A stretch of 64,000 nucleotides of DNA from Gammaproteobacteria bacterium DTU037 (GTDB lineage Bacteria > Pseudomonadota > Gammaproteobacteria > Pseudomonadales > Pseudomonadaceae). Both the position numbers and the translations under genes were made by a program. How positions within the stretch are numbered: the first letter of the stretch is position 1; each line of letters starts with the position of its first letter. Where the stretch lies: assembly GCA_001513025.1 (NCBI GenBank), contig LFRZ01000132.1, positions 8,585-72,584 on the forward strand. The letters are read 5' to 3'. Positions 1 to 64,000 of the stretch are shown here, piece after piece. Below the pieces are notes generated by a model. That model was not told the DNA's origin, did not search any database, and worked only from the letters and a program-made list of their open reading frames with translations.

Positions 1-129
1 CTATGCTGTTTTTGCTACTTTGAGGTCATGGAAAGATACATTTTAATGAGCCTTTATTGACCAATCAACTTGACCCATACCGCTGCACTTCCTAGAATCG
101 CACAAACTTTTTGAAAAGCACCTGTGTTG

Positions 130-1689
130 ATGCCTGATTCTTATCACCATAAAACGTCTATTTATTACTCTATTCGCCGCGCTATTTGCCTAGGCGCGGT
201 ACTTTTTATAGCAGTGCTAAACTCGGGTTGCTTGTCATTTGAAAAAACAGTGCACCCTCCACGTCAAATAGTCCAAGCCTATAAACAATCCTATGAATAC
301 GGTAACGATTTTATTGCTGGGCCAAACTATACGCCAAGCGTGATGTATGACGTAGTGATAGGCCAAGAGGCTGATATTTGGCAACGTGTGCGCCAAGGCT
401 TTAAACTGCAATCCTACTTAGATAGTAATCCTCGTGTGGATCATCAACGCTTATGGTTTGCCAGCCGTAGCAAAACCATCGAGACTATCTCTGAACGCAG
501 CAGCCCCTATATGTTCTACATTGTGGAAAGTTTAGAGGCGCGCAATATGCCTCTTGAACTGGCTCTCCTGCCCATGATTGAAAGTGGCTACAATCCTTTA
601 GCTTACTCAAGCTCACACGCCTCAGGCTTGTGGCAGTTTATCCCTTCAACCGGTCGTCATTTTAAGCTCAAGCAATCCCATTGGTATGATGCCCGTCGCG
701 ATATTTTGGCCTCTACCCAAGCGGCGCTCGACTACCTTGAATACCTGCATAAAATGTTTAATAACGACTGGCTGTTGGCCTTGGCGGCGTATAACGCTGG
801 AGAAGGGACTGTCGCGCGCGCGATCAAACGCAATCTTGACCTCGGCTTACCGACTGATTACTGGAACTTAAACCTACCCGAAGAAACCCAAGCCTATGTG
901 CCTAAGTTACTGGCTGTTTCACAGTTGGTTAGTACGCCTAAAAGCTATGGCATCACGCTCAGCCCTATCGCCAACCAAGCCTATTTCACACAAATCCCTC
1001 TGAAACAGCAGATGGCGATTACCCGTCTCGCGAAACTGGCTGATCTTAAAGAAGATGAGCTGCTACAGCTCAATCCGGCGTACAAACAAGGGGTTACCTT
1101 TGACGGCCCTAAACATATTTTAGTCCCCGCCGACAGTGCTGAGTTATTGACCGCGCAATTGGCCCTAATCAAGCCTGGCGAACACATGCAATGGCAGCAA
1201 TACAGGGTGAACAGCGGTGATAGTTTATCCTCGATTGCCAGTCGGCATCAGGTGCCTATCACTCAGCTTAAAGATATCAATAACTTATCCAATAACCGCT
1301 TAAACATTGGCCAAGTACTCAATATTCCTAAAAGCCCAGGCGGCGTCAGCAGCAATTTAGCTCAATACACACGCCCCGCCCCCGCAAATAAGATGTATAC
1401 CGTTCGCCGCGGCGACAGCTTGTCTCAAATTGCTGCACAGCAAAAAGTCTCAGTCACAGAACTCAAACGTTGGAACAAACTCTCTTCTAATGCATTAAAA
1501 GTTGGCCAAAATCTTAAGATACAGACCAGCGACACGGCGTCCAGAGCCACACTTTACAAAGTGCGCAATGGCGACTCGCTCTACGTGATTGCCAAGCGGC
1601 ATAAAGTCAGCTTAAAACAACTGAAAAACTGGAATCCTAAAATCTCTAACGCTTTAAAACCTGGGCAAACATTATCGCTGTATCTCTAA
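130..1689 (+). CDS. mltD: Membrane-bound lytic murein transglycosylase D (MltD), lipoprotein
   Basis: Cleaves the MurNAc-GlcNAc bond of peptidoglycan, leaving 1,6-anhydroMurNAc ends, at the inner face of the outer membrane. A lipoprotein signal ends in lipobox LNSGC (Cys about residue 34). The SLT domain follows with the ESGYNP motif holding the catalytic Glu near residue 151, then SHASGLWQF and AYNAGEG. Three LysM repeats occupy the C-terminal third, each opening with Y-x-V-x-x-GDSL. The frame is open from a GTG at 124 and a TTG at 127; I prefer the ATG at 130, although no site has a strong ribosome binding sequence. The Yej-type importer follows on the same strand, the order known in Pseudomonas. 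Length about 519 residues is normal for the family. Confidence 0.95.
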   Translation: MPDSYHHKTSIYYSIRRAICLGAVLFIAVLNSGCLSFEKTVHPPRQIVQAYKQSYEYGNDFIAGPNYTPSVMYDVVIGQEADIWQRVRQGFKLQSYLDSNPRVDHQRLWFASRSKTIETISERSSPYMFYIVESLEARNMPLELALLPMIESGYNPLAYSSSHASGLWQFIPSTGRHFKLKQSHWYDARRDILASTQAALDYLEYLHKMFNNDWLLALAAYNAGEGTVARAIKRNLDLGLPTDYWNLNLPEETQAYVPKLLAVSQLVSTPKSYGITLSPIANQAYFTQIPLKQQMAITRLAKLADLKEDELLQLNPAYKQGVTFDGPKHILVPADSAELLTAQLALIKPGEHMQWQQYRVNSGDSLSSIASRHQVPITQLKDINNLSNNRLNIGQVLNIPKSPGGVSSNLAQYTRPAPANKMYTVRRGDSLSQIAAQQKVSVTELKRWNKLSSNALKVGQNLKIQTSDTASRATLYKVRNGDSLYVIAKRHKVSLKQLKNWNPKISNALKPGQTLSLYL

Positions 1690-1820
1690 GCTGATGCGTT
1701 AAGCCTAATTGACAAGACACCGGCCATTGCAGCCCAATGTATACTCACGCTTGAGTTATTAATCAAGTAAACTACTGCGTTGCTGTGCCGGTGCGGGTTA
1801 ATTAAGGGTTGATAGTTTCT

Positions 1821-3647
1821 ATGCGCGTATTTCTATTTTTTATCAGCGTGCTTCTATTCAGCCATCAGGCGTCTGCACGCATTGTGAGCAGTCACGGTTA
1901 TGCGCAATTTGCCGAGCTGAAATACGACGCCAACTTCCAACATTTTGACTGGGTCAACCCCCTGGCCCCCAAAGGCGGCAGTGTCCGTTTAATGGCCTTC
2001 GGCACCTTTGATACCCTAAACCCCTACACTTTAAAAGGCACCAGCCCCATCGGCACCTCTGATTTTTCCAGTTATGGCATCAGTGAACTGAATGAGCCGC
2101 TGATGGTGGGCAGTGGCCTATATGATCCATCCGGTGACGAGCCGGCCAGCGCTTATGGTTTGATCGCAGAAAGCGTGCAATACAATGCCAGCCGCAGCTG
2201 GGTGGTGTTTAATCTGCGCCAAGCCGCACGCTTTCATGATGGCACGCCAATCACAGCTAAAGATGTGGCCTTCTCCTACCGTACCTTGCTTAAATACGGT
2301 CATCCGCAATACCGCGCCTATCTACAAGAGGTAGCGCGGGTGGATATTCTTAGCAGCCACCGCATCCGTTTTGTATTTAAGCGCGCCGGCAATCCCTTGC
2401 TGATTTTGCGCATGGGCGACTTACCGGTTCTGCCAGAACACTACTGGCGCGACCAAGATTTTAGCCAAACCACCTTTAAGCCGCCCTTGGGCAGTGGCCC
2501 TTATCAAATTACGGCAGTTAAGCCGGGCCGCAGCGTAGTCTTTGAGCGGGTGAAAGATTGGTGGGGCGAGGATCTAGCGGTAAATCGCGGTAAGTACAAC
2601 TTCGACAAGGTCTATGTTGATTTTTACCGTGACAAAGATGTGGCCTTTGAAGCCTTTAAAGTGGGCAGCTTTGATTTCTATATTGAGCACCAAGCAAAAA
2701 ACTGGGCCAATAATTATCGTTTCCCCGATATTGCTAAAGGCAAGATAATTCGCGCGGAAATTGCCCATGAAATCCCCACACAAACCCAAGCTTTATTTAT
2801 CAATACGCGCCGTGCACCCTTTCAGAACAGTGCGACACGTCACGCCCTGACGTTATTGTTCGACTTTGAATGGGCCAACAAAACCTTATTTAATAACGCC
2901 TATCAACGCGCCAACAGTTACTACCCCAACAGTGACTTTTCAGCGCGTGACAAGCCCAAAGGCGCCGAGTGGTTATTGCTCTCCAAGTGGCGCGAACAGC
3001 TGCCGCTGGCGTTATTTTTAGAGCCTTTTAGTTTAGAACCTACCGAAGCTCGTGGCATTCCCCGCGAGACCTTACGTAACGCCTTAGGTTTGTTGGCTCA
3101 AGCCGGCTGGCGCAGTACCACCAAAGGTTTAAAAAACAAACAAGGACAACAGCTTGAGCTAGAGATTCTCTTAGTCAACCCCAGTTTAGAGCGGATTTTA
3201 CAAGCCTATATCAACACCCTTAATGAGGTCGGTATTGCCGCGCGGATGCGTACAGTCGATCGCGCGCAATATAAGCAACGTTTGGATAATTTTGATTTTG
3301 ATCTAACTTTATTAACCTTGCCACAATCGCTCAGCCCTGGGCTTGAGCAATGGCAGTACTTCCATTCTTCGCAAGCGATGATCAAGGGCAGTAAGAATTA
3401 TGCGGGCATTAACAGCCCGGTGATTGATGATTTGCTTGAGCATTTACTCAATGCAAAAACCTATCGAGAACAGCGCACCGCCGCGCGAGCTTTGGATCGC
3501 GCCTTACTCTGGAACTACTACAGCATCCCAAACTGGTATATTAGCCATCACCGTATTGCCTACCAGAACCGTTTTGAGTTTGTACGCATCCCACCCTACA
3601 CATTAGGCTTACGCGCTTGGTGGTTAAAACCTTCGGAGATTAAATAA
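1821..3647 (+). CDS. YejA-like extracellular solute-binding protein (family 5), first copy
   Basis: Periplasmic binding protein of an oligopeptide/microcin-type ABC importer. The cleavable signal peptide (MRVFLFFISVLLF then ASA) leads into family-5 (SBP_bac_5) sequence with NPLAPKGG near the N-terminus and FHDGTPITAKDVAFSY about residue 140, both typical of YejA. The frame opens at TTG 1809, but ATG 1821 is chosen because it starts the signal peptide and has AAGGG upstream. The stop overlaps the next start by one base (TAATG), so it is translationally coupled to a paralogous binding protein. The substrate is probably a peptide, by analogy with Escherichia coli YejABEF; that is inference. Confidence 0.9.
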   Translation: MRVFLFFISVLLFSHQASARIVSSHGYAQFAELKYDANFQHFDWVNPLAPKGGSVRLMAFGTFDTLNPYTLKGTSPIGTSDFSSYGISELNEPLMVGSGLYDPSGDEPASAYGLIAESVQYNASRSWVVFNLRQAARFHDGTPITAKDVAFSYRTLLKYGHPQYRAYLQEVARVDILSSHRIRFVFKRAGNPLLILRMGDLPVLPEHYWRDQDFSQTTFKPPLGSGPYQITAVKPGRSVVFERVKDWWGEDLAVNRGKYNFDKVYVDFYRDKDVAFEAFKVGSFDFYIEHQAKNWANNYRFPDIAKGKIIRAEIAHEIPTQTQALFINTRRAPFQNSATRHALTLLFDFEWANKTLFNNAYQRANSYYPNSDFSARDKPKGAEWLLLSKWREQLPLALFLEPFSLEPTEARGIPRETLRNALGLLAQAGWRSTTKGLKNKQGQQLELEILLVNPSLERILQAYINTLNEVGIAARMRTVDRAQYKQRLDNFDFDLTLLTLPQSLSPGLEQWQYFHSSQAMIKGSKNYAGINSPVIDDLLEHLLNAKTYREQRTAARALDRALLWNYYSIPNWYISHHRIAYQNRFEFVRIPPYTLGLRAWWLKPSEIK

Positions 3648-5464
3648 TGCTGACTGTGCTACGTCGCGGTTGTTTATCACTGTGTATCTTGGTCTGTAGT
3701 GCTGGCGTGTTTGCCCAGCCGCAGCATGCAATGACGCTTTACGATGAAGCGCCTAAGTACCCCAGCGACTTCACTCATTTTGATTACACCAATCCAGATG
3801 CGCCCAAAGGTGGTACCTTGCGTCTAGCTGGACTCAATGGTTTTGATAGTTTCAACCCTTTTATTCCTAAGGGTAATGCGGCCGATCAGATTGGTTTACT
3901 CTACGACACCCTCACCTATCACTCTGCTGATGAGCCTTTTACTGAATACGGTCTGCTCGCCGAACGTATTGAAAAAGCCGCTGACAACAGCTTTGTGCGT
4001 TTCTATCTTAATCCTAAAGCGCGCTTTAATGATGGCCAGCCAGTCACCGCAGAGGATGTGCTATTTACCTTTAATACCTTGCTAGAAAAAGGCCACCCGC
4101 TGTATCGCCATTATTATGCCGATGTGGCCGAGGTTGTCATCGAAAATCCACTGCAAGTACGCTTTGATTTTAAACACAACAACAACCGCGAACTGCCTTT
4201 AATTCTCGGTCAGTTGCAGATTTTGCCTAAGCATTGGTGGGCCGAGCGCGACTTTAGCAAGACCAGCCTAGAAGCTCCACTGGGCAGTGGGCCTTACCGC
4301 TTGACTCGGGTGGAGGCAGGACGCAGCTTGCATTACCAGCGGGTCAGTGACTGGTGGGCGCAAGATTTACCGGTGGCCCGTGGCCTGTATAATTTCGACG
4401 CCATCACTATCGATTACTATCGCGATATGTCCGTGGCCTTAGAAGCCTTTAAAGCGGGTCAATTTGATTTCAACTTGGAGTACTCGGCTAAAGACTGGGC
4501 CACAGGCTACAACTCACCGGCTTTACGCAGCGGCCAGATCCTACAAAAAGAGATCAAAAACCATAACCCAGTGGGCATGCAAGGCTTCACCTTTAATATC
4601 CGCAAACCCATGTTCCAAGATCCACGGGTGCGCGAAGCAATTGGCTTGCTGTTTGATTTTGAGTGGACCAATAAACAACTGTTTTACGGCGCGTATCTAC
4701 GCACGCAAAGCTTTTTTGCCAACTCAGAATTAGCCTCCAGTGCTTTACCCTCTACCGACGAGCTGGCTCTTTTAGAACCCTTACGCGGCTCAATTCCAGA
4801 AGAGGTCTTTACCAAGGTTTATCAAACGCCGGTCAGTGACGGCACGGGCATTATTCGTGAGCGCCGCCTCGAAGCCTGGCGTTTACTGCAAGAGGCGGGT
4901 TACCGCATTGAAAATGATCAGATGGTCAACGCCCAAGGCGAACCCTTGGCTTTTGAATTTATTATTGCACAGGCCAATTTAGAGCGCGTGCTGTTGCCGT
5001 TTAAGCGCAATTTATCTGAGTTGGGTATCGAGATGACCATCCGTCGTACTGATGTCTCGCAATACATTAACCGGATGCGTTCACGGGACTTTGATATGAC
5101 CTCCAGTATCTGGTCACAATCCAACTCTCCAGGTAACGAACAACGGGATTTCTGGCACTCCAGCAGCGCGGATAATCCTGGCAGTCGTAATTTTATCGGC
5201 CTGCAAGACCCAGCCATCGACAGCTTGGTCGAAGGCTTAATCAACGCGCCCAACCGTGCCAGTTTAATCAACTATGCGCGCGCCTTGGATCGGGTTTTAC
5301 TCTGGGGCCATTATGTGATTCCCAATTACTATATCGACACTTGGCGCACCGCCTATTGGCAGCACTTAGCACAACCAAAAGTCGCACCTCTGTATGACTA
5401 TGGCCTAATGACTTGGTGGATTAAACCCGACGCCATCAAGCGTTCTCCTGCGGCGGAGCAATAA
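3647..5464 (+). CDS. YejA-like extracellular solute-binding protein (family 5), second copy
   Basis: Second binding protein of the same importer and a clear paralogue of its upstream neighbour: both carry NP-x-APKGG, FDG/HDG-x-P-x-TA-x-DV and G-SGPY motifs in the same order and both end in a TWWIKP/AWWLKP-like tail. The signal peptide runs to about residue 23 (VFAQPQ). The start overlaps the preceding stop, and the stop is two bases before the permease gene, so the five genes form one operon. Two binding proteins with one permease pair suggest the importer handles two ligand classes. Exact ligand unknown. Confidence 0.9.
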
Positions 5465-5466
5465 CT

Positions 5467-6555
5467 ATGCTGGCCTATATTCTTCGGCGCTTACTGCTGA
5501 TTATTCCCACCTTGCTGGGTATTTTAGTGGTCAACTTTATTATTATTCAGGCCGCACCCGGTGGCCCTGTGGAGCAAATGATTGCCAAGCTCGAAGGCTT
5601 TGATGCCGCAGCTGGCGGTGCCACTGGGCGTATTTCTGGCGGTGGCTCAGAAGTGTCCAGCAGTTCCGCCAGCAACTACCGTGGTGCGCAGGGGCTTGAT
5701 CCTGAGCTGGTGCTGGAAATCGAAAAAATGTATGGCTTTGATAAGCCGCCGATTGAGCGTTTTTGGATTATGCTAAAAAACTATGCCCATTTTGATTTTG
5801 GCAATAGCTTTTTCCGTGACGCTAAAGTGACGGACTTAATTCTGGAGAAAATGCCGGTCTCTATTTCCCTTGGGCTTTGGAGTACCCTGCTGATGTATTT
5901 GATTTCCATACCCCTGGGGATCAGTAAAGCGGTACGCCATGGCAGCGCTTTTGATGTATGGACCAGTTCGGCAATTATTCTAGGCTATGCGATTCCGGCC
6001 TTCTTATTTGCGATTTTATTGGTGGTGGTGTTTGCCGGTGGCAGTTATTTAAGCTGGTTTCCGCTGCGCGGCCTCACCTCAAACAACTTTGAAGAGTTGA
6101 GCCTGCTGGGTAAAGTTGGCGACTATTTCTGGCACTTAGCCCTGCCGGTCACAGCCTTAGTCATAGGTAACTTTGCCACCTTGACCTTACTCACTAAAAA
6201 CAGCTTTTTAGATGAAATCAATAAGCAATATGTAACCACCGCGCGGGCCAAAGGCTTGCCTGAAAACAAAGTGCTCTACGGGCACGTGTTCCGCAATGCC
6301 ATGCTGATTATTATTGCTGGCTTCCCTGCGGCCTTTATTGGCATGTTCTTTACCGGCTCCTTGCTGATTGAAGTGATTTTCTCACTCGATGGTCTAGGGC
6401 TACTGAGTTTTGAAGCGGCAATTAACCGCGATTACCCGGTGGTGTTTGGCACCCTATTCTTATTCACCTTGCTGGGTTTACTGGTTAAATTGATCGGCGA
6501 TCTCACCTACACCTTGGTCGATCCTCGTATCGACTTCAGCAGTCGGGGGAACTGA
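5467..6555 (+). CDS. yejB: YejB-like ABC transporter permease
   Basis: Inner-membrane permease of the Dpp/Opp superfamily, one half of the channel. It begins with the typical [20 protein letters not shown] first membrane segment, has a long periplasmic loop, and carries the ATPase-contacting EAA loop [20 protein letters not shown] near residue 260. A Gly/Ser-rich insertion lies at about residues 48-75 ([20 protein letters not shown]), which is a low-complexity linker in the first loop. Length of 362 residues fits YejB. Followed after one base by its partner permease. Confidence 0.92.
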
Positions 6556-6556
6556 T

Positions 6557-7576
6557 ATGGCTTTATCTCCGATCAATCAACGACGTTTTTCCCGTTTTAA
6601 AGCACATAAGCGCGGCTGGTTTTCATTGTGGCTGTTTCTAGCCTTATTTGTTTTCTCGCTGGGCGCGGAGTTTATTGCCAACGATAAACCGCTGCTGGTG
6701 CACTATGACGGCGCACTGTATTTTCCGGTGCTTAAGCGCTATCCAGAAACCACCTTTGGCGGCGAGTTCCCTCTGCAAGCCAACTATAAAAGCCCCTATA
6801 TCCAAGAACTGATTGCGGAAAAAGACGGCTGGATGCTTTGGCCAATCATTCCCTTTTACTACTCCAGTATCAATTACGATCTGCAAGTGCCCGCGCCGGC
6901 ACCGCCTTCGGCACAGAACTGGCTGGGTACCGATGATCAGGGCCGCGATGTGCTGGCACGAGTGATTTATGGCTTTCGGATTTCGGTGCTCTTTGCCCTG
7001 ACACTAACCCTGATCAGCTCAGTGCTGGGTGTTTTCGTCGGTGCCTTGCAAGGCTTTTATGGTGGCTGGGTCGACTTAGTTGGCCAGCGCTTTTTAGAGA
7101 TTTGGTCGGGACTGCCGGTCCTGTATTTGCTGATTATTATGGCCAGCTTTATTCAGCCCAATTTTTGGTGGCTGCTGGGGATTATGCTGTTGTTTTCTTG
7201 GATGAGTTTGGTCGATTTAGTCCGCGCCGAGTTTCTGCGCGGCCGTAATCTTGAATATGTGCGTGCGGCGCGGGCGCTGGGGATGCAAAACAGCGCAATT
7301 ATGTTCCGCCATATTCTGCCCAATGCCATGGTTTCGACCCTTACCTTTCTACCCTTTATTTTAACCGGCGCGATCGGCACTTTAACCGCGCTGGATTTTC
7401 TCGGCTTTGGTTTACCGCCTGGCTCGCCATCACTGGGTGAATTGGTCGCGCAAGGCAAATCCAACTTACAAGCCCCTTGGTTAGGTATCAGCGCCTTTAC
7501 GGTATTGGCACTGATGCTGAGTTTATTGGTATTTATTGGTGAGGCTGCCCGTGATGCATTCGATCCAAGAAAATAA
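6557..7576 (+). CDS. yejE: YejE-like ABC transporter permease
   Basis: Second permease of the Yej-type peptide importer. It shows the N-terminal OppC-like segment, the WLGTDDQGRDVLARVIYG motif characteristic of DppC/OppC/YejE permeases near residue 122, about six membrane spans, and the EAA loop VRAARALGMQNSAIMFRHILPN. Length 339 residues is usual. Its 3' end overlaps the start of the ATPase gene by about 23 bases, implying coupled translation of the transporter subunits. Confidence 0.92.
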   Translation: MALSPINQRRFSRFKAHKRGWFSLWLFLALFVFSLGAEFIANDKPLLVHYDGALYFPVLKRYPETTFGGEFPLQANYKSPYIQELIAEKDGWMLWPIIPFYYSSINYDLQVPAPAPPSAQNWLGTDDQGRDVLARVIYGFRISVLFALTLTLISSVLGVFVGALQGFYGGWVDLVGQRFLEIWSGLPVLYLLIIMASFIQPNFWWLLGIMLLFSWMSLVDLVRAEFLRGRNLEYVRAARALGMQNSAIMFRHILPNAMVSTLTFLPFILTGAIGTLTALDFLGFGLPPGSPSLGELVAQGKSNLQAPWLGISAFTVLALMLSLLVFIGEAARDAFDPRK

Positions 7577-9182
7577 AACCGACACCCTGCTTAGCATTGA
7601 AGACTTATCCGTTGAGTTTATCAGCGGTGATACTGTGCAGCGTGCGGTAAACACCATCAGTTTCACCATTAACAAAGGTGAAACCTTAGCGCTGGTGGGC
7701 GAAAGTGGCTCAGGCAAATCAGTGACGGCGCACTCTATTTTACGCTTGTTACCCTACCCGCTGGCCCGACACCCCAGCGGCAAGATTGTCTATCAAGGCC
7801 AAGACTTACTCAGTGCCACACCTGATTATCTGCGCAAAGTACGTGGCGATCGTATTGCGATGATTTTCCAAGAGCCGATGAGCTCGCTCAATCCTTTGCA
7901 CAGCATTGAAAAACAAATCAATGAAATTCTGATGCTGCACAAAGGTATGAATGCGAAACAAGCTTCAGCCCGCACCTTAGAGCTGCTGAACTTGGTTGAG
8001 ATCAAGAACCCTGCGCAGCGTATGAGTTCTTATCCGCACGAGCTGTCTGGCGGCCAACGTCAGCGCGTGATGATCGCCATGGCGCTGGCCAATGAGCCGC
8101 AATTGCTGATTGCTGATGAGCCCACCACTGCGCTGGATGTCACTGTACAGCTGACTATTTTAGAATTACTCAAAGATTTGCAACAACGCCTGGGCATGTC
8201 GATTTTATTAATCAGCCATGACTTGAACTTGGTGCGCCGCGTCGCCCACCGTGTCTGCGTGATGCGCAATGGCGAAATTGTTGAGCAAGCGCCCTGTGCG
8301 CAGATCTTTAGCGACCCACAGCACCCCTACACTCAAGAATTGCTTGGCGCTGAGCCCAGCGGCTCACCTGTACCCCATACGCCCAGTGACACCCTACTGG
8401 AGGTTCAGGACTTACGCATCTGGTTTCCGATTAAAAAGGGCATTTTGCAGCGCACTGTCGATCATGTGAAAGCCGTGGATGGCATCAGCTTTAGCCTGCA
8501 GCGTGGGCAAACCTTGGGCGTGGTTGGTGAAAGTGGCTCAGGAAAATCCACCCTGGGTTTGGCTATTTTACGTTTGATTCAAAGTAAAGGTGGCATTTTT
8601 TACGCCGGCCAAGCCATTGATGGCCTCTCGCAAAAACAGGTGCGCCCATTGCGCCGTGACATTCAAGTGGTTTTTCAGGACCCTTTTGGTAGCCTAAGCC
8701 CCAGAATGAGCGTCTCAGATATCATTGGTGAAGGCTTAGGCATTCATAAGATGGGCACTGCCCAGCAGCAAGAGCAAGCCATTATCGCTGTGCTGCACGA
8801 AGTGGGCCTCGATCCAGACACAAGGCACCGCTATCCCCACGAGTTTTCTGGGGGGCAACGCCAGCGTATTGCCATCGCGCGTGCCTTAGTGCTCAAGCCT
8901 AAGTTGATGGTGCTGGATGAGCCCACTTCGGCACTGGATCGTACCGTGCAACGTCAAGTGGTTGAGTTGCTGCGCGATTTACAGCTCAAATACAACTTAA
9001 CCTATGTCTTTATCAGCCATGACTTGGCGGTGGTTAAAGCGCTCAGTCACCAGTTGCTGGTAATGCGCCAAGGTAAAGTGGTTGAACAAGGTGCGGCTGA
9101 AGCGATCTTTGCCGCACCGCAACAAGATTACACACAGCAGTTGTTAGCAGCGGCCTTTATTAACAGCCCAGCACAACTGTAA
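7554..9182 (+). CDS. yejF: YejF-like ABC transporter ATP-binding protein, duplicated nucleotide-binding domain
   Basis: Energises the Yej importer from the cytoplasmic face. Two complete ABC domains lie in tandem: each has a Walker A motif (GESGSGKSVT and GESGSGKSTL), an LSGGQRQRV/FSGGQRQRI signature, and a Walker B (LLIADEPTTALD and LMVLDEPTSALD). The frame is open from TTG 7536 but ATG 7554 (or GTG 7551) has GGTGAGG about nine bases upstream and is preferred, giving about 542 residues. The fused two-domain ATPase is normal for YejF. It is followed closely by fabI, which has its own ribosome binding site. Confidence 0.93.
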   Translation: MHSIQENKTDTLLSIEDLSVEFISGDTVQRAVNTISFTINKGETLALVGESGSGKSVTAHSILRLLPYPLARHPSGKIVYQGQDLLSATPDYLRKVRGDRIAMIFQEPMSSLNPLHSIEKQINEILMLHKGMNAKQASARTLELLNLVEIKNPAQRMSSYPHELSGGQRQRVMIAMALANEPQLLIADEPTTALDVTVQLTILELLKDLQQRLGMSILLISHDLNLVRRVAHRVCVMRNGEIVEQAPCAQIFSDPQHPYTQELLGAEPSGSPVPHTPSDTLLEVQDLRIWFPIKKGILQRTVDHVKAVDGISFSLQRGQTLGVVGESGSGKSTLGLAILRLIQSKGGIFYAGQAIDGLSQKQVRPLRRDIQVVFQDPFGSLSPRMSVSDIIGEGLGIHKMGTAQQQEQAIIAVLHEVGLDPDTRHRYPHEFSGGQRQRIAIARALVLKPKLMVLDEPTSALDRTVQRQVVELLRDLQLKYNLTYVFISHDLAVVKALSHQLLVMRQGKVVEQGAAEAIFAAPQQDYTQQLLAAAFINSPAQL

Positions 9183-9215
9183 ATAATGATAATTGACTCA
9201 GAAAGAGGAAAAACC

Positions 9216-10013
9216 ATGGGTTTTATGACCGGTAAACGCGTTTTAATCGTTGGCGTGGCCAGCAAACTATCCATCGCTTCAGGTATTGCAGCGGCCATGC
9301 ACCGTGAAGGCGCAGAGTTGGCTTTTACCTACCAAAATGAAAAGCTGCAAAAACGTGTTGAAGGCTTTGCCGAAAGCTGGGGCTCATCCGCTGATATGTG
9401 CTTCCCTTGCGATGTGGCCAATGATGACGACATTGACAAGGTCTTTGTTGAACTGGCAAAAAAATGGGACGGCTTAGACTGTATCGTTCACTCAGTCGGT
9501 TTTGCTCCTGGCGACCAACTTGATGGTGATTTTACTGAAGTGACCACCCGTGAGGGCTTTAAAATTGCCCACGATATCAGTGCCTACAGTTTTATTGCTT
9601 TAGCCAAAGCTGGTCGCAGCATGATGCAAGGCCGTAACGGCAGCTTGCTGACCCTGACCTACCTGGGCGCTGAGCGTACTATGCCGAACTACAACGTCAT
9701 GGGTATGGCTAAAGCCAGCCTTGAAGCCGGCGTACGTTACTTAGCCGGTAGCTTAGGTGCAGAAGGCACCCGAGTGAACGCCGTCTCTGCCGGCCCCATC
9801 CGCACCTTAGCCGCATCGGGAATTAAGAGCTTTCGCAAAATGCTCGCAGCCAACGAGAAACAAACCCCGCTGCGCCGCAATGTCACTATTGATGAAGTGG
9901 GTAATGCCGGTGCCTTTTTATGCTCGGACTTAGCCTCAGGTATCAGCGGTGAGATTATGTACGTGGATGGTGGCTTTAACACCACAGCCATGGGCAATAT
10001 CGAAGAAGATTGA
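9216..10013 (+). CDS. fabI: Enoyl-[acyl-carrier-protein] reductase [NADH] FabI
   Basis: Reduces trans-2-enoyl-ACP to acyl-ACP, the last step of each type II fatty-acid elongation cycle, in the cytoplasm. The nucleotide-binding motif [13 protein letters not shown] and the catalytic pair Tyr159 and Lys166 in [10 protein letters not shown] are present, with a further Tyr149 in TYLGAER, matching E. coli FabI. An in-frame ATG exists at 9186, but ATG 9216 is preceded by AGAGGAA at ideal spacing and gives the family length of 265 residues. It lies downstream of the Yej operon and ends at a strong terminator. FabI is the target of triclosan-class inhibitors; no resistance change can be judged here. 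Confidence 0.97.
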
Positions 10014-10028
10014 TTCTTTATTGACAAC

Positions 10029-10056
10029 AAAAAACCCGCTATTAAGCGGGTTTTTT
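10029..10056. terminator. Bidirectional rho-independent terminator between fabI and ppiD
   Basis: Perfect inverted repeat AAAAAACCCGCT / AGCGGGTTTTTT around a four-base loop. It provides a GC stem with a T tract on both strands and sits between the convergent fabI (+) and ppiD (-) genes. Confidence 0.93.
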
Positions 10057-10069
10057 GTCTATCAGCCAT

Positions 10070-11941
10070 TTAGAAGCGCTGTATTTTTGCATCCAATTCA
10101 AGCTGCTGCATCAATGCAGCCAAATCAGCCTGACCTGAACGTGCCGCAAGAGCTTGCTGGTATTGCAGCAACTCTTCAGCCGTTAAAGCTTTAGGCGCAT
10201 CATTGACACCGGTCAAACGCAAGACGACATAATCACCAGAGGCTAAATTCAGACCTGCAAACTGCGCAGAGCCAACCTCAGGCTTAGGCATTTTAAACAA
10301 GGTTTGCAAGACTTGAGGATCAATACCGTCTTGATTACGCGTCGCCGCTTCAACAACTTGCCAATCACTTTCTTTCGCTTGCTCAATTGAGGTTTGACCC
10401 TCTTCTAAGCTGGCCAATAAAACCTCGCCTTTACTTTTTGCCTGCTCAATAGCACGTTGCGTGGTTAACTTCTGCTGAATCTGGGCACTGACCTCAGCAA
10501 ATGCAATCGGCTGTGAACGCTGATGCTCTTTAACACGCAGCACTAAGGTCGTCTCAGGGTCAAGCTCAATAATCATTGAGTTGGCGCCTTCTTCTAACAC
10601 TTCCGTGCTAAAGGCTGCGTCCAGTACTTGACGATTGGCAAATAAACCCTCAGGCGCACCGTTACGGCCAAAAGGCTCGCTGACTTTAACGCTTAGGTTC
10701 AGCTCAGTGGCTGGCTGCTGTAAATCAGCTGATTCATAGGCTAGGCCCTCAAGATCTTTAGCCGCTTCAACAAAACGTTGCTCAACTTGCTGCGCTTTTA
10801 AGTCTTGGGTTAACTTATCTTTAAGACTGGCAAAGCTGGGAATTTCAGCTTCTCTAATATCCAGCAGTTTAATCACGTGCCAGCCGTAAGCCGTCCGCAC
10901 AGGCTCAGACACTTGATCTTTATTCAGTGCAAATAAAACCTCTTCAAACTCAGGCTCATAGATGCCCGGCGCAGCAAAACCAAGGTCACCGCCTTGCTCT
11001 GCAGAACCCAAATCTGTGGATACTTGTTTCGCCACAACAGCAAAGTCTTCGCCAGCGGTTAAGCGCTCAATGGCCTGCTCTGCCTTTAATCGAGCCTGTT
11101 CATCACTGGTCTCAGCGTTCACTTCAATAAGAATATGTGCGGCGCGACGTTGTTCAGTCAGGTTGGCAATTTCGTTCTGATACAACTCGTCAAGCTCAGC
11201 TTCATCAACCACAACTTGGTCAAAAAACGCTGATTTTTCCAGTTCAATATATTCTACAACCACCTGTTCAGCCGTCATAAAGTCAGCGGCATTGTCATTG
11301 TAGTAGGTTTGCACCTCAGCACTGGTCACACTCACCGCTTGCTCATCCGGCTGAATTGTCAGCATAGAAAAATCGCGGGTTTGACGCTCTAAGCGGGCAA
11401 AAGTGTGTGCATCTTGCTCAGTGACAAAAGCACTGCCTGCAATACCTGCCTGCAATTGGCTGGTGCGCATTTCTTGCTCAATCATTTGCCTAAACTGCAA
11501 ACGGCTGTAGCCCATTTGACGAATCACTTGGTCAAAACGGTTCGCATCAAACTGGCCATCGGTCTGAAACTCAGGTGCCTGTAAGATAAATTGGTCAATC
11601 GACGCGCTTGAAAAAGCAAAGTCAGACTGATCTGCAGCTTGTAGCAAGAGCTTGCGAGAAATCAGCCCTTTAAGTGCCGACTCTGATAACAGTGCATCAT
11701 CAATCAGGTTCGTATCGAAATCTTTACCGAATTGTTGCATCAACTGACGACGTTGAAGATTTTTTGCCTCAGCTAGCTCATCGAGGGTGATTTCTTCGCC
11801 ATTGACTTTGGCCGCGTTATTACTGTTACTGGTTGAGCCTAAAATGGCGTCAAAACCCGTAAAAGCAAAAAGCACGACAATCAAGCCAATAATTGATTTA
11901 GAGATCCACCCCGTGGAGTTGTCTCGAATGTTTTGCAGCAT
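10070..11941 (-). CDS. ppiD: Periplasmic peptidyl-prolyl isomerase/chaperone PpiD
   Basis: Inner-membrane-anchored periplasmic folding factor that receives proteins emerging from the Sec translocon. One N-terminal membrane anchor (IIGLIVVLFAFTGFDAIL) is followed by a SurA-like N-terminal region, a parvulin (PpiC) domain around residues 235-350 starting AAHILIEVNAE and containing GGDLGF and AYGWHVIKL, and a long C-terminal segment. Its 623 residues match the family. It lies downstream of hupB, lon, clpX and clpP, the usual order in enterics and Pseudomonas, and may be transcribed separately because a terminator-like hairpin lies between it and hupB. Confidence 0.95.
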   Translation of the reverse strand: MLQNIRDNSTGWISKSIIGLIVVLFAFTGFDAILGSTSNSNNAAKVNGEEITLDELAEAKNLQRRQLMQQFGKDFDTNLIDDALLSESALKGLISRKLLLQAADQSDFAFSSASIDQFILQAPEFQTDGQFDANRFDQVIRQMGYSRLQFRQMIEQEMRTSQLQAGIAGSAFVTEQDAHTFARLERQTRDFSMLTIQPDEQAVSVTSAEVQTYYNDNAADFMTAEQVVVEYIELEKSAFFDQVVVDEAELDELYQNEIANLTEQRRAAHILIEVNAETSDEQARLKAEQAIERLTAGEDFAVVAKQVSTDLGSAEQGGDLGFAAPGIYEPEFEEVLFALNKDQVSEPVRTAYGWHVIKLLDIREAEIPSFASLKDKLTQDLKAQQVEQRFVEAAKDLEGLAYESADLQQPATELNLSVKVSEPFGRNGAPEGLFANRQVLDAAFSTEVLEEGANSMIIELDPETTLVLRVKEHQRSQPIAFAEVSAQIQQKLTTQRAIEQAKSKGEVLLASLEEGQTSIEQAKESDWQVVEAATRNQDGIDPQVLQTLFKMPKPEVGSAQFAGLNLASGDYVVLRLTGVNDAPKALTAEELLQYQQALAARSGQADLAALMQQLELDAKIQRF

Positions 11942-11999
11942 GCATCCCCCGGTGTCGCCATTGAAAATAGCTGTGCATTATGGGCCGGTCTAACAAAAT

Positions 12000-12025
12000 A
12001 AAGGCGCACCAAATGATGCGCCTTT
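12000..12025 (-). terminator. Probable terminator of hupB
   Basis: Inverted repeat AAAGGCGCA / TGCGCCTTT with an eight-base loop. Read on the minus strand it is followed by ATTTTGTT, so it fits a rho-independent terminator downstream of hupB. Confidence 0.7.
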
Positions 12026-12126
12026 GCATGTACTTATACGTATAACAAGTCTGCGATGTTTGATCAGCAAGAACCTCTTAACACGTACAAAGTGCACCAG
12101 TCCAAGGACTGATGCCCAACAAGCGC

Positions 12127-12399
12127 TTAGTTAACAGCGTCTTTAAGTGCTTTACCCGCTTTAAAGCCGGGAATTTTTGCTGCAGCGATCTCAATTGGGT
12201 TACCTGTTTGAGGATTGCGGCCAGTACGCGCAGCACGATCTTTAACAGAGAATGTACCAAAGCCAACTAATACGACTGATTCTCCCTCTTGAAGCGCACC
12301 TGTAATGCTTTCGATAACGGCGTCCAGTGCACGTCCAGCAACTGCTTTAGGAATATCTGCCGAAGCAGCAACTTTATCAATTAACTCTGACTTGTTCAC
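12127..12399 (-). CDS. hupB: DNA-binding protein HU-beta
   Basis: Small histone-like nucleoid protein that bends DNA as a dimer. The 90 residues start [11 protein letters not shown], contain the [11 protein letters not shown] core and the DNA-intercalating arm [14 protein letters not shown], and end with [12 protein letters not shown], all diagnostic of HU. It lies between lon and ppiD, the conserved place of hupB, with about 140 bases separating it from lon, so it probably has its own promoter. Confidence 0.97.
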
Positions 12400-12487
12400 T
12401 CGTAAGTCCCCTTAGGTTTTTCAAAAAATAATTATAAACGCAATTTCGATGCAAGCAAAACAACGCTGTTATGCAATCAAATGACAT

Positions 12488-12515
12488 CGACACCCTGCTT
12501 TAGGGCAAGGTGTCG
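12488..12515 (-). terminator. Hairpin downstream of lon, possible terminator
   Basis: Inverted repeat CGACACC / GGTGTCG with a partly self-complementary interior (CCCT...AGGG) lies just past the lon stop. The minus-strand continuation ATGTCATTTG is only weakly T-rich, so terminator function is uncertain. Confidence 0.4.
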
Positions 12516-12538
12516 AAAGCCTGTCAACGGCAACTGCA

Positions 12539-14941
12539 TTAATGCGTGCTGAGGCGATCATTCACCTCAACATCGCGCGACTCATCCTTTATCAATAATG
12601 TGGATGTCACATCAGGCAAAGGCTCAGGCATGTATTGCAACGCAATTTGCAGTACCTCGTCAATCCATTTCACTGGCTTGATGTCTAAATCGGCCTTTAT
12701 ATTATCTGGAATTTCCTTCAAGTCACGTACATTCTCTTCAGGAATGATAACGGTTTTGATTCCGCCACGATGGGCGGCCAGTAATTTCTCTTTTAAACCA
12801 CCAATGGCCAGCACTTGTCCACGCAAGGTAATTTCACCGGTCATGGCCACATCAGCCCGCACGGGGATCTTAGTTAAGGCTGAGACCAAGGCCGTACACA
12901 TGCCCACACCGGCGCTAGGACCGTCTTTAGGAGTCGCCCCCTCTGGCATATGCAAATGCACGTCGCTCTTCTCATAGAAGTCTACAGGGATGCCTAGACG
13001 CTGTGCACGACTGCGCACCACGGTTAATGCGGCAGTCATTGACTCAACCATCACATCACCCAGCGAGCCGGTTTTAATTAACTGACCTTTGCCTGGAATC
13101 ACTGCGGATTCGATGGTCAATAGCACACCCCCCACTTGTGTCCAAGCCAAACCTGTTACTTGACCAATTTGATCTTCCGACTCGGCTAAACCGTAGGTGT
13201 ATTTCTGCACACCTAAATAATGCTCTAAATCGTCTGCAGTGACCGTAACATTGATTTTTTTCTGCGTACTTTGCTCTTTCACCACTTTACGGCACACTTT
13301 AGCAATCTGCCGCTCTAAACCACGTACACCAGCTTCACTGGTATACAAGCGAGCAATATTGAGTAGTGCATCGGACTCAAACGCCAACTCAGTCTCTTTT
13401 AGACCATTGGCTTTAAGCTGCTTACTGACTAAATATTTTTTCGCAATATTGAGCTTTTCATCTTCGGTGTAACCGGGCAGACGAATAATCTCCATACGGT
13501 CCAGTAAAGGGCCTGGAATATTCATTGAGTTGGCAGTACAGACAAACATCACATCAGATAAGTCGTAATCCACTTCAAGGTAGTGGTCGTTAAAGTTGTG
13601 ATTTTGCTCAGGGTCCAGTACTTCTAATAACGCAGACGCCGGATCGCCACGCATATCTGTGCCCATTTTGTCGATTTCATCGAGCAAGAATAATGGGTTA
13701 CGCACACCAACCTTACTCATGCGTTGAATAATACGACCGGGCATCGCACCAATATAAGTACGGCGATGACCACGAATCTCAGCCTCATCACGCACACCAC
13801 CTAAGGCCATGCGAATGTATTTGCGGTTGACTGAACGCGCAATCGACTCAGCCAATGAGGTTTTACCCACACCTGGCGGGCCAACCAAGCACAGAATCGG
13901 ACCTTTAAGTTTTTTCACCCGCTTTTGCACCGCGAGGTACTCCAGAATACGCTCTTTGACTTCTTCAAGGCCAAAATGGTCAGCATCCAAAATCTCTTCA
14001 GCGCGCAGCAAATCGTTACGCACTTTGCTTTTAGCGGTCCATGGCGTGCTAATCAGCCAATCAATATAGGTGCGCACCACGGTCGCTTCGGCTGACATGG
14101 GCGACATTTGTTGAAGTTTTTTCAGCTCAGCAGTGGCTTTAGCTAACGCCTCTTCGGTCATGCCGGCTTCATCAATGCGTTTTTTTAACGCATCCATTTC
14201 GTTATGACCGTCTTCGCCTTCGCCCAGCTCTTTTTGAATGGCTTTCATTTGCTCATTCAAATAGTACTCACGCTGACTGCGTTCCATTTGTTTTTTAACT
14301 CGACCGCGAATACGTTTTTCAACACTAAGCAGTTCAAGTTCAGTGTCCAGCACACCCAACAGCAACTCAACCCGCTCGGCAATAGCACTGCAGCTTAGGA
14401 TTGATTGCTTTTGCTCCAGCTTAAGGGTCATCTGCGCCGCAATAGAGTCAACTAAACGACCGACATCTTCAATTTCACTTAACGTTGCTAACGCTTCTGC
14501 AGGCACTTTTTTACTTTGCTGCACAAACGACTCAAACTGCTCAAATAAAGCATGACGCAGCGCATCGTTTTCAGTGCCACTGATCGCTTCTTGCTCATCG
14601 AGCTGAACCTCTGCACTGAGGTAGTCAGCATCAGCATCCGTCAGTGTTTTAAGGATGGCACCACGCGGACCACCTTCGGCCAGCACTTTAACGGTACCGT
14701 CAGGCAGCTTGAGCAGCTGCAGAATCGTTGCCACAGTGCCCACCTGATAGAGGGCATCAATATCTGGATCATTGTCGGCAGGGCTGCGCTGGGCGATCAA
14801 CAAGATTTTTTTGTCGCCCTGCATTGCCGCTTCAAGCGCAGCAATGGATTTCTCGCGCCCTACAAATAGGGGGATGACCATATGCGGGTACACTACAACA
14901 TCACGCAATGGCAATAATGGCAATTCGATGATTGTCTTCAT
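12539..14941 (-). CDS. lon: ATP-dependent protease La (Lon)
   Basis: Cytoplasmic AAA+ serine protease that degrades misfolded and regulatory proteins. Domains in order: N-terminal LON substrate domain beginning ELPLLPLRDVVVYPHMVIPL, AAA+ module with Walker A GPPGVGKTSL and Walker B FLLDEIDK, and the C-terminal protease domain with catalytic Ser676 in DGPSAGVG and Lys719 in KEKLLAA, spaced 43 residues as in E. coli Lon. Its 800 residues are typical. GAGAGAAGA directly precedes the ATG. It follows clpX on the same strand with a terminator between them, so it likely has its own, perhaps heat-inducible, promoter; no sigma-32 site was identified with confidence. Confidence 0.97.
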   Translation of the reverse strand: MKTIIELPLLPLRDVVVYPHMVIPLFVGREKSIAALEAAMQGDKKILLIAQRSPADNDPDIDALYQVGTVATILQLLKLPDGTVKVLAEGGPRGAILKTLTDADADYLSAEVQLDEQEAISGTENDALRHALFEQFESFVQQSKKVPAEALATLSEIEDVGRLVDSIAAQMTLKLEQKQSILSCSAIAERVELLLGVLDTELELLSVEKRIRGRVKKQMERSQREYYLNEQMKAIQKELGEGEDGHNEMDALKKRIDEAGMTEEALAKATAELKKLQQMSPMSAEATVVRTYIDWLISTPWTAKSKVRNDLLRAEEILDADHFGLEEVKERILEYLAVQKRVKKLKGPILCLVGPPGVGKTSLAESIARSVNRKYIRMALGGVRDEAEIRGHRRTYIGAMPGRIIQRMSKVGVRNPLFLLDEIDKMGTDMRGDPASALLEVLDPEQNHNFNDHYLEVDYDLSDVMFVCTANSMNIPGPLLDRMEIIRLPGYTEDEKLNIAKKYLVSKQLKANGLKETELAFESDALLNIARLYTSEAGVRGLERQIAKVCRKVVKEQSTQKKINVTVTADDLEHYLGVQKYTYGLAESEDQIGQVTGLAWTQVGGVLLTIESAVIPGKGQLIKTGSLGDVMVESMTAALTVVRSRAQRLGIPVDFYEKSDVHLHMPEGATPKDGPSAGVGMCTALVSALTKIPVRADVAMTGEITLRGQVLAIGGLKEKLLAAHRGGIKTVIIPEENVRDLKEIPDNIKADLDIKPVKWIDEVLQIALQYMPEPLPDVTSTLLIKDESRDVEVNDRLSTH

Positions 14942-15046
14942 TCTTCTCTCTCACATGCGGCACGCAGGCCGTAAAATAATGGCTAAGCCTGTGATCAAAG
15001 ATGGGGATGTGTCACATCAATTACAAGGTGGGCGCTATAAAATAAC

Positions 15047-15064
15047 AAAAGGGCCCGAAGGCCC
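15047..15064 (-). terminator. Rho-independent terminator of clpX
   Basis: On the minus strand the hairpin GGGCC-TTCG-GGCCC with a stable UUCG-type loop is followed by TTTTGTTATTTT, just beyond the clpX stop. Confidence 0.85.
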
Positions 15065-15086
15065 TCTGCTCAACAAAGACACAAAC

Positions 15087-16370
15087 TTAAGCGTCAGGCG
15101 CTGCTTTTTTCTCTGTCTTTTCTTGCGCCGCATAAATCAGCAACGGCTTAGATGTTCCTGCAATCACATTCTCATCAATCACAACTTTAGTGACATCAGG
15201 TTCTGACGGGATATCGTACATGGTATCCAGTAGCACCCCTTCCAGAATTGAGCGCAGACCACGGGCACCTGTTTTACGTAACAAGGCACGCTTTGCCACA
15301 GCATTAAGCGCATCTGTACGGAACTCCAGCTCAACCCCTTCCATATCGAATAACTTGCCGTACTGCTTAGTCAGCGCGTTTTTCGGTTCGGTTAGGATTT
15401 GTACCAGTGCCGCTTCATCCAACTCTTCCAATGTTGCAATCACCGGTAAGCGACCAACAAACTCTGGAATCAAGCCAAACTTAACCAGATCATCCGGCTC
15501 AACGTCACGTAACGCCTCACCAATTTTCTTCTCTTGCTCTTTGCTGCGCACTTCAGCAGAAAAACCAATTCCGCCTTTGGTTGAGCGGTTTTGAATCACT
15601 TTCTCTAAACCGGAAAATGCACCACCACAGATAAACAGAATATTTTTCGTATCCACCTGCAAAAACTCTTGCTGTGGATGCTTACGTCCACCTTGCGGAG
15701 GAATTGAAGCCACAGTGCCTTCAATCAGCTTAAGCAATGCTTGCTGCACGCCTTCACCGGAGACATCACGGGTAATCGATGGATTATCCGACTTACGGGT
15801 AATCTTATCGATCTCATCAATGTAAACGATGCCCATCTCTGCTTTTTCAACATCGTAATCACATTTCTGCAACAACTTCTGGATGATATTTTCAACATCC
15901 TCACCCACATAACCGGCTTCAGTCAGAGTGGTTGCATCAGCAATGGTGAAAGGTACATTGAGCAAGCGCGCTAATGTTTCGGCCAGTAAAGTTTTACCTG
16001 ATCCAGTTGGACCAATCAGCAAAATATTACTTTTACCTAATTCAATACCGTCTTTTTTATTAGTGTTGTTTAAGCGCTTGTAGTGGTTATACACCGCTAC
16101 AGCTAACACTTTTTTCGCACGTTCTTGGCCAATCACATACTGGTCAAGAATGCCGCTGATTTCCTTTGGAGAAGGCAGTTTATGTGCTGCGCTGTCAGCC
16201 TCTGCTTCTTGCACTTCCTCACGGATAATGTCATTACACAGATCAACGCACTCATCACAAATAAAAACCGAGGGACCAGCAATTAGCTTGCGCACTTCAT
16301 GTTGGCTTTTGCCACAGAAGGAACAATACAGTAATTTGCCTTTGTCCTCGCCACTAAGCGTATCAGTCAT
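15087..16370 (-). CDS. clpX: ATP-dependent Clp protease ATP-binding subunit ClpX
   Basis: Unfoldase that recognises tagged substrates and feeds them to ClpP. The N-terminal zinc-binding domain has CSFC and CDECVDLC, followed by an AAA+ domain with Walker [13 protein letters not shown], Walker [10 protein letters not shown], the IGF loop motif GGIGFSAEV that docks ClpP, and sensor residues near GARGLR. The 427 residues match the family. It follows clpP on the same strand after about 100 bases, the universal clpP-clpX order. Confidence 0.97.
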
Positions 16371-16476
16371 TCGTTCTTTCCAGTTTGGTAGGCTATGAAC
16401 ACAAGATGAGGCCTTCAGTCGGCCTTTTCAACCCCATACACCCACATAAAACATATACAGCATTACTTAACATTGA

Positions 16477-17118
16477 TTAAACAGGCATGTCACGCTTTGT
16501 CGCCACATGATCAATCAAGCCGTATTTAACTGCTTCGTCGCCGCTCATAAAGTTATCGCGGTCGGTATCTTTGGCAATCACATCCATCGGTTGACCGGTA
16601 TGATCAGCCAGAATTTGGTTTAAGCGATCACGAATGGTTAAAATTTCGCGCGCATGGATTTCAAAATCTGACGCTTGACCTTGGAACCCGCCCAACGGCT
16701 GGTGAATCATCATGCGTGAATGCGGTAAGCAATAACGTTTGCCCGCAGCACCACCGGCTAATAACAGCGCACCCATACTGGCGGCTTGACCAATACACAT
16801 GGTCGATACATCTGGCTTGATAAATTGCATCGTATCGTAAATCGACATACCGGCAGTGACTGAACCGCCTGGTGAGTTGATATACAAATGAATATCTTTA
16901 TCAGGATTTTCTGCTTCTAAGAACAATAATTGCGCCACCACAAGGTTCGCCATATAGTCTTCGACAGGTCCGACCAAGAAAATAATGCGCTCTTTGAGTA
17001 GACGCGAATAAATATCATAGGCGCGCTCACCACGTGCTGACTGCTCAACTACCATCGGCACTAAACCGCCAGCAGCTTGGATATCGTGTGGATTTTGCAT
17101 AAACATAGTGTCTGACAT
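16477..17118 (-). CDS. clpP: ATP-dependent Clp protease proteolytic subunit ClpP
   Basis: Tetradecameric serine peptidase chamber. The catalytic triad is visible as Ser114 ([10 protein letters not shown]), His139 (MMIHQPLGG) and Asp188 (DTDRDNF), with the same spacing as the E. coli triad. The frame stays open upstream to a TTG at 17166 with ATGs at 17154 and 17148, but ATG 17118 has GGGAG upstream and gives 213 residues beginning [12 protein letters not shown], the length I recall for Pseudomonas ClpP. The leader contains a strong hairpin between tig and clpP. Confidence 0.95.
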
Positions 17119-17161
17119 ATCTGCCGTAGCTCCCAAATTATTGGTCATCGTCATAAAGACA

Positions 17162-17189
17162 CACAAGCCAGCCCTAGGGCTGGCTTGTG
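17162..17189 (-). terminator. Perfect hairpin between tig and clpP
   Basis: Thirteen-base perfect arms CACAAGCCAGCCC / GGGCTGGCTTGTG around a two-base centre. Read on the minus strand it lies after tig and is followed by TCTTTATG, a weak T tract. It may terminate or attenuate tig transcription, or protect the clpP transcript start. Confidence 0.6.
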
Positions 17190-17238
17190 AATTAATAGGC
17201 GATTAACCCATTAATATTTAGCGTTTTGCACAGTAAAA

Positions 17239-18570
17239 TTACTCAGCGTCAGCTTCTGCTTCAGCAACTTCAGGCGCTGCCGCAGGTTTCACTGCTTCTT
17301 CATAGCTAACATTAGAGTCAGTTACTTTTGCTTTGCCTAAAACAGTATCTACAACTTGCTCTTCAAGCACAACCGCACGTACATCTTCTAATTGCTGTTG
17401 GTTTTTGTAGTACCACTCAATCACTTGCTGTGGCTCTTGGTAAGCAGCGGCCATTTCTTCAATGGTGCTACGTACGCTTTCGTCATCAGCCTTGATGTCA
17501 AACTGCTTCACCATTTGCGCAACGATTAAACCTAAAGCAACGCGACGCTTAGCTTGTTCAGTGAACAGCTCTGCGGGCAGTTGCTCAGGTTTAACATTGC
17601 CACCAAACTGCTGTACAGCTTGGACGCGCAAACGATCCACTTCGCTAGAAATCAATGCCGCTGGCACTTCGATCGTGTTCGCTGCTAATAAACCGTCCAT
17701 CACTTGGCTTTTTACTTTGCCTTTGATGGCTTGGTTCAGCTCACGATCCATGTTCTTTTTAACTTCAGCTCGGAAGCCTTCTAAGCCGCCTTCAGTGTTG
17801 CCGAACATAGCGAAGAATTCTTCGTTCAATTCTGGCAACTCTGGACCTTCAACCTTGTTCACAATCACAGTGAACTCAGCTGTTTTACCAGCCAGGTCAA
17901 GGTTTTGGTAATCTTCTGGGAAGGTTGGCGTGATGACTTTAGTGTCGCCCGCTTTGCAGCCGACTAAAGCCTCTTCAAAGCCTGGAATCATACGGCCTGA
18001 ACCTAATACCAAAGGTACGTTGTCCGCAGTACCGCCAGCGAAAACCTCACCATCGATGCTACCTACAAAGCTAACAGTGACTTGGTCGTCATTCGCAGCA
18101 GCACGCTCTACATCAACAAAGCTGGTGTTTTGCTTACGCAAAATATCCAGCATATTGTCGATATCAGACTCAGCCACTTCAGCGCTCTGACGCTCAACTT
18201 CAATGCTGTCTAAACCTTGCACTTCAAATTCTGGAAACACTTCAAATGTAGCAATGTATTCAAGCGCTTTGTCTTTTTCAAAGACTTGCGGCTCAATCGC
18301 AGGCTGACCGACTGGATTAAGTTTTTCAGCAACAACAGCTTCATAAAAAGTAGCTTGGATCAGATCACCTAATACTTCTTGGCGCGCATCAGCTTCATAA
18401 CGCTGACGAATAATGCTCATTGGCACTTTACCTGGACGAAAGCCAGATACTTTAGCGCGCTTAGCGGTTTGCTGAAGACGCTTAGTCACTTCACTTTCAA
18501 TACGCTCAGCTGGAACGCTAATGGTCATTTTGCGCTCAAGGGCGGAAGTGCTTTCTACGGAAACTTGCAT
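17239..18570 (-). CDS. tig: Trigger factor, ribosome-associated chaperone and prolyl isomerase
   Basis: Binds the ribosome exit tunnel and shields nascent chains. The N-terminal ribosome-binding domain has the signature [12 protein letters not shown] about residues 43-54, the FKBP-type domain lies about 150-245 ([19 protein letters not shown]), and the long C-terminal chaperone domain ends in an acidic/alanine-rich tail. Length 443 residues. The upstream position relative to clpP and clpX is conserved. A long imperfect inverted repeat lies just upstream of the start. Confidence 0.96.
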
Positions 18571-18608
18571 GGTTATTCCTCGTTGAATAGACGTGGCCAG
18601 ACATTACC

Positions 18609-18644
18609 GACCCTAGAATCAAGGGCATGCATTCTAGAGGGGTC
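18609..18644. repeat. Imperfect long inverted repeat upstream of tig
   Basis: GACCC-TAGAAT and ATTCTA-GAG-GGGTC form nested arms around an eleven-base centre in the gap between the phospholipase D-like gene and tig. No T tract follows on the minus strand, so I do not call a terminator; it could be a leader hairpin or operator for tig. Confidence 0.4.
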
Positions 18645-18685
18645 GAACAGAAATATCCATTCAATCCGGCAGAGAATTTGCGCTA

Positions 18686-20239
18686 TTACAATAATCCTTC
18701 AATTGGCAGCCATGAAATCAGTCGCACCGAGACCCTACGCCAGACACTGGTATTGGGTTCTGAGGTGTGGGTCTGCACGACTTTGTCACCTTGTTCGACC
18801 CAGTAAATGCGCCCAGCTTGGTTTAATTTGACCTGATAAGCATGTGCGGGTATTTCATCATAAAACGCTTGATTAATACGCTGGGCTAGACGTGGACTGT
18901 CAATCACAAAGCCCAACTCAGTGTTTAAATTCGCCGATCGCGGGTCAAAATTAAAGGAACCGACAAAAACATGCTGACGATCAACGGAGAAGGTTTTTGC
19001 ATGCAAACTGGAACCGGAACTGCCTAAAAAACGCTTTTTACGCTTCAAGGGTTTGGTTTGTGTCGGATGGCGCTGCATCTCATACAAGATCACGCCCGAC
19101 TTCAGTAAGGCCTTACGGCGCTTAGCATAGCCCGCATGCACCGGAATAACGTCCGTCGCCGCCAGTGAATTGGTCAACACTTTAACTTCCACCCCTTTGC
19201 GCACCAACCAAGCAAAGGCTTCAACGCCAGCCTGGGTTGGGACAAAATAGGGTGAAATCAGCTCAACATCGACATTAGGGTCGCCAATAATATCTTGAAA
19301 CTGCTGAATCAAGAGAGATTCTTTCTCAGCCAGGCCCAAGCCTTTGCGTGGATCATCGCTGACCATACGCACTTTAAGCCACTCAAAATCAATATTGCGC
19401 TGCTCAATCTGCTGCATAAAAGCCGACTCACGTAGCGACTCAACGTACTGCTGGGCGTCGGCACTGGCCGCAATCTGTGCCGACAGCTGACGCAACTCAT
19501 GCAAGTCCATGGCGTTTTTGCTAGACACAATACGTTGCAGCGGATACGACGATCCACTGTGCCAATATTTATCAAAATCATCCGAGACCTCTTGCACCGC
19601 GGCCCCAGCACTGAGAATATCTAAATCAGCGAACAAAACGTCATCCGTGGCGCCAAAATACTCATCACCAATATTGCGCCCACCAATAATAGTCAATGAA
19701 TTATCGGCGGTGAATGATTTGTTATGCATGCGCCGATTGAGCCGAGAAAAATCAGTCAGAAAACCCCACCAGCGCGGCTTGCGCAGCATAAAGGGGTTAA
19801 ACAACCGCACTTCAATATTGGCATGCCCATTAAGGCCTAATAAAATAGGATCAGAGCCGTTGGTATTATTATCATCCAGCAATAAACGTACCCGCACACC
19901 ACGATCAGCCGCTTCGTGCAAGGCTTCAAAGAGCATGGTACCGGTCATATCTTGGCGCCAAATATAATACTGCACGTCTAGACTGCGCTGGGCATACTTA
20001 GCCAGCATCATCCGCGCAGCAAAGGCTTCATCCGCTTCAATCAGCGGGAAAATACCACTTTTATCCGCGCCATGACGCTGTTCCAGCGGCGCCATCGCCT
20101 GAGCAAAATAGCTGTCGGCTACCTGCTGCTTGGAGTACGCGGTAGATTGCGTTCGCCCATCTAAGCTCGGCAGGCCTTGGCATCCACTCATAAAAAAGCT
20201 CAAGCACAGCAATCCCCAGCGAATAACATTACTGCTCAT
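18686..20239 (-). CDS. Phospholipase D-fold lipoprotein (cardiolipin synthase-like)
   Basis: A lipoprotein signal (ILWGL-type hydrophobic stretch ending MSGC) places it at the envelope. Two HKD motifs characterise the superfamily: HNKSFTAD followed by NSLTIIGGRNIGDEYFG, and HAKTFSVD followed by QHVFVGSFNFDPRS. The family includes cardiolipin synthase C and phospholipases; substrate cannot be assigned. ATG 20239 is preferred over an upstream GTG at 20275 because it opens directly into the lipoprotein signal, though neither has a good ribosome binding site. It is about 517 residues, divergent from hemN, and lies upstream of tig. Confidence 0.85.
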   Translation of the reverse strand: MSSNVIRWGLLCLSFFMSGCQGLPSLDGRTQSTAYSKQQVADSYFAQAMAPLEQRHGADKSGIFPLIEADEAFAARMMLAKYAQRSLDVQYYIWRQDMTGTMLFEALHEAADRGVRVRLLLDDNNTNGSDPILLGLNGHANIEVRLFNPFMLRKPRWWGFLTDFSRLNRRMHNKSFTADNSLTIIGGRNIGDEYFGATDDVLFADLDILSAGAAVQEVSDDFDKYWHSGSSYPLQRIVSSKNAMDLHELRQLSAQIAASADAQQYVESLRESAFMQQIEQRNIDFEWLKVRMVSDDPRKGLGLAEKESLLIQQFQDIIGDPNVDVELISPYFVPTQAGVEAFAWLVRKGVEVKVLTNSLAATDVIPVHAGYAKRRKALLKSGVILYEMQRHPTQTKPLKRKKRFLGSSGSSLHAKTFSVDRQHVFVGSFNFDPRSANLNTELGFVIDSPRLAQRINQAFYDEIPAHAYQVKLNQAGRIYWVEQGDKVVQTHTSEPNTSVWRRVSVRLISWLPIEGLL

Positions 20240-20286
20240 AGTCTGTCTACTAGGTCGGTTTGGTTTATCTAACACGGCGAAAGAAA

Positions 20287-20300
20287 TTGCCCTAAATCAA
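20287..20300 (+). promoter_or_regulatory. Putative ANR/FNR box upstream of hemN
   Basis: TTGCCCTAAATCAA matches the FNR/ANR consensus TTGAT-N4-ATCAA with a perfect right half and three of five bases in the left half. It lies about 115 bases upstream of hemN, a known ANR-regulated gene in Pseudomonas aeruginosa. Promoter elements downstream of it are not clear. Confidence 0.5.
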
Positions 20301-20362
20301 GATCTTGCAGGTCTTTTACCGCAATGCGGCGCACTTAATGTAGTCTAGCCCTATTCAATAAT

Positions 20363-20379
20363 GATCAGCAAAGCTGATC
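20363..20379. repeat. Perfect inverted repeat in the hemN leader
   Basis: GATCAGC-AAA-GCTGATC, seven-base perfect arms, about 34 bases before the hemN start. It could be a leader hairpin or an operator; no T tract follows. Confidence 0.5.
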
Positions 20380-20412
20380 CTCAAATCCGTTTTTATAATA
20401 GGGGTCTGGCCA

Positions 20413-21801
20413 ATGGAGCACATGCCAAGCTTTAACAGAGCACTTGTGGAAAAATATGACCGTCCTGGTCCACGCTACACCTCCTACCCAACCGCACCAC
20501 AGTTCCATGCTGCGTTCGCTGCGGACCATTACCGTCAGGCGGCTGAACGCAGTAATCAGCAGCCCGTAGCAAAGCCCTTATCGATTTATATTCATATCCC
20601 ATTTTGTCAAAGCCTATGCTATTACTGCGCCTGCAACAAAATTATCACGCAGAAAACCAGCCGTGCGGTGGAATACCTTGAGTATTTAAAGAAAGAGATC
20701 CACTTGCAGGCCCGCTTGTTTGATAAGAAGCGTAGCGTGACTCAACTGCACCTTGGTGGTGGTACCCCCACTTATCTGACACAAGAGCAGCTTACTGACT
20801 TAATGGACACTTTACATAGTGCCTTTAACTTAGATATGTCTGAGCAACGCCAATTTTCTTTGGAGGTTGACCCGCGCACCATTACTCCAGAGCAAATTCA
20901 ACTACTGCGTGATTTGGGCTTTAACCGCATCAGTTTTGGTATCCAAGACTTTGATCCCAAAGTACAAGAAGCAGTTAATCGTATTCAGAGCGAAGAGCAA
21001 GTTCGCAGGCTCATTGAGGCGGCACGCAAAGCTGAGTTTCGCTCAATCAGCGCCGATTTAATTTACGGCCTGCCTCTGCAAACCGTAGCAAGCTTTACCA
21101 CCACACTGGACAAAATCATTGCCCTGCGTCCTGATCGGATTGCTGCTTACAGTTACGCTCACCTGCCCAAGTTGGTGCGCGCGCAACGTTTGATTCGCCC
21201 TGAAGATATGCCTCCACCAGAACGTAAACTGGAGCTGTTAGAGCTGACCATTCGCAAACTTTGTAACGCCGGTTATGTGTATATTGGTATGGATCACTTT
21301 GCTCTGCCTGAAGATGAACTGGCGCAAGCGCGAATCAACGATACCTTGCAGCGCAACTTCCAAGGTTACTCAACCCATGCCGACTGCGATTTAATCGGTT
21401 TAGGTGTGTCGTCGATTGGTAAAGTGGGCGATACCTACAGCCAGAACGTTAAAGAGTTGTCGCAGTATTATGCCTTTTTAAATAAAGACGAATTACCCCT
21501 ACAACGCGGCTATCAACTGAATGCCGATGACCGCCTGCGTCGTGATGTGATCAGTGCATTAATGTGCCATAACCGCATTGATATTGCGGCCATTGAGCAG
21601 CAACACGCTATTGTGTTTAAGCAGTACTTTGCCGATGCACTGCAAACACTCGAAGAACAAGTCGAAGATGGATTAGTCACTATTAGTGATGAAGCAATTG
21701 TGCTACTCGATCAAGGTAACTTGATGATGCGCAGTGTCGCCATGGCCTTTGATGCCTACCTCGGGGTCAAGCAACGCGGCGAGTTCTCACGCACCGTGTA
21801 A
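20413..21801 (+). CDS. hemN: Oxygen-independent coproporphyrinogen III oxidase HemN
   Basis: Radical SAM enzyme that converts coproporphyrinogen III to protoporphyrinogen IX without oxygen in haem synthesis. The cluster motif CQSLCYYC supplies Cys65, Cys69 and Cys72, followed by GGGTPTYL and the typical PGPRYTSYPTAPQF N-terminus that separates true HemN from HemW. Length 462 residues agrees with the family. A putative ANR box upstream suggests induction under low oxygen, consistent with a facultatively anaerobic or denitrifying host. Confidence 0.95.
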   Translation: MEHMPSFNRALVEKYDRPGPRYTSYPTAPQFHAAFAADHYRQAAERSNQQPVAKPLSIYIHIPFCQSLCYYCACNKIITQKTSRAVEYLEYLKKEIHLQARLFDKKRSVTQLHLGGGTPTYLTQEQLTDLMDTLHSAFNLDMSEQRQFSLEVDPRTITPEQIQLLRDLGFNRISFGIQDFDPKVQEAVNRIQSEEQVRRLIEAARKAEFRSISADLIYGLPLQTVASFTTTLDKIIALRPDRIAAYSYAHLPKLVRAQRLIRPEDMPPPERKLELLELTIRKLCNAGYVYIGMDHFALPEDELAQARINDTLQRNFQGYSTHADCDLIGLGVSSIGKVGDTYSQNVKELSQYYAFLNKDELPLQRGYQLNADDRLRRDVISALMCHNRIDIAAIEQQHAIVFKQYFADALQTLEEQVEDGLVTISDEAIVLLDQGNLMMRSVAMAFDAYLGVKQRGEFSRTV

Positions 21802-21853
21802 CCCCTGCCCTAACCACGGCGGACCCATCATCTTGGCCCGCCGTATACTGCGC

Positions 21854-22198
21854 TTAACTGTCGTTATCCAGATGAAAACTGTGCATAATTCGATGCGCAA
21901 CCGGCGCAAAGACAATCCCCAACACCGTCACAAATACCAGGCCTGCATACAAACCATAAAAGCCAAGAAAGAGTTTTCCGGCCATCGTCTGTGGCACGCT
22001 AATTGCGCCTAAACCGCCCAGTAAAAACATCGCATGCAAAAAGGCATCATGCCAAAACATCGCTTCAAAATAGATAAAGCCAAACATCCCCAACAGTACC
22101 GAAACAACAATCACTAACAGCGCAATCAGCGCATGCCCGATCAAGCGCCAATAAAATTGCATAGGGGCCAGCAGCGGCTGCGCTTTCGACTCGTACAT
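21854..22198 (-). CDS. Small integral membrane protein of unknown function
   Basis: About 114 residues from ATG 22198, which has AGGGA upstream; the frame also opens at ATG 22225 and TTG 22231. Three hydrophobic stretches are seen (LIGHALIALLVIVVSVLLG, FLHAMFLLGGLGAISV, and FLGFYGLYAGLVFVTVLGIV), with a His-containing C-terminus. A similar small membrane protein lies beside hemN in P. aeruginosa, as far as I recall. No function is known to me. It is convergent with hemN. Confidence 0.7.
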   Translation of the reverse strand: MYESKAQPLLAPMQFYWRLIGHALIALLVIVVSVLLGMFGFIYFEAMFWHDAFLHAMFLLGGLGAISVPQTMAGKLFLGFYGLYAGLVFVTVLGIVFAPVAHRIMHSFHLDNDS

Positions 22199-22359
22199 AG
22201 CAATAATCCCTGACCCTTGGGTCATCCTCAACCTAATTAAGCCGTTTTAGGCTGCCATCATAGCAACAAGCTGCCCAGCCAGTCTTTGCCCTGATGAAAA
22301 AGCACTCTACTCCAGTACCACTTACCCAAGAAGTTCTCTACACTGACTCTTGCCGCAAT

Positions 22360-22387
22360 CCATTGCTTCAGCATAGCCCAGCAATGG
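22360..22387. repeat. Inverted repeat upstream of braC
   Basis: CCATTGC and GCAATGG, seven-base arms around a 14-base centre, about 35-60 bases upstream of the braC start. It may be an operator or leader hairpin. Confidence 0.35.
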
Positions 22388-22421
22388 AATGATAAAATAA
22401 CTATTAAAAGGTGCCAGTATT

Positions 22422-23546
22422 ATGAGTCACACAACTCGACGTTTTAGCAAACTTGTTGCTGCTATCGCCTTAGCCGGTGCTGCCAGTTATTCATTGGCAG
22501 CTGAACCTATTAAAATTGCCCTTGCAGGCCCTGTCACCGGCCCTGTTGCCCAGTATGGTGATATGCAGTCCATGGGTGCCTTGATGGCCATTGAGCAAAT
22601 CAATAAAGCCGGTGGCGTGAATGGCAGCATGCTTGAAGCCGTCACCTACGATGATGCCTGTGACCCTAAGCAAGCGGTTGCTGTGGCCAATAAAATTGTC
22701 AATGATGGTATTCGCTTTGTCGTCGGTCATCTGTGCTCTGGCTCAAGCCAGCCGGCTGCCGATATCTATGATGAAGAAGGCATCTTAATGATTACCGCGG
22801 CTTCGACCACCCCGGAGCTGACCCAGAAAGGTCATACGCTAATTTTCCGCACCATAGGTCTGGACAGCATGCAAGGCCCTACCGCAGGCGAGTATGTGGT
22901 CAATCAGCTTAAACCTAAACGTGCCGCCATTTTGCATGACAAACAGCAGTACGGTGAAGGCATTGCCACCGCAGTGAAGCACGCCTTAGATAAGGCCAAA
23001 ATCCCAGTGGCCTTATTTGAAGGTGTGACCGCTGGCGACAAAGACTTCTCCGCCTTGATTGCTAAGCTGAAAAAAGAAAACGTTGATTTCGTTTACTTTG
23101 GTGGCTACCACCCAGAAATGGGCATGCTGCTGCGTCAATCGGCAGAAAACAAATTCAGCCCGCGCTTTATGGGCCCTGAAGGTGTGGGCAACAGTGATAT
23201 CTCGGCCATCGCCGGTGCAGCCTCAGAAGGTATGTTAGTCACACTACCCAAAGCTTTCGATGCTGACCCCAAAAACGCCCACTTAGTTGAGGCCTTTAAA
23301 GCGAAAAAACAAGACCCGCGAGGTGCCTTTGTTTTCCCTGCTTACGCGGCGGTGCAAGTGATGGCCGAGGCCATGATCCTCAGTCAATCACAAGAACCTG
23401 AGCAAGTGGCTGATGCGCTGCGCAACAACAGCTTTGATACACCAACCGGCCTGCTTGAGTTTGATGATAAAGGTGATTTGAAAAACTTCAGCTTTGTCGT
23501 CTACCAGTGGCATGCAGACGGCAGCAAAACCGCTCTAACCGAGTAA
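22422..23546 (+). CDS. braC: Branched-chain amino-acid ABC transporter, periplasmic binding protein
   Basis: Captures Leu, Ile, Val and, in Pseudomonas, Ala and Thr in the periplasm. The signal peptide ends near SLAAEP, followed by the Leu/Ile/Val-binding fold with IKIALAGPVTGPVAQYGDM, INKAGGVNG, YDDACDPKQAV and GHLCSGSSQPA (a Cys pair as in BraC/LivJ). Length 374 residues. It starts the five-gene operon with AAAAGGTG before the ATG. A hairpin with T tract lies directly downstream, which would raise expression of this subunit above the membrane components. Confidence 0.95.
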   Translation: MSHTTRRFSKLVAAIALAGAASYSLAAEPIKIALAGPVTGPVAQYGDMQSMGALMAIEQINKAGGVNGSMLEAVTYDDACDPKQAVAVANKIVNDGIRFVVGHLCSGSSQPAADIYDEEGILMITAASTTPELTQKGHTLIFRTIGLDSMQGPTAGEYVVNQLKPKRAAILHDKQQYGEGIATAVKHALDKAKIPVALFEGVTAGDKDFSALIAKLKKENVDFVYFGGYHPEMGMLLRQSAENKFSPRFMGPEGVGNSDISAIAGAASEGMLVTLPKAFDADPKNAHLVEAFKAKKQDPRGAFVFPAYAAVQVMAEAMILSQSQEPEQVADALRNNSFDTPTGLLEFDDKGDLKNFSFVVYQWHADGSKTALTE

Positions 23547-23558
23547 TTTAACGGCCTT

Positions 23559-23599
23559 CAGCCTCGCCGTTTGCCTGAACGTGCGAGGCTGTTTTGTTT
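23559..23599 (+). terminator. Terminator-like attenuator between braC and braD
   Basis: CAGCCTCG and CGAGGCTG form eight-base perfect arms, followed by TTTTGTTT. It sits inside the operon, so it probably allows partial read-through. Confidence 0.65.
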
Positions 23600-23612
23600 G
23601 CTGGATACTGTT

Positions 23613-24539
23613 ATGAATGAAGCCTTTTTTTACTTTCTACAACAACTGCTCAATGGTCTAACCGTTGGCAGCACCTATGCCTTAATCGCTATTGGCTACA
23701 CCATGGTCTATGGGATTATCGGCATGATTAACTTCGCCCATGGCGAGGTCTATATGATTGGCAGCTATGTCACTTTTATTGCCCTAACGGGCTTGGCCAT
23801 GCTGGGACTGGAAAGCCTGCCCTTACTGATTTTCGGCGCTTTCTTCCTTAGCATTGTGGTGACCAGCGCCTACGGTTACAGCATTGAGCGGGTTGCTTAC
23901 CGCCCCTTACGCGGCAGCAATCGCTTGATTCCTTTGATTTCTGCTATCGGCATGTCGATATTACTGCAAAATTTTGTGCGCATTGCCCAAGGTGCGCGTG
24001 ATGTGGCCATGCCGCGTTTAGTCACAGGCGGCGTGACCCTTGGCGACGAAGCCAGCTTCCATGCCAGCTTGTCCTATATGCAAATTATTATTTTCGTGAC
24101 GACCTTAGTGGCGATGATTGCCCTAAGCCTTTTTATCGCTCGTTCACGCACCGGACGCGCCTGCCGCGCCTGCTCTGAAGACATTAAAATGACCGGCCTG
24201 CTGGGCATTAATAGCAATGCCATTATCGGTATCACCTTTGTCATAGGTGCCGTCTTGGCCGCGCTGGCAGGTGTTTTGCTGAGCTTATATTATGGGGTGA
24301 TCAATCCTTATATCGGCTTTATGGCCGGCCTTAAAGCCTTTACTGCAGCGGTACTGGGCGGCATTGGTAGCATCCCTGGCGCAGTACTCGGCGGTTTGGT
24401 CTTGGGCGTCACTGAAGCCATGACCTCAGGCTATTTCAGCAGCCAATATAAAGACGCAGTGGCCTTTGCCCTATTGATTCTAATTCTGTTATTTCGTCCG
24501 ACCGGTATTTTAGGGCGACCAGAAGTGGAGAAAGTCTGA
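23613..24539 (+). CDS. braD: Branched-chain amino-acid ABC transporter permease (LivH family)
   Basis: Inner-membrane permease with about eight spans. The start [34 protein letters not shown]-type region is typical of LivH/BraD ([16 protein letters not shown] visible), and the ATPase-contacting region [17 protein letters not shown] lies near residue 190. The frame is open upstream to 23571 but ATG 23613 gives the expected 308 residues. The stop overlaps the start of the next permease (TGATG). Confidence 0.94.
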
Positions 24540-25792
24540 TGCGTTTATATTTTAAGTCGGCGATTTTTTCCGCAATAATTGTTTTAGTCTTAAGCGCTAT
24601 TTTACTGGGTGTGCGTCTGACCCAAGTGGGTACAGCCTTGACCTTAGTCGGCGCTGAAGCCGATGTGCTGTGGAAGATTTTTGCCGCCACAGCCCTGATC
24701 TTCGTCTATAACCTATGGCGTGATCCCATTGAGCGTTTTCTGGGATATATCCCCACACCAAGCCTCTCGGTCGGCTTGCGCAACCTCAGCCAAACTCAAG
24801 TTGTACAACGCCTGCTCTGGTGCTTTTTAATTGCCACCGCGTTAATTTTCCCATTTTTAGGCTCACGCAGCCAAATTGACTTAGCCACCTTAGTTCTTAT
24901 TTATGTGATGCTGGGTTTAGGTCTAAATATTGTAGTGGGTCTAGCTGGGCTCTTGGATTTGGGTTATGTGGGTTTCTATGCGGTGGGTGCCTATACCTAT
25001 GCCATGCTCGCCATGTACTTTGGCGTGGGCTTTTGGACGGGGTTAATCGCTGCAGGGGTCATGGCCGCCTTCTTTGGCTTTATCTTGGGTTTCCCCGTGC
25101 TGCGCTTGCGCGGTGACTATTTAGCCATTGTCACTTTAGGCTTTGGTGAAATCATTCGTATTATGCTCAATAACCTCACCGCGCTGACCGGCGGCCCACG
25201 GGGCATTGGCAATATCCCCAAACCAACCTTATTTAATTTAGAGTTCAGTCGCCGTGCCAGCGAAGGTTCGCAAAGCTTTCATGAGTATTTTGGCATCGCC
25301 TTTAACTCCAATCACCGCGTGATCTTTCTGTATTTGCTGGCACTGGTGCTGGTGCTGATAACCGTCTTTGTCATCAACCGTTTAATCCGTATGCCCATTG
25401 GTCGCGCTTGGGAAGCCATGCGTGAAGATGAAATTGCCTGCCGCGCTTTAGGCATGAATCCGACACAGATTAAGCTCAGTGCTTTTACTATTGGTGCGAC
25501 CTTTGCTGGTTTTGCCGGCAGTTTCTTTGCCGCGCGCCAAGGCTTTATCAGCCCTGAATCCTTTACCTTTATTGAGTCCGCAATTATTTTGGCCATCGTA
25601 GTGCTGGGCGGTATGGGCTCACAGATCGGGGTGATTTTAGCCGCCATTGTGATGACGGTATTGCCTGAAATGGCTCGGGAGTTTAATGAATACCGCATGC
25701 TGTTATTCGGCTTAATGATGGTGCTGATGATGATCTGGCGACCCCAAGGGCTGCTGCCCATGAAACGCCCGCACCTGGAGTTGCCGCAATGA
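24539..25792 (+). CDS. braE: Branched-chain amino-acid ABC transporter permease (LivM family)
   Basis: Partner permease. It has an N-terminal extension of about 100 residues with two membrane spans, then the LivM core with [25 protein letters not shown] and the cytoplasmic loop [20 protein letters not shown]. Length 417 residues is usual for BraE. Start and stop both overlap neighbouring genes (TGATG and ATGA), indicating translational coupling through the operon. Confidence 0.94.
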
Positions 25793-26556
25793 GCAAACAT
25801 ATTTTAGAGGTGTCTGACTTAAGCATGCGCTTTGGTGGTTTGCTCGCGGTAAATGGCGTGGGCTTACGCATCAAAGAAAGGCAAATTGTCTCAATGATTG
25901 GCCCCAATGGAGCCGGTAAAACCACTGTATTTAACTGTTTAACCGGTTTTTATCAGCCCAGTGCAGGAAAAATCATCTTCGCTGGTGAAGAAATCCAAGG
26001 CCTGCCCGGCTATAAAATCGCCCGCAAAGGCATGGTTCGTACCTTCCAACATGTACGGCTGTTTAAAGAGATGTCAGTGCTAGAAAACTTACTGGTGGCT
26101 CAACATCAGCACCTCAATAACAGCTTGCTCGCCGGACTCTTTAAAACCCGCAGTTACCGTAAAGCTGAACAAGCAGCCTTAGAACATGCCGTCTACTGGC
26201 TGAAAAAAGTGCGTTTATTGGATGATGCCAACCGTGAAGCTGGCACGCTGGCCTACGGTCAGCAACGCCGCTTAGAAATTGCCCGTTGTATGGTCACCCG
26301 CCCCTCTCTGCTGATGCTCGATGAGCCTGCGGCGGGGCTCAATCCCAGTGAAACCGATCAGCTCAAGCAGTTGATTCGAGATTTACGCAACGAGCATGGC
26401 CTCAGCGTGTTATTGATTGAGCATGATATGCAGCTGGTCATGGATATTTCTGACCATATTGTCGTGATCAACCAAGGCACCCCACTCGCGTCCGGCACAC
26501 CCGAGCAAGTGCGTCATAATCCAGCGGTGATTAAAGCCTATTTAGGTGAGGATTAA
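25789..26556 (+). CDS. braF: Branched-chain amino-acid ABC transporter ATPase (LivG family)
   Basis: Cytoplasmic ATPase. Walker [19 protein letters not shown], signature [13 protein letters not shown] and Walker [14 protein letters not shown] are all present; AYGQQRR replaces the canonical LSGGQ, as is normal in LivG/BraF. Its 255 residues fit. Start overlaps braE by four bases. Confidence 0.95.
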
Positions 26557-26559
26557 GAC

Positions 26560-27264
26560 ATGTTAGTGATGAACAATGTATGCACCTACTATGGCAAAAT
26601 TCAAGCATTGCATGACGTCTCAATTCAGGTGAAACGTGGAGAAATTGTCACCTTAATTGGTGCCAATGGCGCTGGCAAAACCACCTTAATGATGACCCTG
26701 TGCGGTGATCCACAGGCGGCCAGCGGTGAAATCATTTACGAAGGCCAACACTTGCGCGGTAAAACCACCGCGCAAATTATGCGCATGGGCATGGCCATAG
26801 TGCCGGAAGGTCGCCGCGTTTTCTCACGTTTAACCGTGGAAGAAAACCTGGCCATGGGTGCTTTTTTCTGTGCTGACAAACATCTGCGTGATGAACGTTT
26901 AGACCGTGTTTTATCACTCTTTCCACGCTTGCATGAGCGCTTCCAGCAGCGCGCCGGCACTATGAGTGGTGGCGAACAGCAAATGCTTGCGATTGGCCGC
27001 GCCTTGATGAGTGAGCCGCGTTTATTACTGCTGGATGAGCCCTCATTGGGCTTAGCACCTATTATTATTCAGCAGATTTTCCAGATTCTTGAACAACTGC
27101 GCAATGCCGGCGTCACAGTGTTCTTAGTGGAGCAAAATGCTAATCAAGCACTAAAACTGGCCGACCGCGGTTATGTGATGGAGCATGGGCGTATCGTACT
27201 GGAAGACACTGGGGTCAACTTGCTGAGTAATGAAGCGGTACGTCAGGCCTACTTGGGCGGCTAA
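26560..27264 (+). CDS. braG: Branched-chain amino-acid ABC transporter ATPase (LivF family)
   Basis: Second ATPase subunit of the importer. Walker A GANGAGKTTLMMTLCGDP, signature MSGGEQQMLAIGRALM and Walker B LLLLDEPSLGLAP are intact in 234 residues. It closes the bra operon three bases after braF and is followed by a bidirectional hairpin shared with the convergent TrpD2-like gene. Confidence 0.95.
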   Translation: MLVMNNVCTYYGKIQALHDVSIQVKRGEIVTLIGANGAGKTTLMMTLCGDPQAASGEIIYEGQHLRGKTTAQIMRMGMAIVPEGRRVFSRLTVEENLAMGAFFCADKHLRDERLDRVLSLFPRLHERFQQRAGTMSGGEQQMLAIGRALMSEPRLLLLDEPSLGLAPIIIQQIFQILEQLRNAGVTVFLVEQNANQALKLADRGYVMEHGRIVLEDTGVNLLSNEAVRQAYLGG

Positions 27265-27279
27265 TCTTAACGCAGAGAC

Positions 27280-27317
27280 AAGCGGTGCAGCACTTAGCAC
27301 GCTGCACTGTACCGCTT
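27280..27317. terminator. Hairpin between convergent braG and the TrpD2-like gene
   Basis: AAGCGGT / ACCGCTT outer arms and GTGCAGC / GCTGCAC inner arms make a compound hairpin ending at the TrpD2-like stop codon. T tracts are short, so efficiency is uncertain. Confidence 0.55.
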
Positions 27318-28288
27318 TAGTGTGCGTGACGCTTGTGCCACATCTCGGCCGCTTGGCTAAACGCCTCCTCACGATCGCGACCTAAACCACGTAAGGCTAA
27401 GGCCATGGTGGCTAAGATGGCTTGCTCAGCATAGACATCCTGTTCACTGCCCTGCCAGACCGCTAATAAGCGTTCCATTTCTAAGGTCGGCGCCTTCACT
27501 TGTCGGCCAATTTGCGCGGGCCACTCTTCGCTCCAAGCATGCCCATCCGCAGCACCCAGCAGTTGATCGGTGACATCTGGACGCACTTCAATTTCTCCGC
27601 CATCGCCTTTAATCACTAAGGCATGGTTGCCCAGCAGAACGTTGGCCTGCTGATGCACCAACTGATAACCCGGATGAAAAATACTTTGCAAGCCGCAGCA
27701 CGCTGACAATGGATTGAGCAAACGCGCCAAAGAATGCACCGGTGAGCGCAAACCTAAGGTATTGCGCAAATCAATCATACGCTGCAAGCGTGGCATCCAG
27801 ACGGCCAAGGGGATAAAGGCAATATGGTTGGTTTCAATCTGCTCGGCCACTTCATCCCAAGAGGCACAGCAGTGAATATCTAAAACATCTAATACGTCTT
27901 CGGCATACATACGCCCAGCGGTATGGCGTCCACCCCCATGCATCAAGATACGAATACCATTATTGGCTAACGCTTTAGCCGCCAACATAAACCAAGGTAA
28001 CTGACGTCGTTTGCCAGCATAGGCGGGCCAATCAATATCCACTGTAATGGCTGGGGCAATCACCCTCTCACGCACTGCACGAGTAAAACCGGCCAACTCT
28101 TCAGGGGTTTCCTCTTTGAAGCGCAGCAGCATCAAAAAAGCACCCAGCTGGGTGTCCTCCACCTGCCCATCGAGCAGCATGCCCATGGCTTGGTAGGCCT
28201 CTAGCTCGGTTAAGCCTCGTGAGCCTTTTTTTCCTTTACCTAAAATACGTACAAAAGGGGCGAAGGGGTGTTCCATCGATTCACTCAT
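27317..28288 (-). CDS. Glycosyl transferase family protein, TrpD2/YbiB type
   Basis: Homologue of anthranilate phosphoribosyltransferase. It has the fold's MLLDGQVEDTQLGAFLMLLR-like helical region, GFTRAVRE and, in place of the canonical PRPP-binding glycine loops, IRILMHGGGRHTAGR. Such proteins (YbiB/TrpD2) lack anthranilate activity and bind nucleic acid in E. coli. GGAG lies eight bases before ATG 28288; an upstream ATG at 28312 is less likely. It sits 114 bases downstream of tusE, an association seen in Pseudomonas. Function here is unproven. Confidence 0.8.
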   Translation of the reverse strand: MSESMEHPFAPFVRILGKGKKGSRGLTELEAYQAMGMLLDGQVEDTQLGAFLMLLRFKEETPEELAGFTRAVRERVIAPAITVDIDWPAYAGKRRQLPWFMLAAKALANNGIRILMHGGGRHTAGRMYAEDVLDVLDIHCCASWDEVAEQIETNHIAFIPLAVWMPRLQRMIDLRNTLGLRSPVHSLARLLNPLSACCGLQSIFHPGYQLVHQQANVLLGNHALVIKGDGGEIEVRPDVTDQLLGAADGHAWSEEWPAQIGRQVKAPTLEMERLLAVWQGSEQDVYAEQAILATMALALRGLGRDREEAFSQAAEMWHKRHAH

Positions 28289-28402
28289 TACAGCACTCCA
28301 AACAAATCTCATTTATTGGTATCAGCGCAGCATACGTGGTTTATTTACAGTCAAGCATTGGCAAGACTTGAGCTTCATCACGTTTCATCAGCTCGGCTTA
28401 CT

Positions 28403-28744
28403 TTAAAAGCAATTAGCCGGCTTAGGTAAACCGGCTAAACGTGCAGCCAGCTTAGCCGGCATGCCCTTAAATAAGCCATTTAAGTAGAGGCTGTTGCCTT
28501 TGTCTTTACCTAAATGAAGGGCAACGTATTTAACCAAGGCTCGATTGGCCGGCGACAACTGAAACTGCGTATAAAACTGCTGCAGTAGATATAAAATTTC
28601 CCAGTGCGCGTCGGTCAGTTCAATCGCCTCACGCGCGGCTAAGGCATGCGCAACCGGCTCTGACCAATCATCTAAATTGCATAGGCAGGCATCTTGATCG
28701 AGCGGGATATCACGTCCGTCAATCACTAAATAGTCAACACTCAT
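28403..28744 (-). CDS. tusE: Sulfur relay protein TusE (DsrC family)
   Basis: Accepts persulfide sulfur from TusBCD and passes it to MnmA for 2-thiouridine formation in tRNA. The DsrC fold ends in the essential penultimate cysteine (KPANCF), with the upstream LVKYVALHLG conserved region. ATG 28744 overlaps the tusB stop (ATGA); the frame opens with TTG at 28750. It has about 113 residues. The single terminal cysteine, with the second DsrC cysteine absent, fits a TusE role rather than dissimilatory sulfite reduction. Confidence 0.9.
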   Translation of the reverse strand: MSVDYLVIDGRDIPLDQDACLCNLDDWSEPVAHALAAREAIELTDAHWEILYLLQQFYTQFQLSPANRALVKYVALHLGKDKGNSLYLNGLFKGMPAKLAARLAGLPKPANCF

Positions 28745-29043
28745 GTCCAACTATTGACCCGCGCATAATCAACACACAAGGCAACAAAAGCAGGGTAATC
28801 CACCAGTGTCACCGATAGAGCTGCAGCATCAATACCTCGGGCCAACACATCTTCCTCTAAGGCATACAATTGATAAGCACGCTCACCGCCCAGCAACTGT
28901 TGCGCCGCCGCACTACCGTCGCGCAAGGCTTGCACTGCTTCACCGCAAAGCATAAGTCCATCACCTGCCGACATCAGTCGTAAGCAACTACTCAACTGCG
29001 CCGCATTAGACGGCGAGGCATTTAAAACATGGAGGGTCGTCAT
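28741..29043 (-). CDS. tusB: Sulfur relay complex subunit TusB (DsrH family)
   Basis: Part of the TusBCD heterohexamer. It is 100 residues beginning MTTLHVLNASPSNAAQLSSC and is recognised mainly from its place in the tusD-C-B-E order. Starts and stops overlap at both ends, indicating strict translational coupling. Confidence 0.85.
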   Translation of the reverse strand: MTTLHVLNASPSNAAQLSSCLRLMSAGDGLMLCGEAVQALRDGSAAAQQLLGGERAYQLYALEEDVLARGIDAAALSVTLVDYPAFVALCVDYARVNSWT

Positions 29044-29402
29044 TACAGCGTCACCACATAATCATATTGACGGAGAAGTTGCTGAATATGCTGATCATCT
29101 AAGCGTTCGGCTGCAATAGCTAAGCAACTGTCGCCTAAACCGCGCAGGTTTAGGCATTGCTGCGCCACATACAGCTGCTCAATGCCAAACATTGGCAGGG
29201 CTTGCAGGTTGGCCGACAAGTCTTTTTGTTCAAGCATTCGCGGCAGCTGTTGCTCTAATAACTGCAATACGCCGTCATCCATAAACAAAATACTCAGCGG
29301 TAAATCAAAGGCTCCAGCAGCTAAAGCAATATCTAAAGCTTCTCCTGCATCGCTACCGGCCCAAGGCGCGTGGCGGCTGATCAATAATACTGATTTGGCC
29401 AT
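29043..29402 (-). CDS. tusC: Sulfur relay complex subunit TusC (DsrF family)
   Basis: Middle subunit of TusBCD, 119 residues, with the DsrE/F-like N-terminus SVLLISRHAPWAGSDAGEALDIAL and FDLPLSILFMDDGVLQLL. It overlaps tusD and tusB by one base or so on each side. The same orientation and order occur in other gammaproteobacteria. Confidence 0.88.
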   Translation of the reverse strand: MAKSVLLISRHAPWAGSDAGEALDIALAAGAFDLPLSILFMDDGVLQLLEQQLPRMLEQKDLSANLQALPMFGIEQLYVAQQCLNLRGLGDSCLAIAAERLDDQHIQQLLRQYDYVVTL

Positions 29403-29794
29403 TACTCACCTCCAAAGCTGATAAAACGATCCGCCTGCTGCAACGCATCATGCAACTGGCCTAATCCCGATAACTGGTAGCCCTCGGCCAGATTGACTGT
29501 ATCGCGTTGATAGCGCTGCGCCTCAGAGTGATCCAGCACACCACGACGTAAGGCCGCAGCAATACACACCACAGCATCCAGTTCATGTTCAGCAATAAAT
29601 GCCTGCCACTGCTTGGCAATATCCTGCTGATCCTGCGCGACCACAAGATTATTGGATGCGGTCAAAACACCGTCTTGATAAAAAAACACACGAACAATGT
29701 CATGCCCTGCCGCCAACACTGCCTGAGCAAAACGCAGTGCCCGGCGTGTCGAGGGTGCGTTACTGGAAGACAACACACTGATTACAAATTTCAT
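29402..29794 (-). CDS. tusD: Sulfur relay complex subunit TusD (DsrE family)
   Basis: Catalytic sulfur-carrying subunit of TusBCD. The conserved persulfide cysteine is Cys77 in DAVVCIAAALRRGVLD, matching the active Cys78 of E. coli TusD. The 130 residues begin MKFVISVLSSSNAPSTRRAL. It leads the operon, divergent from the zinc receptor. TusA, the upstream donor, is not in this window. Confidence 0.92.
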   Translation of the reverse strand: MKFVISVLSSSNAPSTRRALRFAQAVLAAGHDIVRVFFYQDGVLTASNNLVVAQDQQDIAKQWQAFIAEHELDAVVCIAAALRRGVLDHSEAQRYQRDTVNLAEGYQLSGLGQLHDALQQADRFISFGGE

Positions 29795-29937
29795 AGCTGG
29801 CCATCAGGCTAAATTTTATGAAGTTTAGCAGATTAGTCCAAGCTCAGTCGCTTCGAGCCTACAAAGGCTGCTGTATTAACCCGCGCACTTTTCAATCTTT
29901 AGTTTTCTTAATAGTGATAACTATTCAATCATCGATT

Positions 29938-29950
29938 GTTATAGTATAAC
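29938..29950 (+). promoter_or_regulatory. Zur box upstream of the ZnuD-like receptor
   Basis: GTTATAGTATAAC is a perfect inverted repeat around one base and matches the gammaproteobacterial Zur core GTTATANTATAAC; AT follows as in the longer consensus. It lies about 70 bases upstream of the receptor start. Repression by Zn-bound Zur and induction by zinc starvation are inferred. Confidence 0.85.
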
Positions 29951-30018
29951 ATATTCCTGTTACGCAATTTCTGCCAAAAAATCTCCTTTCTATTATTTAA
30001 ACTATGCAGGTCGTATAG

Positions 30019-32070
30019 ATGTCGCTAAACAAACACCCTCTCGTGCTCGCTATCAGCCTAGCCACGCTACCTTTATCTCTAGCCCATGCGCAAAACAACG
30101 CGGCACAACTGCCCACCGCCATTGTCAGTGCGAGTGCTCTGGCTCAATCGGCTACACAAATGGTTAACGCTTCAGAAGTGCTCGAAGACTCGCAACTCTT
30201 ACTGCAGCGTCAAGCCACCTTAGGTGACACCGTGAAAAACATTCCGGGTGTGCGTGGCAGCTCCTTTGGTGCCGGTGCCAGCCGTCCGGTGATACGCGGT
30301 ATGGATGGCGCACGTGTCAAAGTGCTATCGGATGGCGTAGGCATGCTAGATGCTTCAACCCTAAGCGCTGACCATGCTGTGACTACCGAACCGTTGTTAC
30401 TGGAACGCATTGAGGTCCTTAAAGGTCCTGCGACTCTACTCTATGGTGGCGGTGCAATTGGCGGCGTAGTGAATCTGATCGATAAAAAAATTCCTACCCA
30501 ACAACCGGAAAATGGCCATCAAGTCGATCTCGCATGGCAAGGTAATACGGTGGCTAAGGAAAGTACGGCAATCGCTGGTGCAACCTTAGGCTTAGGTGAT
30601 TTTGCTCTGCGAGTCGAGGGCTTAAAACGCGATGCTGATCCCTATCGTCTAGCCAGTCATGAAGACGGTTCACGCTCGAAAAAACAAACGGGGTCGTACA
30701 ACGACACCAGTACCGGCACTCTAGGCTTAAGTTGGATTGGTGATGAGGGTTATTTAGGGGTGGCCTATACACGTCAAGCCAATGAGTACGGCTTACTCGC
30801 TCACGAAGAAGGTCATTGTCACACGCACGGACATGGCGCAAAGCTAAGCTGGCATTGCGGCAGCCACGGCGGGCATGGACACGATGATGAGCATGAGCAC
30901 GGCACACCTTATATTGATATGGTGCAAAAACGTTGGGATGTGCGTGGTGAATATAACAATCCTGTTGCTGGTTTTAGCTTGGCTAAATTGCGTTTAGCGC
31001 ACAGCGATTATCAGCACGAAGAAATTGAAGGTCAGGATGTCGCCACTCGCTTTGATAACAAAGCCACTGATGCGCGTTTAGAGCTGACCCATGATCCGTT
31101 GTTTGGCTGGCGTGGCACCATCGGTGGACAAAGCAATCGACGTGATTTTAAAGCGTCGGGTGAAGAAGCCTATGTGCCCGCCACCTTAACCACAAACCAT
31201 GCGTTGTTTGTTTTAGAGGAATATCAATGGAATACCTTGCGTTATGAGTTGGGTTTACGTCATGAATGGCAAAGCATTGACGTGCGCAAAGGTAGCAAGC
31301 CTGATAAAAACCATAATGGAACCTCAGCCTCTCTAGGTGCAGTTTGGGATTTTGCTGATGATTACAACCTCGGTGTTTCTTTTTCTCGTTCACAACGTTT
31401 ACCTGAAGCTGAAGAGTTATATGCCTTTGGTCCGCACGCAGCGAGTCGTACTATTGAACAAGGAAATACCCAGCTTGAGAAAGAAACATCGCACAACATT
31501 GAGCTGACTCTACGCAAACACCAAGGCGCTTTAACCTATAGTTTGAGTCTCTATCAAAACCGTATCAATGATTATATTTACGGCAAAGATACCGGAGAAC
31601 GCCCCGGTGCTGATTATCGAGTTATTTCCTACCAGCAAGACAATGCAGTGTTTCGTGGTGTCGAAGGTCAAATGGCCTATCAATTCAAGCATGGCTTCAC
31701 TGGCACAGTATTGGCTGACCATGTACGCGGAAAATTACGCGGTAAAGGTGGTGATTTAGCACGTATCCCTGCTGATCGAGTGGGTCTACGTTTACAGCAA
31801 GCCTTTACTTCTGCACTCGATGCTCAACTTGAGTTTTGGCGAGTACAACAGCAAAACAATACTGCTGATTACGAGACTCAAACGTCAGGCTATAACATGC
31901 TGGGTGCCGCACTGACCTATCAAGGCCAGCTTTCCAGCAGTGATTACACCCTGTATATACGTGCAGATAATCTGTTAAACGTTAAGGCGCGTGAGCACAG
32001 CTCTTTTATTAAAGATGATGTGCAGTTACCCGGCCGTAATCTGACTGCGGGTGTTAAGTTCAGTTTTTAA
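30019..32070 (+). CDS. znuD: TonB-dependent zinc receptor, ZnuD-like
   Basis: Outer-membrane, energy-coupled importer. The signal peptide ends AHA; the plug domain follows (LGDTVKNIPGVRGSSFG, PVIRGMDGARVKVLSDG, ERIEVLKGPATLLYGGGAIG), then a 22-strand barrel ending in terminal Phe. A His/Cys/acid-rich external loop at about residues 260-297 (EEGHCHTHGHG and GHGHDDEHEHG) is the hallmark of ZnuD zinc receptors. A perfect Zur core upstream strongly supports zinc as ligand. Length 683 residues. It is monocistronic and divergent from tusD. Confidence 0.9.
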   Translation: MSLNKHPLVLAISLATLPLSLAHAQNNAAQLPTAIVSASALAQSATQMVNASEVLEDSQLLLQRQATLGDTVKNIPGVRGSSFGAGASRPVIRGMDGARVKVLSDGVGMLDASTLSADHAVTTEPLLLERIEVLKGPATLLYGGGAIGGVVNLIDKKIPTQQPENGHQVDLAWQGNTVAKESTAIAGATLGLGDFALRVEGLKRDADPYRLASHEDGSRSKKQTGSYNDTSTGTLGLSWIGDEGYLGVAYTRQANEYGLLAHEEGHCHTHGHGAKLSWHCGSHGGHGHDDEHEHGTPYIDMVQKRWDVRGEYNNPVAGFSLAKLRLAHSDYQHEEIEGQDVATRFDNKATDARLELTHDPLFGWRGTIGGQSNRRDFKASGEEAYVPATLTTNHALFVLEEYQWNTLRYELGLRHEWQSIDVRKGSKPDKNHNGTSASLGAVWDFADDYNLGVSFSRSQRLPEAEELYAFGPHAASRTIEQGNTQLEKETSHNIELTLRKHQGALTYSLSLYQNRINDYIYGKDTGERPGADYRVISYQQDNAVFRGVEGQMAYQFKHGFTGTVLADHVRGKLRGKGGDLARIPADRVGLRLQQAFTSALDAQLEFWRVQQQNNTADYETQTSGYNMLGAALTYQGQLSSSDYTLYIRADNLLNVKAREHSSFIKDDVQLPGRNLTAGVKFSF

Positions 32071-32090
32071 CAGCCTCTCGTAACTTTAAT

Positions 32091-32242
32091 TTTGCGCATG
32101 CTGTACTAAAAGACAACACAGCCGCTCAATGAGCAGCTTGTTCGTGTCGCGATAAGCGTAGCTAGGGATAGCGCAGCGCCTGAATCGAGGCAGGATGCCT
32201 CTTGAGGGAAAAGCGAGACGAACAAGCTGCGACATGCGCAAA
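32091..32242. repeat. Multi-armed structured intergenic element
   Basis: Nested inverted repeats between the zinc receptor and yggS: outer arms TTTGCGCATG (32091) and CATGCGCAAA (32233); second arms 18 bases long at 32133-32150 and 32213-32230, matching at 17 positions (GCAGCTTGTTCGT / ACGAACAAGCTGC core); and an inner hairpin GAGGCA-GGA-TGCCTC at 32187-32201. No gene is seen. It looks like an extragenic repetitive or mobile non-coding element, or a structured RNA; copies elsewhere could not be searched. Confidence 0.6.
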
Positions 32243-32291
32243 GCGTCCTAGATGCTTTGCTTTATTAAAAGCGTCAGTATGAGTGCATGTC

Positions 32292-32392
32292 GTACTTCGA
32301 AGTAGGTGTTTATCCGTCGATGAACCCATCCGGGGTTCAACTCCGGCGTTGCGCCATCCATGGCTCCGCTCATCACACCTACCCCGAAGTAC
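32292..32392. repeat. Second structured intergenic repeat with nested hairpin
   Basis: Outer arms 18 bases long at 32292-32309 and 32375-32392 match at 16 positions (GTACTTCG...TAGGTGT / ACACCTA...CGAAGTAC). Inside lies a perfect hairpin TGAACCC-ATCCG-GGGTTCA at 32321-32339. It is adjacent to the first element and together they fill the 438-base gap upstream of yggS. The open frame across it on the minus strand is not believed to be a gene. Confidence 0.55.
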
Positions 32393-32508
32393 TCGTTGAC
32401 CTTATGCAGGGTCTGCGCTAAAGCAACACGAGTCAGTTGCACATCACTAAACCCGCCAAGCCTGATAGACTGCTTGGCATATTTGTTATGTGTTTACAGG
32501 AGTCTACC

Positions 32509-33267
32509 TTGAACGACAGCAGCACTTTTCCTCAAGCCGAAACCATCGAACAATTGCGTCAGAATTTAGCTAGCGTGCGTGCGCGTATTGATCAAGCCTG
32601 CGTGCAAGCCGGACGCGATCCAAAAGAGGTACGTTTATTGCCGGTTAGTAAAACCCATCCTGCTGAGTTTTTACGTTTGGCTTATGCCGCTGGTTGTCGC
32701 ATGCTCGGTGAAAATAAAGTGCAAGAAGCCTACCAAAAGTGGCAAGAACTAGAAGATCTAAACGACTTAGAATGGAGCGTTATCGGTCACTTACAGACCA
32801 ATAAAGCCAAATATGTCGCGCGCTTTGCCAGTGAGTTTCATGCGCTCGACAGCGTACGCCTCGCGCAAGCCCTTGATCAGCGCTTGGCCGTAGAAGACCG
32901 TTATTTAGATGTGCTAGTGCAAATCAACACTTCCGGCGAAGAGAGCAAATATGGGATCAACCCCGAACAAGCGTCTGAATTAATTGCACAACTGGCCCAG
33001 TTCCCTCGCCTACGCGTACGTGGCTTAATGACATTGGCCATGGCTTCAGAGGACAGCGCAGCAGTACGAGGCTGTTTTATTCAATTACGCGAACTGCGTG
33101 ATAGCTTACAAGCCATAGCCCCAGAAGGCATGCAACTGAGCGAGCTATCAATGGGCATGTCAGGCGATTTTGAGTTAGCCATCGCTGAAGGTGCCACCAT
33201 CGTTCGCATTGGCCAAGCCATATTTGGCGCTAGAGAACAGCCCGACAGCTATTACTGGCCGAAGTGA
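32509..33267 (+). CDS. yggS: YggS family pyridoxal phosphate homeostasis protein
   Basis: Cytoplasmic PLP-binding protein of alanine-racemase-like TIM-barrel fold, affecting vitamin B6 and amino-acid balance. Motifs: LLPVSKTHPAE with the PLP-lysine, GENKVQEAYQKW, WSVIGHLQTNKAKY and LSMGMSGDFELAIAEGATIVRIG. The start is taken at TTG 32509 because AGGAG lies at correct spacing; in-frame ATGs at 32488 and 32437 lack such a site and would add an atypical extension. About 252 residues. It stands alone here, without the pilT or proC neighbours known from other Pseudomonas. Confidence 0.92.
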   Translation: MNDSSTFPQAETIEQLRQNLASVRARIDQACVQAGRDPKEVRLLPVSKTHPAEFLRLAYAAGCRMLGENKVQEAYQKWQELEDLNDLEWSVIGHLQTNKAKYVARFASEFHALDSVRLAQALDQRLAVEDRYLDVLVQINTSGEESKYGINPEQASELIAQLAQFPRLRVRGLMTLAMASEDSAAVRGCFIQLRELRDSLQAIAPEGMQLSELSMGMSGDFELAIAEGATIVRIGQAIFGAREQPDSYYWPK

Positions 33268-33281
33268 CAGCCTTTCGGCCT

Positions 33282-33343
33282 TAAAGGACGGTGATTCCTA
33301 CTGCTAGACAGCCATGCCCTTTAGGGCGTGGCTGATGTCAAAG
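33282..33343. mobile_element. Possible remnant of IS200/IS605-family (TnpB-type) element end
   Basis: A 12-base stem CAGCCATGCCCT / AGGGCGTGGCTG (33309-33334, one G-T pair) is followed by ATGTCAAAG. A GC hairpin whose loop reads CTTTAG followed by GATGTCAA is the common right end of IS1341-like elements. On the minus strand, 33301-33282 reads GTAGGAATCACCGTCCTTTA, also typical of that end, so two ends seem to face each other. No intact tnpA or tnpB is present. The rest of the 339-base gap to 33606 holds nothing I can identify. Confidence 0.45.
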
Positions 33344-33606
33344 ATTCAAATTGTGTATGCCTTATTGGCCTAAGCGCTCCCCGCTGCTATTAACTTATGG
33401 ATTGTGATGAATAGGTTTGGGTGTATTAGCTCTACACTTTTTTGTATGATGGTTTAAATCAATATATGCGAGTAGTCGCAATTGGGCCTTGAAATAAGAC
33501 TGGCTTATGACGCGTGTGAGCCGCCGGACTGACAGCAATAGCGCACGCTTTCAACTCAACCTATGCCGCGTTGATCATCGGGCGGCCTAGGATTACGCTA
33601 GCCCAG

Positions 33607-34782
33607 TTATGTTCTCTCACTCAGCCGTGCACGCTGATCAGCCAAACACAAAATCCACCAAGCGACAAAGATAATCGGTGGTAAAGAGGCTAGATTAAGC
33701 CACGCCCAACCCAGCTTATCTACACCAACACCGGCCAGCAAACTGCCCATGGCGGCCGCCGAAAAAACCATAAACTCATTGATGCCCTGCACTTTACCTT
33801 GCTCTGCTGGCGTATAGGTAAAGGTCAATAAATGCGTGGCACCAATATACGTAAAGTTCCAGCCCACCCCGAGCAGCAGTAAGCCCAGCAAGTAATGCCA
33901 GTAACTATTACCCAGCACATTAACCAGCACACACAACGCCAAAACCCCACAGCCCCATAAAATCACCCGACGCGAGCTGTAACGGCGAATTAAGCCGCCG
34001 GTAAAAAATGATGGCGCATACATACCCAGCACATGCCACTGAATCACCCAAGCAATGTTTTTAAAGGGGAAATTATCATACTGCATCGCAATCGGCGTTG
34101 CCGTCATTAGCAACACCATCACCGCATAACCAATCGCACCTGAGGCGATCGCCGCGACCAGTAAAGGCTGTTTAAATAACTCTCGATAACTACGCGTCAC
34201 CTGCCCTGCAGTCTGCTTCACCGCCGCGGCTAACGGCAAACTACTGATGAGCAACAAGGCCAAAACATAGATCATAAATAACCCGTAAAAAGCACCAACA
34301 AAAACATTACCCTCGTACCATTGACGCGACCAAATAGCTAAATTGGGACCTAAAATAGCTGCTAAAATACCGCCTGCCATGACCATACTGATCGCCCGTG
34401 GCCGCTGTTCAACGGAACACACATCTAAAGCGGCAAAACGGTATTGTTGGCCAGTACCAATGGCCATCCCAATCAAAAACGTACCGCTGGCAAAGTGCAT
34501 CAGACTATTGGCTTCTAAACCTTGTAAGGCGACCCAAGTACCAAACAGACCAATGCAGTTGCCTATAATAAAACCGATTTTACGCCCCATCTTCTGCATC
34601 AAATGTGCAGCTGGCAAGGTGGCGATAATCAGGCCTAAAAACTGCAGGGCCACCGGCACAGTAATTAACGCCGGATGGCTGGCCAGTTGTTTGCCAATTA
34701 ACGCAGAAACGGCGACCAATAAAATATTTCCTGTGGTCAGCAGTGCTTGTGCAATGGCCAACCCCCACACACTAATCGGCAC
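33607..34782 (-). CDS. Major facilitator superfamily transporter
   Basis: Twelve hydrophobic segments in 391 residues, beginning SVWGLAIAQALLTTGNILLV. The loop between segments 2 and 3 (HLMQKMGRKIGFIIGN) is the MFS motif A equivalent, and a similar G-x-x-R loop recurs midway (GGLIRRYSSRRVILWG). The substrate is unknown. It is a single gene, reading away from the zinc-receptor region; a short gap separates it from the tgpA block upstream. Confident as MFS, no subfamily. Confidence 0.88.
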   Translation of the reverse strand: MPISVWGLAIAQALLTTGNILLVAVSALIGKQLASHPALITVPVALQFLGLIIATLPAAHLMQKMGRKIGFIIGNCIGLFGTWVALQGLEANSLMHFASGTFLIGMAIGTGQQYRFAALDVCSVEQRPRAISMVMAGGILAAILGPNLAIWSRQWYEGNVFVGAFYGLFMIYVLALLLISSLPLAAAVKQTAGQVTRSYRELFKQPLLVAAIASGAIGYAVMVLLMTATPIAMQYDNFPFKNIAWVIQWHVLGMYAPSFFTGGLIRRYSSRRVILWGCGVLALCVLVNVLGNSYWHYLLGLLLLGVGWNFTYIGATHLLTFTYTPAEQGKVQGINEFMVFSAAAMGSLLAGVGVDKLGWAWLNLASLPPIIFVAWWILCLADQRARLSERT

Positions 34783-34843
34783 TTAAGGCCTCCTTAATTA
34801 AATAATTATGCGCGCGCATAGTATATGAATAGATGATTGAGCA

Positions 34844-36826
34844 TTACTTTTTCACCGCAGCTAAAGCCTGTCCCAGCGCCAGCACATCTGGCGCGTGCTG
34901 GGCATAGAGCTGTTGCTCATAGATATCGATAAAGCGCGCCACCGCTGGCTGCTGCTCAGTCGGCAGATCAGCCTGAATACGCTGCAAAAATCCGCGCAAG
35001 CCTTCACCTGTGCGCCGAGTAAAGCCGCGCTGCTGCATAACCCGCTGAAAATCATTGAGAACACCCTGCAATGGATCACGACGGTGCTGCCATGGCTTAA
35101 ACATCCATACGACAAGCGTTGCAACAATTAAAGCCGTACTCAATACCAAGACTAAGCCCAGGGTCTGCCAGTCTACCTGACCAAACCACTGCTTAAGCCA
35201 AGCGTGCTGACGCTCACGCTGGTAGCCAAGGATCTGCGTTTGCCAGCTGTGATTCAGACGCTCCCAGCCCATACGCAATTGATTAACCCAAGCAATATGC
35301 TGGTAACGTAGCGGAGATAGAAAATCACCTTGAAACAACTCAGCCTCATCGTGTAAAGCGCCCTGCATGCCACGTTCAATGCGCTCAGGCGCCACTTGAA
35401 AGGTTGGATCAACACTGCGCCAGCCTTGCTCGGGCTGCCAATACTCAACCCACGCATGCGCATCAAATTGGCGGACTTGAACAAACTGCCCTGCTGAATT
35501 GATTTCACCGCCTTGATAGCCAGCCACCACCCGTGCAGGAATGCCGGCCGCGCGCAAAGTAAACACCATAGCTCCTGCATAGTGCGCACAAAAACCACGT
35601 TGACTACTAAACAAAAACTCATCAACACTGTCTTGACCCAGCAGCGGTGGTTTAAGTGTGTAATGATAAGGTTCTTGATTAAAGTGGCGTAATACTGCGC
35701 TTACCAGCATTTGGTCATCCACATAGCGCTCACGTAACTGATCTGCCCAGTCACGGGTGTGCTGATTGCCGAGACGTGGCAATTGCAAAAACTCGCTCTG
35801 TTGTGCAGTGCTTAATTGTGACTGGCGTAGCGCTTGTGGCCAAGAGGTCACGCGATATTGATATGGGCGATTGACCGGCGTGCTGCGCTGCAAACGAAAA
35901 TCACCCATCAAGCGGATCTCTGCCTGCTCACTACTCGCCACATCTAAGGCAAATAACCAAGGCTGGGCGCTGGGCTGCATAATAATGTTGTAACTGAGCG
36001 CTTCACCTTGCTCTTGCCACTGTACCGCCTGCGTATCTAAGCGCTGGCTGATCGACCAACTGCGCCCATCAAAATACGGCAAGGTTAGCGCACGCCAATA
36101 CAGCTGTGATTGCGCAGGAATAGCGCCTTCAAAACGAGCACGAAAAGCTAAGGCCGATGACTGCCCCAAATCAGCTAAGTCACCCGGCGACATGCTGCTG
36201 GACAAGCCAATACTGCCTTGTTCTTTAGGCTGCGGCATACTCCACAAGGGTTCTAGACGCGGAAATAAGACAAACAGCAGCACCATTAAAGGTATAGCTT
36301 GAGCAAGCAAACGACTGGCTAATTTTAAAGTGACTAAAGGTTGTGCGGAAAAATTGCTTTGCTGTAGGCCAAGCAAGGCTGAGAGCAATGCAAGCAGCGG
36401 TAAAACACTGTACAAAGCGGCGAGTAAACCATCAGCAAATAAGTAACTGGTGACAAGGGTAAAGAAGCCTAAAAATATCAGCACTAAGGCATCACGGCGC
36501 GTGCGCATCTCCAGCAATTTTAAAATAAAAGCGGTAATCAATAAGGCCACCGCTGCATCCAACCCAACCAAGCTGCCCCGACTTAAATAGACGGCAAAGC
36601 CACAGCCCAGCATTAACCCAGCTTTTACCCAACTATTGGGAAAGGACAGACGCATACGCAACACTTGCACGCGCCAAACCGCACAGACCAACCAGAGTCC
36701 AAGCAACCATAGTGGCACATGCAATACATGCGGAATAATCACCAACACCTGTGCCAGCAACAACCAAATAAGTCCTGTGCGCGGGATATCTTGCGGCATT
36801 TGATGAGCAACAGCTGCAGTTTTCAT
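34844..36826 (-). CDS. tgpA: TgpA-like membrane transglutaminase (DUF3488 plus transglutaminase-like domain)
   Basis: The N-terminal DUF3488 region has about six membrane spans; a periplasmic transglutaminase domain follows with Cys413 in RGFCAHYAGAMVF, His in FDAHAWVEYW and Asp in VDPTFQ, the complete triad. One further span near residue 555 and a cytoplasmic DUF4129-like tail end the 660 residues. TgpA is essential in P. aeruginosa and linked to cell-wall assembly, as I recall. It is last in a moxR - DUF58 - tgpA operon with four-base overlap to DUF58. Confidence 0.92.
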   Translation of the reverse strand: MKTAAVAHQMPQDIPRTGLIWLLLAQVLVIIPHVLHVPLWLLGLWLVCAVWRVQVLRMRLSFPNSWVKAGLMLGCGFAVYLSRGSLVGLDAAVALLITAFILKLLEMRTRRDALVLIFLGFFTLVTSYLFADGLLAALYSVLPLLALLSALLGLQQSNFSAQPLVTLKLASRLLAQAIPLMVLLFVLFPRLEPLWSMPQPKEQGSIGLSSSMSPGDLADLGQSSALAFRARFEGAIPAQSQLYWRALTLPYFDGRSWSISQRLDTQAVQWQEQGEALSYNIIMQPSAQPWLFALDVASSEQAEIRLMGDFRLQRSTPVNRPYQYRVTSWPQALRQSQLSTAQQSEFLQLPRLGNQHTRDWADQLRERYVDDQMLVSAVLRHFNQEPYHYTLKPPLLGQDSVDEFLFSSQRGFCAHYAGAMVFTLRAAGIPARVVAGYQGGEINSAGQFVQVRQFDAHAWVEYWQPEQGWRSVDPTFQVAPERIERGMQGALHDEAELFQGDFLSPLRYQHIAWVNQLRMGWERLNHSWQTQILGYQRERQHAWLKQWFGQVDWQTLGLVLVLSTALIVATLVVWMFKPWQHRRDPLQGVLNDFQRVMQQRGFTRRTGEGLRGFLQRIQADLPTEQQPAVARFIDIYEQQLYAQHAPDVLALGQALAAVKK

Positions 36827-37791
36827 AGATCACTGACCCCATACAAAGCTAAAGCACGCAAACAACGCTGACGGTGCGCTAAACCGAGATCAGGGCCAAT
36901 CTGCTGCCCCGCTAACAACAGGCTATAGGCTTGATCGCTTTGACTTATTTTAAGCACCTGCGCGCACAGGATTGATAAGCGCCACTCCACATCACCAGAT
37001 AACTGATCAAAGTCTAAGACCTGCTGCGGACCCTGCTGCTCGCTAAACTGCTTGACTAATAAACCCTGTCCTTTGGACCAGGCTTTCCAATGTATACGCC
37101 GCAATGAGTCGCCTGCCTGCCAAGCGGCTAAGCCCTGATAATCATCAACGCCAGCGGACATTTTGGCCTGCTCACTGGCCTGCTCCTCACCCTGTCCTAG
37201 CGCAGCTGAGACAGGCGCATGCAAGGGCTGTGGATAGACCAAACACTTTTGCGCTAAATCAATCTGGCTCCAGGCGACAAATAAGCCCAGTGGAAAGCGT
37301 GTTTCAATGCGCAAACGTGGTGCTGACTGCCAGCCTCGACGCTGTCCTAGCGCGCTCAATTCCACGTACTGTTCAGTCTCAGCAGGCACATCGAGTAACC
37401 TTAACTGCCTTCGATCCCAACCCACAGCAATGGCCTGATAATCATTGTTTGTACTGCTCAAGCGCAATCGATAACTACCGTATTCACCGACACAACATGG
37501 CGTACTGCCGGCCGCAGACAAGGTTAAACCAGCAAGATTACGCCAAGTATGAAACAGACTCAGCAGCCCCAACGAGGCCAATAGAAAGGTCAGGCCATAC
37601 GCCAAGCTATTTTGATAGTTAATCGCCACCAGCAGCATTAACACTAAAGAAGCGGCATAAGCCGCACCCGTTACGCTGGGTACAATAAAAATATGCCGCT
37701 GCTGCAAGCGAATGCGTTGCACAGGCGGTAAGCGCCGTGTCAGCCAAGCGGCAAACCACTGCCTTGGTTTGCGCCAGAGCCTGCTCAGCAT
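36823..37791 (-). CDS. DUF58 domain protein
   Basis: Two N-terminal membrane spans (AAYASLVLMLLVAINYQNSLAYGLTFLLAS region) are followed by a soluble domain with the DUF58 signature RRIHWKAWSKGQGLLVKQF near residue 225, a von Willebrand A-like fold in this family. 322 residues. It overlaps moxR (one base) and tgpA (ATGA) in the conserved moxR-DUF58-transglutaminase operon. The pathway role is inferred from neighbours. Confidence 0.9.
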   Translation of the reverse strand: MLSRLWRKPRQWFAAWLTRRLPPVQRIRLQQRHIFIVPSVTGAAYAASLVLMLLVAINYQNSLAYGLTFLLASLGLLSLFHTWRNLAGLTLSAAGSTPCCVGEYGSYRLRLSSTNNDYQAIAVGWDRRQLRLLDVPAETEQYVELSALGQRRGWQSAPRLRIETRFPLGLFVAWSQIDLAQKCLVYPQPLHAPVSAALGQGEEQASEQAKMSAGVDDYQGLAAWQAGDSLRRIHWKAWSKGQGLLVKQFSEQQGPQQVLDFDQLSGDVEWRLSILCAQVLKISQSDQAYSLLLAGQQIGPDLGLAHRQRCLRALALYGVSDL

Positions 37792-38708
37792 TACAGCGCA
37801 GCTACGTCAGTCAGTAAGCTTTGCACAATCGCGCCATTACCTAAACCCTGCGGGCTGTTTTGTTCACGCAAACGGTGACTGACCACCGCCGGCAACACCA
37901 CTTGCACATCTTCTGGAATCACATAATCACGTCCGGCTAAAAACGCCCAAGCTTTCGCCGCAGCCAGTAAGGCTAAACTACCACGCGGTGATAAACCAAA
38001 CGCCAGTTGTGCATGCGTACGTGTGGCTTCGACCAGTCGCAATATATAACTGATCAAAGCATCACTGGCACGCACCTCACTGACCTGTTGCTGCGCCGCT
38101 AATAAAACTGTACGCTCAATCATTGGTTGTAACGCGCTTAGCAACTGCCTACGCCCAGCGCCCTCTAGCAATTGCCGCTCAGCCTTGGCATTTGGATAGC
38201 CTAACGACAGACGCATTAAAAACCGATCCAGTTGTGACTCGGGCAAGTTAAAAGTGCCGCCTTGACTGCTCGGATTTTGTGTAGCAATCACAAAAAAAGA
38301 CTCAGGCAAGGGCCGCGTCGCACCTTCAATCGTCACCTGCCCCTCTTCCATAGCTTCCAATAAGGCACTTTGGCTTTTAGGCATAGCGCGATTGATTTCA
38401 TCAGCCAATAATAATTCGGTAAAGATGGGCCCGGGATGAAAAACAAACAGCCCAGTCTCGCGATCAAATACAGAGGTACCAAGAATATCGCCCGGTAATA
38501 AATCTGAGGTGAATTGAATGCGTTGATACTTTAAGCCCAACACCTGCGCCAGCGCATGGCTTAAGGTGGTTTTGCCCATACCGGGCAGGTCTTCAATCAG
38601 TAAGTGGCCGCGGGCTAATAAACAAGCCATAGCCAGGCGCACAGCCTGTTCTTTGCCCAAGACCACCTGATTAACGGCTTGAATACAGCGTTCTAACTGA
38701 TTGCGCAT
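37791..38708 (-). CDS. MoxR-family AAA+ ATPase
   Basis: Chaperone-like AAA+ ATPase, thought to act with DUF58/VWA proteins on envelope or metalloenzyme targets. Walker A DLPGMGKTTLSHAL, Walker B LLLADEINRAMPKSQSALLEAMEEGQ, and sensor 1 FFVIATQNP are conserved over 305 residues. First gene of the moxR - DUF58 - tgpA operon. Confidence 0.93.
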   Translation of the reverse strand: MRNQLERCIQAVNQVVLGKEQAVRLAMACLLARGHLLIEDLPGMGKTTLSHALAQVLGLKYQRIQFTSDLLPGDILGTSVFDRETGLFVFHPGPIFTELLLADEINRAMPKSQSALLEAMEEGQVTIEGATRPLPESFFVIATQNPSSQGGTFNLPESQLDRFLMRLSLGYPNAKAERQLLEGAGRRQLLSALQPMIERTVLLAAQQQVSEVRASDALISYILRLVEATRTHAQLAFGLSPRGSLALLAAAKAWAFLAGRDYVIPEDVQVVLPAVVSHRLREQNSPQGLGNGAIVQSLLTDVAAL

Positions 38709-38811
38709 AGTAAAACTCCATTTCTAGTTGTTGACTATGCTAGCCAGCAATGACTGCGCACGCAAAGCCAAAACCAAAACCAGCGCAATAATCGGTAGCA
38801 CTCTATATCTT

Positions 38812-39096
38812 TTAGCGTCCGGCGCGTGACTCACGAATATAAAAACGCGCTTTTTTAGCTTTGCGTGTACAGCCCGCATAGGCTTCAAACTGCTGCTGAG
38901 CTTTTGCACCGGTTATAAGTGTTAAAGCTTTTGAGTAACTGATAGTGCCAGCAAAGCCTTCAGCTTTGGCCAGATCCAACTCAGCCCAAGCGCTATCCAA
39001 CTCCTGTGCACAACTGCTGCGGTGATTGGTTTTAGCCGCACACCCCACCAAGATCACGGCCATTAAAGGCACGCCTATCCAAGATAATCGCATCAT
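38812..39096 (-). CDS. Small lipoprotein of unknown function
   Basis: About 94 residues from ATG 39096 (AGAGGA five bases upstream); the frame extends further upstream without a signal there, overlapping the transporter gene. It has a lipobox AVILVGC, then a soluble helical region with AQELDSAWAELDLAKAEG and conserved-looking cysteines and basic residues at the C-terminus (RKAKKARFYIRESR). I do not recognise a domain. Shared strand and short gap suggest cotranscription with the upstream AI-2E-family gene. Confidence 0.65.
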   Translation of the reverse strand: MMRLSWIGVPLMAVILVGCAAKTNHRSSCAQELDSAWAELDLAKAEGFAGTISYSKALTLITGAKAQQQFEAYAGCTRKAKKARFYIRESRAGR

Positions 39097-39121
39097 GTCT
39101 ATCCTCTTTATTGACTGTGAA

Positions 39122-40174
39122 TTAATGCATTTCGATTTTCGGATGATTACTGGCAATCCAATCACTGACCAAGCTGTACGCCACCGCCAGCAAGGTCGGG
39201 CCTAAAAACAGCCCCATAAAACCAAATGCAAATAATCCGCCAAACACGCCCATTAGAACCACCACCAAAGGTAAGTTCCCGCCACGACTGATCAAGTAAG
39301 GCTTGAGGATATTATCCACGCTGCTAATGACCAAGAAGCCCCATAACAGCAGGAAGATCGCCATGCCATATTCATTTTGGAAAAACAGCCACGCCACCGC
39401 TGGAATCCACACCAACGGCGGGCCCATAGGGATTAAACTCAACATAAAGGTCAGCGCGGCCAAAAGCAAAGCTCCTGGCACCCCTGCCACGACAAAACCA
39501 AATAACGCAACAACCGCTTGCGCTGCCGCGGTCCCAATCACGCCATTAACCACGCGGCGCACCGTGCCGGCCACAAGATCAATGTAATAATCAGCGCGCT
39601 CTTTAATTAAACGCTGCACTAAATCTTTAACAAACAAAGCTAAACGTGGGCCATCGCGATAAAAGAAGAAAACCAGCACCAAACTCAGCGCCAGCTCAAG
39701 AATACCGGCACCAATACTGGCACTGCGCGCCAATAACCAGTTGCCCAAATTCCCCATATAAGGTTTAACTGCTAAAAATAAGGCCGAACCTTGCTGGTCA
39801 ATGGTTTCCCATAACTCCAACAAACGCTCGCCCAACACCGGCACCTGCACTAACCATTCAGGCGCATCCGGCAAGCCGGTCACACGTAAGTCTTTAATCA
39901 ATTCAGTGGCCGCTTTAATATTGTCAGCGATATTAAAACCTAGCCACACTAAAGGGCCGGCGACGATTAACACCCAACCACTGGTCAAGACACTCGCCGC
40001 CAAAGAGGTATTACCGTTAAACACACGGGTTAAATAGCGCATCAACGGCCAACTGGCAAACGCCAATACCGCCGCCCAAAATAATGCACTAATAAAAGGT
40101 GTCAGCACCCATAAACAGGCACCCAGTAAGGCCAACAGCAAGATTTGTGCTAATAACCGATCATTACTGAACAT
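39122..40174 (-). CDS. AI-2E/PerM family membrane transporter
   Basis: 350-residue polytopic protein with about eight spans. The first two pairs of hydrophobic segments, the amphipathic mid region (LVQRLIKERADYYIDLVAGTVRRVVNGVIG) and the terminal GVFGGLFAFGFMGLFLGPTLLAVAYSL-like segment fit the AI-2E_transport (UPF0118) family; the phrase GLFLGPTLLAVAYSLV is typical. Family members export autoinducer-2 or exchange ions; the substrate cannot be deduced. Located between the DUF4892 gene and the small lipoprotein. Confidence 0.88.
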   Translation of the reverse strand: MFSNDRLLAQILLLALLGACLWVLTPFISALFWAAVLAFASWPLMRYLTRVFNGNTSLAASVLTSGWVLIVAGPLVWLGFNIADNIKAATELIKDLRVTGLPDAPEWLVQVPVLGERLLELWETIDQQGSALFLAVKPYMGNLGNWLLARSASIGAGILELALSLVLVFFFYRDGPRLALFVKDLVQRLIKERADYYIDLVAGTVRRVVNGVIGTAAAQAVVALFGFVVAGVPGALLLAALTFMLSLIPMGPPLVWIPAVAWLFFQNEYGMAIFLLLWGFLVISSVDNILKPYLISRGGNLPLVVVLMGVFGGLFAFGFMGLFLGPTLLAVAYSLVSDWIASNHPKIEMH

Positions 40175-40199
40175 GTGTTATATCCATTTAAAAAACAGC

Positions 40200-41021
40200 C
40201 TAGGGTAAGCGTTGCAACAGTAATCCGGGTTGAGCAAACTCGGCCTCCAACTCGATACGAGTCGCGCGCACGCCTTGATTAACCAGAGCATCGCGCCACG
40301 CTTGCGCGTGCTCACCGGCCAGACTGACACGCATGGTGCTGTTCTGATTTAATGCCCCAACCAGCAAACGCGTCCACACCGCATCAGGCAAATCAGTTAA
40401 GCGCGGTAGAAACAATTGATCATCAGTGCTCAGCTGACGCTCCAAGGTGGTCGCGGTCGGCCGTAAATCAGTCGGCAGTTGTTCTGCCTGAAAATTTTCA
40501 ATATGCAAGAAACCACGGCCATTGCCACGGGTAATGGCATATACCGCGATTAAAGCTGACTGTGTCTCATCCGCCAAGCGAAATAGCGCATAGGCTTGGC
40601 GATCATCGGGCCCGTACAACCTTGCATTATCAAAGACCTGATTAGCCCACAAACTACTCGGGCCACATTCGCGCGCGACACACCAGTACAACAGATCGGC
40701 ATGCTGCCCTTGCAGCAGTTCGCGGCTGGCGGCAAAGGCATCTAAAGCCTCATGGGTGGAGGCCAATTGTACGGTTAATCTCTCCATTGAACCGCGCACC
40801 AATACTTCACCGCTGTAGCGTGTTTTACCACTGATGCGCCGTACTGAGCCTTGTGGATAAATTTTTTCCAGATTGCTGTGCTGCTCTTGGGTTATGATTT
40901 TTGCATCACGCAAGGGTTCAAGACTTAATAACTCGGAAAAATCTTCAGCGTAAGTCAGACTGCCAAGTGTGCTGAGTAACACGGCCAGCGCCGTTTTTAA
41001 CATCCAATTATGCATTATCAT
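40200..41021 (-). CDS. DUF4892 family periplasmic protein
   Basis: The signal peptide ends at TYAED. The family has no settled function. The sequence includes VRRISGKTRYSGEVLVRGS and a central YWCVARECGPSSLWANQVFDNARLYGPDDRQAY-type region (CVARECGPSS visible), then a C-terminal half resembling an OmpA-like peptidoglycan-binding fold remnant. The first ATG at 41021 is chosen since it overlaps the stop of a 50-residue upstream ORF (ATGA). 273 residues. Confidence 0.78.
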   Translation of the reverse strand: MIMHNWMLKTALAVLLSTLGSLTYAEDFSELLSLEPLRDAKIITQEQHSNLEKIYPQGSVRRISGKTRYSGEVLVRGSMERLTVQLASTHEALDAFAASRELLQGQHADLLYWCVARECGPSSLWANQVFDNARLYGPDDRQAYALFRLADETQSALIAVYAITRGNGRGFLHIENFQAEQLPTDLRPTATTLERQLSTDDQLFLPRLTDLPDAVWTRLLVGALNQNSTMRVSLAGEHAQAWRDALVNQGVRATRIELEAEFAQPGLLLQRLP

Positions 41022-41170
41022 TTTACCAACATAGTCTGTGCAGTGTGTATGGAACGCTCATCCGCTTCAGCACGGACAGCTATGTGTAAGCCCTGTTGCA
41101 ACCTCAGCACGTCTACACCGAAGGAGACCTTATGCTCAGACGGTATCACCGCTGTATACACATCGCTCAT
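41018..41170 (-). CDS. Small conserved-looking ORF, 50 residues, upstream of DUF4892 gene
   Basis: Starts MSDVYTAVIPSEHKVSFGVD and ends HTAQTMLVK. The ATG at 41170 has a strong GAGGAG five bases upstream, and its TGA overlaps the ATG of the DUF4892 gene in a four-base ATGA coupling. It fills the gap after the alpha/beta hydrolase gene, on the same strand. No signal peptide, membrane span or known domain is seen; it could encode a small regulator or act in translational coupling. It would be missed by length filters. Confidence 0.7.
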   Translation of the reverse strand: MSDVYTAVIPSEHKVSFGVDVLRLQQGLHIAVRAEADERSIHTAQTMLVK

Positions 41171-41216
41171 AATGTCTCCTCTCGATAAAGGCTTGAGTCC
41201 ACGCGCTTAGCCAGGG

Positions 41217-42080
41217 CTATGATGCAGCAAAAAAAGCTTGAACACACTCAGCGACCGCTTGCGCACCTTGCTCATCATCAACATGCAAGTGATGACCACC
41301 GGGTAAGTGCTGCATATCCAAGGGAAAGGCCTCGGTGAATGTGGCAAAATCAGGCTCTTTCACTAAAACACCCTGCTCCGCCACAATCAACTTCATCGGA
41401 CACTGCACGGCGCGCACAAAAGCACTAGCGTGGGCCATGGTTAAGCGCAAGGGTGACGGCAAGGTTAAACGTGAATCACTACTCCAACTATAACCACCCG
41501 CTACAGGACTTAAGCCACGCTGAGCTAATAACTCACTGGCCAACTGGCTGACGGGCATAAAACCGCGCATACGCACTTGCACAGCTTGCTCAATGCTGGT
41601 GTAAACGGTTTTCTTTTTTGCCGCCAAATCAATCTGTGCGAGCAGCGCTTGCCCCAGTTTCTGCGGCGTTTTATCCGCTTCACCAGTATCAGGCACCAAA
41701 CCATCAATCAAGGCGATACGCTCAATGCGTTCAGGCACTGCGCCAGCCAGCATGACACTGACAATCCCGCCCAAGGAGTGCCCCAGTAGAGAAAACTTGT
41801 CCCAGCCAAGCTGTTGCGTGGCCATTAAGGCATCCAGAGCATAATCCCAAAGCTGATAGCCTGCGCCAGGCGCACGATGCCCAGAGTGGCCATGGCCAGC
41901 CATATCAATGGCAACGATACGCAAACCTCGCAGTTTAGGCGCCAGTAAGTCGAAGGTCATCGAGTTATCCAGCCAACCGTGCAAGGCTAAAACCGGTTGA
42001 CCATCTTCCGGTCCGTAGACCCGTGCAGCTAAATCAATATGAGGTAGCTGAATACGTATTTCGCGAACAGAAGCAGACAC
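41217..42080 (-). CDS. Alpha/beta hydrolase
   Basis: Single-domain hydrolase of 287 residues. LALHGWLDNSMTF supplies the oxyanion HG motif, the nucleophile elbow is GHSLGG (Ser about 104), a distal acid sits after the lid, and a final His in PGGHHLHVDD completes the triad. Substrate unknown. It appears to lead the hydrolase - small ORF - DUF4892 - transporter run on the minus strand. Confidence 0.9.
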   Translation of the reverse strand: MSASVREIRIQLPHIDLAARVYGPEDGQPVLALHGWLDNSMTFDLLAPKLRGLRIVAIDMAGHGHSGHRAPGAGYQLWDYALDALMATQQLGWDKFSLLGHSLGGIVSVMLAGAVPERIERIALIDGLVPDTGEADKTPQKLGQALLAQIDLAAKKKTVYTSIEQAVQVRMRGFMPVSQLASELLAQRGLSPVAGGYSWSSDSRLTLPSPLRLTMAHASAFVRAVQCPMKLIVAEQGVLVKEPDFATFTEAFPLDMQHLPGGHHLHVDDEQGAQAVAECVQAFFAAS

Positions 42081-42128
42081 GCGGTACTCCTTAGTTTTTA
42101 ACCGTTGTTATACGGGAGAGTGTATCGA

Positions 42129-42590
42129 TTATTGTGCAACATGCTGCAAGGCATTTAAGTGCATGCTACCGGCACCAATAAAGTCGCCTTCTAAATATGC
42201 CACACTGGCCGTTTCCATCGGCAAACCATGCTGACGATCTGCCTCTGTGAGCCAACTGGCCAAAGCGCCCAGTAAGGGTTGATGCGCGACAATAAGGAGT
42301 CGCTCAACACAATAGCCGTCCAACTTACGCGTGACTTCTCGGACATCGTCCTCTGGAGTCAGCCAAGGCACAATTTCAATCGTACCCTGATGCTGTAAGG
42401 TGGCGCATAAGAGCTCAGCTGTTTGCCGCGCACGTATATAAGGACTGGATAAGACACAATCAAACTGCTGACCTTGCAACAACTGCGCCGCTTGCAGCAC
42501 TTGCTGGCGGCCCGGTTCGGTCAATTGCCGCTCAGCATCATTGCGCTGATAAGGCCCTGCGGCACCATGTCTTAATAGCCATAATTTCAT
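42129..42590 (-). CDS. sixA: Phosphohistidine phosphatase SixA
   Basis: Histidine phosphatase superfamily member with the catalytic RHG motif at the N-terminus (WLLRHGAAG, His8), SSPYIRARQTAELL and VAHQPLLG with the second catalytic His. SixA removes phosphate from phosphohistidine of HPt or PTS proteins. 153 residues. It overlaps the upstream DUF4389 gene by four bases, and lies in the gpsA - DUF4389 - sixA order. Confidence 0.9.
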   Translation of the reverse strand: MKLWLLRHGAAGPYQRNDAERQLTEPGRQQVLQAAQLLQGQQFDCVLSSPYIRARQTAELLCATLQHQGTIEIVPWLTPEDDVREVTRKLDGYCVERLLIVAHQPLLGALASWLTEADRQHGLPMETASVAYLEGDFIGAGSMHLNALQHVAQ

Positions 42591-43075
42591 GGTTTAGGCT
42601 CGTCAGATGCTTGCCCCTTAAGCGTTGTCGCTTGCTCTTCTATGGCTTGCTCTTCTGCTACGTCTGTTGCCTCTGATGCCTCTGATGCCTCTGACGTTTG
42701 CTCAGTGGCCGGCGTTGATGCAGCCGCGGCAACAGGTGCCGTGACCACGGCGTCAGCAGGCGCTTTAGTTTTAGGCGTATGTGCGGTTTCACCATCAGCC
42801 GCGCGCGCTTGCGGCCAATCGCCCATCGGCCAGGGTTTTTCATCACTGTGGAATACGGCAAAACGACCGATCTGCGCTAAATACTGGCTTACACTGTCAC
42901 CAAAACTCATAAAATGGGCACTGGGCGCACCATAAAAAAGGCGATAAAACAGCTGCGCGACTACTAAAATACCCAACAAGGGCACCGCAATTTGCCATAC
43001 CAATAAAAACAACAGCATCCATAACACGCGCAGTACCAATGACTCACGGCGGATAATTTTCTCAGGTGTTGCCAT
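42587..43075 (-). CDS. DUF4389 family membrane protein
   Basis: One strong membrane span (LWMLLFLLVWQIAVPLLGIL) plus a second hydrophobic stretch is followed by YGAPSAHFMSFGDSVSQYLAQ and FHSDEKPWPMGDW, the family signature. The C-terminal half is low-complexity, rich in Ala, Thr, Glu and Ser with repeated SEASEA units, and probably unstructured. Function unknown; cotranscribed with sixA and gpsA. 162 residues. Confidence 0.82.
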   Translation of the reverse strand: MATPEKIIRRESLVLRVLWMLLFLLVWQIAVPLLGILVVAQLFYRLFYGAPSAHFMSFGDSVSQYLAQIGRFAVFHSDEKPWPMGDWPQARAADGETAHTPKTKAPADAVVTAPVAAAASTPATEQTSEASEASEATDVAEEQAIEEQATTLKGQASDEPKP

Positions 43076-43089
43076 GGTTCAATCCTCTT

Positions 43090-44112
43090 TTAGAAGCCAT
43101 CAATTGAAATAAAATCAACATCGGTTTTTGGCTCGCCCGTCATCAGTCCACCAATAATTTGCTCGAGGGTGCGCCCTTCAAACAAGATCGCATGCAACCC
43201 CGCCACTAAAGGCATATACACACCCAATTCTTGCGCCTTAGCTTTAAGTACTTTCAAAGTATTCACCCCTTCCGCCACTTCGCCCAAACGCGTCACAGCT
43301 TCATCAAGGCTAAGACCTTCACCTAAAGCAAAACCGACTTGATAATTGCGGCTTTTCGGTGAGGTACAGGTGACAATTAAATCGCCCACTCCCGCCAAAC
43401 CCAAAAACGTCATGGGATTGGCACCCAACTTCACCGCAAAACGGGTCATTTCCGCCAGCGCACGAGTAATCAACATACTTTTCGTATTCTCACCCATACC
43501 CATCGCCGCGGCCATACCCGCAATAATCGCATAGACATTTTTCAGCGCCCCACCCAACTCAACGCCAAAGCGATCGCGACTGGCATAGACACGAAACGTC
43601 GGGCCATGCAGCACGGCTTGCACGGTACGGCACAAGTCTTCATCTTCACTGGCCACAACGCTAGCGGTGAGCGCATGTGCAGCGACTTCACGAGCAAGAT
43701 TAGGTCCCGACAACACCCCAACGCGCGCTAAAGGTGCAATATCCTCTAAGATCTGACTCATCAGCATAAAGGTCTGCGCCTCAATACCTTTAGTGGTGCT
43801 GACTAACATTTTCTCACGCAGCACATCGGCATACGGACTTAATACGCTACGCAGCGCAGTCGATGGCAACGCGACAAAAATCAAATCACAGTTGGCTAAA
43901 GCCGCAGCTAAATCAGTGACTGCTTCGACACCTTCAAGTACCGGCACGCCTTTTAAGTAACGCGGATTTGTTCGGTCTTGATTAATCGCTTGCGCCTGTT
44001 CTGCATTACGCATCCATAATCGTACTGAGTGTTGATTACTGGCCAATAGATTAGCGATGGCAGTACCAAAACTACCGCCACCTAATACAGCGATGGGTTT
44101 GTTGATTTGCAT
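43090..44112 (-). CDS. gpsA: Glycerol-3-phosphate dehydrogenase [NAD(P)+]
   Basis: Reduces dihydroxyacetone phosphate to sn-glycerol 3-phosphate, the phospholipid backbone precursor. Rossmann motif [52 protein letters not shown] with catalytic Lys, and GDLIVTC are conserved. ATG 44112 is chosen over ATG 44133 because AGAAGAGA lies upstream and it gives the compact family N-terminus; about 340 residues. First gene of the gpsA - DUF4389 - sixA operon. Confidence 0.95.
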
Positions 44113-44215
44113 GCTTGTGTTCTCTTCTGCCATAGATCGGCGATTGCATCATTATACGGGGCTGCTCAAGCATAACCAGTGTTTAGCATTTTCGGTTAAA
44201 CTATCGCTTTATTTT

Positions 44216-44225
44216 GTTGATCAAC
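44216..44225. promoter_or_regulatory. Palindrome just upstream of the TonB receptor/kinase module
   Basis: GTTGATCAAC is a perfect ten-base palindrome directly before the AAGAGG ribosome binding site of the receptor gene. It lacks the four-base spacer of an FNR box. Possible operator; weak evidence. Confidence 0.3.
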
Positions 44226-44241
44226 TTAAGAGGCGAGCCCC

Positions 44242-46383
44242 TTGCAGCGCATATATTTAAAGCCAAGCTATTTAAAATTAAGCGTACTGCTATCCGTCAT
44301 ACTCTCATCGAGTTTGGCGCAAGGGGCGCATACACATGATATTTTTATCGATGACTTAGCCTTACCAGATGTACTGACGGCCACACATTTATACCAACCA
44401 CCTGCCGCAGTACCGGGCAGTGTCAGCACTATAGACCAAGAATTAATTATCGCCAGCGGTGCGCGTAATATCACTGATCTGCTGCGCTTAGTGCCGGGGA
44501 TGCTGGTCGTGCCCGAGAGCGGCAATCTCACTACGGTCAACTACCACGGCACCAGCCCCGGGCAAGCACGGCGCTTACAAGTCTTAATTGATGGACGCTC
44601 TGTCTACCGCGCCGGTTTTGCGCAAGTGAGCTGGTCTGATCTACCAGTGGCTATTGAAGATATTCAGCGCATTGAGGTGTTTCGTGGGCCTAACACCGTT
44701 AGCTATGGTGCTAATGCCCTGCTAGGGGTGATTAATATCATCACCCTCAGCGCTAAAGATACCCACGGTACCTTGCTCAAAACCAATCTAGGGGAAAATG
44801 GTATTCGCGATTGGTATGCCAGACAAGCTTGGCATACCGATCACTCCGATATGCGCTTATCGCTATCGGGCTTAACTGACCAAGGCTTTGACACCCGCCG
44901 AGATGGCAGCCAACTACGTGATGGCCGCCGCCTGAGCCGCTTTAACTTAAGAGCCAATCACCAGCTCAACGAGCAGAACAATCTTGACTGGCAGCTGGCG
45001 TTTAAAGAAGGCAGCAATCAAGTTAACAATAACTACAGTTCAATATTTGATAAATACATCTCACCTAAACCTAACGAACAAGATCCTAACTCTGACGAGC
45101 AAGCCAAAGACTACGCCGCCAGCCTACGCTGGAACACAAGCGTCAACTCACAACACAGCCTTTCTCTCCAAACCAATATGCAGCATTGGGAGCGGTTACG
45201 CGAATGGCGTGGCTGTGATGCGCAAATCAGCTTTAGCCCTGAGTTAACTGAACTGTGGCAAATCTCCTCACCGACACAGCAACGAGAGTTGCGCAAAGGT
45301 ACAGCTATCAGCCACCCCAGTGCTCGCCAAAAAGAACTGCAAACATGGCTGCTCGGCCACATGTCACAGCCATTAGCCCACAGCTGCGGCCTGATTAATG
45401 AAGACAGCACTGAGTCACGAGTGGATATTGAACTACAAGATACCTACAGCATCTCCGACAGCTTGCGTTTGATCAGCGGCTTAAGTTACCGCTACGATCA
45501 AGCCCGCTCACAATCTTTTTTAAATGGTCGTCAACGCAAAGATATTATAAGCGCATTCAGTCAGTTCGAATGGTATGCCTCCGAGCACTGGCTGCTACAA
45601 GGTGGCGGTATGTTTGAGCATGACAGCAGCAATGGTGACGCTTTCTCGCCACGCCTAGCACTGAACTACTTATTTACCCCAGCACATGGTTTGCGTGCGG
45701 TCTACAGTGAAGCAGTACGCTCGCCAGATATGTTTGAAAACAATGCCGACTGGCGCTACCGAGTGCGTGACTTACGCCCAACAATTGGCCAAAGCAGTAC
45801 GGCTGACTTTTTTATCCGTGCGCAAGGCAGTGGTGATCTTAAGCAAGAAAAAATTCGTGCATACGAATTGGGTTATAATGGCCACTTCGCCGAGCAACGC
45901 ATCACCCTTGATTTCAAGCTTTTCGAAGAAAAAATCAATCGTATGATCAGTCACTCGCCAAGCATCAACGCCTTTAATCTGAGTAATAGTGACCATATAA
46001 AATTCTATGGCAGTGAACTTGAAGCCAATTGGCAAGCCTCGGAGAAGGACCGCTTACGCCTGAGTTATGCCTATATTGAAGAGCATGCCAGCAACAAACT
46101 GGATCAAAACGTGACACCGCCCCATAGCGGCTCGCTGACTTGGCTGCACAATTGGCGCCACGACTGGAGCAGCAGCCTGATGTATTTTGCTGCGAAAGAT
46201 CTCAGAGAAAATGATTTACAACTGGCCACCGTGCGGATCGCCAAGCAATTCAATTTAGCCGACAAACGCCTGACCATGGCAGTCAATCTACAAAAAGCAC
46301 TCAACAACCAGCCAGTAGGACGCACTAACGATAAGGACAACTCCCATGACACTGCTTATGCGACCGTGCAGCTGGAGTTTTAA
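44242..46383 (+). CDS. TonB-dependent outer-membrane receptor of a sensory module
   Basis: Signal peptide ends near LAQGA; the plug includes GARNITDLLRLVPGM, LQVLIDGRSVYRAGF and IEVFRGPNTVSYGANALLGVINI, followed by a barrel ending in Phe (TVQLEF). No N-terminal signalling (STN) domain precedes the plug and no FecI/FecR genes adjoin. Start is TTG 44242 with AAGAGG eight bases upstream; no ATG or GTG alternative opens the signal peptide. 713 residues. The next two genes, a periplasmic binding protein and a sensor kinase, are tightly packed behind it. No Fur or Zur box was found upstream. Ligand unknown. Confidence 0.9.
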   Translation: MQRIYLKPSYLKLSVLLSVILSSSLAQGAHTHDIFIDDLALPDVLTATHLYQPPAAVPGSVSTIDQELIIASGARNITDLLRLVPGMLVVPESGNLTTVNYHGTSPGQARRLQVLIDGRSVYRAGFAQVSWSDLPVAIEDIQRIEVFRGPNTVSYGANALLGVINIITLSAKDTHGTLLKTNLGENGIRDWYARQAWHTDHSDMRLSLSGLTDQGFDTRRDGSQLRDGRRLSRFNLRANHQLNEQNNLDWQLAFKEGSNQVNNNYSSIFDKYISPKPNEQDPNSDEQAKDYAASLRWNTSVNSQHSLSLQTNMQHWERLREWRGCDAQISFSPELTELWQISSPTQQRELRKGTAISHPSARQKELQTWLLGHMSQPLAHSCGLINEDSTESRVDIELQDTYSISDSLRLISGLSYRYDQARSQSFLNGRQRKDIISAFSQFEWYASEHWLLQGGGMFEHDSSNGDAFSPRLALNYLFTPAHGLRAVYSEAVRSPDMFENNADWRYRVRDLRPTIGQSSTADFFIRAQGSGDLKQEKIRAYELGYNGHFAEQRITLDFKLFEEKINRMISHSPSINAFNLSNSDHIKFYGSELEANWQASEKDRLRLSYAYIEEHASNKLDQNVTPPHSGSLTWLHNWRHDWSSSLMYFAAKDLRENDLQLATVRIAKQFNLADKRLTMAVNLQKALNNQPVGRTNDKDNSHDTAYATVQLEF

Positions 46384-46390
46384 AGGTAAG

Positions 46391-47287
46391 ATGCTCGCTT
46401 ACGGATGGCGCTTACTCTGTTTATGCAGCTTGCTATGCTGCCTTAATTTACCTGTCTATGCCCAGGTGATTCTAAGTGCTGAGCAGGATAGTCTTGCCGC
46501 GCGCAACTTTGCACAAAAATTGGCACAAACGCTACCGGATCAGGCCATCCGCTATATGCCCCGTGCCCAGCTAGAAACACAAAGCAGCTTTACAAAAGAC
46601 ACAAAACTGATCTTGCTCGGCCCCAAGTTACTGGACTGGCGTTTACAACTCAGACACAGCGCACCGGCGACCTTAATTATGCAAGTCAGTCGGGTACAAG
46701 CGCATAAGCGCTTAGGCGAGCAGCAGCCTAAACACCTGACCTTTCTCTGGAGCGACCCACCACTTGATCAGCAAGTCGCCTTATTAAAAATAATGCTGCC
46801 AGGTGTGCAGGATATTGGTGTGCTCTACGGTGCTGACAGCGCATTTTTACTCAATGAAATTGAACAGATCATGCGGGTAGAACACCTGACCCTGCATACC
46901 TATGCCTGGCCTGAGCGTTATGATGCGCGCGGTATCGCCAATCTATTAAATAAAACCGATGCTTTATTCGGCCTTGATGATGCGCAAATCTATAATCCAA
47001 AGACGATTAAAAGCATCCTCCTGAGCAGCTATGCGCGCAAACAACCTTTGCTCGGTCCCACAGCCGCTTTTATAAAAGCGGGCAGCCTCGCATCAACCTA
47101 CAGCAGCCAAAACAATTGGATTAATACCCTACAACAGCTGTTACAAAAGCCCGCTACAGCTTGGCCGTCAAACCTCTATGCTGAAGAATGTGAAGTGATG
47201 ATTAACCAGCAGGTGGCACGCTCACTGGGTATTCAAAACAGTCATCCTGGCGAATTAACCAGACAACTTAAACAGCACAGGCCATGA
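46391..47287 (+). CDS. Periplasmic ABC-type substrate-binding protein, orphan
   Basis: The signal peptide ([13 protein letters not shown] to VYA) precedes a two-lobed binding-protein-like domain. The layout resembles the ABC_sub_bind (PF04392) family, with [21 protein letters not shown] in the hinge region and [14 protein letters not shown] near the C-terminus, comparable to the family's INLKTAKALG. I prefer ATG 46391, just after the receptor stop with AAAGG upstream; the frame extends to ATG 46346 inside the receptor gene. About 298 residues. No permease or ATPase adjoins, so it probably presents ligand to the kinase encoded four bases on rather than to a transporter. Confidence 0.75.
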
Positions 47288-48771
47288 CTATGAAAAGAGT
47301 ACTGGGCGGCAGTATTCATCGCCACACCCTATTTGTCAGCCTACTTCCTGCAGTGCTGATCGCTTTTTTACTCACGGGTTATTTTACCTTAGCGCGCTTA
47401 CAAAGCTTACAAGAAGAATTAACCAATGCAGGGCAACTGATTGTTAACCAGCTCGCCTCCGCAGCAGAATTTAGTGTTATCTCTGGCAACTTAGAGGCGT
47501 TAGAACCCTTACTACAAAATATCTTAAAACATCCTCATATTGCTTTTATTGAAATCTATGACGACCAACAGCAGCGTTTAACCCGCAGTGAGAAAAACGG
47601 CTTAGCGCCGCGTACAGGCCCCGCATTCCAAGCCAACATTACCCGTCAAATCATTGCTATTGATCCGCTATTTTTATCCTCTAGCTTTCTTACGCAAACC
47701 CCTAATCAAGAAGAAACCATAGGTCATGTGCTGATTGGTATGACCGACACAACCCTACAAAAACAACAGCTTCAGGTTTTATTTCGTGCCCTGTGGCTGA
47801 TTTTTTTAACCCTGATTTTAACCTGGACCGTGGCTTACTTTTTAGCACGCAGCTTATCTATACCTATTCGAGAAATGCGACAAAAACTGCAAGCCCTCGA
47901 AAAAGGCATTTACCACACTCCCAGCCTGATTGATATGAACAATGGTGAACTGGGTGAACTGAGCAAACATATTAATCTGCTCAGCCAAACCTTGCAGCAC
48001 GCACAATGGGCACAGCAAAAATACACAACAAAACTGCAACAAGCACAGCAAGAAGCAGAGCGCGCCAACCATGCTAAATCAGACTTTTTGGCGATGATGA
48101 GCCATGAATTGCGTACTCCGATGAATGGCGTGTTGGGCATGCTGCAACTGCTTGAACAAACGGACCTGAGCAAAGAGCAAACTGAATACACCCATATCGC
48201 CCACACCTCAAGCTTACAAATGCTTGGTGTGATTAATGATATTTTGGATTTCGCACGCCTTGAGCATGATGCATTACGCTTGGAATGCATTGCTTTTTCG
48301 TTAGACGAGCTGTTTGCCTCTTTGTACAACGTGTTTAAATACAGCGCAGAGCAAAAAGGCATTGATCTGGTGTTTACCCTGCCGCTGGAACTGACCTCGC
48401 TAAACGTTGAGGGTGATCCAACACGCTTGCGCCAGATTTTAGTCAATCTATTGGCCAATGCTTTAAAATTCACCACACATGGCACGGTAAGCCTAACGGT
48501 CGATTGGACGCCGCTAATAAACGCATCACAAATACTATTAAAGTGCGAGATTGCTGACTCAGGCATCGGCATCGCAGCAGAACAGCTGAGTTCTATATTT
48601 GATGCCTTCCATCAAGCCGATCAAAGTATTTCAAGACACTACGGTGGTACAGGACTGGGTTTGTCAATTGCTCACACCTTAGCCGAGCAAATGGGAGGGC
48701 AATTAAGTGTGATCAGTGAAGCGAAACAGGGCTCTATCTTTACCCTACTGATCCCCTTGCATCATTTATAA
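47284..48771 (+). CDS. Membrane sensor histidine kinase (HAMP-HisKA-HATPase)
   Basis: 495 residues: first membrane span about 17-38, periplasmic sensor of about 125 residues, second span about 164-187 ([17 protein letters not shown]), HAMP, then HisKA with His274 in [17 protein letters not shown] box [10 protein letters not shown], and G boxes ADSGIGI and GGTGLGLSI. It has no receiver or HPt domain, so phosphoryl transfer must go to a separate protein; no response regulator is adjacent. The start overlaps the binding-protein stop (ATGA). Its place before fabA equals that of the P. aeruginosa hybrid kinase PA1611, as I recall, but the domain content differs. Confidence 0.92.
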
Positions 48772-48923
48772 GCAGATTGAGCAACGCCTAGCGTCTAATA
48801 GCAGTACCATAGGGTATATTTGTCTGAATCAGCGCACTTCATCTCTGGCAGTCTGTGACTTGTTGCGAGTATCTGCGGTCTAAGTCTGCAAAGGTTCTTA
48901 AGGGAAACGCTGTTAAAGGGTTT

Positions 48924-48973
48924 AACTTAAGCCTGTAGGCCGATAAAAGTCTTAAGTTGAATAGAGTTTTTTT
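48924..48973 (+). terminator. Probable terminator after the sensor kinase
   Basis: AACTTAAG / CTTAAGTT perfect eight-base arms, 19-base centre, then GAATAGAG and seven T. It lies in the 315-base gap between the kinase and fabA. The AT-rich stem makes it weak. The rest of the gap has an AT-rich stretch with small hairpin GTGTT-AAA-AACAC, probably containing the fabA promoter. Confidence 0.45.
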
Positions 48974-49032
48974 GTTAAGCGTTATTAAATGTGTTAAAAA
49001 CACAGCAATAGATTAAATAAAACCATTCGTCA

Positions 49033-49046
49033 GATGGATATCCATC
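49033..49046. promoter_or_regulatory. Perfect 14-base palindrome upstream of fabA
   Basis: GATGGATATCCATC ends 40 bases before the fabA ATG. A perfect palindrome at that place suggests an operator for an unsaturated-fatty-acid regulator or a leader hairpin. It does not match the FadR or DesT sites I know. Confidence 0.4.
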
Positions 49047-49086
49047 GCCCATTGCAGTACACGATTAGGCACGTTGAGGAGCCCGC

Positions 49087-49602
49087 ATGACCAAACAAAA
49101 CGCCTTCACCTACGAAGAACTGCTCAAGTGCAGTCGAGGAGAGCTCTTCGGACCAGGTAACGCGCAATTGCCCGCACCGAATATGCTTATGATTGACCGC
49201 ATTGTGCACATCAGTGACACCGGCGGAAAATACGGCAAAGGAGAAATCACTGCCGAATTAGATATCAACCCTGATCTATGGTTTTTTGCCTGCCACTTTG
49301 AAGGTGACCCTGTGATGCCCGGTTGCTTAGGTCTTGATGCAATGTGGCAACTGGTCGGCTTCCACCTCGGCTGGCAAGGTAATCCAGGTCGTGGCCGCGC
49401 ACTGGGTTCAGGTGATGTGAAGTTTTTTGGTCAAGTATTACCCACTGCCAAAAAAGTCACCTACCAAATCGATATTAAGCGCACCATTAACCGCTCTTTA
49501 ATTCTCGCCATTGCTGACGGTACCGTTAGCGTTGATGGTCGTGAAATTTATAGCGCCGAAGGCTTGCGTGTCGGCTTATTTACTTCCACAGACTCTTTCT
49601 AA
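49087..49602 (+). CDS. fabA: 3-hydroxydecanoyl-ACP dehydratase/isomerase FabA
   Basis: Introduces the cis double bond at the C10 stage of fatty-acid synthesis. Catalytic His70 ([13 protein letters not shown]) and Asp84 (LGLDAMWQL) are at the same positions as in the well-studied enzyme, and the 171 residues match. TTGAGGAG precedes the ATG. fabB follows after a few bases, the usual fabA-fabB operon of Pseudomonas that together supply unsaturated fatty acids. Confidence 0.97.
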
Positions 49603-49614
49603 AGGATGACCAGT

Positions 49615-50832
49615 ATGCGTCGTGCTGTAATCACCGGAATGGGCATTGTTTCTTGCCTAGGTAATGACAAAGATACCGTAGCTGCTAATTTACGTGCAGG
49701 CAATACTGGTATTCGTTTTAACCCATCGTATGCTGAAATGGGCTTGCGCAGCCATGTTTCAGGCTCTGTTGATATTGATCTAGAAGCATTAATTGACCGT
49801 AAAGTGTTTCGCTTTATGGGCCAAGCCGCTGCATTTACCTACTTATCGATGCAGCAGGCCATTGAAGACAGTGGTTTAAGCCCTGAAGATGTCTCCAACC
49901 CTCGTACAGGTTTAATTGCCGGTTCCGGTGGTGCATCCACGCTTAACCAAATGGAGGCCATTGATATCCTGCGCGAAAAAGGCGTTAAGCGTATTGGCCC
50001 GTACCGTGTCACTCGCACTATGGGCAGCACTGTATCGGCGTGTTTAGCCACTCCGTTTAAAATCAAAGGCGTCAACTACTCGATCTCATCTGCTTGCGCC
50101 ACCAGTGCGCACTGTATTGGTCAAGCACTTGAGCAAATCCAACTGGGTAAACAAGATATCGTGTTTGCCGGCGGTGGTGAAGAAGAGCATTGGAGCCAAA
50201 GCTGCTTATTTGATGCGATGGGCGCACTGTCCACCCAATACAACGACACCCCAGAAAAAGCCTCACGTGCCTACGACAGCAAGCGTGATGGTTTTGTGAT
50301 TGCGGGCGGCGGCGGTATGGTCGTGGTTGAAGAGCTAGAACATGCGCTCAAACGTGGCGCTAAAATCTATGCAGAAATCGTTGGCTACGGCGCCACCTCT
50401 GACGGTTACGACATGGTCGCACCGAGTGGTGAAGGTGCTGTACGCTGCATGCAACAAGCCTTGGCGACCGTTGATACACCGATCGACTACCTCAACACCC
50501 ATGGCACCTCTACTCCAGTGGGTGACGTGGCGGAGATTCGTGCGGTACGTGAAGTCTTTGCTGATAAAGCGCCACCGATCAGCTCTACAAAAAGTCTATC
50601 AGGCCACTCCTTGGGCGCCGCTGGCGTACAAGAAACCATCTATTCATTGCTGATGATGGAAGGCAACTTTATTGCCGGTTCAGTCAACATTGAAGAGCTG
50701 GATGAAGAAGCCAAAGGCTTGCCTATCGTGCAAAAAACGCAAGAAAACGTTACGTTAAATACGGTAATGAGCAACAGCTTTGGTTTTGGCGGCACCAACG
50801 CCACCTTAGTGCTGAGACGCTACACCCAGTAA
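49615..50832 (+). CDS. fabB: 3-oxoacyl-ACP synthase I FabB
   Basis: Elongates the cis-3-decenoyl-ACP made by FabA. Catalytic Cys161 in SSACATSAH, and two histidines in [11 protein letters not shown] and [11 protein letters not shown], complete the KAS active site. The frame includes ATG 49606, but ATG 49615 ([10 protein letters not shown]) has AAAGGA at proper spacing and gives 405 residues, the family length. It is coupled to fabA and ends at a strong terminator. Confidence 0.97.
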
Positions 50833-50849
50833 TTTAGCTTAGCCTTGAT

Positions 50850-50888
50850 AAAAACGGCCACTGCAATTGACTTGCGTGGCCGTTTTTT
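50850..50888. terminator. Bidirectional terminator between fabB and the AcuI-like gene
   Basis: AAAAACGGCCAC / GTGGCCGTTTTT perfect twelve-base arms around a 14-base loop, T tracts on both strands, between convergent genes. Confidence 0.9.
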
Positions 50889-50909
50889 ATTGCTTATGGA
50901 TCAATACAT

Positions 50910-51893
50910 CTAATCCATGCGCACTAAAGTACGCCCTACTTGCTGACTGGCCAGCATGGTGGTTATGGCCTCGGGCACTTGCGACAAACTGATTTCTTTA
51001 ACCAAAGGCTCTAAATCAAGCTTCCATTGCAGCGCCAACCTATCCCACATAGCGGCTTTATGCGCTAAAGGTAACTCTACCGAGTCGACCCCAAGCAAGT
51101 TGACCCCTCGCAAAATAAAAGGCAAGACACTGGCTTGAAAATTCACCCCTGCGGTGAGTCCACAACAGGCCACGCTGCCGCTGTGCTGCACTGCTTTGAG
51201 CGCATTAAACAATAAGTCACCACCGACAGTATCCACCACTGCAGCCCACTTAGGCCTCAATAGCGGCTTATCCATGCCCTCAGCTAAGGCCGCACGAGAA
51301 ATCACTGCACTAGCACCCAGTTGGCGCAAAAAGCCTTCTTGCTCGGCTTTACCTGTGGCTGCCGTCACCTGAAAGCCCAGCTTAGCCAACAGCATCACTG
51401 CCACTGAACCAACCCCGCCACTGGCGCCTGTGACGAGCACAGGGCCGTTCTGTGGAGCAACGCCAGCATTGATCAGCTTGTCGACACACAAGGCTGCAGT
51501 CAGCCCCGCAGTGCCTAGCACCATGGCTTCACGTAATGACAAGCCACTGGGGCGCTTGACGATCCAACTGGCAGGTACTCGAATATATTGCGCCAGACCA
51601 CCGTAGGTATTCATCCCCAAATCGTAGCCTGTAACAATCACCTCATCCCCTGCGCTAAATTCCGCCACACTGGACTGCTCAACCACCCCCGCCGCATCAA
51701 TCCCCGGCGTATGCGGAAACTGACGCGTGACCCCTCGATTACCGGTCGCCGAAAGCGCATCTTTATAATTGAGTGAAGAGTAATGCACCCTAATCAGTAC
51801 CTCGCCAGCCGGTAAATCATCCAACGAGCGCTCAATAACTTTTTGTGCAAACTGTGGCGTTTCCGTCACCCACAATGCTTGATATGTACTCAT
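50910..51893 (-). CDS. Zinc-free medium-chain oxidoreductase, AcuI/YhdH type
   Basis: NADPH-dependent quinone reductase-like enzyme; the AcuI/YhdH group reduces acryloyl-CoA to propionyl-CoA. Recognised by SSLNYKDALSATGNRGVTRQFPHTPGIDAAG-type N-terminus (SLNYKDALSATG and FPHTPGIDAAG visible), VTGASGGVGSVAV nucleotide loop and absence of structural zinc cysteines. GAGGAG six bases before ATG 51893 sets the start, giving about 327 residues. It follows sohB on the same strand. Confidence 0.88.
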   Translation of the reverse strand: MSTYQALWVTETPQFAQKVIERSLDDLPAGEVLIRVHYSSLNYKDALSATGNRGVTRQFPHTPGIDAAGVVEQSSVAEFSAGDEVIVTGYDLGMNTYGGLAQYIRVPASWIVKRPSGLSLREAMVLGTAGLTAALCVDKLINAGVAPQNGPVLVTGASGGVGSVAVMLLAKLGFQVTAATGKAEQEGFLRQLGASAVISRAALAEGMDKPLLRPKWAAVVDTVGGDLLFNALKAVQHSGSVACCGLTAGVNFQASVLPFILRGVNLLGVDSVELPLAHKAAMWDRLALQWKLDLEPLVKEISLSQVPEAITTMLASQQVGRTLVRMD

Positions 51894-51931
51894 GCAAAAC
51901 TCCTCAATCACTCTTATTTTTAGACCTTGTA

Positions 51932-52951
51932 TTAGCCCACAAAGCGCTGCTGTAAACGCGCCCAGCCTTTATCAAAAACATGCTCGACTGCGCTACTGGC
52001 ACTTAAACCAATGCGCTCTTGCAGGGTTTTTTTCTGGATAAACTCTAGCAGATACATATCTGTCTCTTCAGCTTGTTTTGACAAATACTCATCACTGGTT
52101 TGGAGCATATCAACCAAGGCTAAAGCGTGCGCATCTGTACCGAGCCAAACCTCCCCAGTCGCCACGGCATCAATATCCAACTGCGGACGGAAACGTGCGA
52201 CAAACTGCTTAAATAAATCATGCGTGGTTTGTAATTCTTGCAAGAATTTCTGTCGCCCTGCCTCAGTGTTTTCACCTAACATGGTCATAGTACGCTTGTA
52301 CTCACCGGCGGTCAGCACCTCAACATCAATATCATTCTTCTTTAATAGACGATGAATATTAGGCAATTGCGCCACTACGCCAATTGAGCCCAACACCGCA
52401 AAGGGCGCACTGATAATTTTATCGCCGATGCAGGCCATCATATAACCGCCGCTGGCCGCGACCTTATCCACACACACAGTAAGCGGGATCTGCGCCTCGC
52501 GAATACGCGCCAACTGTGAAGAGGCTAAGCCATAGCTGTGCACCATCCCGCCACCACTTTCTAAACGCAGCACCACCTCATCGGTTGGCTTAGCAATGCT
52601 CAGCAAGGCAGTAATCTCATGGCGCAAGCTGTCTAGCGCCGAAGCCTTAATATCACCATCAAAATCTAAGACATAGACACGCTTTTTTTCAACACCAGCT
52701 TTTTTCTCTTGCTGTAATTTAGTCTTACTGGCTTTCTTTAAAGCTTTTAATTGCGCTTTATCCAGCACGCTGTACTCAACAGTGTCTTTTAAGTCTTGAT
52801 AGAACTCATTTAAGCTACTGACCAATAACTCCCCACCTTTGCTACGTCCGCGCGAACGTAAAGAGGTCGCCACCACCAATACCACTACAATCACCGCCAG
52901 CACTGTGACAGCACGGGCTAAAAAACCGGCATACTCAAGTAAAAAATCCAC
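51932..52951 (-). CDS. sohB: Membrane-associated S49 peptidase SohB
   Basis: Inner-membrane periplasm-facing serine protease related to SppA. One N-terminal span (ARAVTVLAVIVVVLVVATSL), a charged linker, then the S49 domain with catalytic Ser167 in VAASGGYMMACIGDKI and Lys about 218 in AGEYKRTMTM. 339 residues is typical for SohB. It precedes the AcuI-like gene by about 40 bases and is divergent from the SCP2 gene. Confidence 0.92.
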   Translation of the reverse strand: MDFLLEYAGFLARAVTVLAVIVVVLVVATSLRSRGRSKGGELLVSSLNEFYQDLKDTVEYSVLDKAQLKALKKASKTKLQQEKKAGVEKKRVYVLDFDGDIKASALDSLRHEITALLSIAKPTDEVVLRLESGGGMVHSYGLASSQLARIREAQIPLTVCVDKVAASGGYMMACIGDKIISAPFAVLGSIGVVAQLPNIHRLLKKNDIDVEVLTAGEYKRTMTMLGENTEAGRQKFLQELQTTHDLFKQFVARFRPQLDIDAVATGEVWLGTDAHALALVDMLQTSDEYLSKQAEETDMYLLEFIQKKTLQERIGLSASSAVEHVFDKGWARLQQRFVG

Positions 52952-53099
52952 TGTAACCTCCTTAAACGATATTGATTGTTATCTTACCTGAGCCAGTACC
53001 CGCCTTCATAACGATTATCTGTACCGTCCCGTATCAGCTGCACCATTCAACAAGCAACGACCCCGCCAGACGGGGATGAACTGACTGTTTTATAGAGAC

Positions 53100-53119
53100 T
53101 TTCAAACAATCGTATGAAA
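53100..53119. promoter_or_regulatory. PsrA-like operator upstream of the SCP2 gene
   Basis: TTTCAAACAATCGTATGAAA is an 8-4-8 inverted repeat with one mismatch. It shares TTTCAAAC-N4-GT-N-T with the site in the psrA promoter at 61539-61558 and lies five bases upstream of a -35 element. Binding by PsrA is inference. Confidence 0.5.
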
Positions 53120-53124
53120 TTCAT

Positions 53125-53153
53125 TTGACAGCTTAGCGGGTTCACAATAATCT
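53125..53153 (+). promoter_or_regulatory. Sigma-70-type promoter of the SCP2 gene
   Basis: TTGACA (53125-53130) and TAATCT (53148-53153) separated by 17 bases, about 130 bases upstream of the start. The remaining 333-base gap back to sohB also holds a short hairpin CCCCG-CCAGA-CGGGG around 53070-53084 and no gene. Confidence 0.7.
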
Positions 53154-53284
53154 CCACTACTCACATAGCAGCAGATCATGGCGCGCCACGCCCCTCATCT
53201 GTTAAAGAAGAAACTCATCCGTTACCTTTGAGTTATTCATATCACGCGGCATATACCGCACAAAAACCTTAAAAGGGATCTACT

Positions 53285-53599
53285 ATGTCTTCTACCGCCG
53301 AGATCATTAACACTCTAACCGCTAAATTTAATGCTACAGCTGCTGCGGGTTTAGATTTAATCTTCCAATTCAATATTGAAGATGCTGAAAATTACTACGT
53401 TACTGTTAAAGACGGTACCTGTGATGTACAAGCTGGCGAAAATGATGACGCCAATGTCACTTTAATCATGGACAGCGAAACCTTTAAAGGCATTGCCACT
53501 GGCGAAACCGATGGTATGCAAGCATTTATGGGCGGTAAACTGCGCGCTGAAGGCGATATGATGTTAGCCATGAAGCTTAGCGAGTTATTCCCAGTCTAA
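53285..53599 (+). CDS. SCP2 sterol-carrier domain protein
   Basis: A single SCP2 lipid-binding domain of 104 residues with FNIEDAENYYVTVKDGTCDV, DANVTLIMDSETF and GKLRAEGDMMLAMKLSELFPV, all typical. It has no signal peptide, so it acts in the cytoplasm, binding acyl or isoprenoid lipids; its ligand is not known. AAAAGGGAT precedes the ATG. A strong promoter and terminator make it a monocistronic, probably highly expressed gene. Confidence 0.93.
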   Translation: MSSTAEIINTLTAKFNATAAAGLDLIFQFNIEDAENYYVTVKDGTCDVQAGENDDANVTLIMDSETFKGIATGETDGMQAFMGGKLRAEGDMMLAMKLSELFPV

Positions 53600-53621
53600 A
53601 CTGCGGCAGCCTGCACCATCT

Positions 53622-53652
53622 AAAAAGCCGGATTAATCATCCGGCTTTTTTT
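53622..53652 (+). terminator. Terminator of the SCP2 gene
   Basis: AAAAAGCCGGAT / ATCCGGCTTTTT twelve-base perfect arms, five-base loop, continuing into more T. Confidence 0.93.
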
Positions 53653-53677
53653 ATAACGAGGGGTTAAGGAGACGACC

Positions 53678-55615
53678 ATGCTATTGAGCAAAGCCTTATT
53701 TGTATATGAGGACGCTGATAACCCTCATATTCAAACCGTGTTTGAGTTTGCCAAGGCCAATCAAATCACTCTGACCCCGCTGCCATTCACTGATTTTTTA
53801 GAACAGCCGGGGCGCGCGCTCGAGCATGCTGAGCATGTGGTTGCCCTATGCAGCGATAGCGATCTAGCTCCGCTGATGGATCTGGCCAAATCGCTAAACT
53901 TTAGCCTAGGGGTCATTCCCGTTGATGATCAACAAGTACGCCTACGTGACTGGTTTATGTTCAGCGCAAAACCGGAGGATCATATTGAGCTGGCTTTTTC
54001 CGCCTCAAGCAAAGCCATTGATGTGTTGCGCTGCAACAATGAAGTGGCGCTGGGCTCAATTATGCTGGGTAAAACGCCCTTCCTTGATCAACGCAGCCGC
54101 ACTTACCGGCAACGCGCCGTCTCACCCTGGCGGCGTATTTTTTATTTTATAGCCCTATTATGGAATAGTTTGCGCAACTTATTTGCCATCCAGCCCTTTG
54201 GCATCACCTTATCGGTGGGCAGTGAGTACAGCGTAAAAACAGCGATCACGGGTTTAATTGCCATTGAAAATAACGTCACTAATGCGGCGGCACGACTGAT
54301 CAATACCAGTATTTCAGTGCAAGACGGTAAAGTTTCCACCCTACTGATTGCGCCTAAGTCCATCAGCCAATATCTAGGATTTTTAATCCGCGCCTCTTTT
54401 CATTCAGACAAAAAAGTCAGTCGTTTACCCGATGCTATGAGTTATGTACGTAGCAACTATTTGCGAATCGAGAGCAGCAGCCCCCTCATCTACTATGTCG
54501 ACAGTCAAAAACGCGAAGCGCAAAGCATTGAATTAGAGTTGTACCCTGAAGCGGTGCAAATTAACTTACCGGACGCCTATTATGAAACCCAAGGCGGTCA
54601 ACGTGGCGGTAAAGACACACTTAAGCTCGAAAATCTGCCACTGAATGAGCAGCGCTTAAATATGATCCAGCAACGTTTACCGCTGTTTACCCATGCCTTA
54701 GAGGACGACTTTAAAGATCTGTTCTTACAGCTGCGCGAGAATGCACAAGCCCATAGCAGCTTTATTTCTCTGATGATGCTCAGCAGCTTATTGGCAAGTT
54801 TGGGCTTATTTCTGTCCAGCCCCGCAGTGATTATCGGTGCCATGGTGCTAGCGCCCTTAATGTCACCGATTGTCTCTTTAGCCATGGCGCTACTGCGTAA
54901 CGATCAAATCTTACTCAAAAGGTCCATGGTCACCATTATCATTGGGGTGACCCTAGCGCTGAGTATGGCGGCCTTGCTCGCGTTGCTTATGCCGATTACC
55001 CGCATCACTCCAGAGATGGCCGGCCGCTTACACCCCAATCTACTTGACCTTGGGGTGGCGATCGTCTCTGGCATGGCCGCAGCCTATGCGCATGCACGTG
55101 AAAGCGTTATGAAAAGTATGCCGGGGGTGGCGATCGCCGTTGCGCTGGTCCCCCCCGTCTGTGTAGCAGGGATTGGCATTGGCTGGTGGGACTGGCAAGT
55201 GATCAGTGGCGCTGCACTATTATTTGTCACCAACTTGGTGGGCATCGCACTGGCGGCGGCACTGACTTTTTTGGTCTTAGGCTATGCACCTATTGTGAAA
55301 GCGCGACGTGGTTTAGCTCTATCTTTAGTCCTAATGATCACCGTTGCGGTACCCCTGACATGGTCATTTCAGAGCATTTATAGCACTTGGCAGGTAGAGC
55401 ACAAGGTCGATGAGCTAAGCTTGGAGATATACGGTAAACAACTGCATATCAACGTATTACTCGTACAAGTGAGTAGCCCAGAGACCTATCTAAAACTTGA
55501 AGTCAGCTCAAGCGCAGATATCACCCACCGTGATTTAAAGGTGTTAAAAACACATATCGAGACGCTACTGAAGCAAGCAGTTCGTCTCGATGTGACACCG
55601 CATATCAGCCTTTGA
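53678..55615 (+). CDS. DUF389/TIGR00341 family membrane protein
   Basis: 645 residues in three parts: an N-terminal soluble region with a diacylglycerol-kinase-like segment (LFVYEDADNP onward, SEYSVKTAITGLIAIENN), a middle ligand-like region, and a C-terminal DUF389 membrane domain with about six spans (SLMMLSSLLASLGLFLSSPAVIIGAMVLAPLMSP contains SPAVIIGAMVLAPLMSP, the family motif). Function unknown. Ribosome site AAGGAG precedes the ATG; it follows the SCP2 gene after a terminator. Confidence 0.85.
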   Translation: MLLSKALFVYEDADNPHIQTVFEFAKANQITLTPLPFTDFLEQPGRALEHAEHVVALCSDSDLAPLMDLAKSLNFSLGVIPVDDQQVRLRDWFMFSAKPEDHIELAFSASSKAIDVLRCNNEVALGSIMLGKTPFLDQRSRTYRQRAVSPWRRIFYFIALLWNSLRNLFAIQPFGITLSVGSEYSVKTAITGLIAIENNVTNAAARLINTSISVQDGKVSTLLIAPKSISQYLGFLIRASFHSDKKVSRLPDAMSYVRSNYLRIESSSPLIYYVDSQKREAQSIELELYPEAVQINLPDAYYETQGGQRGGKDTLKLENLPLNEQRLNMIQQRLPLFTHALEDDFKDLFLQLRENAQAHSSFISLMMLSSLLASLGLFLSSPAVIIGAMVLAPLMSPIVSLAMALLRNDQILLKRSMVTIIIGVTLALSMAALLALLMPITRITPEMAGRLHPNLLDLGVAIVSGMAAAYAHARESVMKSMPGVAIAVALVPPVCVAGIGIGWWDWQVISGAALLFVTNLVGIALAAALTFLVLGYAPIVKARRGLALSLVLMITVAVPLTWSFQSIYSTWQVEHKVDELSLEIYGKQLHINVLLVQVSSPETYLKLEVSSSADITHRDLKVLKTHIETLLKQAVRLDVTPHISL

Positions 55616-55636
55616 TCTGCACCCAAACATAGTAGC

Positions 55637-55664
55637 GTTCTGCCCTAGTGCATAAGGGCAGAAC
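55637..55664. terminator. Hairpin between convergent DUF389 and spermidine-synthase genes
   Basis: GTTCTGCCCT / AGGGCAGAAC perfect ten-base arms with an eight-base loop; no T tract, so termination is presumed from position. Confidence 0.55.
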
Positions 55665-55674
55665 ACGGCCTCGC

Positions 55675-56535
55675 TTAGTCGTTGCTAGGCTTACCAATGG
55701 CTTGTAAAACATATTGCGGTAAAGCAAAAGCGGCCTGATGAATATCAGCATTGTAGTAACGGGTCACAATGCCGCTACCGGCAAAGCGCTGGCGTAAAAT
55801 ATCCAAAGGCTGTTTACGCAACTGAGGATTTTTAGCCGCCCAAGCAAAAGTCATACTGCCACCAATATAAGTGGGCACTGCAGCATGGTAAAAGTGCCAG
55901 TCAGCAAACAATTCTTGAATATTTTTAGCAGTGGTTTTCACTTCATCGATTTGTAAAAATGGCGTGCCATTTTGCGCAACGAAAATTCCCTCATCCGTTA
56001 AGCAGCGATGGCAAGCCTGATAAAAACCTTCGGAGAACAGCACTTCGCCCGGGCCGGTAGGGTCGGGACAGTCACTGATAATCACATCAAATTTTTCAGT
56101 GCAGTTGGCCATAAAACGCATGCCATCATCAATCACCAAATTCACCCGTGGGTCATCGTAAGCACCACTGGAGTGATTGGGTAAATACTCTTTACACATA
56201 TCAACAACAGCTTGATCAATTTCCACCATAGTGATGCGATCCACGCTGTCGTGACGGCATACTTCACGTAACATGCCACCATCACCACCACCGATAATCA
56301 AGATATTACGCGCGCTGCCATGGGCTAAAATCGGCACATGGGTAAGCATTTCATGATAAATAAATTCATCGGCTTCGGTGGTTTGAATCGCTCCATCGAG
56401 CGCCATTACGCGACCCATTCGAGCATTTTCAAAAATAACTAAATGCTGATGCTCAGTACGAAACTCATGCAGCATTGTTTCAATCTTAAAAAACTGGCCA
56501 TAATTATCATGCAGCGTTTCACGGTAATCAGTCAT
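55675..56535 (-). CDS. speE: Polyamine aminopropyltransferase (spermidine synthase)
   Basis: Transfers aminopropyl from decarboxylated S-adenosylmethionine to putrescine. The SAM-binding [11 protein letters not shown], the acidic [15 protein letters not shown] and catalytic [13 protein letters not shown] regions are present, plus [17 protein letters not shown] 56535 has AAGGA five bases upstream; the longer frame to 56583 is not supported. 286 residues. speD is not adjacent. The methylthioadenosine by-product connects with the phosphorylase gene at 58.5 kb. Confidence 0.93.
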
Positions 56536-56663
56536 GGTGATCCTTAAGCTATTTAATAAAAATCTGCGGCGATTATACGACAAGCATCAGCGAATGAGGC
56601 ATATTTAGCCGATCATTACTGGCCTACTGATCCGTCGACGACAACCGCCACAAACACTCAGCT

Positions 56664-57680
<1,017 letters not shown>

Positions 57681-57760
57681 CTACTTATAACTGCAACAGT
57701 GAATTTATTCCAGAGTTATAACTATTTATTTATAAAACAGCAGTACAACAGGTGTATTTA

Positions 57761-58486
57761 ATGACTGATGCGGCGTCACTTGCGGTTTTTTTAAGCCACC
57801 TCCAGCAACACTGGCCCTTCCCTATACCCTTAGCCGGCTGTACGTTGGTCTCCACGCGCTTTACCGCACAAGCATTAAGTCCTGAGTTGTTTAGCCATTA
57901 CGGCATCGCGCCACCGCAAGCGGCGCTTAAACGCCAAGCTGAATTTTTAGCCGCACGACTCTGTGCTCGCGAAGCCTTACGCCAACAAACCGGTCACGCC
58001 AGTCTGCCCACCCAGCAAGATAACAGTCGTGCCCCACGCTGGCCAACGCACAGCTGTGGCTCGATGTCACACAGTCATAATCTGTCAGCCGCCATTGTCG
58101 GCGACAGCCGCTATTGGCAAGGATTGGGCTTAGATATAGAAAAACCAATCCCCATCCAGCGTGCGCAGCGCTTAGCTAAAACGATTTTAACGCCGGACGA
58201 GCAATACACTTACAATCGTCTAGACAGCAACCAGCAAGCCATGTATTTAACTCTGGTTTTTTCGTTTAAAGAGAGTTTATTTAAAGCGCTTAATCCCCTG
58301 ACCGGGACCTACTTTGGTTTCCATGACGCCCAAGTACTGGATTTGGAGAACAGCGCAATGGGCCATGCGCGCTTACGTCTGAGCAAAGATTTATCCACCC
58401 AATGGCGCCTAGGTTGTGAGCTACAAGGGCAGTTTTCGCGCTTACACGGCAGTGCGCTGACCTTGGTCAGCGTGGCGGTTGCGTAG
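57761..58486 (+). CDS. 4'-phosphopantetheinyl transferase (EntD/PcpS type)
   Basis: Loads 4'-phosphopantetheine onto carrier proteins. The magnesium-binding motif GLDIEKP and the FSFKESLFKAL motif (W/FSxKES/AxxK) are both present, with an N-terminal half including RQAEFLAARLCAREAL. In Pseudomonas, PcpS serves both fatty-acid and siderophore carriers. Start ATG 57761 with CAGG upstream, about 241 residues; a GTG at 57752 is alternative. Confidence 0.9.
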   Translation: MTDAASLAVFLSHLQQHWPFPIPLAGCTLVSTRFTAQALSPELFSHYGIAPPQAALKRQAEFLAARLCAREALRQQTGHASLPTQQDNSRAPRWPTHSCGSMSHSHNLSAAIVGDSRYWQGLGLDIEKPIPIQRAQRLAKTILTPDEQYTYNRLDSNQQAMYLTLVFSFKESLFKALNPLTGTYFGFHDAQVLDLENSAMGHARLRLSKDLSTQWRLGCELQGQFSRLHGSALTLVSVAVA

Positions 58487-58488
58487 AA

Positions 58489-58523
58489 CGCCATAAGCCC
58501 ACATCCAGACGCAGCTTATGGCG
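58489..58523. terminator. Hairpin between convergent PPTase and MTI phosphorylase genes
   Basis: CGCCATAAGC / GCTTATGGCG perfect ten-base arms around a 15-base centre. No T tract. Confidence 0.5.
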
Positions 58524-58533
58524 CTGTGCACGC

Positions 58534-60267
<1,734 letters not shown>

Positions 60268-60283
<16 letters not shown>

Positions 60284-60810
60284 AATGATTCCTTACTGTG
60301 GCTGTGCTGTATCGGCGCCGCTACAGCATGCTCACTAATCTCAACGAGACAGGTATCGGCCAGCTGCGCATAGAGCTCAATAATGTCCTGGTTGCGCATA
60401 CGAATACAGCCATGGGAATACGGCTGCCCTAACAGGGCTTCATCGGCAGTGCCATGAATATAAATATAGCGACGAAAGGTATCACAAGCACCGAGGCGAT
60501 TGCGCCCTTTCTCACAGCCGCTAAGCCAAAGAATACGACTGAGAATCCAGTCACGCTGTGGATAGGCCTGCTGCAACTCTGCGCTGAAAATCTCTCCAGT
60601 CCAACGACGGCCGCGCAACACGGCCATCGGCGGCAAATCGGCACCTATTTTGGCTCGAATATAATGCAAGCCGCGTGGTGTGCATCCTGAGTTATTTTGC
60701 TCACCAGGACCATTGAGTGCGGTAGAAACGGTATAAACACGCTGTAATTGCTGCTTAGAAAAAGCATACAGGCGCTGCTCTGCAATGGACACATGCAGGT
60801 AATCAAACAT
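60268..60810 (-). CDS. YkuD-fold L,D-transpeptidase family protein, probably cytoplasmic L,D-carboxypeptidase
   Basis: The YkuD catalytic motif is intact: His119 in YIHGTAD and Cys135 in YSHGCIRMRN with the following Arg. The domain begins at once (MFDYLHVSIAEQRLYAF) and there is no signal peptide or membrane anchor, so the protein should stay in the cytoplasm. It is 180 residues and overlaps nagZ. Acinetobacter ElsL is a signal-less YkuD enzyme acting as a cytoplasmic L,D-carboxypeptidase in wall recycling; the same role is likely here. Transpeptidase activity in the periplasm is unlikely. Confidence 0.85.
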
Positions 60811-60833
60811 AACCTCACCACTCTTTCTAAGAA

Positions 60834-61514
60834 TTAAGGCGCTTTCTTTTTCAGCACCGGCTGCATACCTACCGCATCAATCACACTTTCAGCACGCAGA
60901 CCCGCGGCTAAAAAAGGCACCATTAAGCGCAACACTTGCTCTGTGGTCATATGCACCTGGTACTCAGTTTCGGCAATCGCACGCAAGGCTTTAAGCCCGG
61001 ACATGCTAAAGGCTGCCGCACCGATCATAAAATGCACGCGCCAGAACAATTCAATCGGCTGAACCTCCGGCGCTGCTTGGCGTAACAGCAGCATATAACG
61101 ATGAAACACAGGGCCGTACATATCATTTAGATAGCGACGTAAGTGCCCCTGGCTTTGACTAAAGGCCAAACCTAACAGGCGCATAAAAATAGATAAATCA
61201 TTACCACTGCGCGGCTTCACCGCTAAGGTTTGCTGAACTAAGACATCCAAGAGCAGCTCAACCGTCCAAGCCGGCTGATCAGCCGCGGAACGACGCTGCA
61301 ACTCTTCGTCTAAGCTGATGCATAACGGCCCAAGAAACCTTGAAAACACTGCTTGAATCAGGGATTTTTTTGAACCGAAATGGTAGTTGACGGCGGCCAA
61401 GTTCACTCCAGCTTTACTGGTGATCAGGCGCAACGAGGTTTCTGCAAAGCCCTTCTCCGCAAACAGAATCTCTGCCACATCTAAAATTCGCTCTACGGTG
61501 TCTGACTGAGCCAT
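60834..61514 (-). CDS. psrA: TetR-family regulator PsrA
   Basis: Long-chain fatty-acid-responsive regulator; in Pseudomonas it represses beta-oxidation genes and itself, and activates rpoS. The N-terminus MAQSDTVERILDVAEILF and the helix-turn-helix AGVNLAAVNYHFGSKKSLIQAVFSRFLGP-type region (NLAAVNYHFGSKKSLI visible) match PsrA closely. ATG 61514 begins at the conserved MAQSD; upstream frame to 61562 is not used. About 226 residues. An operator-like repeat overlaps its -10 element. Confidence 0.92.
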   Translation of the reverse strand: MAQSDTVERILDVAEILFAEKGFAETSLRLITSKAGVNLAAVNYHFGSKKSLIQAVFSRFLGPLCISLDEELQRRSAADQPAWTVELLLDVLVQQTLAVKPRSGNDLSIFMRLLGLAFSQSQGHLRRYLNDMYGPVFHRYMLLLRQAAPEVQPIELFWRVHFMIGAAAFSMSGLKALRAIAETEYQVHMTTEQVLRLMVPFLAAGLRAESVIDAVGMQPVLKKKAP

Positions 61515-61538
61515 GCAATTTTTACTCCAGATAAAGGT

Positions 61539-61558
61539 TTCAAACATACGTTTCAAAC
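61539..61558. promoter_or_regulatory. PsrA autoregulatory operator
   Basis: CAAAC-ATAC-GTTTC lies within TTTCAAACATACGTTTCAAA, fitting the PsrA consensus C/G-AAAC-N(2-4)-GTTTG/C with one mismatch. It overlaps the -10 of the psrA promoter, 25-45 bases before the start, as expected for autorepression. Confidence 0.7.
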
Positions 61559-61572
61559 ACATTTACTGTCAA
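61543..61572 (-). promoter_or_regulatory. psrA promoter
   Basis: On the minus strand, -35 TTGACA (61572-61567) and -10 TATGTT (61548-61543) are separated by 18 bases, and the -10 lies inside the operator. Confidence 0.65.
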
Positions 61573-61661
61573 GTCTATTAACTCAGTAACGGCGCATGCG
61601 CCGCGCCACTGAGCCAGATCTAATCTCAACAAGGAAGGTCTATACCGCCGCCGCAATACCT

Positions 61662-62495
61662 CTATTCACCTACCGATGCCCAGTCGATAAAACCAAGCTG
61701 CCAAGTGGCTAAAATCAAGACACCAAACACGATACGATACCAAGCAAACACGGCATAGCTGTGACTGGCAATAAACTTCAGCAAGGCGCGCACAGCGAGC
61801 ATGGCAAAAATAAAAGAGGTAATAAAGCCAATCACAAACACATAAATATCTTCGCCACCAGCAAACAACTCACGGTGCTTATACACCGAATACACCGTTG
61901 CACCAATCATGGTTGGCATGGCTAGAAAAAACGAAAACTCAGTAGCGGCTTTACGCGACAAACCAAAAAATAGCCCGCCGATAATAGTCGATGCCGAACG
62001 CGAGGTGCCGGGAACTAAGGCTAAGCACTGTGCACAACCCACTTTTAAAGCTTGCTGCCAACTCATATCATCTACCGTTTCTGCGGCTATTTTATGCGGG
62101 CGCTTTTCAGCCCAAAGCATCACAAAGCCACCCACCACGAGCGCCGTTGCCACAGTAATAGGATTAAATAACCACTTTTCAATTAGATCAGCAAAGCTCA
62201 AACCTAAAATCACTGCAGGAAAGAAAGCCACCAATAGATTGACAGTAAAGCGCTGTGCTTTTGCTTCACGCGGCAAGCCCACTACAACCTCAACAATTTT
62301 GCGGCGGTATTCCCACATCACCGCCAAAATAGCGGCCAGCTGAATAATAATATTAAAGGCTTTGGCACGCTGCCCACCAAAATCAATCGCGTCCGCGACA
62401 ATAATTTGGTGACCTGTACTGGACACAGGCAAAAACTCAGTTAATCCCTCAACCACACCCAAAATAAACGCCTGTACCGCTAACCACATATCCAT
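61662..62495 (-). CDS. uppP: Undecaprenyl-diphosphatase UppP (BacA)
   Basis: Dephosphorylates undecaprenyl pyrophosphate to regenerate the wall lipid carrier at the inner membrane. [14 protein letters not shown] and [10 protein letters not shown] are the two active-site motifs, spread over about eight spans in 277 residues. The ATG at 62495 or 62489 may be used. Overexpression of this family raises bacitracin tolerance. Single gene. Confidence 0.95.
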
Positions 62496-62789
62496 AAAAT
62501 GCTATCCATTTTTCATATAAAGCAAAGCAGCGCATATTACCTCTGTAGTGCGGTCTTTTCACGGAAAATTGTTACTAATAAGTCACTTAGCGCGATATTC
62601 AAGCGCTTAAGCGCATGTTCTAACGCAGTCCGCTCGCTTAACGCTACGCATTCTGCTTTTATCTATGCCGCCAAGCCATAGCCGCCAGCGTGCCTCAACT
62701 CTATATCGAAGATCACTAGGATGGGTTGCAATCTGCTAGTATTTAGCACCACTCTCTCTAGCTAAAAATCCGTACAGTCAAGTTTAACT
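62496..62789. other. Intergenic region between uppP and sprT
   Basis: No convincing gene. A 12-base palindrome GCGCTTAAGCGC lies at 62603-62614; otherwise nothing is recognisable. The divergent promoters of uppP and sprT should be here. Confidence 0.5.
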
Positions 62790-63287
62790 ATGCCTAACTT
62801 TCTCCAAGAACGCGTTGACGTCTGTTACGCCACTGCCGAACATCATTTTAACTGTGCCTTCAAACGGCCAGAGATCAGTTTACAACTGCGTGGACAAAAA
62901 GCTGGCGTTGCGCATATCAGTGAAAACCTTTTGCGCTTTAATCCAGTGCTCTATCAAGAGAACCGAGAGCATTTTTTATTGCATACGGTGGCTCACGAAG
63001 TGGCGCATCTGTTGGCCTATCAACTCTATGGCCCGCGCATTCGAGCCCACGGCCCTGAGTGGCAAGCGTTGATGCTCAATGTCTATCAACTTCCGGCGCA
63101 ACGCTGTCATAACTATGCGATCAAGCGCACCGCCAAAACCCATTATTTATATCGCTGTGAATGCCAGAGCCGCGAACCTTTCGCCCTGAGTGCCCAACGC
63201 CATGCGCGCATCAATAAAGGCCTGCATTACCTGTGTAAAGTTTGTGGCGCCAAGCTGAGCTATACCCACAAACAGATTCAGCGCTAG
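62790..63287 (+). CDS. sprT: SprT-family zinc metalloprotease-like protein
   Basis: 165 residues with the zinc motif HEVAH (His69, Glu70, His73) in HTVAHEVAHLLAYQ and a C-terminal zinc ribbon with CEC and CKVC cysteine pairs. Bacterial SprT is related to the human DNA-protein crosslink protease Spartan; the bacterial role is unsettled. Convergent with the PhoQ-like kinase gene 22 bases on. Confidence 0.93.
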   Translation: MPNFLQERVDVCYATAEHHFNCAFKRPEISLQLRGQKAGVAHISENLLRFNPVLYQENREHFLLHTVAHEVAHLLAYQLYGPRIRAHGPEWQALMLNVYQLPAQRCHNYAIKRTAKTHYLYRCECQSREPFALSAQRHARINKGLHYLCKVCGAKLSYTHKQIQR

Positions 63288-63309
63288 AGTTCCAGGCGCT
63301 GCGCAGTCA

Positions 63310-64000
63310 CTAATTGAGCGGGAAGATAATCCGAAACTGTGCCCCGCCTAAAACAGAGTCTTCAACAAACAATTGGCCACCGTAGCTGTCGATAATATCT
63401 TTCACCACTGCAGTTCCAATGCCTTGACCTGGATATTGGGTATCTAGGCGCTCACCACGTTTTAAAATACGTTCGCGCTGATGCTTGGGTACTCCTGGAC
63501 CATCATCCTCAACCATTAACTCGCAGCCATTTGCAGTCAATTGCGCACTGATGCGTATTTCATTGATACATAAACGGTAGGCGTTTTCTAAGATATTACC
63601 CAACAACTCAAGCAATGCGCCCTGCTCGACCGGCACGCGCAACTCAGCAGAGAAGACTGGCGTCACCTGCACGCGCTTATCTCGATACACCTTATCTAAC
63701 GCCTCAAGCAAACTGTCCAGCAAGGGCTTAAGTTTGACTTGATAGCGCAGCAAACCACTTTTACGTAAACGCGCACGTTGCAGCTGATAGCTGATTTGCT
63801 GGCTCATGCGATTAACCTGACCCTGCAAGGTTCGCACCTGCTCAGCATTACTGGGCTGTGTCGATAAGACCTCGCCTACGCCCTGTAATACCGCCAGCGG
63901 TGTTTTTAAACTGTGCGCCAAATCATCTAAAGAGTGACGATAACGCTCACTTTGTTGCCGCTCACTCTCTAGTAGTCGGTTTAACGAGCGCGTCAGGCGT
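63310..64000 (-). CDS. PhoQ-like sensor histidine kinase, C-terminal part (truncated by window edge)
   Basis: The reading frame runs open through the window end; the visible part, about 229 residues, starts in the end of HAMP (LTRSLNRLLESERQQSER), then the HisKA H-box LDDLAHSLKTPLAVLQG, N box LGNILENAYRL, and G boxes VEDDGPGVP and GQGIGTAVVKDI. HSLKTPLAVLQ and GGAQFRIIFP resemble PhoQ. The internal TTG at 63921 is not a start. Sensor region and any PhoP-like partner are outside. Confidence 0.85.
   Translation of the reverse strand, partial: RLTRSLNRLLESERQQSERYRHSLDDLAHSLKTPLAVLQGVGEVLSTQPSNAEQVRTLQGQVNRMSQQISYQLQRARLRKSGLLRYQVKLKPLLDSLLEALDKVYRDKRVQVTPVFSAELRVPVEQGALLELLGNILENAYRLCINEIRISAQLTANGCELMVEDDGPGVPKHQRERILKRGERLDTQYPGQGIGTAVVKDIIDSYGGQLFVEDSVLGGAQFRIIFPLN

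Follow-up and report, generated by a model that had tools for sequence, protein, structure and literature searches.

Two hairpin-rich elements lie side by side between an ORF of 683 aa ending at 32070, which we take to be TonB-receptor-like, and a yggS-containing ORF, and the question raised by this locus is what kind of element they are. The window, i.e. the whole stretch of 64,000 nucleotides that was analysed, corresponds to G000:C15:8585-72584 in a draft genome of 2.83 Mb. The name yggS was taken from the original prediction. The prediction had described two adjacent elements with nested symmetry and had proposed a mobilised non-autonomous repeat, an attC-like site or a structured RNA linked to yggS. 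The nested arms were recovered by an arm search as described (outer arms 10/10, second arms 17/18, arms of the second unit 16/18), and the six-base hairpin (GAGGCA/TGCCTC) and the perfect seven-base hairpin (TGAACCC/GGGTTCA) were found in the sequence. What could not be seen there is that a single element is present twice, once on each strand, that this element is multi-copy and that each unit holds an extra hairpin, P2 (Table 1).

Table 1. Positions of the two units and of their parts in the window
Feature	Position	Strand	Basis
Outer 10-base arm	32091..32100	+	partner 32233-32242, 10/10 matched; absent from family consensus
Unit 1 5′ leader	32075..32119	+	flank conservation; edge approximate
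Unit 1, copy of subtype A	32120..32242	+	R1 covariance-model match, 114.8 bits
Unit 1 P1 5′ arm	32133..32150	+	pairs with 32213-32230, 17/18 complementary; P1 pairs covary
Unit 1 P2 hairpin GCTA-GGGA-TAGC, loop with GGA	32161..32172	+	sequence, fold
Unit 1 P3, CAGGATG loop; holds six-base hairpin 32187-32201	32179..32208	+	sequence, fold
Unit 1 P1 3′ arm	32213..32230	+	complementarity to 32133-32150
Terminator-like hairpin right after unit 1, overlapping its 3′ tail; locus-specific	32238..32260	+	terminator search
Unit 2, copy of subtype B	32280..32405	-	R1 covariance-model match, 125.6 bits
Unit 2 P1 3′ arm	32292..32309	-	complementarity to 32375-32392
Unit 2 P3 hairpin TGAACCC-CGGAT-GGGTTCA	32321..32339	-	sequence, fold
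Unit 2 P2 hairpin GCCA-TGGA-TGGC	32353..32364	-	pattern position, fold
Unit 2 P1 5′ arm	32375..32392	-	pairs with 32292-32309, 16/18 complementary

A dispersed family in one genus

When the units were searched separately at the DNA level, both had relatives scattered over the own genome; on contig C85, the relative matched by unit 1 was also matched, in inverted orientation, by unit 2. The two units are divergent copies belonging to a single dispersed family, whose members measure about 115 nt. With all copies turned to the same orientation, the common layout comprises TCAAYGA, an 18-nt arm, GACAAGCG, the P2 hairpin GCCA-NGGA-TGGC and GYAGCG, followed by P3 with a GGA loop, GGGAAAA or CGGATAA, the second 18-nt arm and CGRCATGC. 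A covariance model, R1, was built from eight copies of the own genome, among them both unit 1 and unit 2. At E<=1, this model detected 17 places in the own genome, of which the eight lowest-ranking are weak. Copies were present in 12/12 genomes of the genus, with 14 to at least 61 copies each, the upper value being a lower bound as 61 was the maximum scored per genome; outside the genus, weak matches were obtained in 2/45 genomes. In the complete genome G008 there are 56 R1 places, including two that overlap each other in opposite orientation. For the alignment, 122 R1 matches were used, 116 of them distinct including three from other genera (L072, L073 and L085), and 18/122 rows were left untyped in the assignment of subtypes A and B. 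The repeat option of the original prediction is borne out by this multi-copy occurrence in the own genome and across the genus. No match was found with unit 2 in a plasmid collection. Among the matches listed for literature searches with the motif letters no related entry was apparent from titles and the beginnings of abstracts, and the genus family was not recognised among the matches listed for CsrA/RsmA repeats or sponges and for MITE-like or long-stem repeats.

At the locus itself, the 3′ end of unit 2 points at unit 1, and 37 nt separate their R1 matches. In the family, conservation extends weakly into a leader, over about 30-45 nt ahead of the 5′ end, and nothing clear is conserved beyond the 3′ end. 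The outer ten-base arms, which had been included in the predicted element, are present at this locus but were set aside as a part of it, since they do not belong to the family consensus. Three terminator-like sites were found at the locus against a mean of 0.7 in shuffled sequences; the short hairpin that separates the units resembles an intrinsic terminator, and an upstream transcript may consequently stop just past unit 1. No sigma-70-like promoter was found at the locus.

The unit pair is shared by genome G006 (L071), with 95.9% identity over 2474 bp. At L137 (JAAYFI010000020.1, a Gammaproteobacteria MAG) four copies lie before yggS, and the apparent counterpart of unit 1 has a P1 stem with double compensatory changes at two places (positions 2 and 4 of the arm) and one change from G-C to G-U, while a G-G mismatch corresponds to A-U in L137. 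At L138 no copy was detected at E<=1e-5. Capture of the arms from target sites was considered and set aside, because arms recur by subtype and the orthologues in the window and in G006 share the arms of unit 1.

Fold and strand-specific pairing of the stems

The fold is a three-way junction, in which an 18-bp stem, P1, encloses two hairpins, P2 and P3, whose loops contain GGA. GGA was found in the P2 loop of 107/116, in the P3 loop of 105/116 and in both loops of 98/116 distinct copies, and the spacing from GGA to GGA is 24-25 nt in 91 of the 98 copies having both. The letter preceding GGA is variable while GGA is kept, and the junction letters are conserved as strongly as the loops. The closing pair of P2 together with its loop reads A-N-GGA-U, with CAUGGAUG in 62, CAAGGAUG in 23 and CAGGGAUG in 14 of the 116 copies; that of unit 1 is AGGGAU. 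The P3 loop is NGGA and mostly not AYGGAY, and subtype A has CAGGAUG, CAGGAAG and CAGGACG among others. Compared with dinucleotide shuffles, unit 1 folds with a z-score of -4.92 (equalled by 0/200 shuffles) and unit 2 with -3.55 (1/200), and among the eight own copies there are two that show no advantage over their shuffles (z of -1.27 and 0.35).

Covariation was assessed in two alignments. In the MAFFT alignment of the eight own copies, which was made without structure but tested a structure obtained by folding one of these copies, 91.0% of 268 cells were paired and double changes occurred in 23/35 pairs; in 500 shuffles four of five measures were never reached and the fifth was reached by one, and slid registers gave far lower values. 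In the alignment of the 122 matches (116 distinct), which was fitted to R1 and hence to a model trained on the eight own copies, 96.2% of the cells were paired (95.2% for P1), with double changes in 18/18 pairs of P1 and 11/11 pairs of P3. The many compensatory changes in the stems bear out the structured-RNA option of the original prediction. Its proposed checks, a copy count and a covariance analysis, revealed a multi-copy sequence with compensatory changes rather than a single-copy sequence lacking them.

In a DNA hairpin the two strands are equivalent, each G-T facing an A-C on the opposite strand, so that an excess of G-U over A-C indicates pairing that is kept in RNA of the GGA-carrying strand. 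Such an excess was observed in P1, with 172 G-U versus 32 A-C. It was retained in 50 representatives with less than 80% identity (81 versus 20) and in those 85 of the 100 best rows that are free of gaps (125 versus 14). It was present both with the 5′ ORF in sense (117 versus 17) and in antisense (50 versus 12). P3 gave 27 G-U versus 10 A-C, and P2, which varies little, had no excess (6 versus 9). Moreover, 28 long-arm elements of other genomes, collected by a DNA pattern with strand-neutral scoring, showed 52 G-U versus 6 A-C, and 31 A-G versus 2 C-T mismatches. These 28 are the distinct elements kept from 70 loci (L239-L308); the matches of the order-wide pattern search include coding coincidences. 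L293 and L304 come from loci fetched with the TwoAYGGAY model RF01731 and the other 26 from the pattern search or its places. As a control, 67 further inverted repeats, drawn from the window and from 78 unrelated loci, gave 42 G-U versus 62 A-C. From these comparisons it is well supported that P1 is kept paired in the transcript of the GGA strand and not as a DNA palindrome. The G-U count could be raised further by C-to-U damage linked to transcription, yet this also requires a transcript of the GGA strand. That the stems vary and still stay paired on one strand is strong evidence of a constraint at the RNA level, and the element very probably acts there.

Arrangement and spread of the copies

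Genes were defined as greedily chosen ORFs of >=100 aa, and ORFs more than one quarter covered by an element were dropped, which biases the number of copies inside an ORF (1/122) to low values. Of 26 clusters in G008, 15 are located between convergent ORFs, 7 between co-directional and 3 between divergent ORFs, and 1 was unassigned. With copies at many sites, mostly between convergent ORFs in this complete genome, a specific link to yggS as originally predicted is not supported.

Inverted neighbours consisted of one A and one B copy in 41/41 typed pairs, a number that overstates the independent events as array copies are not independent, and tandem neighbours were of the same type in 7/7 typed pairs. 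The A+B pairs with facing 3′ ends have 30-39 nt between them in 14/16 cases, including the pair in the window; outside G008, the pair count omits L078 and L084 (overlaps) and L072, L073 and L085 (other genera).

In G008, copies have clearly been duplicated locally in tandem. Copies in different clusters of this genome have a median identity of 0.597, exceptions being array L117, whose halves were treated as different clusters (0.96), and two distant loci (0.913); judged by this divergence, they appear to be mostly old. At three sites compared with G006 and G009, the element was present in the own genome only, in G009 only, and in the own genome and G006, respectively. Since presence differs between species at these sites, mobility of the copies is plausible; the flanks were too diverged for the ends to be seen in a comparison for target duplications. 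The Y1 transposase family PF01797 had no match in the own genome and none in G004, which carries at least 61 copies; a match was obtained in 6/12 genus genomes, counted irrespective of linkage to the copies. Of the predicted mobilised repeat, the dispersal is upheld, and a mobilisation is plausible.

Several loci have further repeats. L117 of G008 (2374-6515) is an array of 13 copies, 8 of subtype B on the plus strand and 5 of subtype A on the minus strand, partly with a tandem period of 453 bp, and lies on both sides of an ORF of 447 aa on the minus strand. The best own copy, L309 (2272-2815, contig C85), is located between two imperfect direct repeats of about 85 bp (CCTCAGGCCATAC ... GGCCGAC), and beyond its 3′ tail there are more repeats of about 31 bp that resemble degenerate tails. 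The intergenic regions L333 and L324 of G009 are filled by another repeat with an inverted sequence of the GGGAGCGCGGGCG type, and direct repeats similar to it lie on either side of the G009 element at the second of the compared sites.

Relation to TwoAYGGAY RNA and proposed docking of CsrA

The closest known family is TwoAYGGAY RNA (RF01731, clan CL00106), with weak matches in both directions. TwoAYGGAY RNA has reportedly been on record since 2010. An Rfam scan of the whole window gave no family at gathering score, and a permissive scan of 32071-32450 returned three unrelated families only, far under their cut-offs. RF01731, with a cut-off of 43 bits, gave no score on the units of the window and at best 28.4 bits (E 0.03) in the own genome; no match at E<=0.5 was obtained at the genus loci L117, L118 and L137 with their many copies. 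Sub-threshold matches were found in 4/12 genus genomes, three of them on listed R1 places. Conversely, among the weak R1 matches L073 and L086 exceed the RF01731 cut-off and L072 and L085 fall short of it, the passing scores of R1-found relatives in G034 being 44.7 and 43.4 bits. When 12 loci from other genera were compared with Rfam, L282 was above the RF01731 cut-off and L269, L270 and L286 were below it. In relatives from other genera, two CAUGGAUG hairpins go together with stems that are unrelated in sequence. The pattern CATGGATG-N10-40-CATGGATG was present in 157/390 genomes of the order versus 11 for the reversed control (counted by eye, some matches being coding), and had no match in the own genome. 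Very high counts were observed in G296 (54+54), G222 (23+26) and G370 (22+28), where the reversed control gave zero.

As in TwoAYGGAY RNA, two adjacent hairpins with GGA loops are enclosed by a long, poorly conserved outer stem. The family described here differs by its NGGA loop in P3, its inverted A/B pairs and its high copy number per genome (14 to at least 61), and its P1 comprises 18 bp versus arms of 21-39 bp in the 28 elements of other genomes. On sequence grounds, it is a genus-wide RNA-level repeat related to TwoAYGGAY that lies below Rfam's membership cut-off. An architectural relative of TwoAYGGAY is thereby available that has tens of copies per genome and whose stems change freely yet remain paired on one strand only. 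In the available part of the 2010 paper, TwoAYGGAY appears as a table row, as a probable RNA that is not cis-regulatory, from human gut, gamma-Proteobacteria and Clostridiales (PMC2864571). Later, motif matches led to the prediction that TwoAYGGAY RNA binds CsrA, and a tandem GA was noted in one stem (PMC4333381, available part); in the available parts of the papers on this RNA its function is a prediction made without a test.

With moderate confidence, the two units are regarded as divergent, massively dispersed TwoAYGGAY-like candidate docking RNAs for CsrA/RsmA, and this protein is a somewhat better than even choice for the partner of the modules. The module would be transcribed from the GGA-carrying strand, probably as the 3′ end of a neighbouring mRNA or from a promoter of its own, and the rigid P1 would hold both loops in place for a CsrA/RsmA dimer, one loop for each of its two RNA-binding faces, with one dimer docked per module. 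The modules would either titrate CsrA or make the fate of the transcript carrying them depend on this protein. The csrA gene is present in 12/12 genus genomes in one or two copies and has 64 codons. The available part of PMC7652899 gives ANGGAN hexaloops and CAGGA(U/A/C)G repeats as sites bound by CsrA/RsmE; the distance that one dimer can bridge is 10-63 nt, with distances of more than 18 being best, and SELEX ligands mostly have four or fewer contiguous pairs. The GGA spacing of 24-25 nt is within this bridging range, and GGA occupies both loops in the large majority of copies. Counted against CsrA are that P1 is far more stable than the SELEX ligands required, that GGA binding alone leaves the conservation of the junction letters unexplained, and that RF01731 is silent on the units of the window and at three copy-rich genus loci, the double-CATGGATG pattern is missing in the own genome, P3 is mostly not AYGGAY, two own copies fold like shuffled sequence and no sigma-70-like promoter was found. 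With CsrB, RsmY and RsmZ the family shares GGA in hairpin loops, and the P3 of subtype A resembles the CsrB repeats; those RNAs, in contrast, are each one multi-site sRNA gene, whereas here two sites per module are spread over many dispersed loci. RsmZ (RF00166) was found in 0/12 genus genomes, a weak result as the model passed its cut-off in 0/14 control genomes. An unlikely extension of CsrA docking is a distributed sponge, in which dozens of two-site modules, mainly at transcript 3′ ends, would jointly set the level of free CsrA and spread like repeats, inverted neighbours surviving only as A+B because like pairs form long unstable palindromes; if so, transcription of many genes would feed back on a global regulator.

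The long stable stems would also suit an RNA-level element that is read by a factor other than CsrA, acting as an exonuclease block in 3′-UTRs or intergenic transcripts, as a site of RNase III cutting or by attenuation between convergent genes, between which 15/26 G008 clusters lie. There is a precedent in other bacterial repeats, whose effect on transcripts is mediated by RNase III or RNase E (PMC2229807, available part). Stability of a stem, however, needs neither GGA in both loops nor a fixed spacing of 24-25 nt, and would not explain that GGA is kept while the preceding letter is free; this reading is considered a minor possibility, though one of some weight.

The strand asymmetry bears on the readings at the DNA level. 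Movement of inverted doublets as single-stranded hairpins by a transposase acting in trans, as for REPINs or BIMEs, with the RNA fold as a by-product, would fit the dispersal of the copies, their mostly intergenic position, the inverted doublets, whose 3′ ends are 30-39 nt apart in 14/16 typed pairs, and the variation of copies between species, and compensatory changes occur in REPINs as well (PMC3116915, available part). A strand-specific excess of G-U is not predicted for a DNA hairpin, PF01797 is missing in the own genome and in G004, and the between-cluster copies of G008 are mostly old with their median identity of 0.597, so that this is improbable; the same evidence is compatible with an RNA module that may also move as a repeat. 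In being small, dispersed, mostly intergenic, structured and arranged in inverted doublets, the copies resemble REPIN/BIME and MITE-like repeats (ERIC, NEMIS, YPAL), from which they are distinguished by RNA-strand-specific pairing, the three-way junction and about 115 nt per half. Template-switch correction during replication, keeping palindromes matched without selection, would account for arms that differ widely between copies yet stay matched; treating both strands alike, it demands equal numbers of G-U and A-C instead of the 172 versus 32 and, outside the genus, 52 versus 6 observed, and it does not explain the conserved GGA loops, which makes it highly improbable. The attC-like sites of the original prediction would likewise be imperfect palindromes in clusters. 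attC sites have conserved outer boxes and a variable middle; the conservation here is the reverse, with variable arms and a kept core and loops, and this option is practically negligible.

For CsrA docking, many natural variants are now at hand for a binding test. If the link to CsrA is true, a dispersed repeat family would be placed inside a global regulatory circuit, between a selfish repeat and a regulatory RNA.

Two of the elements in other genomes, L275 and L276 of G347, carry tandem G-A/G-A mismatches at a similar place of the stem with differing flanking pairs, matching the tandem GA of TwoAYGGAY. On the complementary strand, the Yersinia sRNA Ysr224 (RF02770, cut-off 70 bits) gave scores below its cut-off at L275 (36.6 bits), L276 (25.5 bits) and L282 (24.8 bits), and Ysr224 may perhaps be an antisense reading of a TwoAYGGAY-like repeat.
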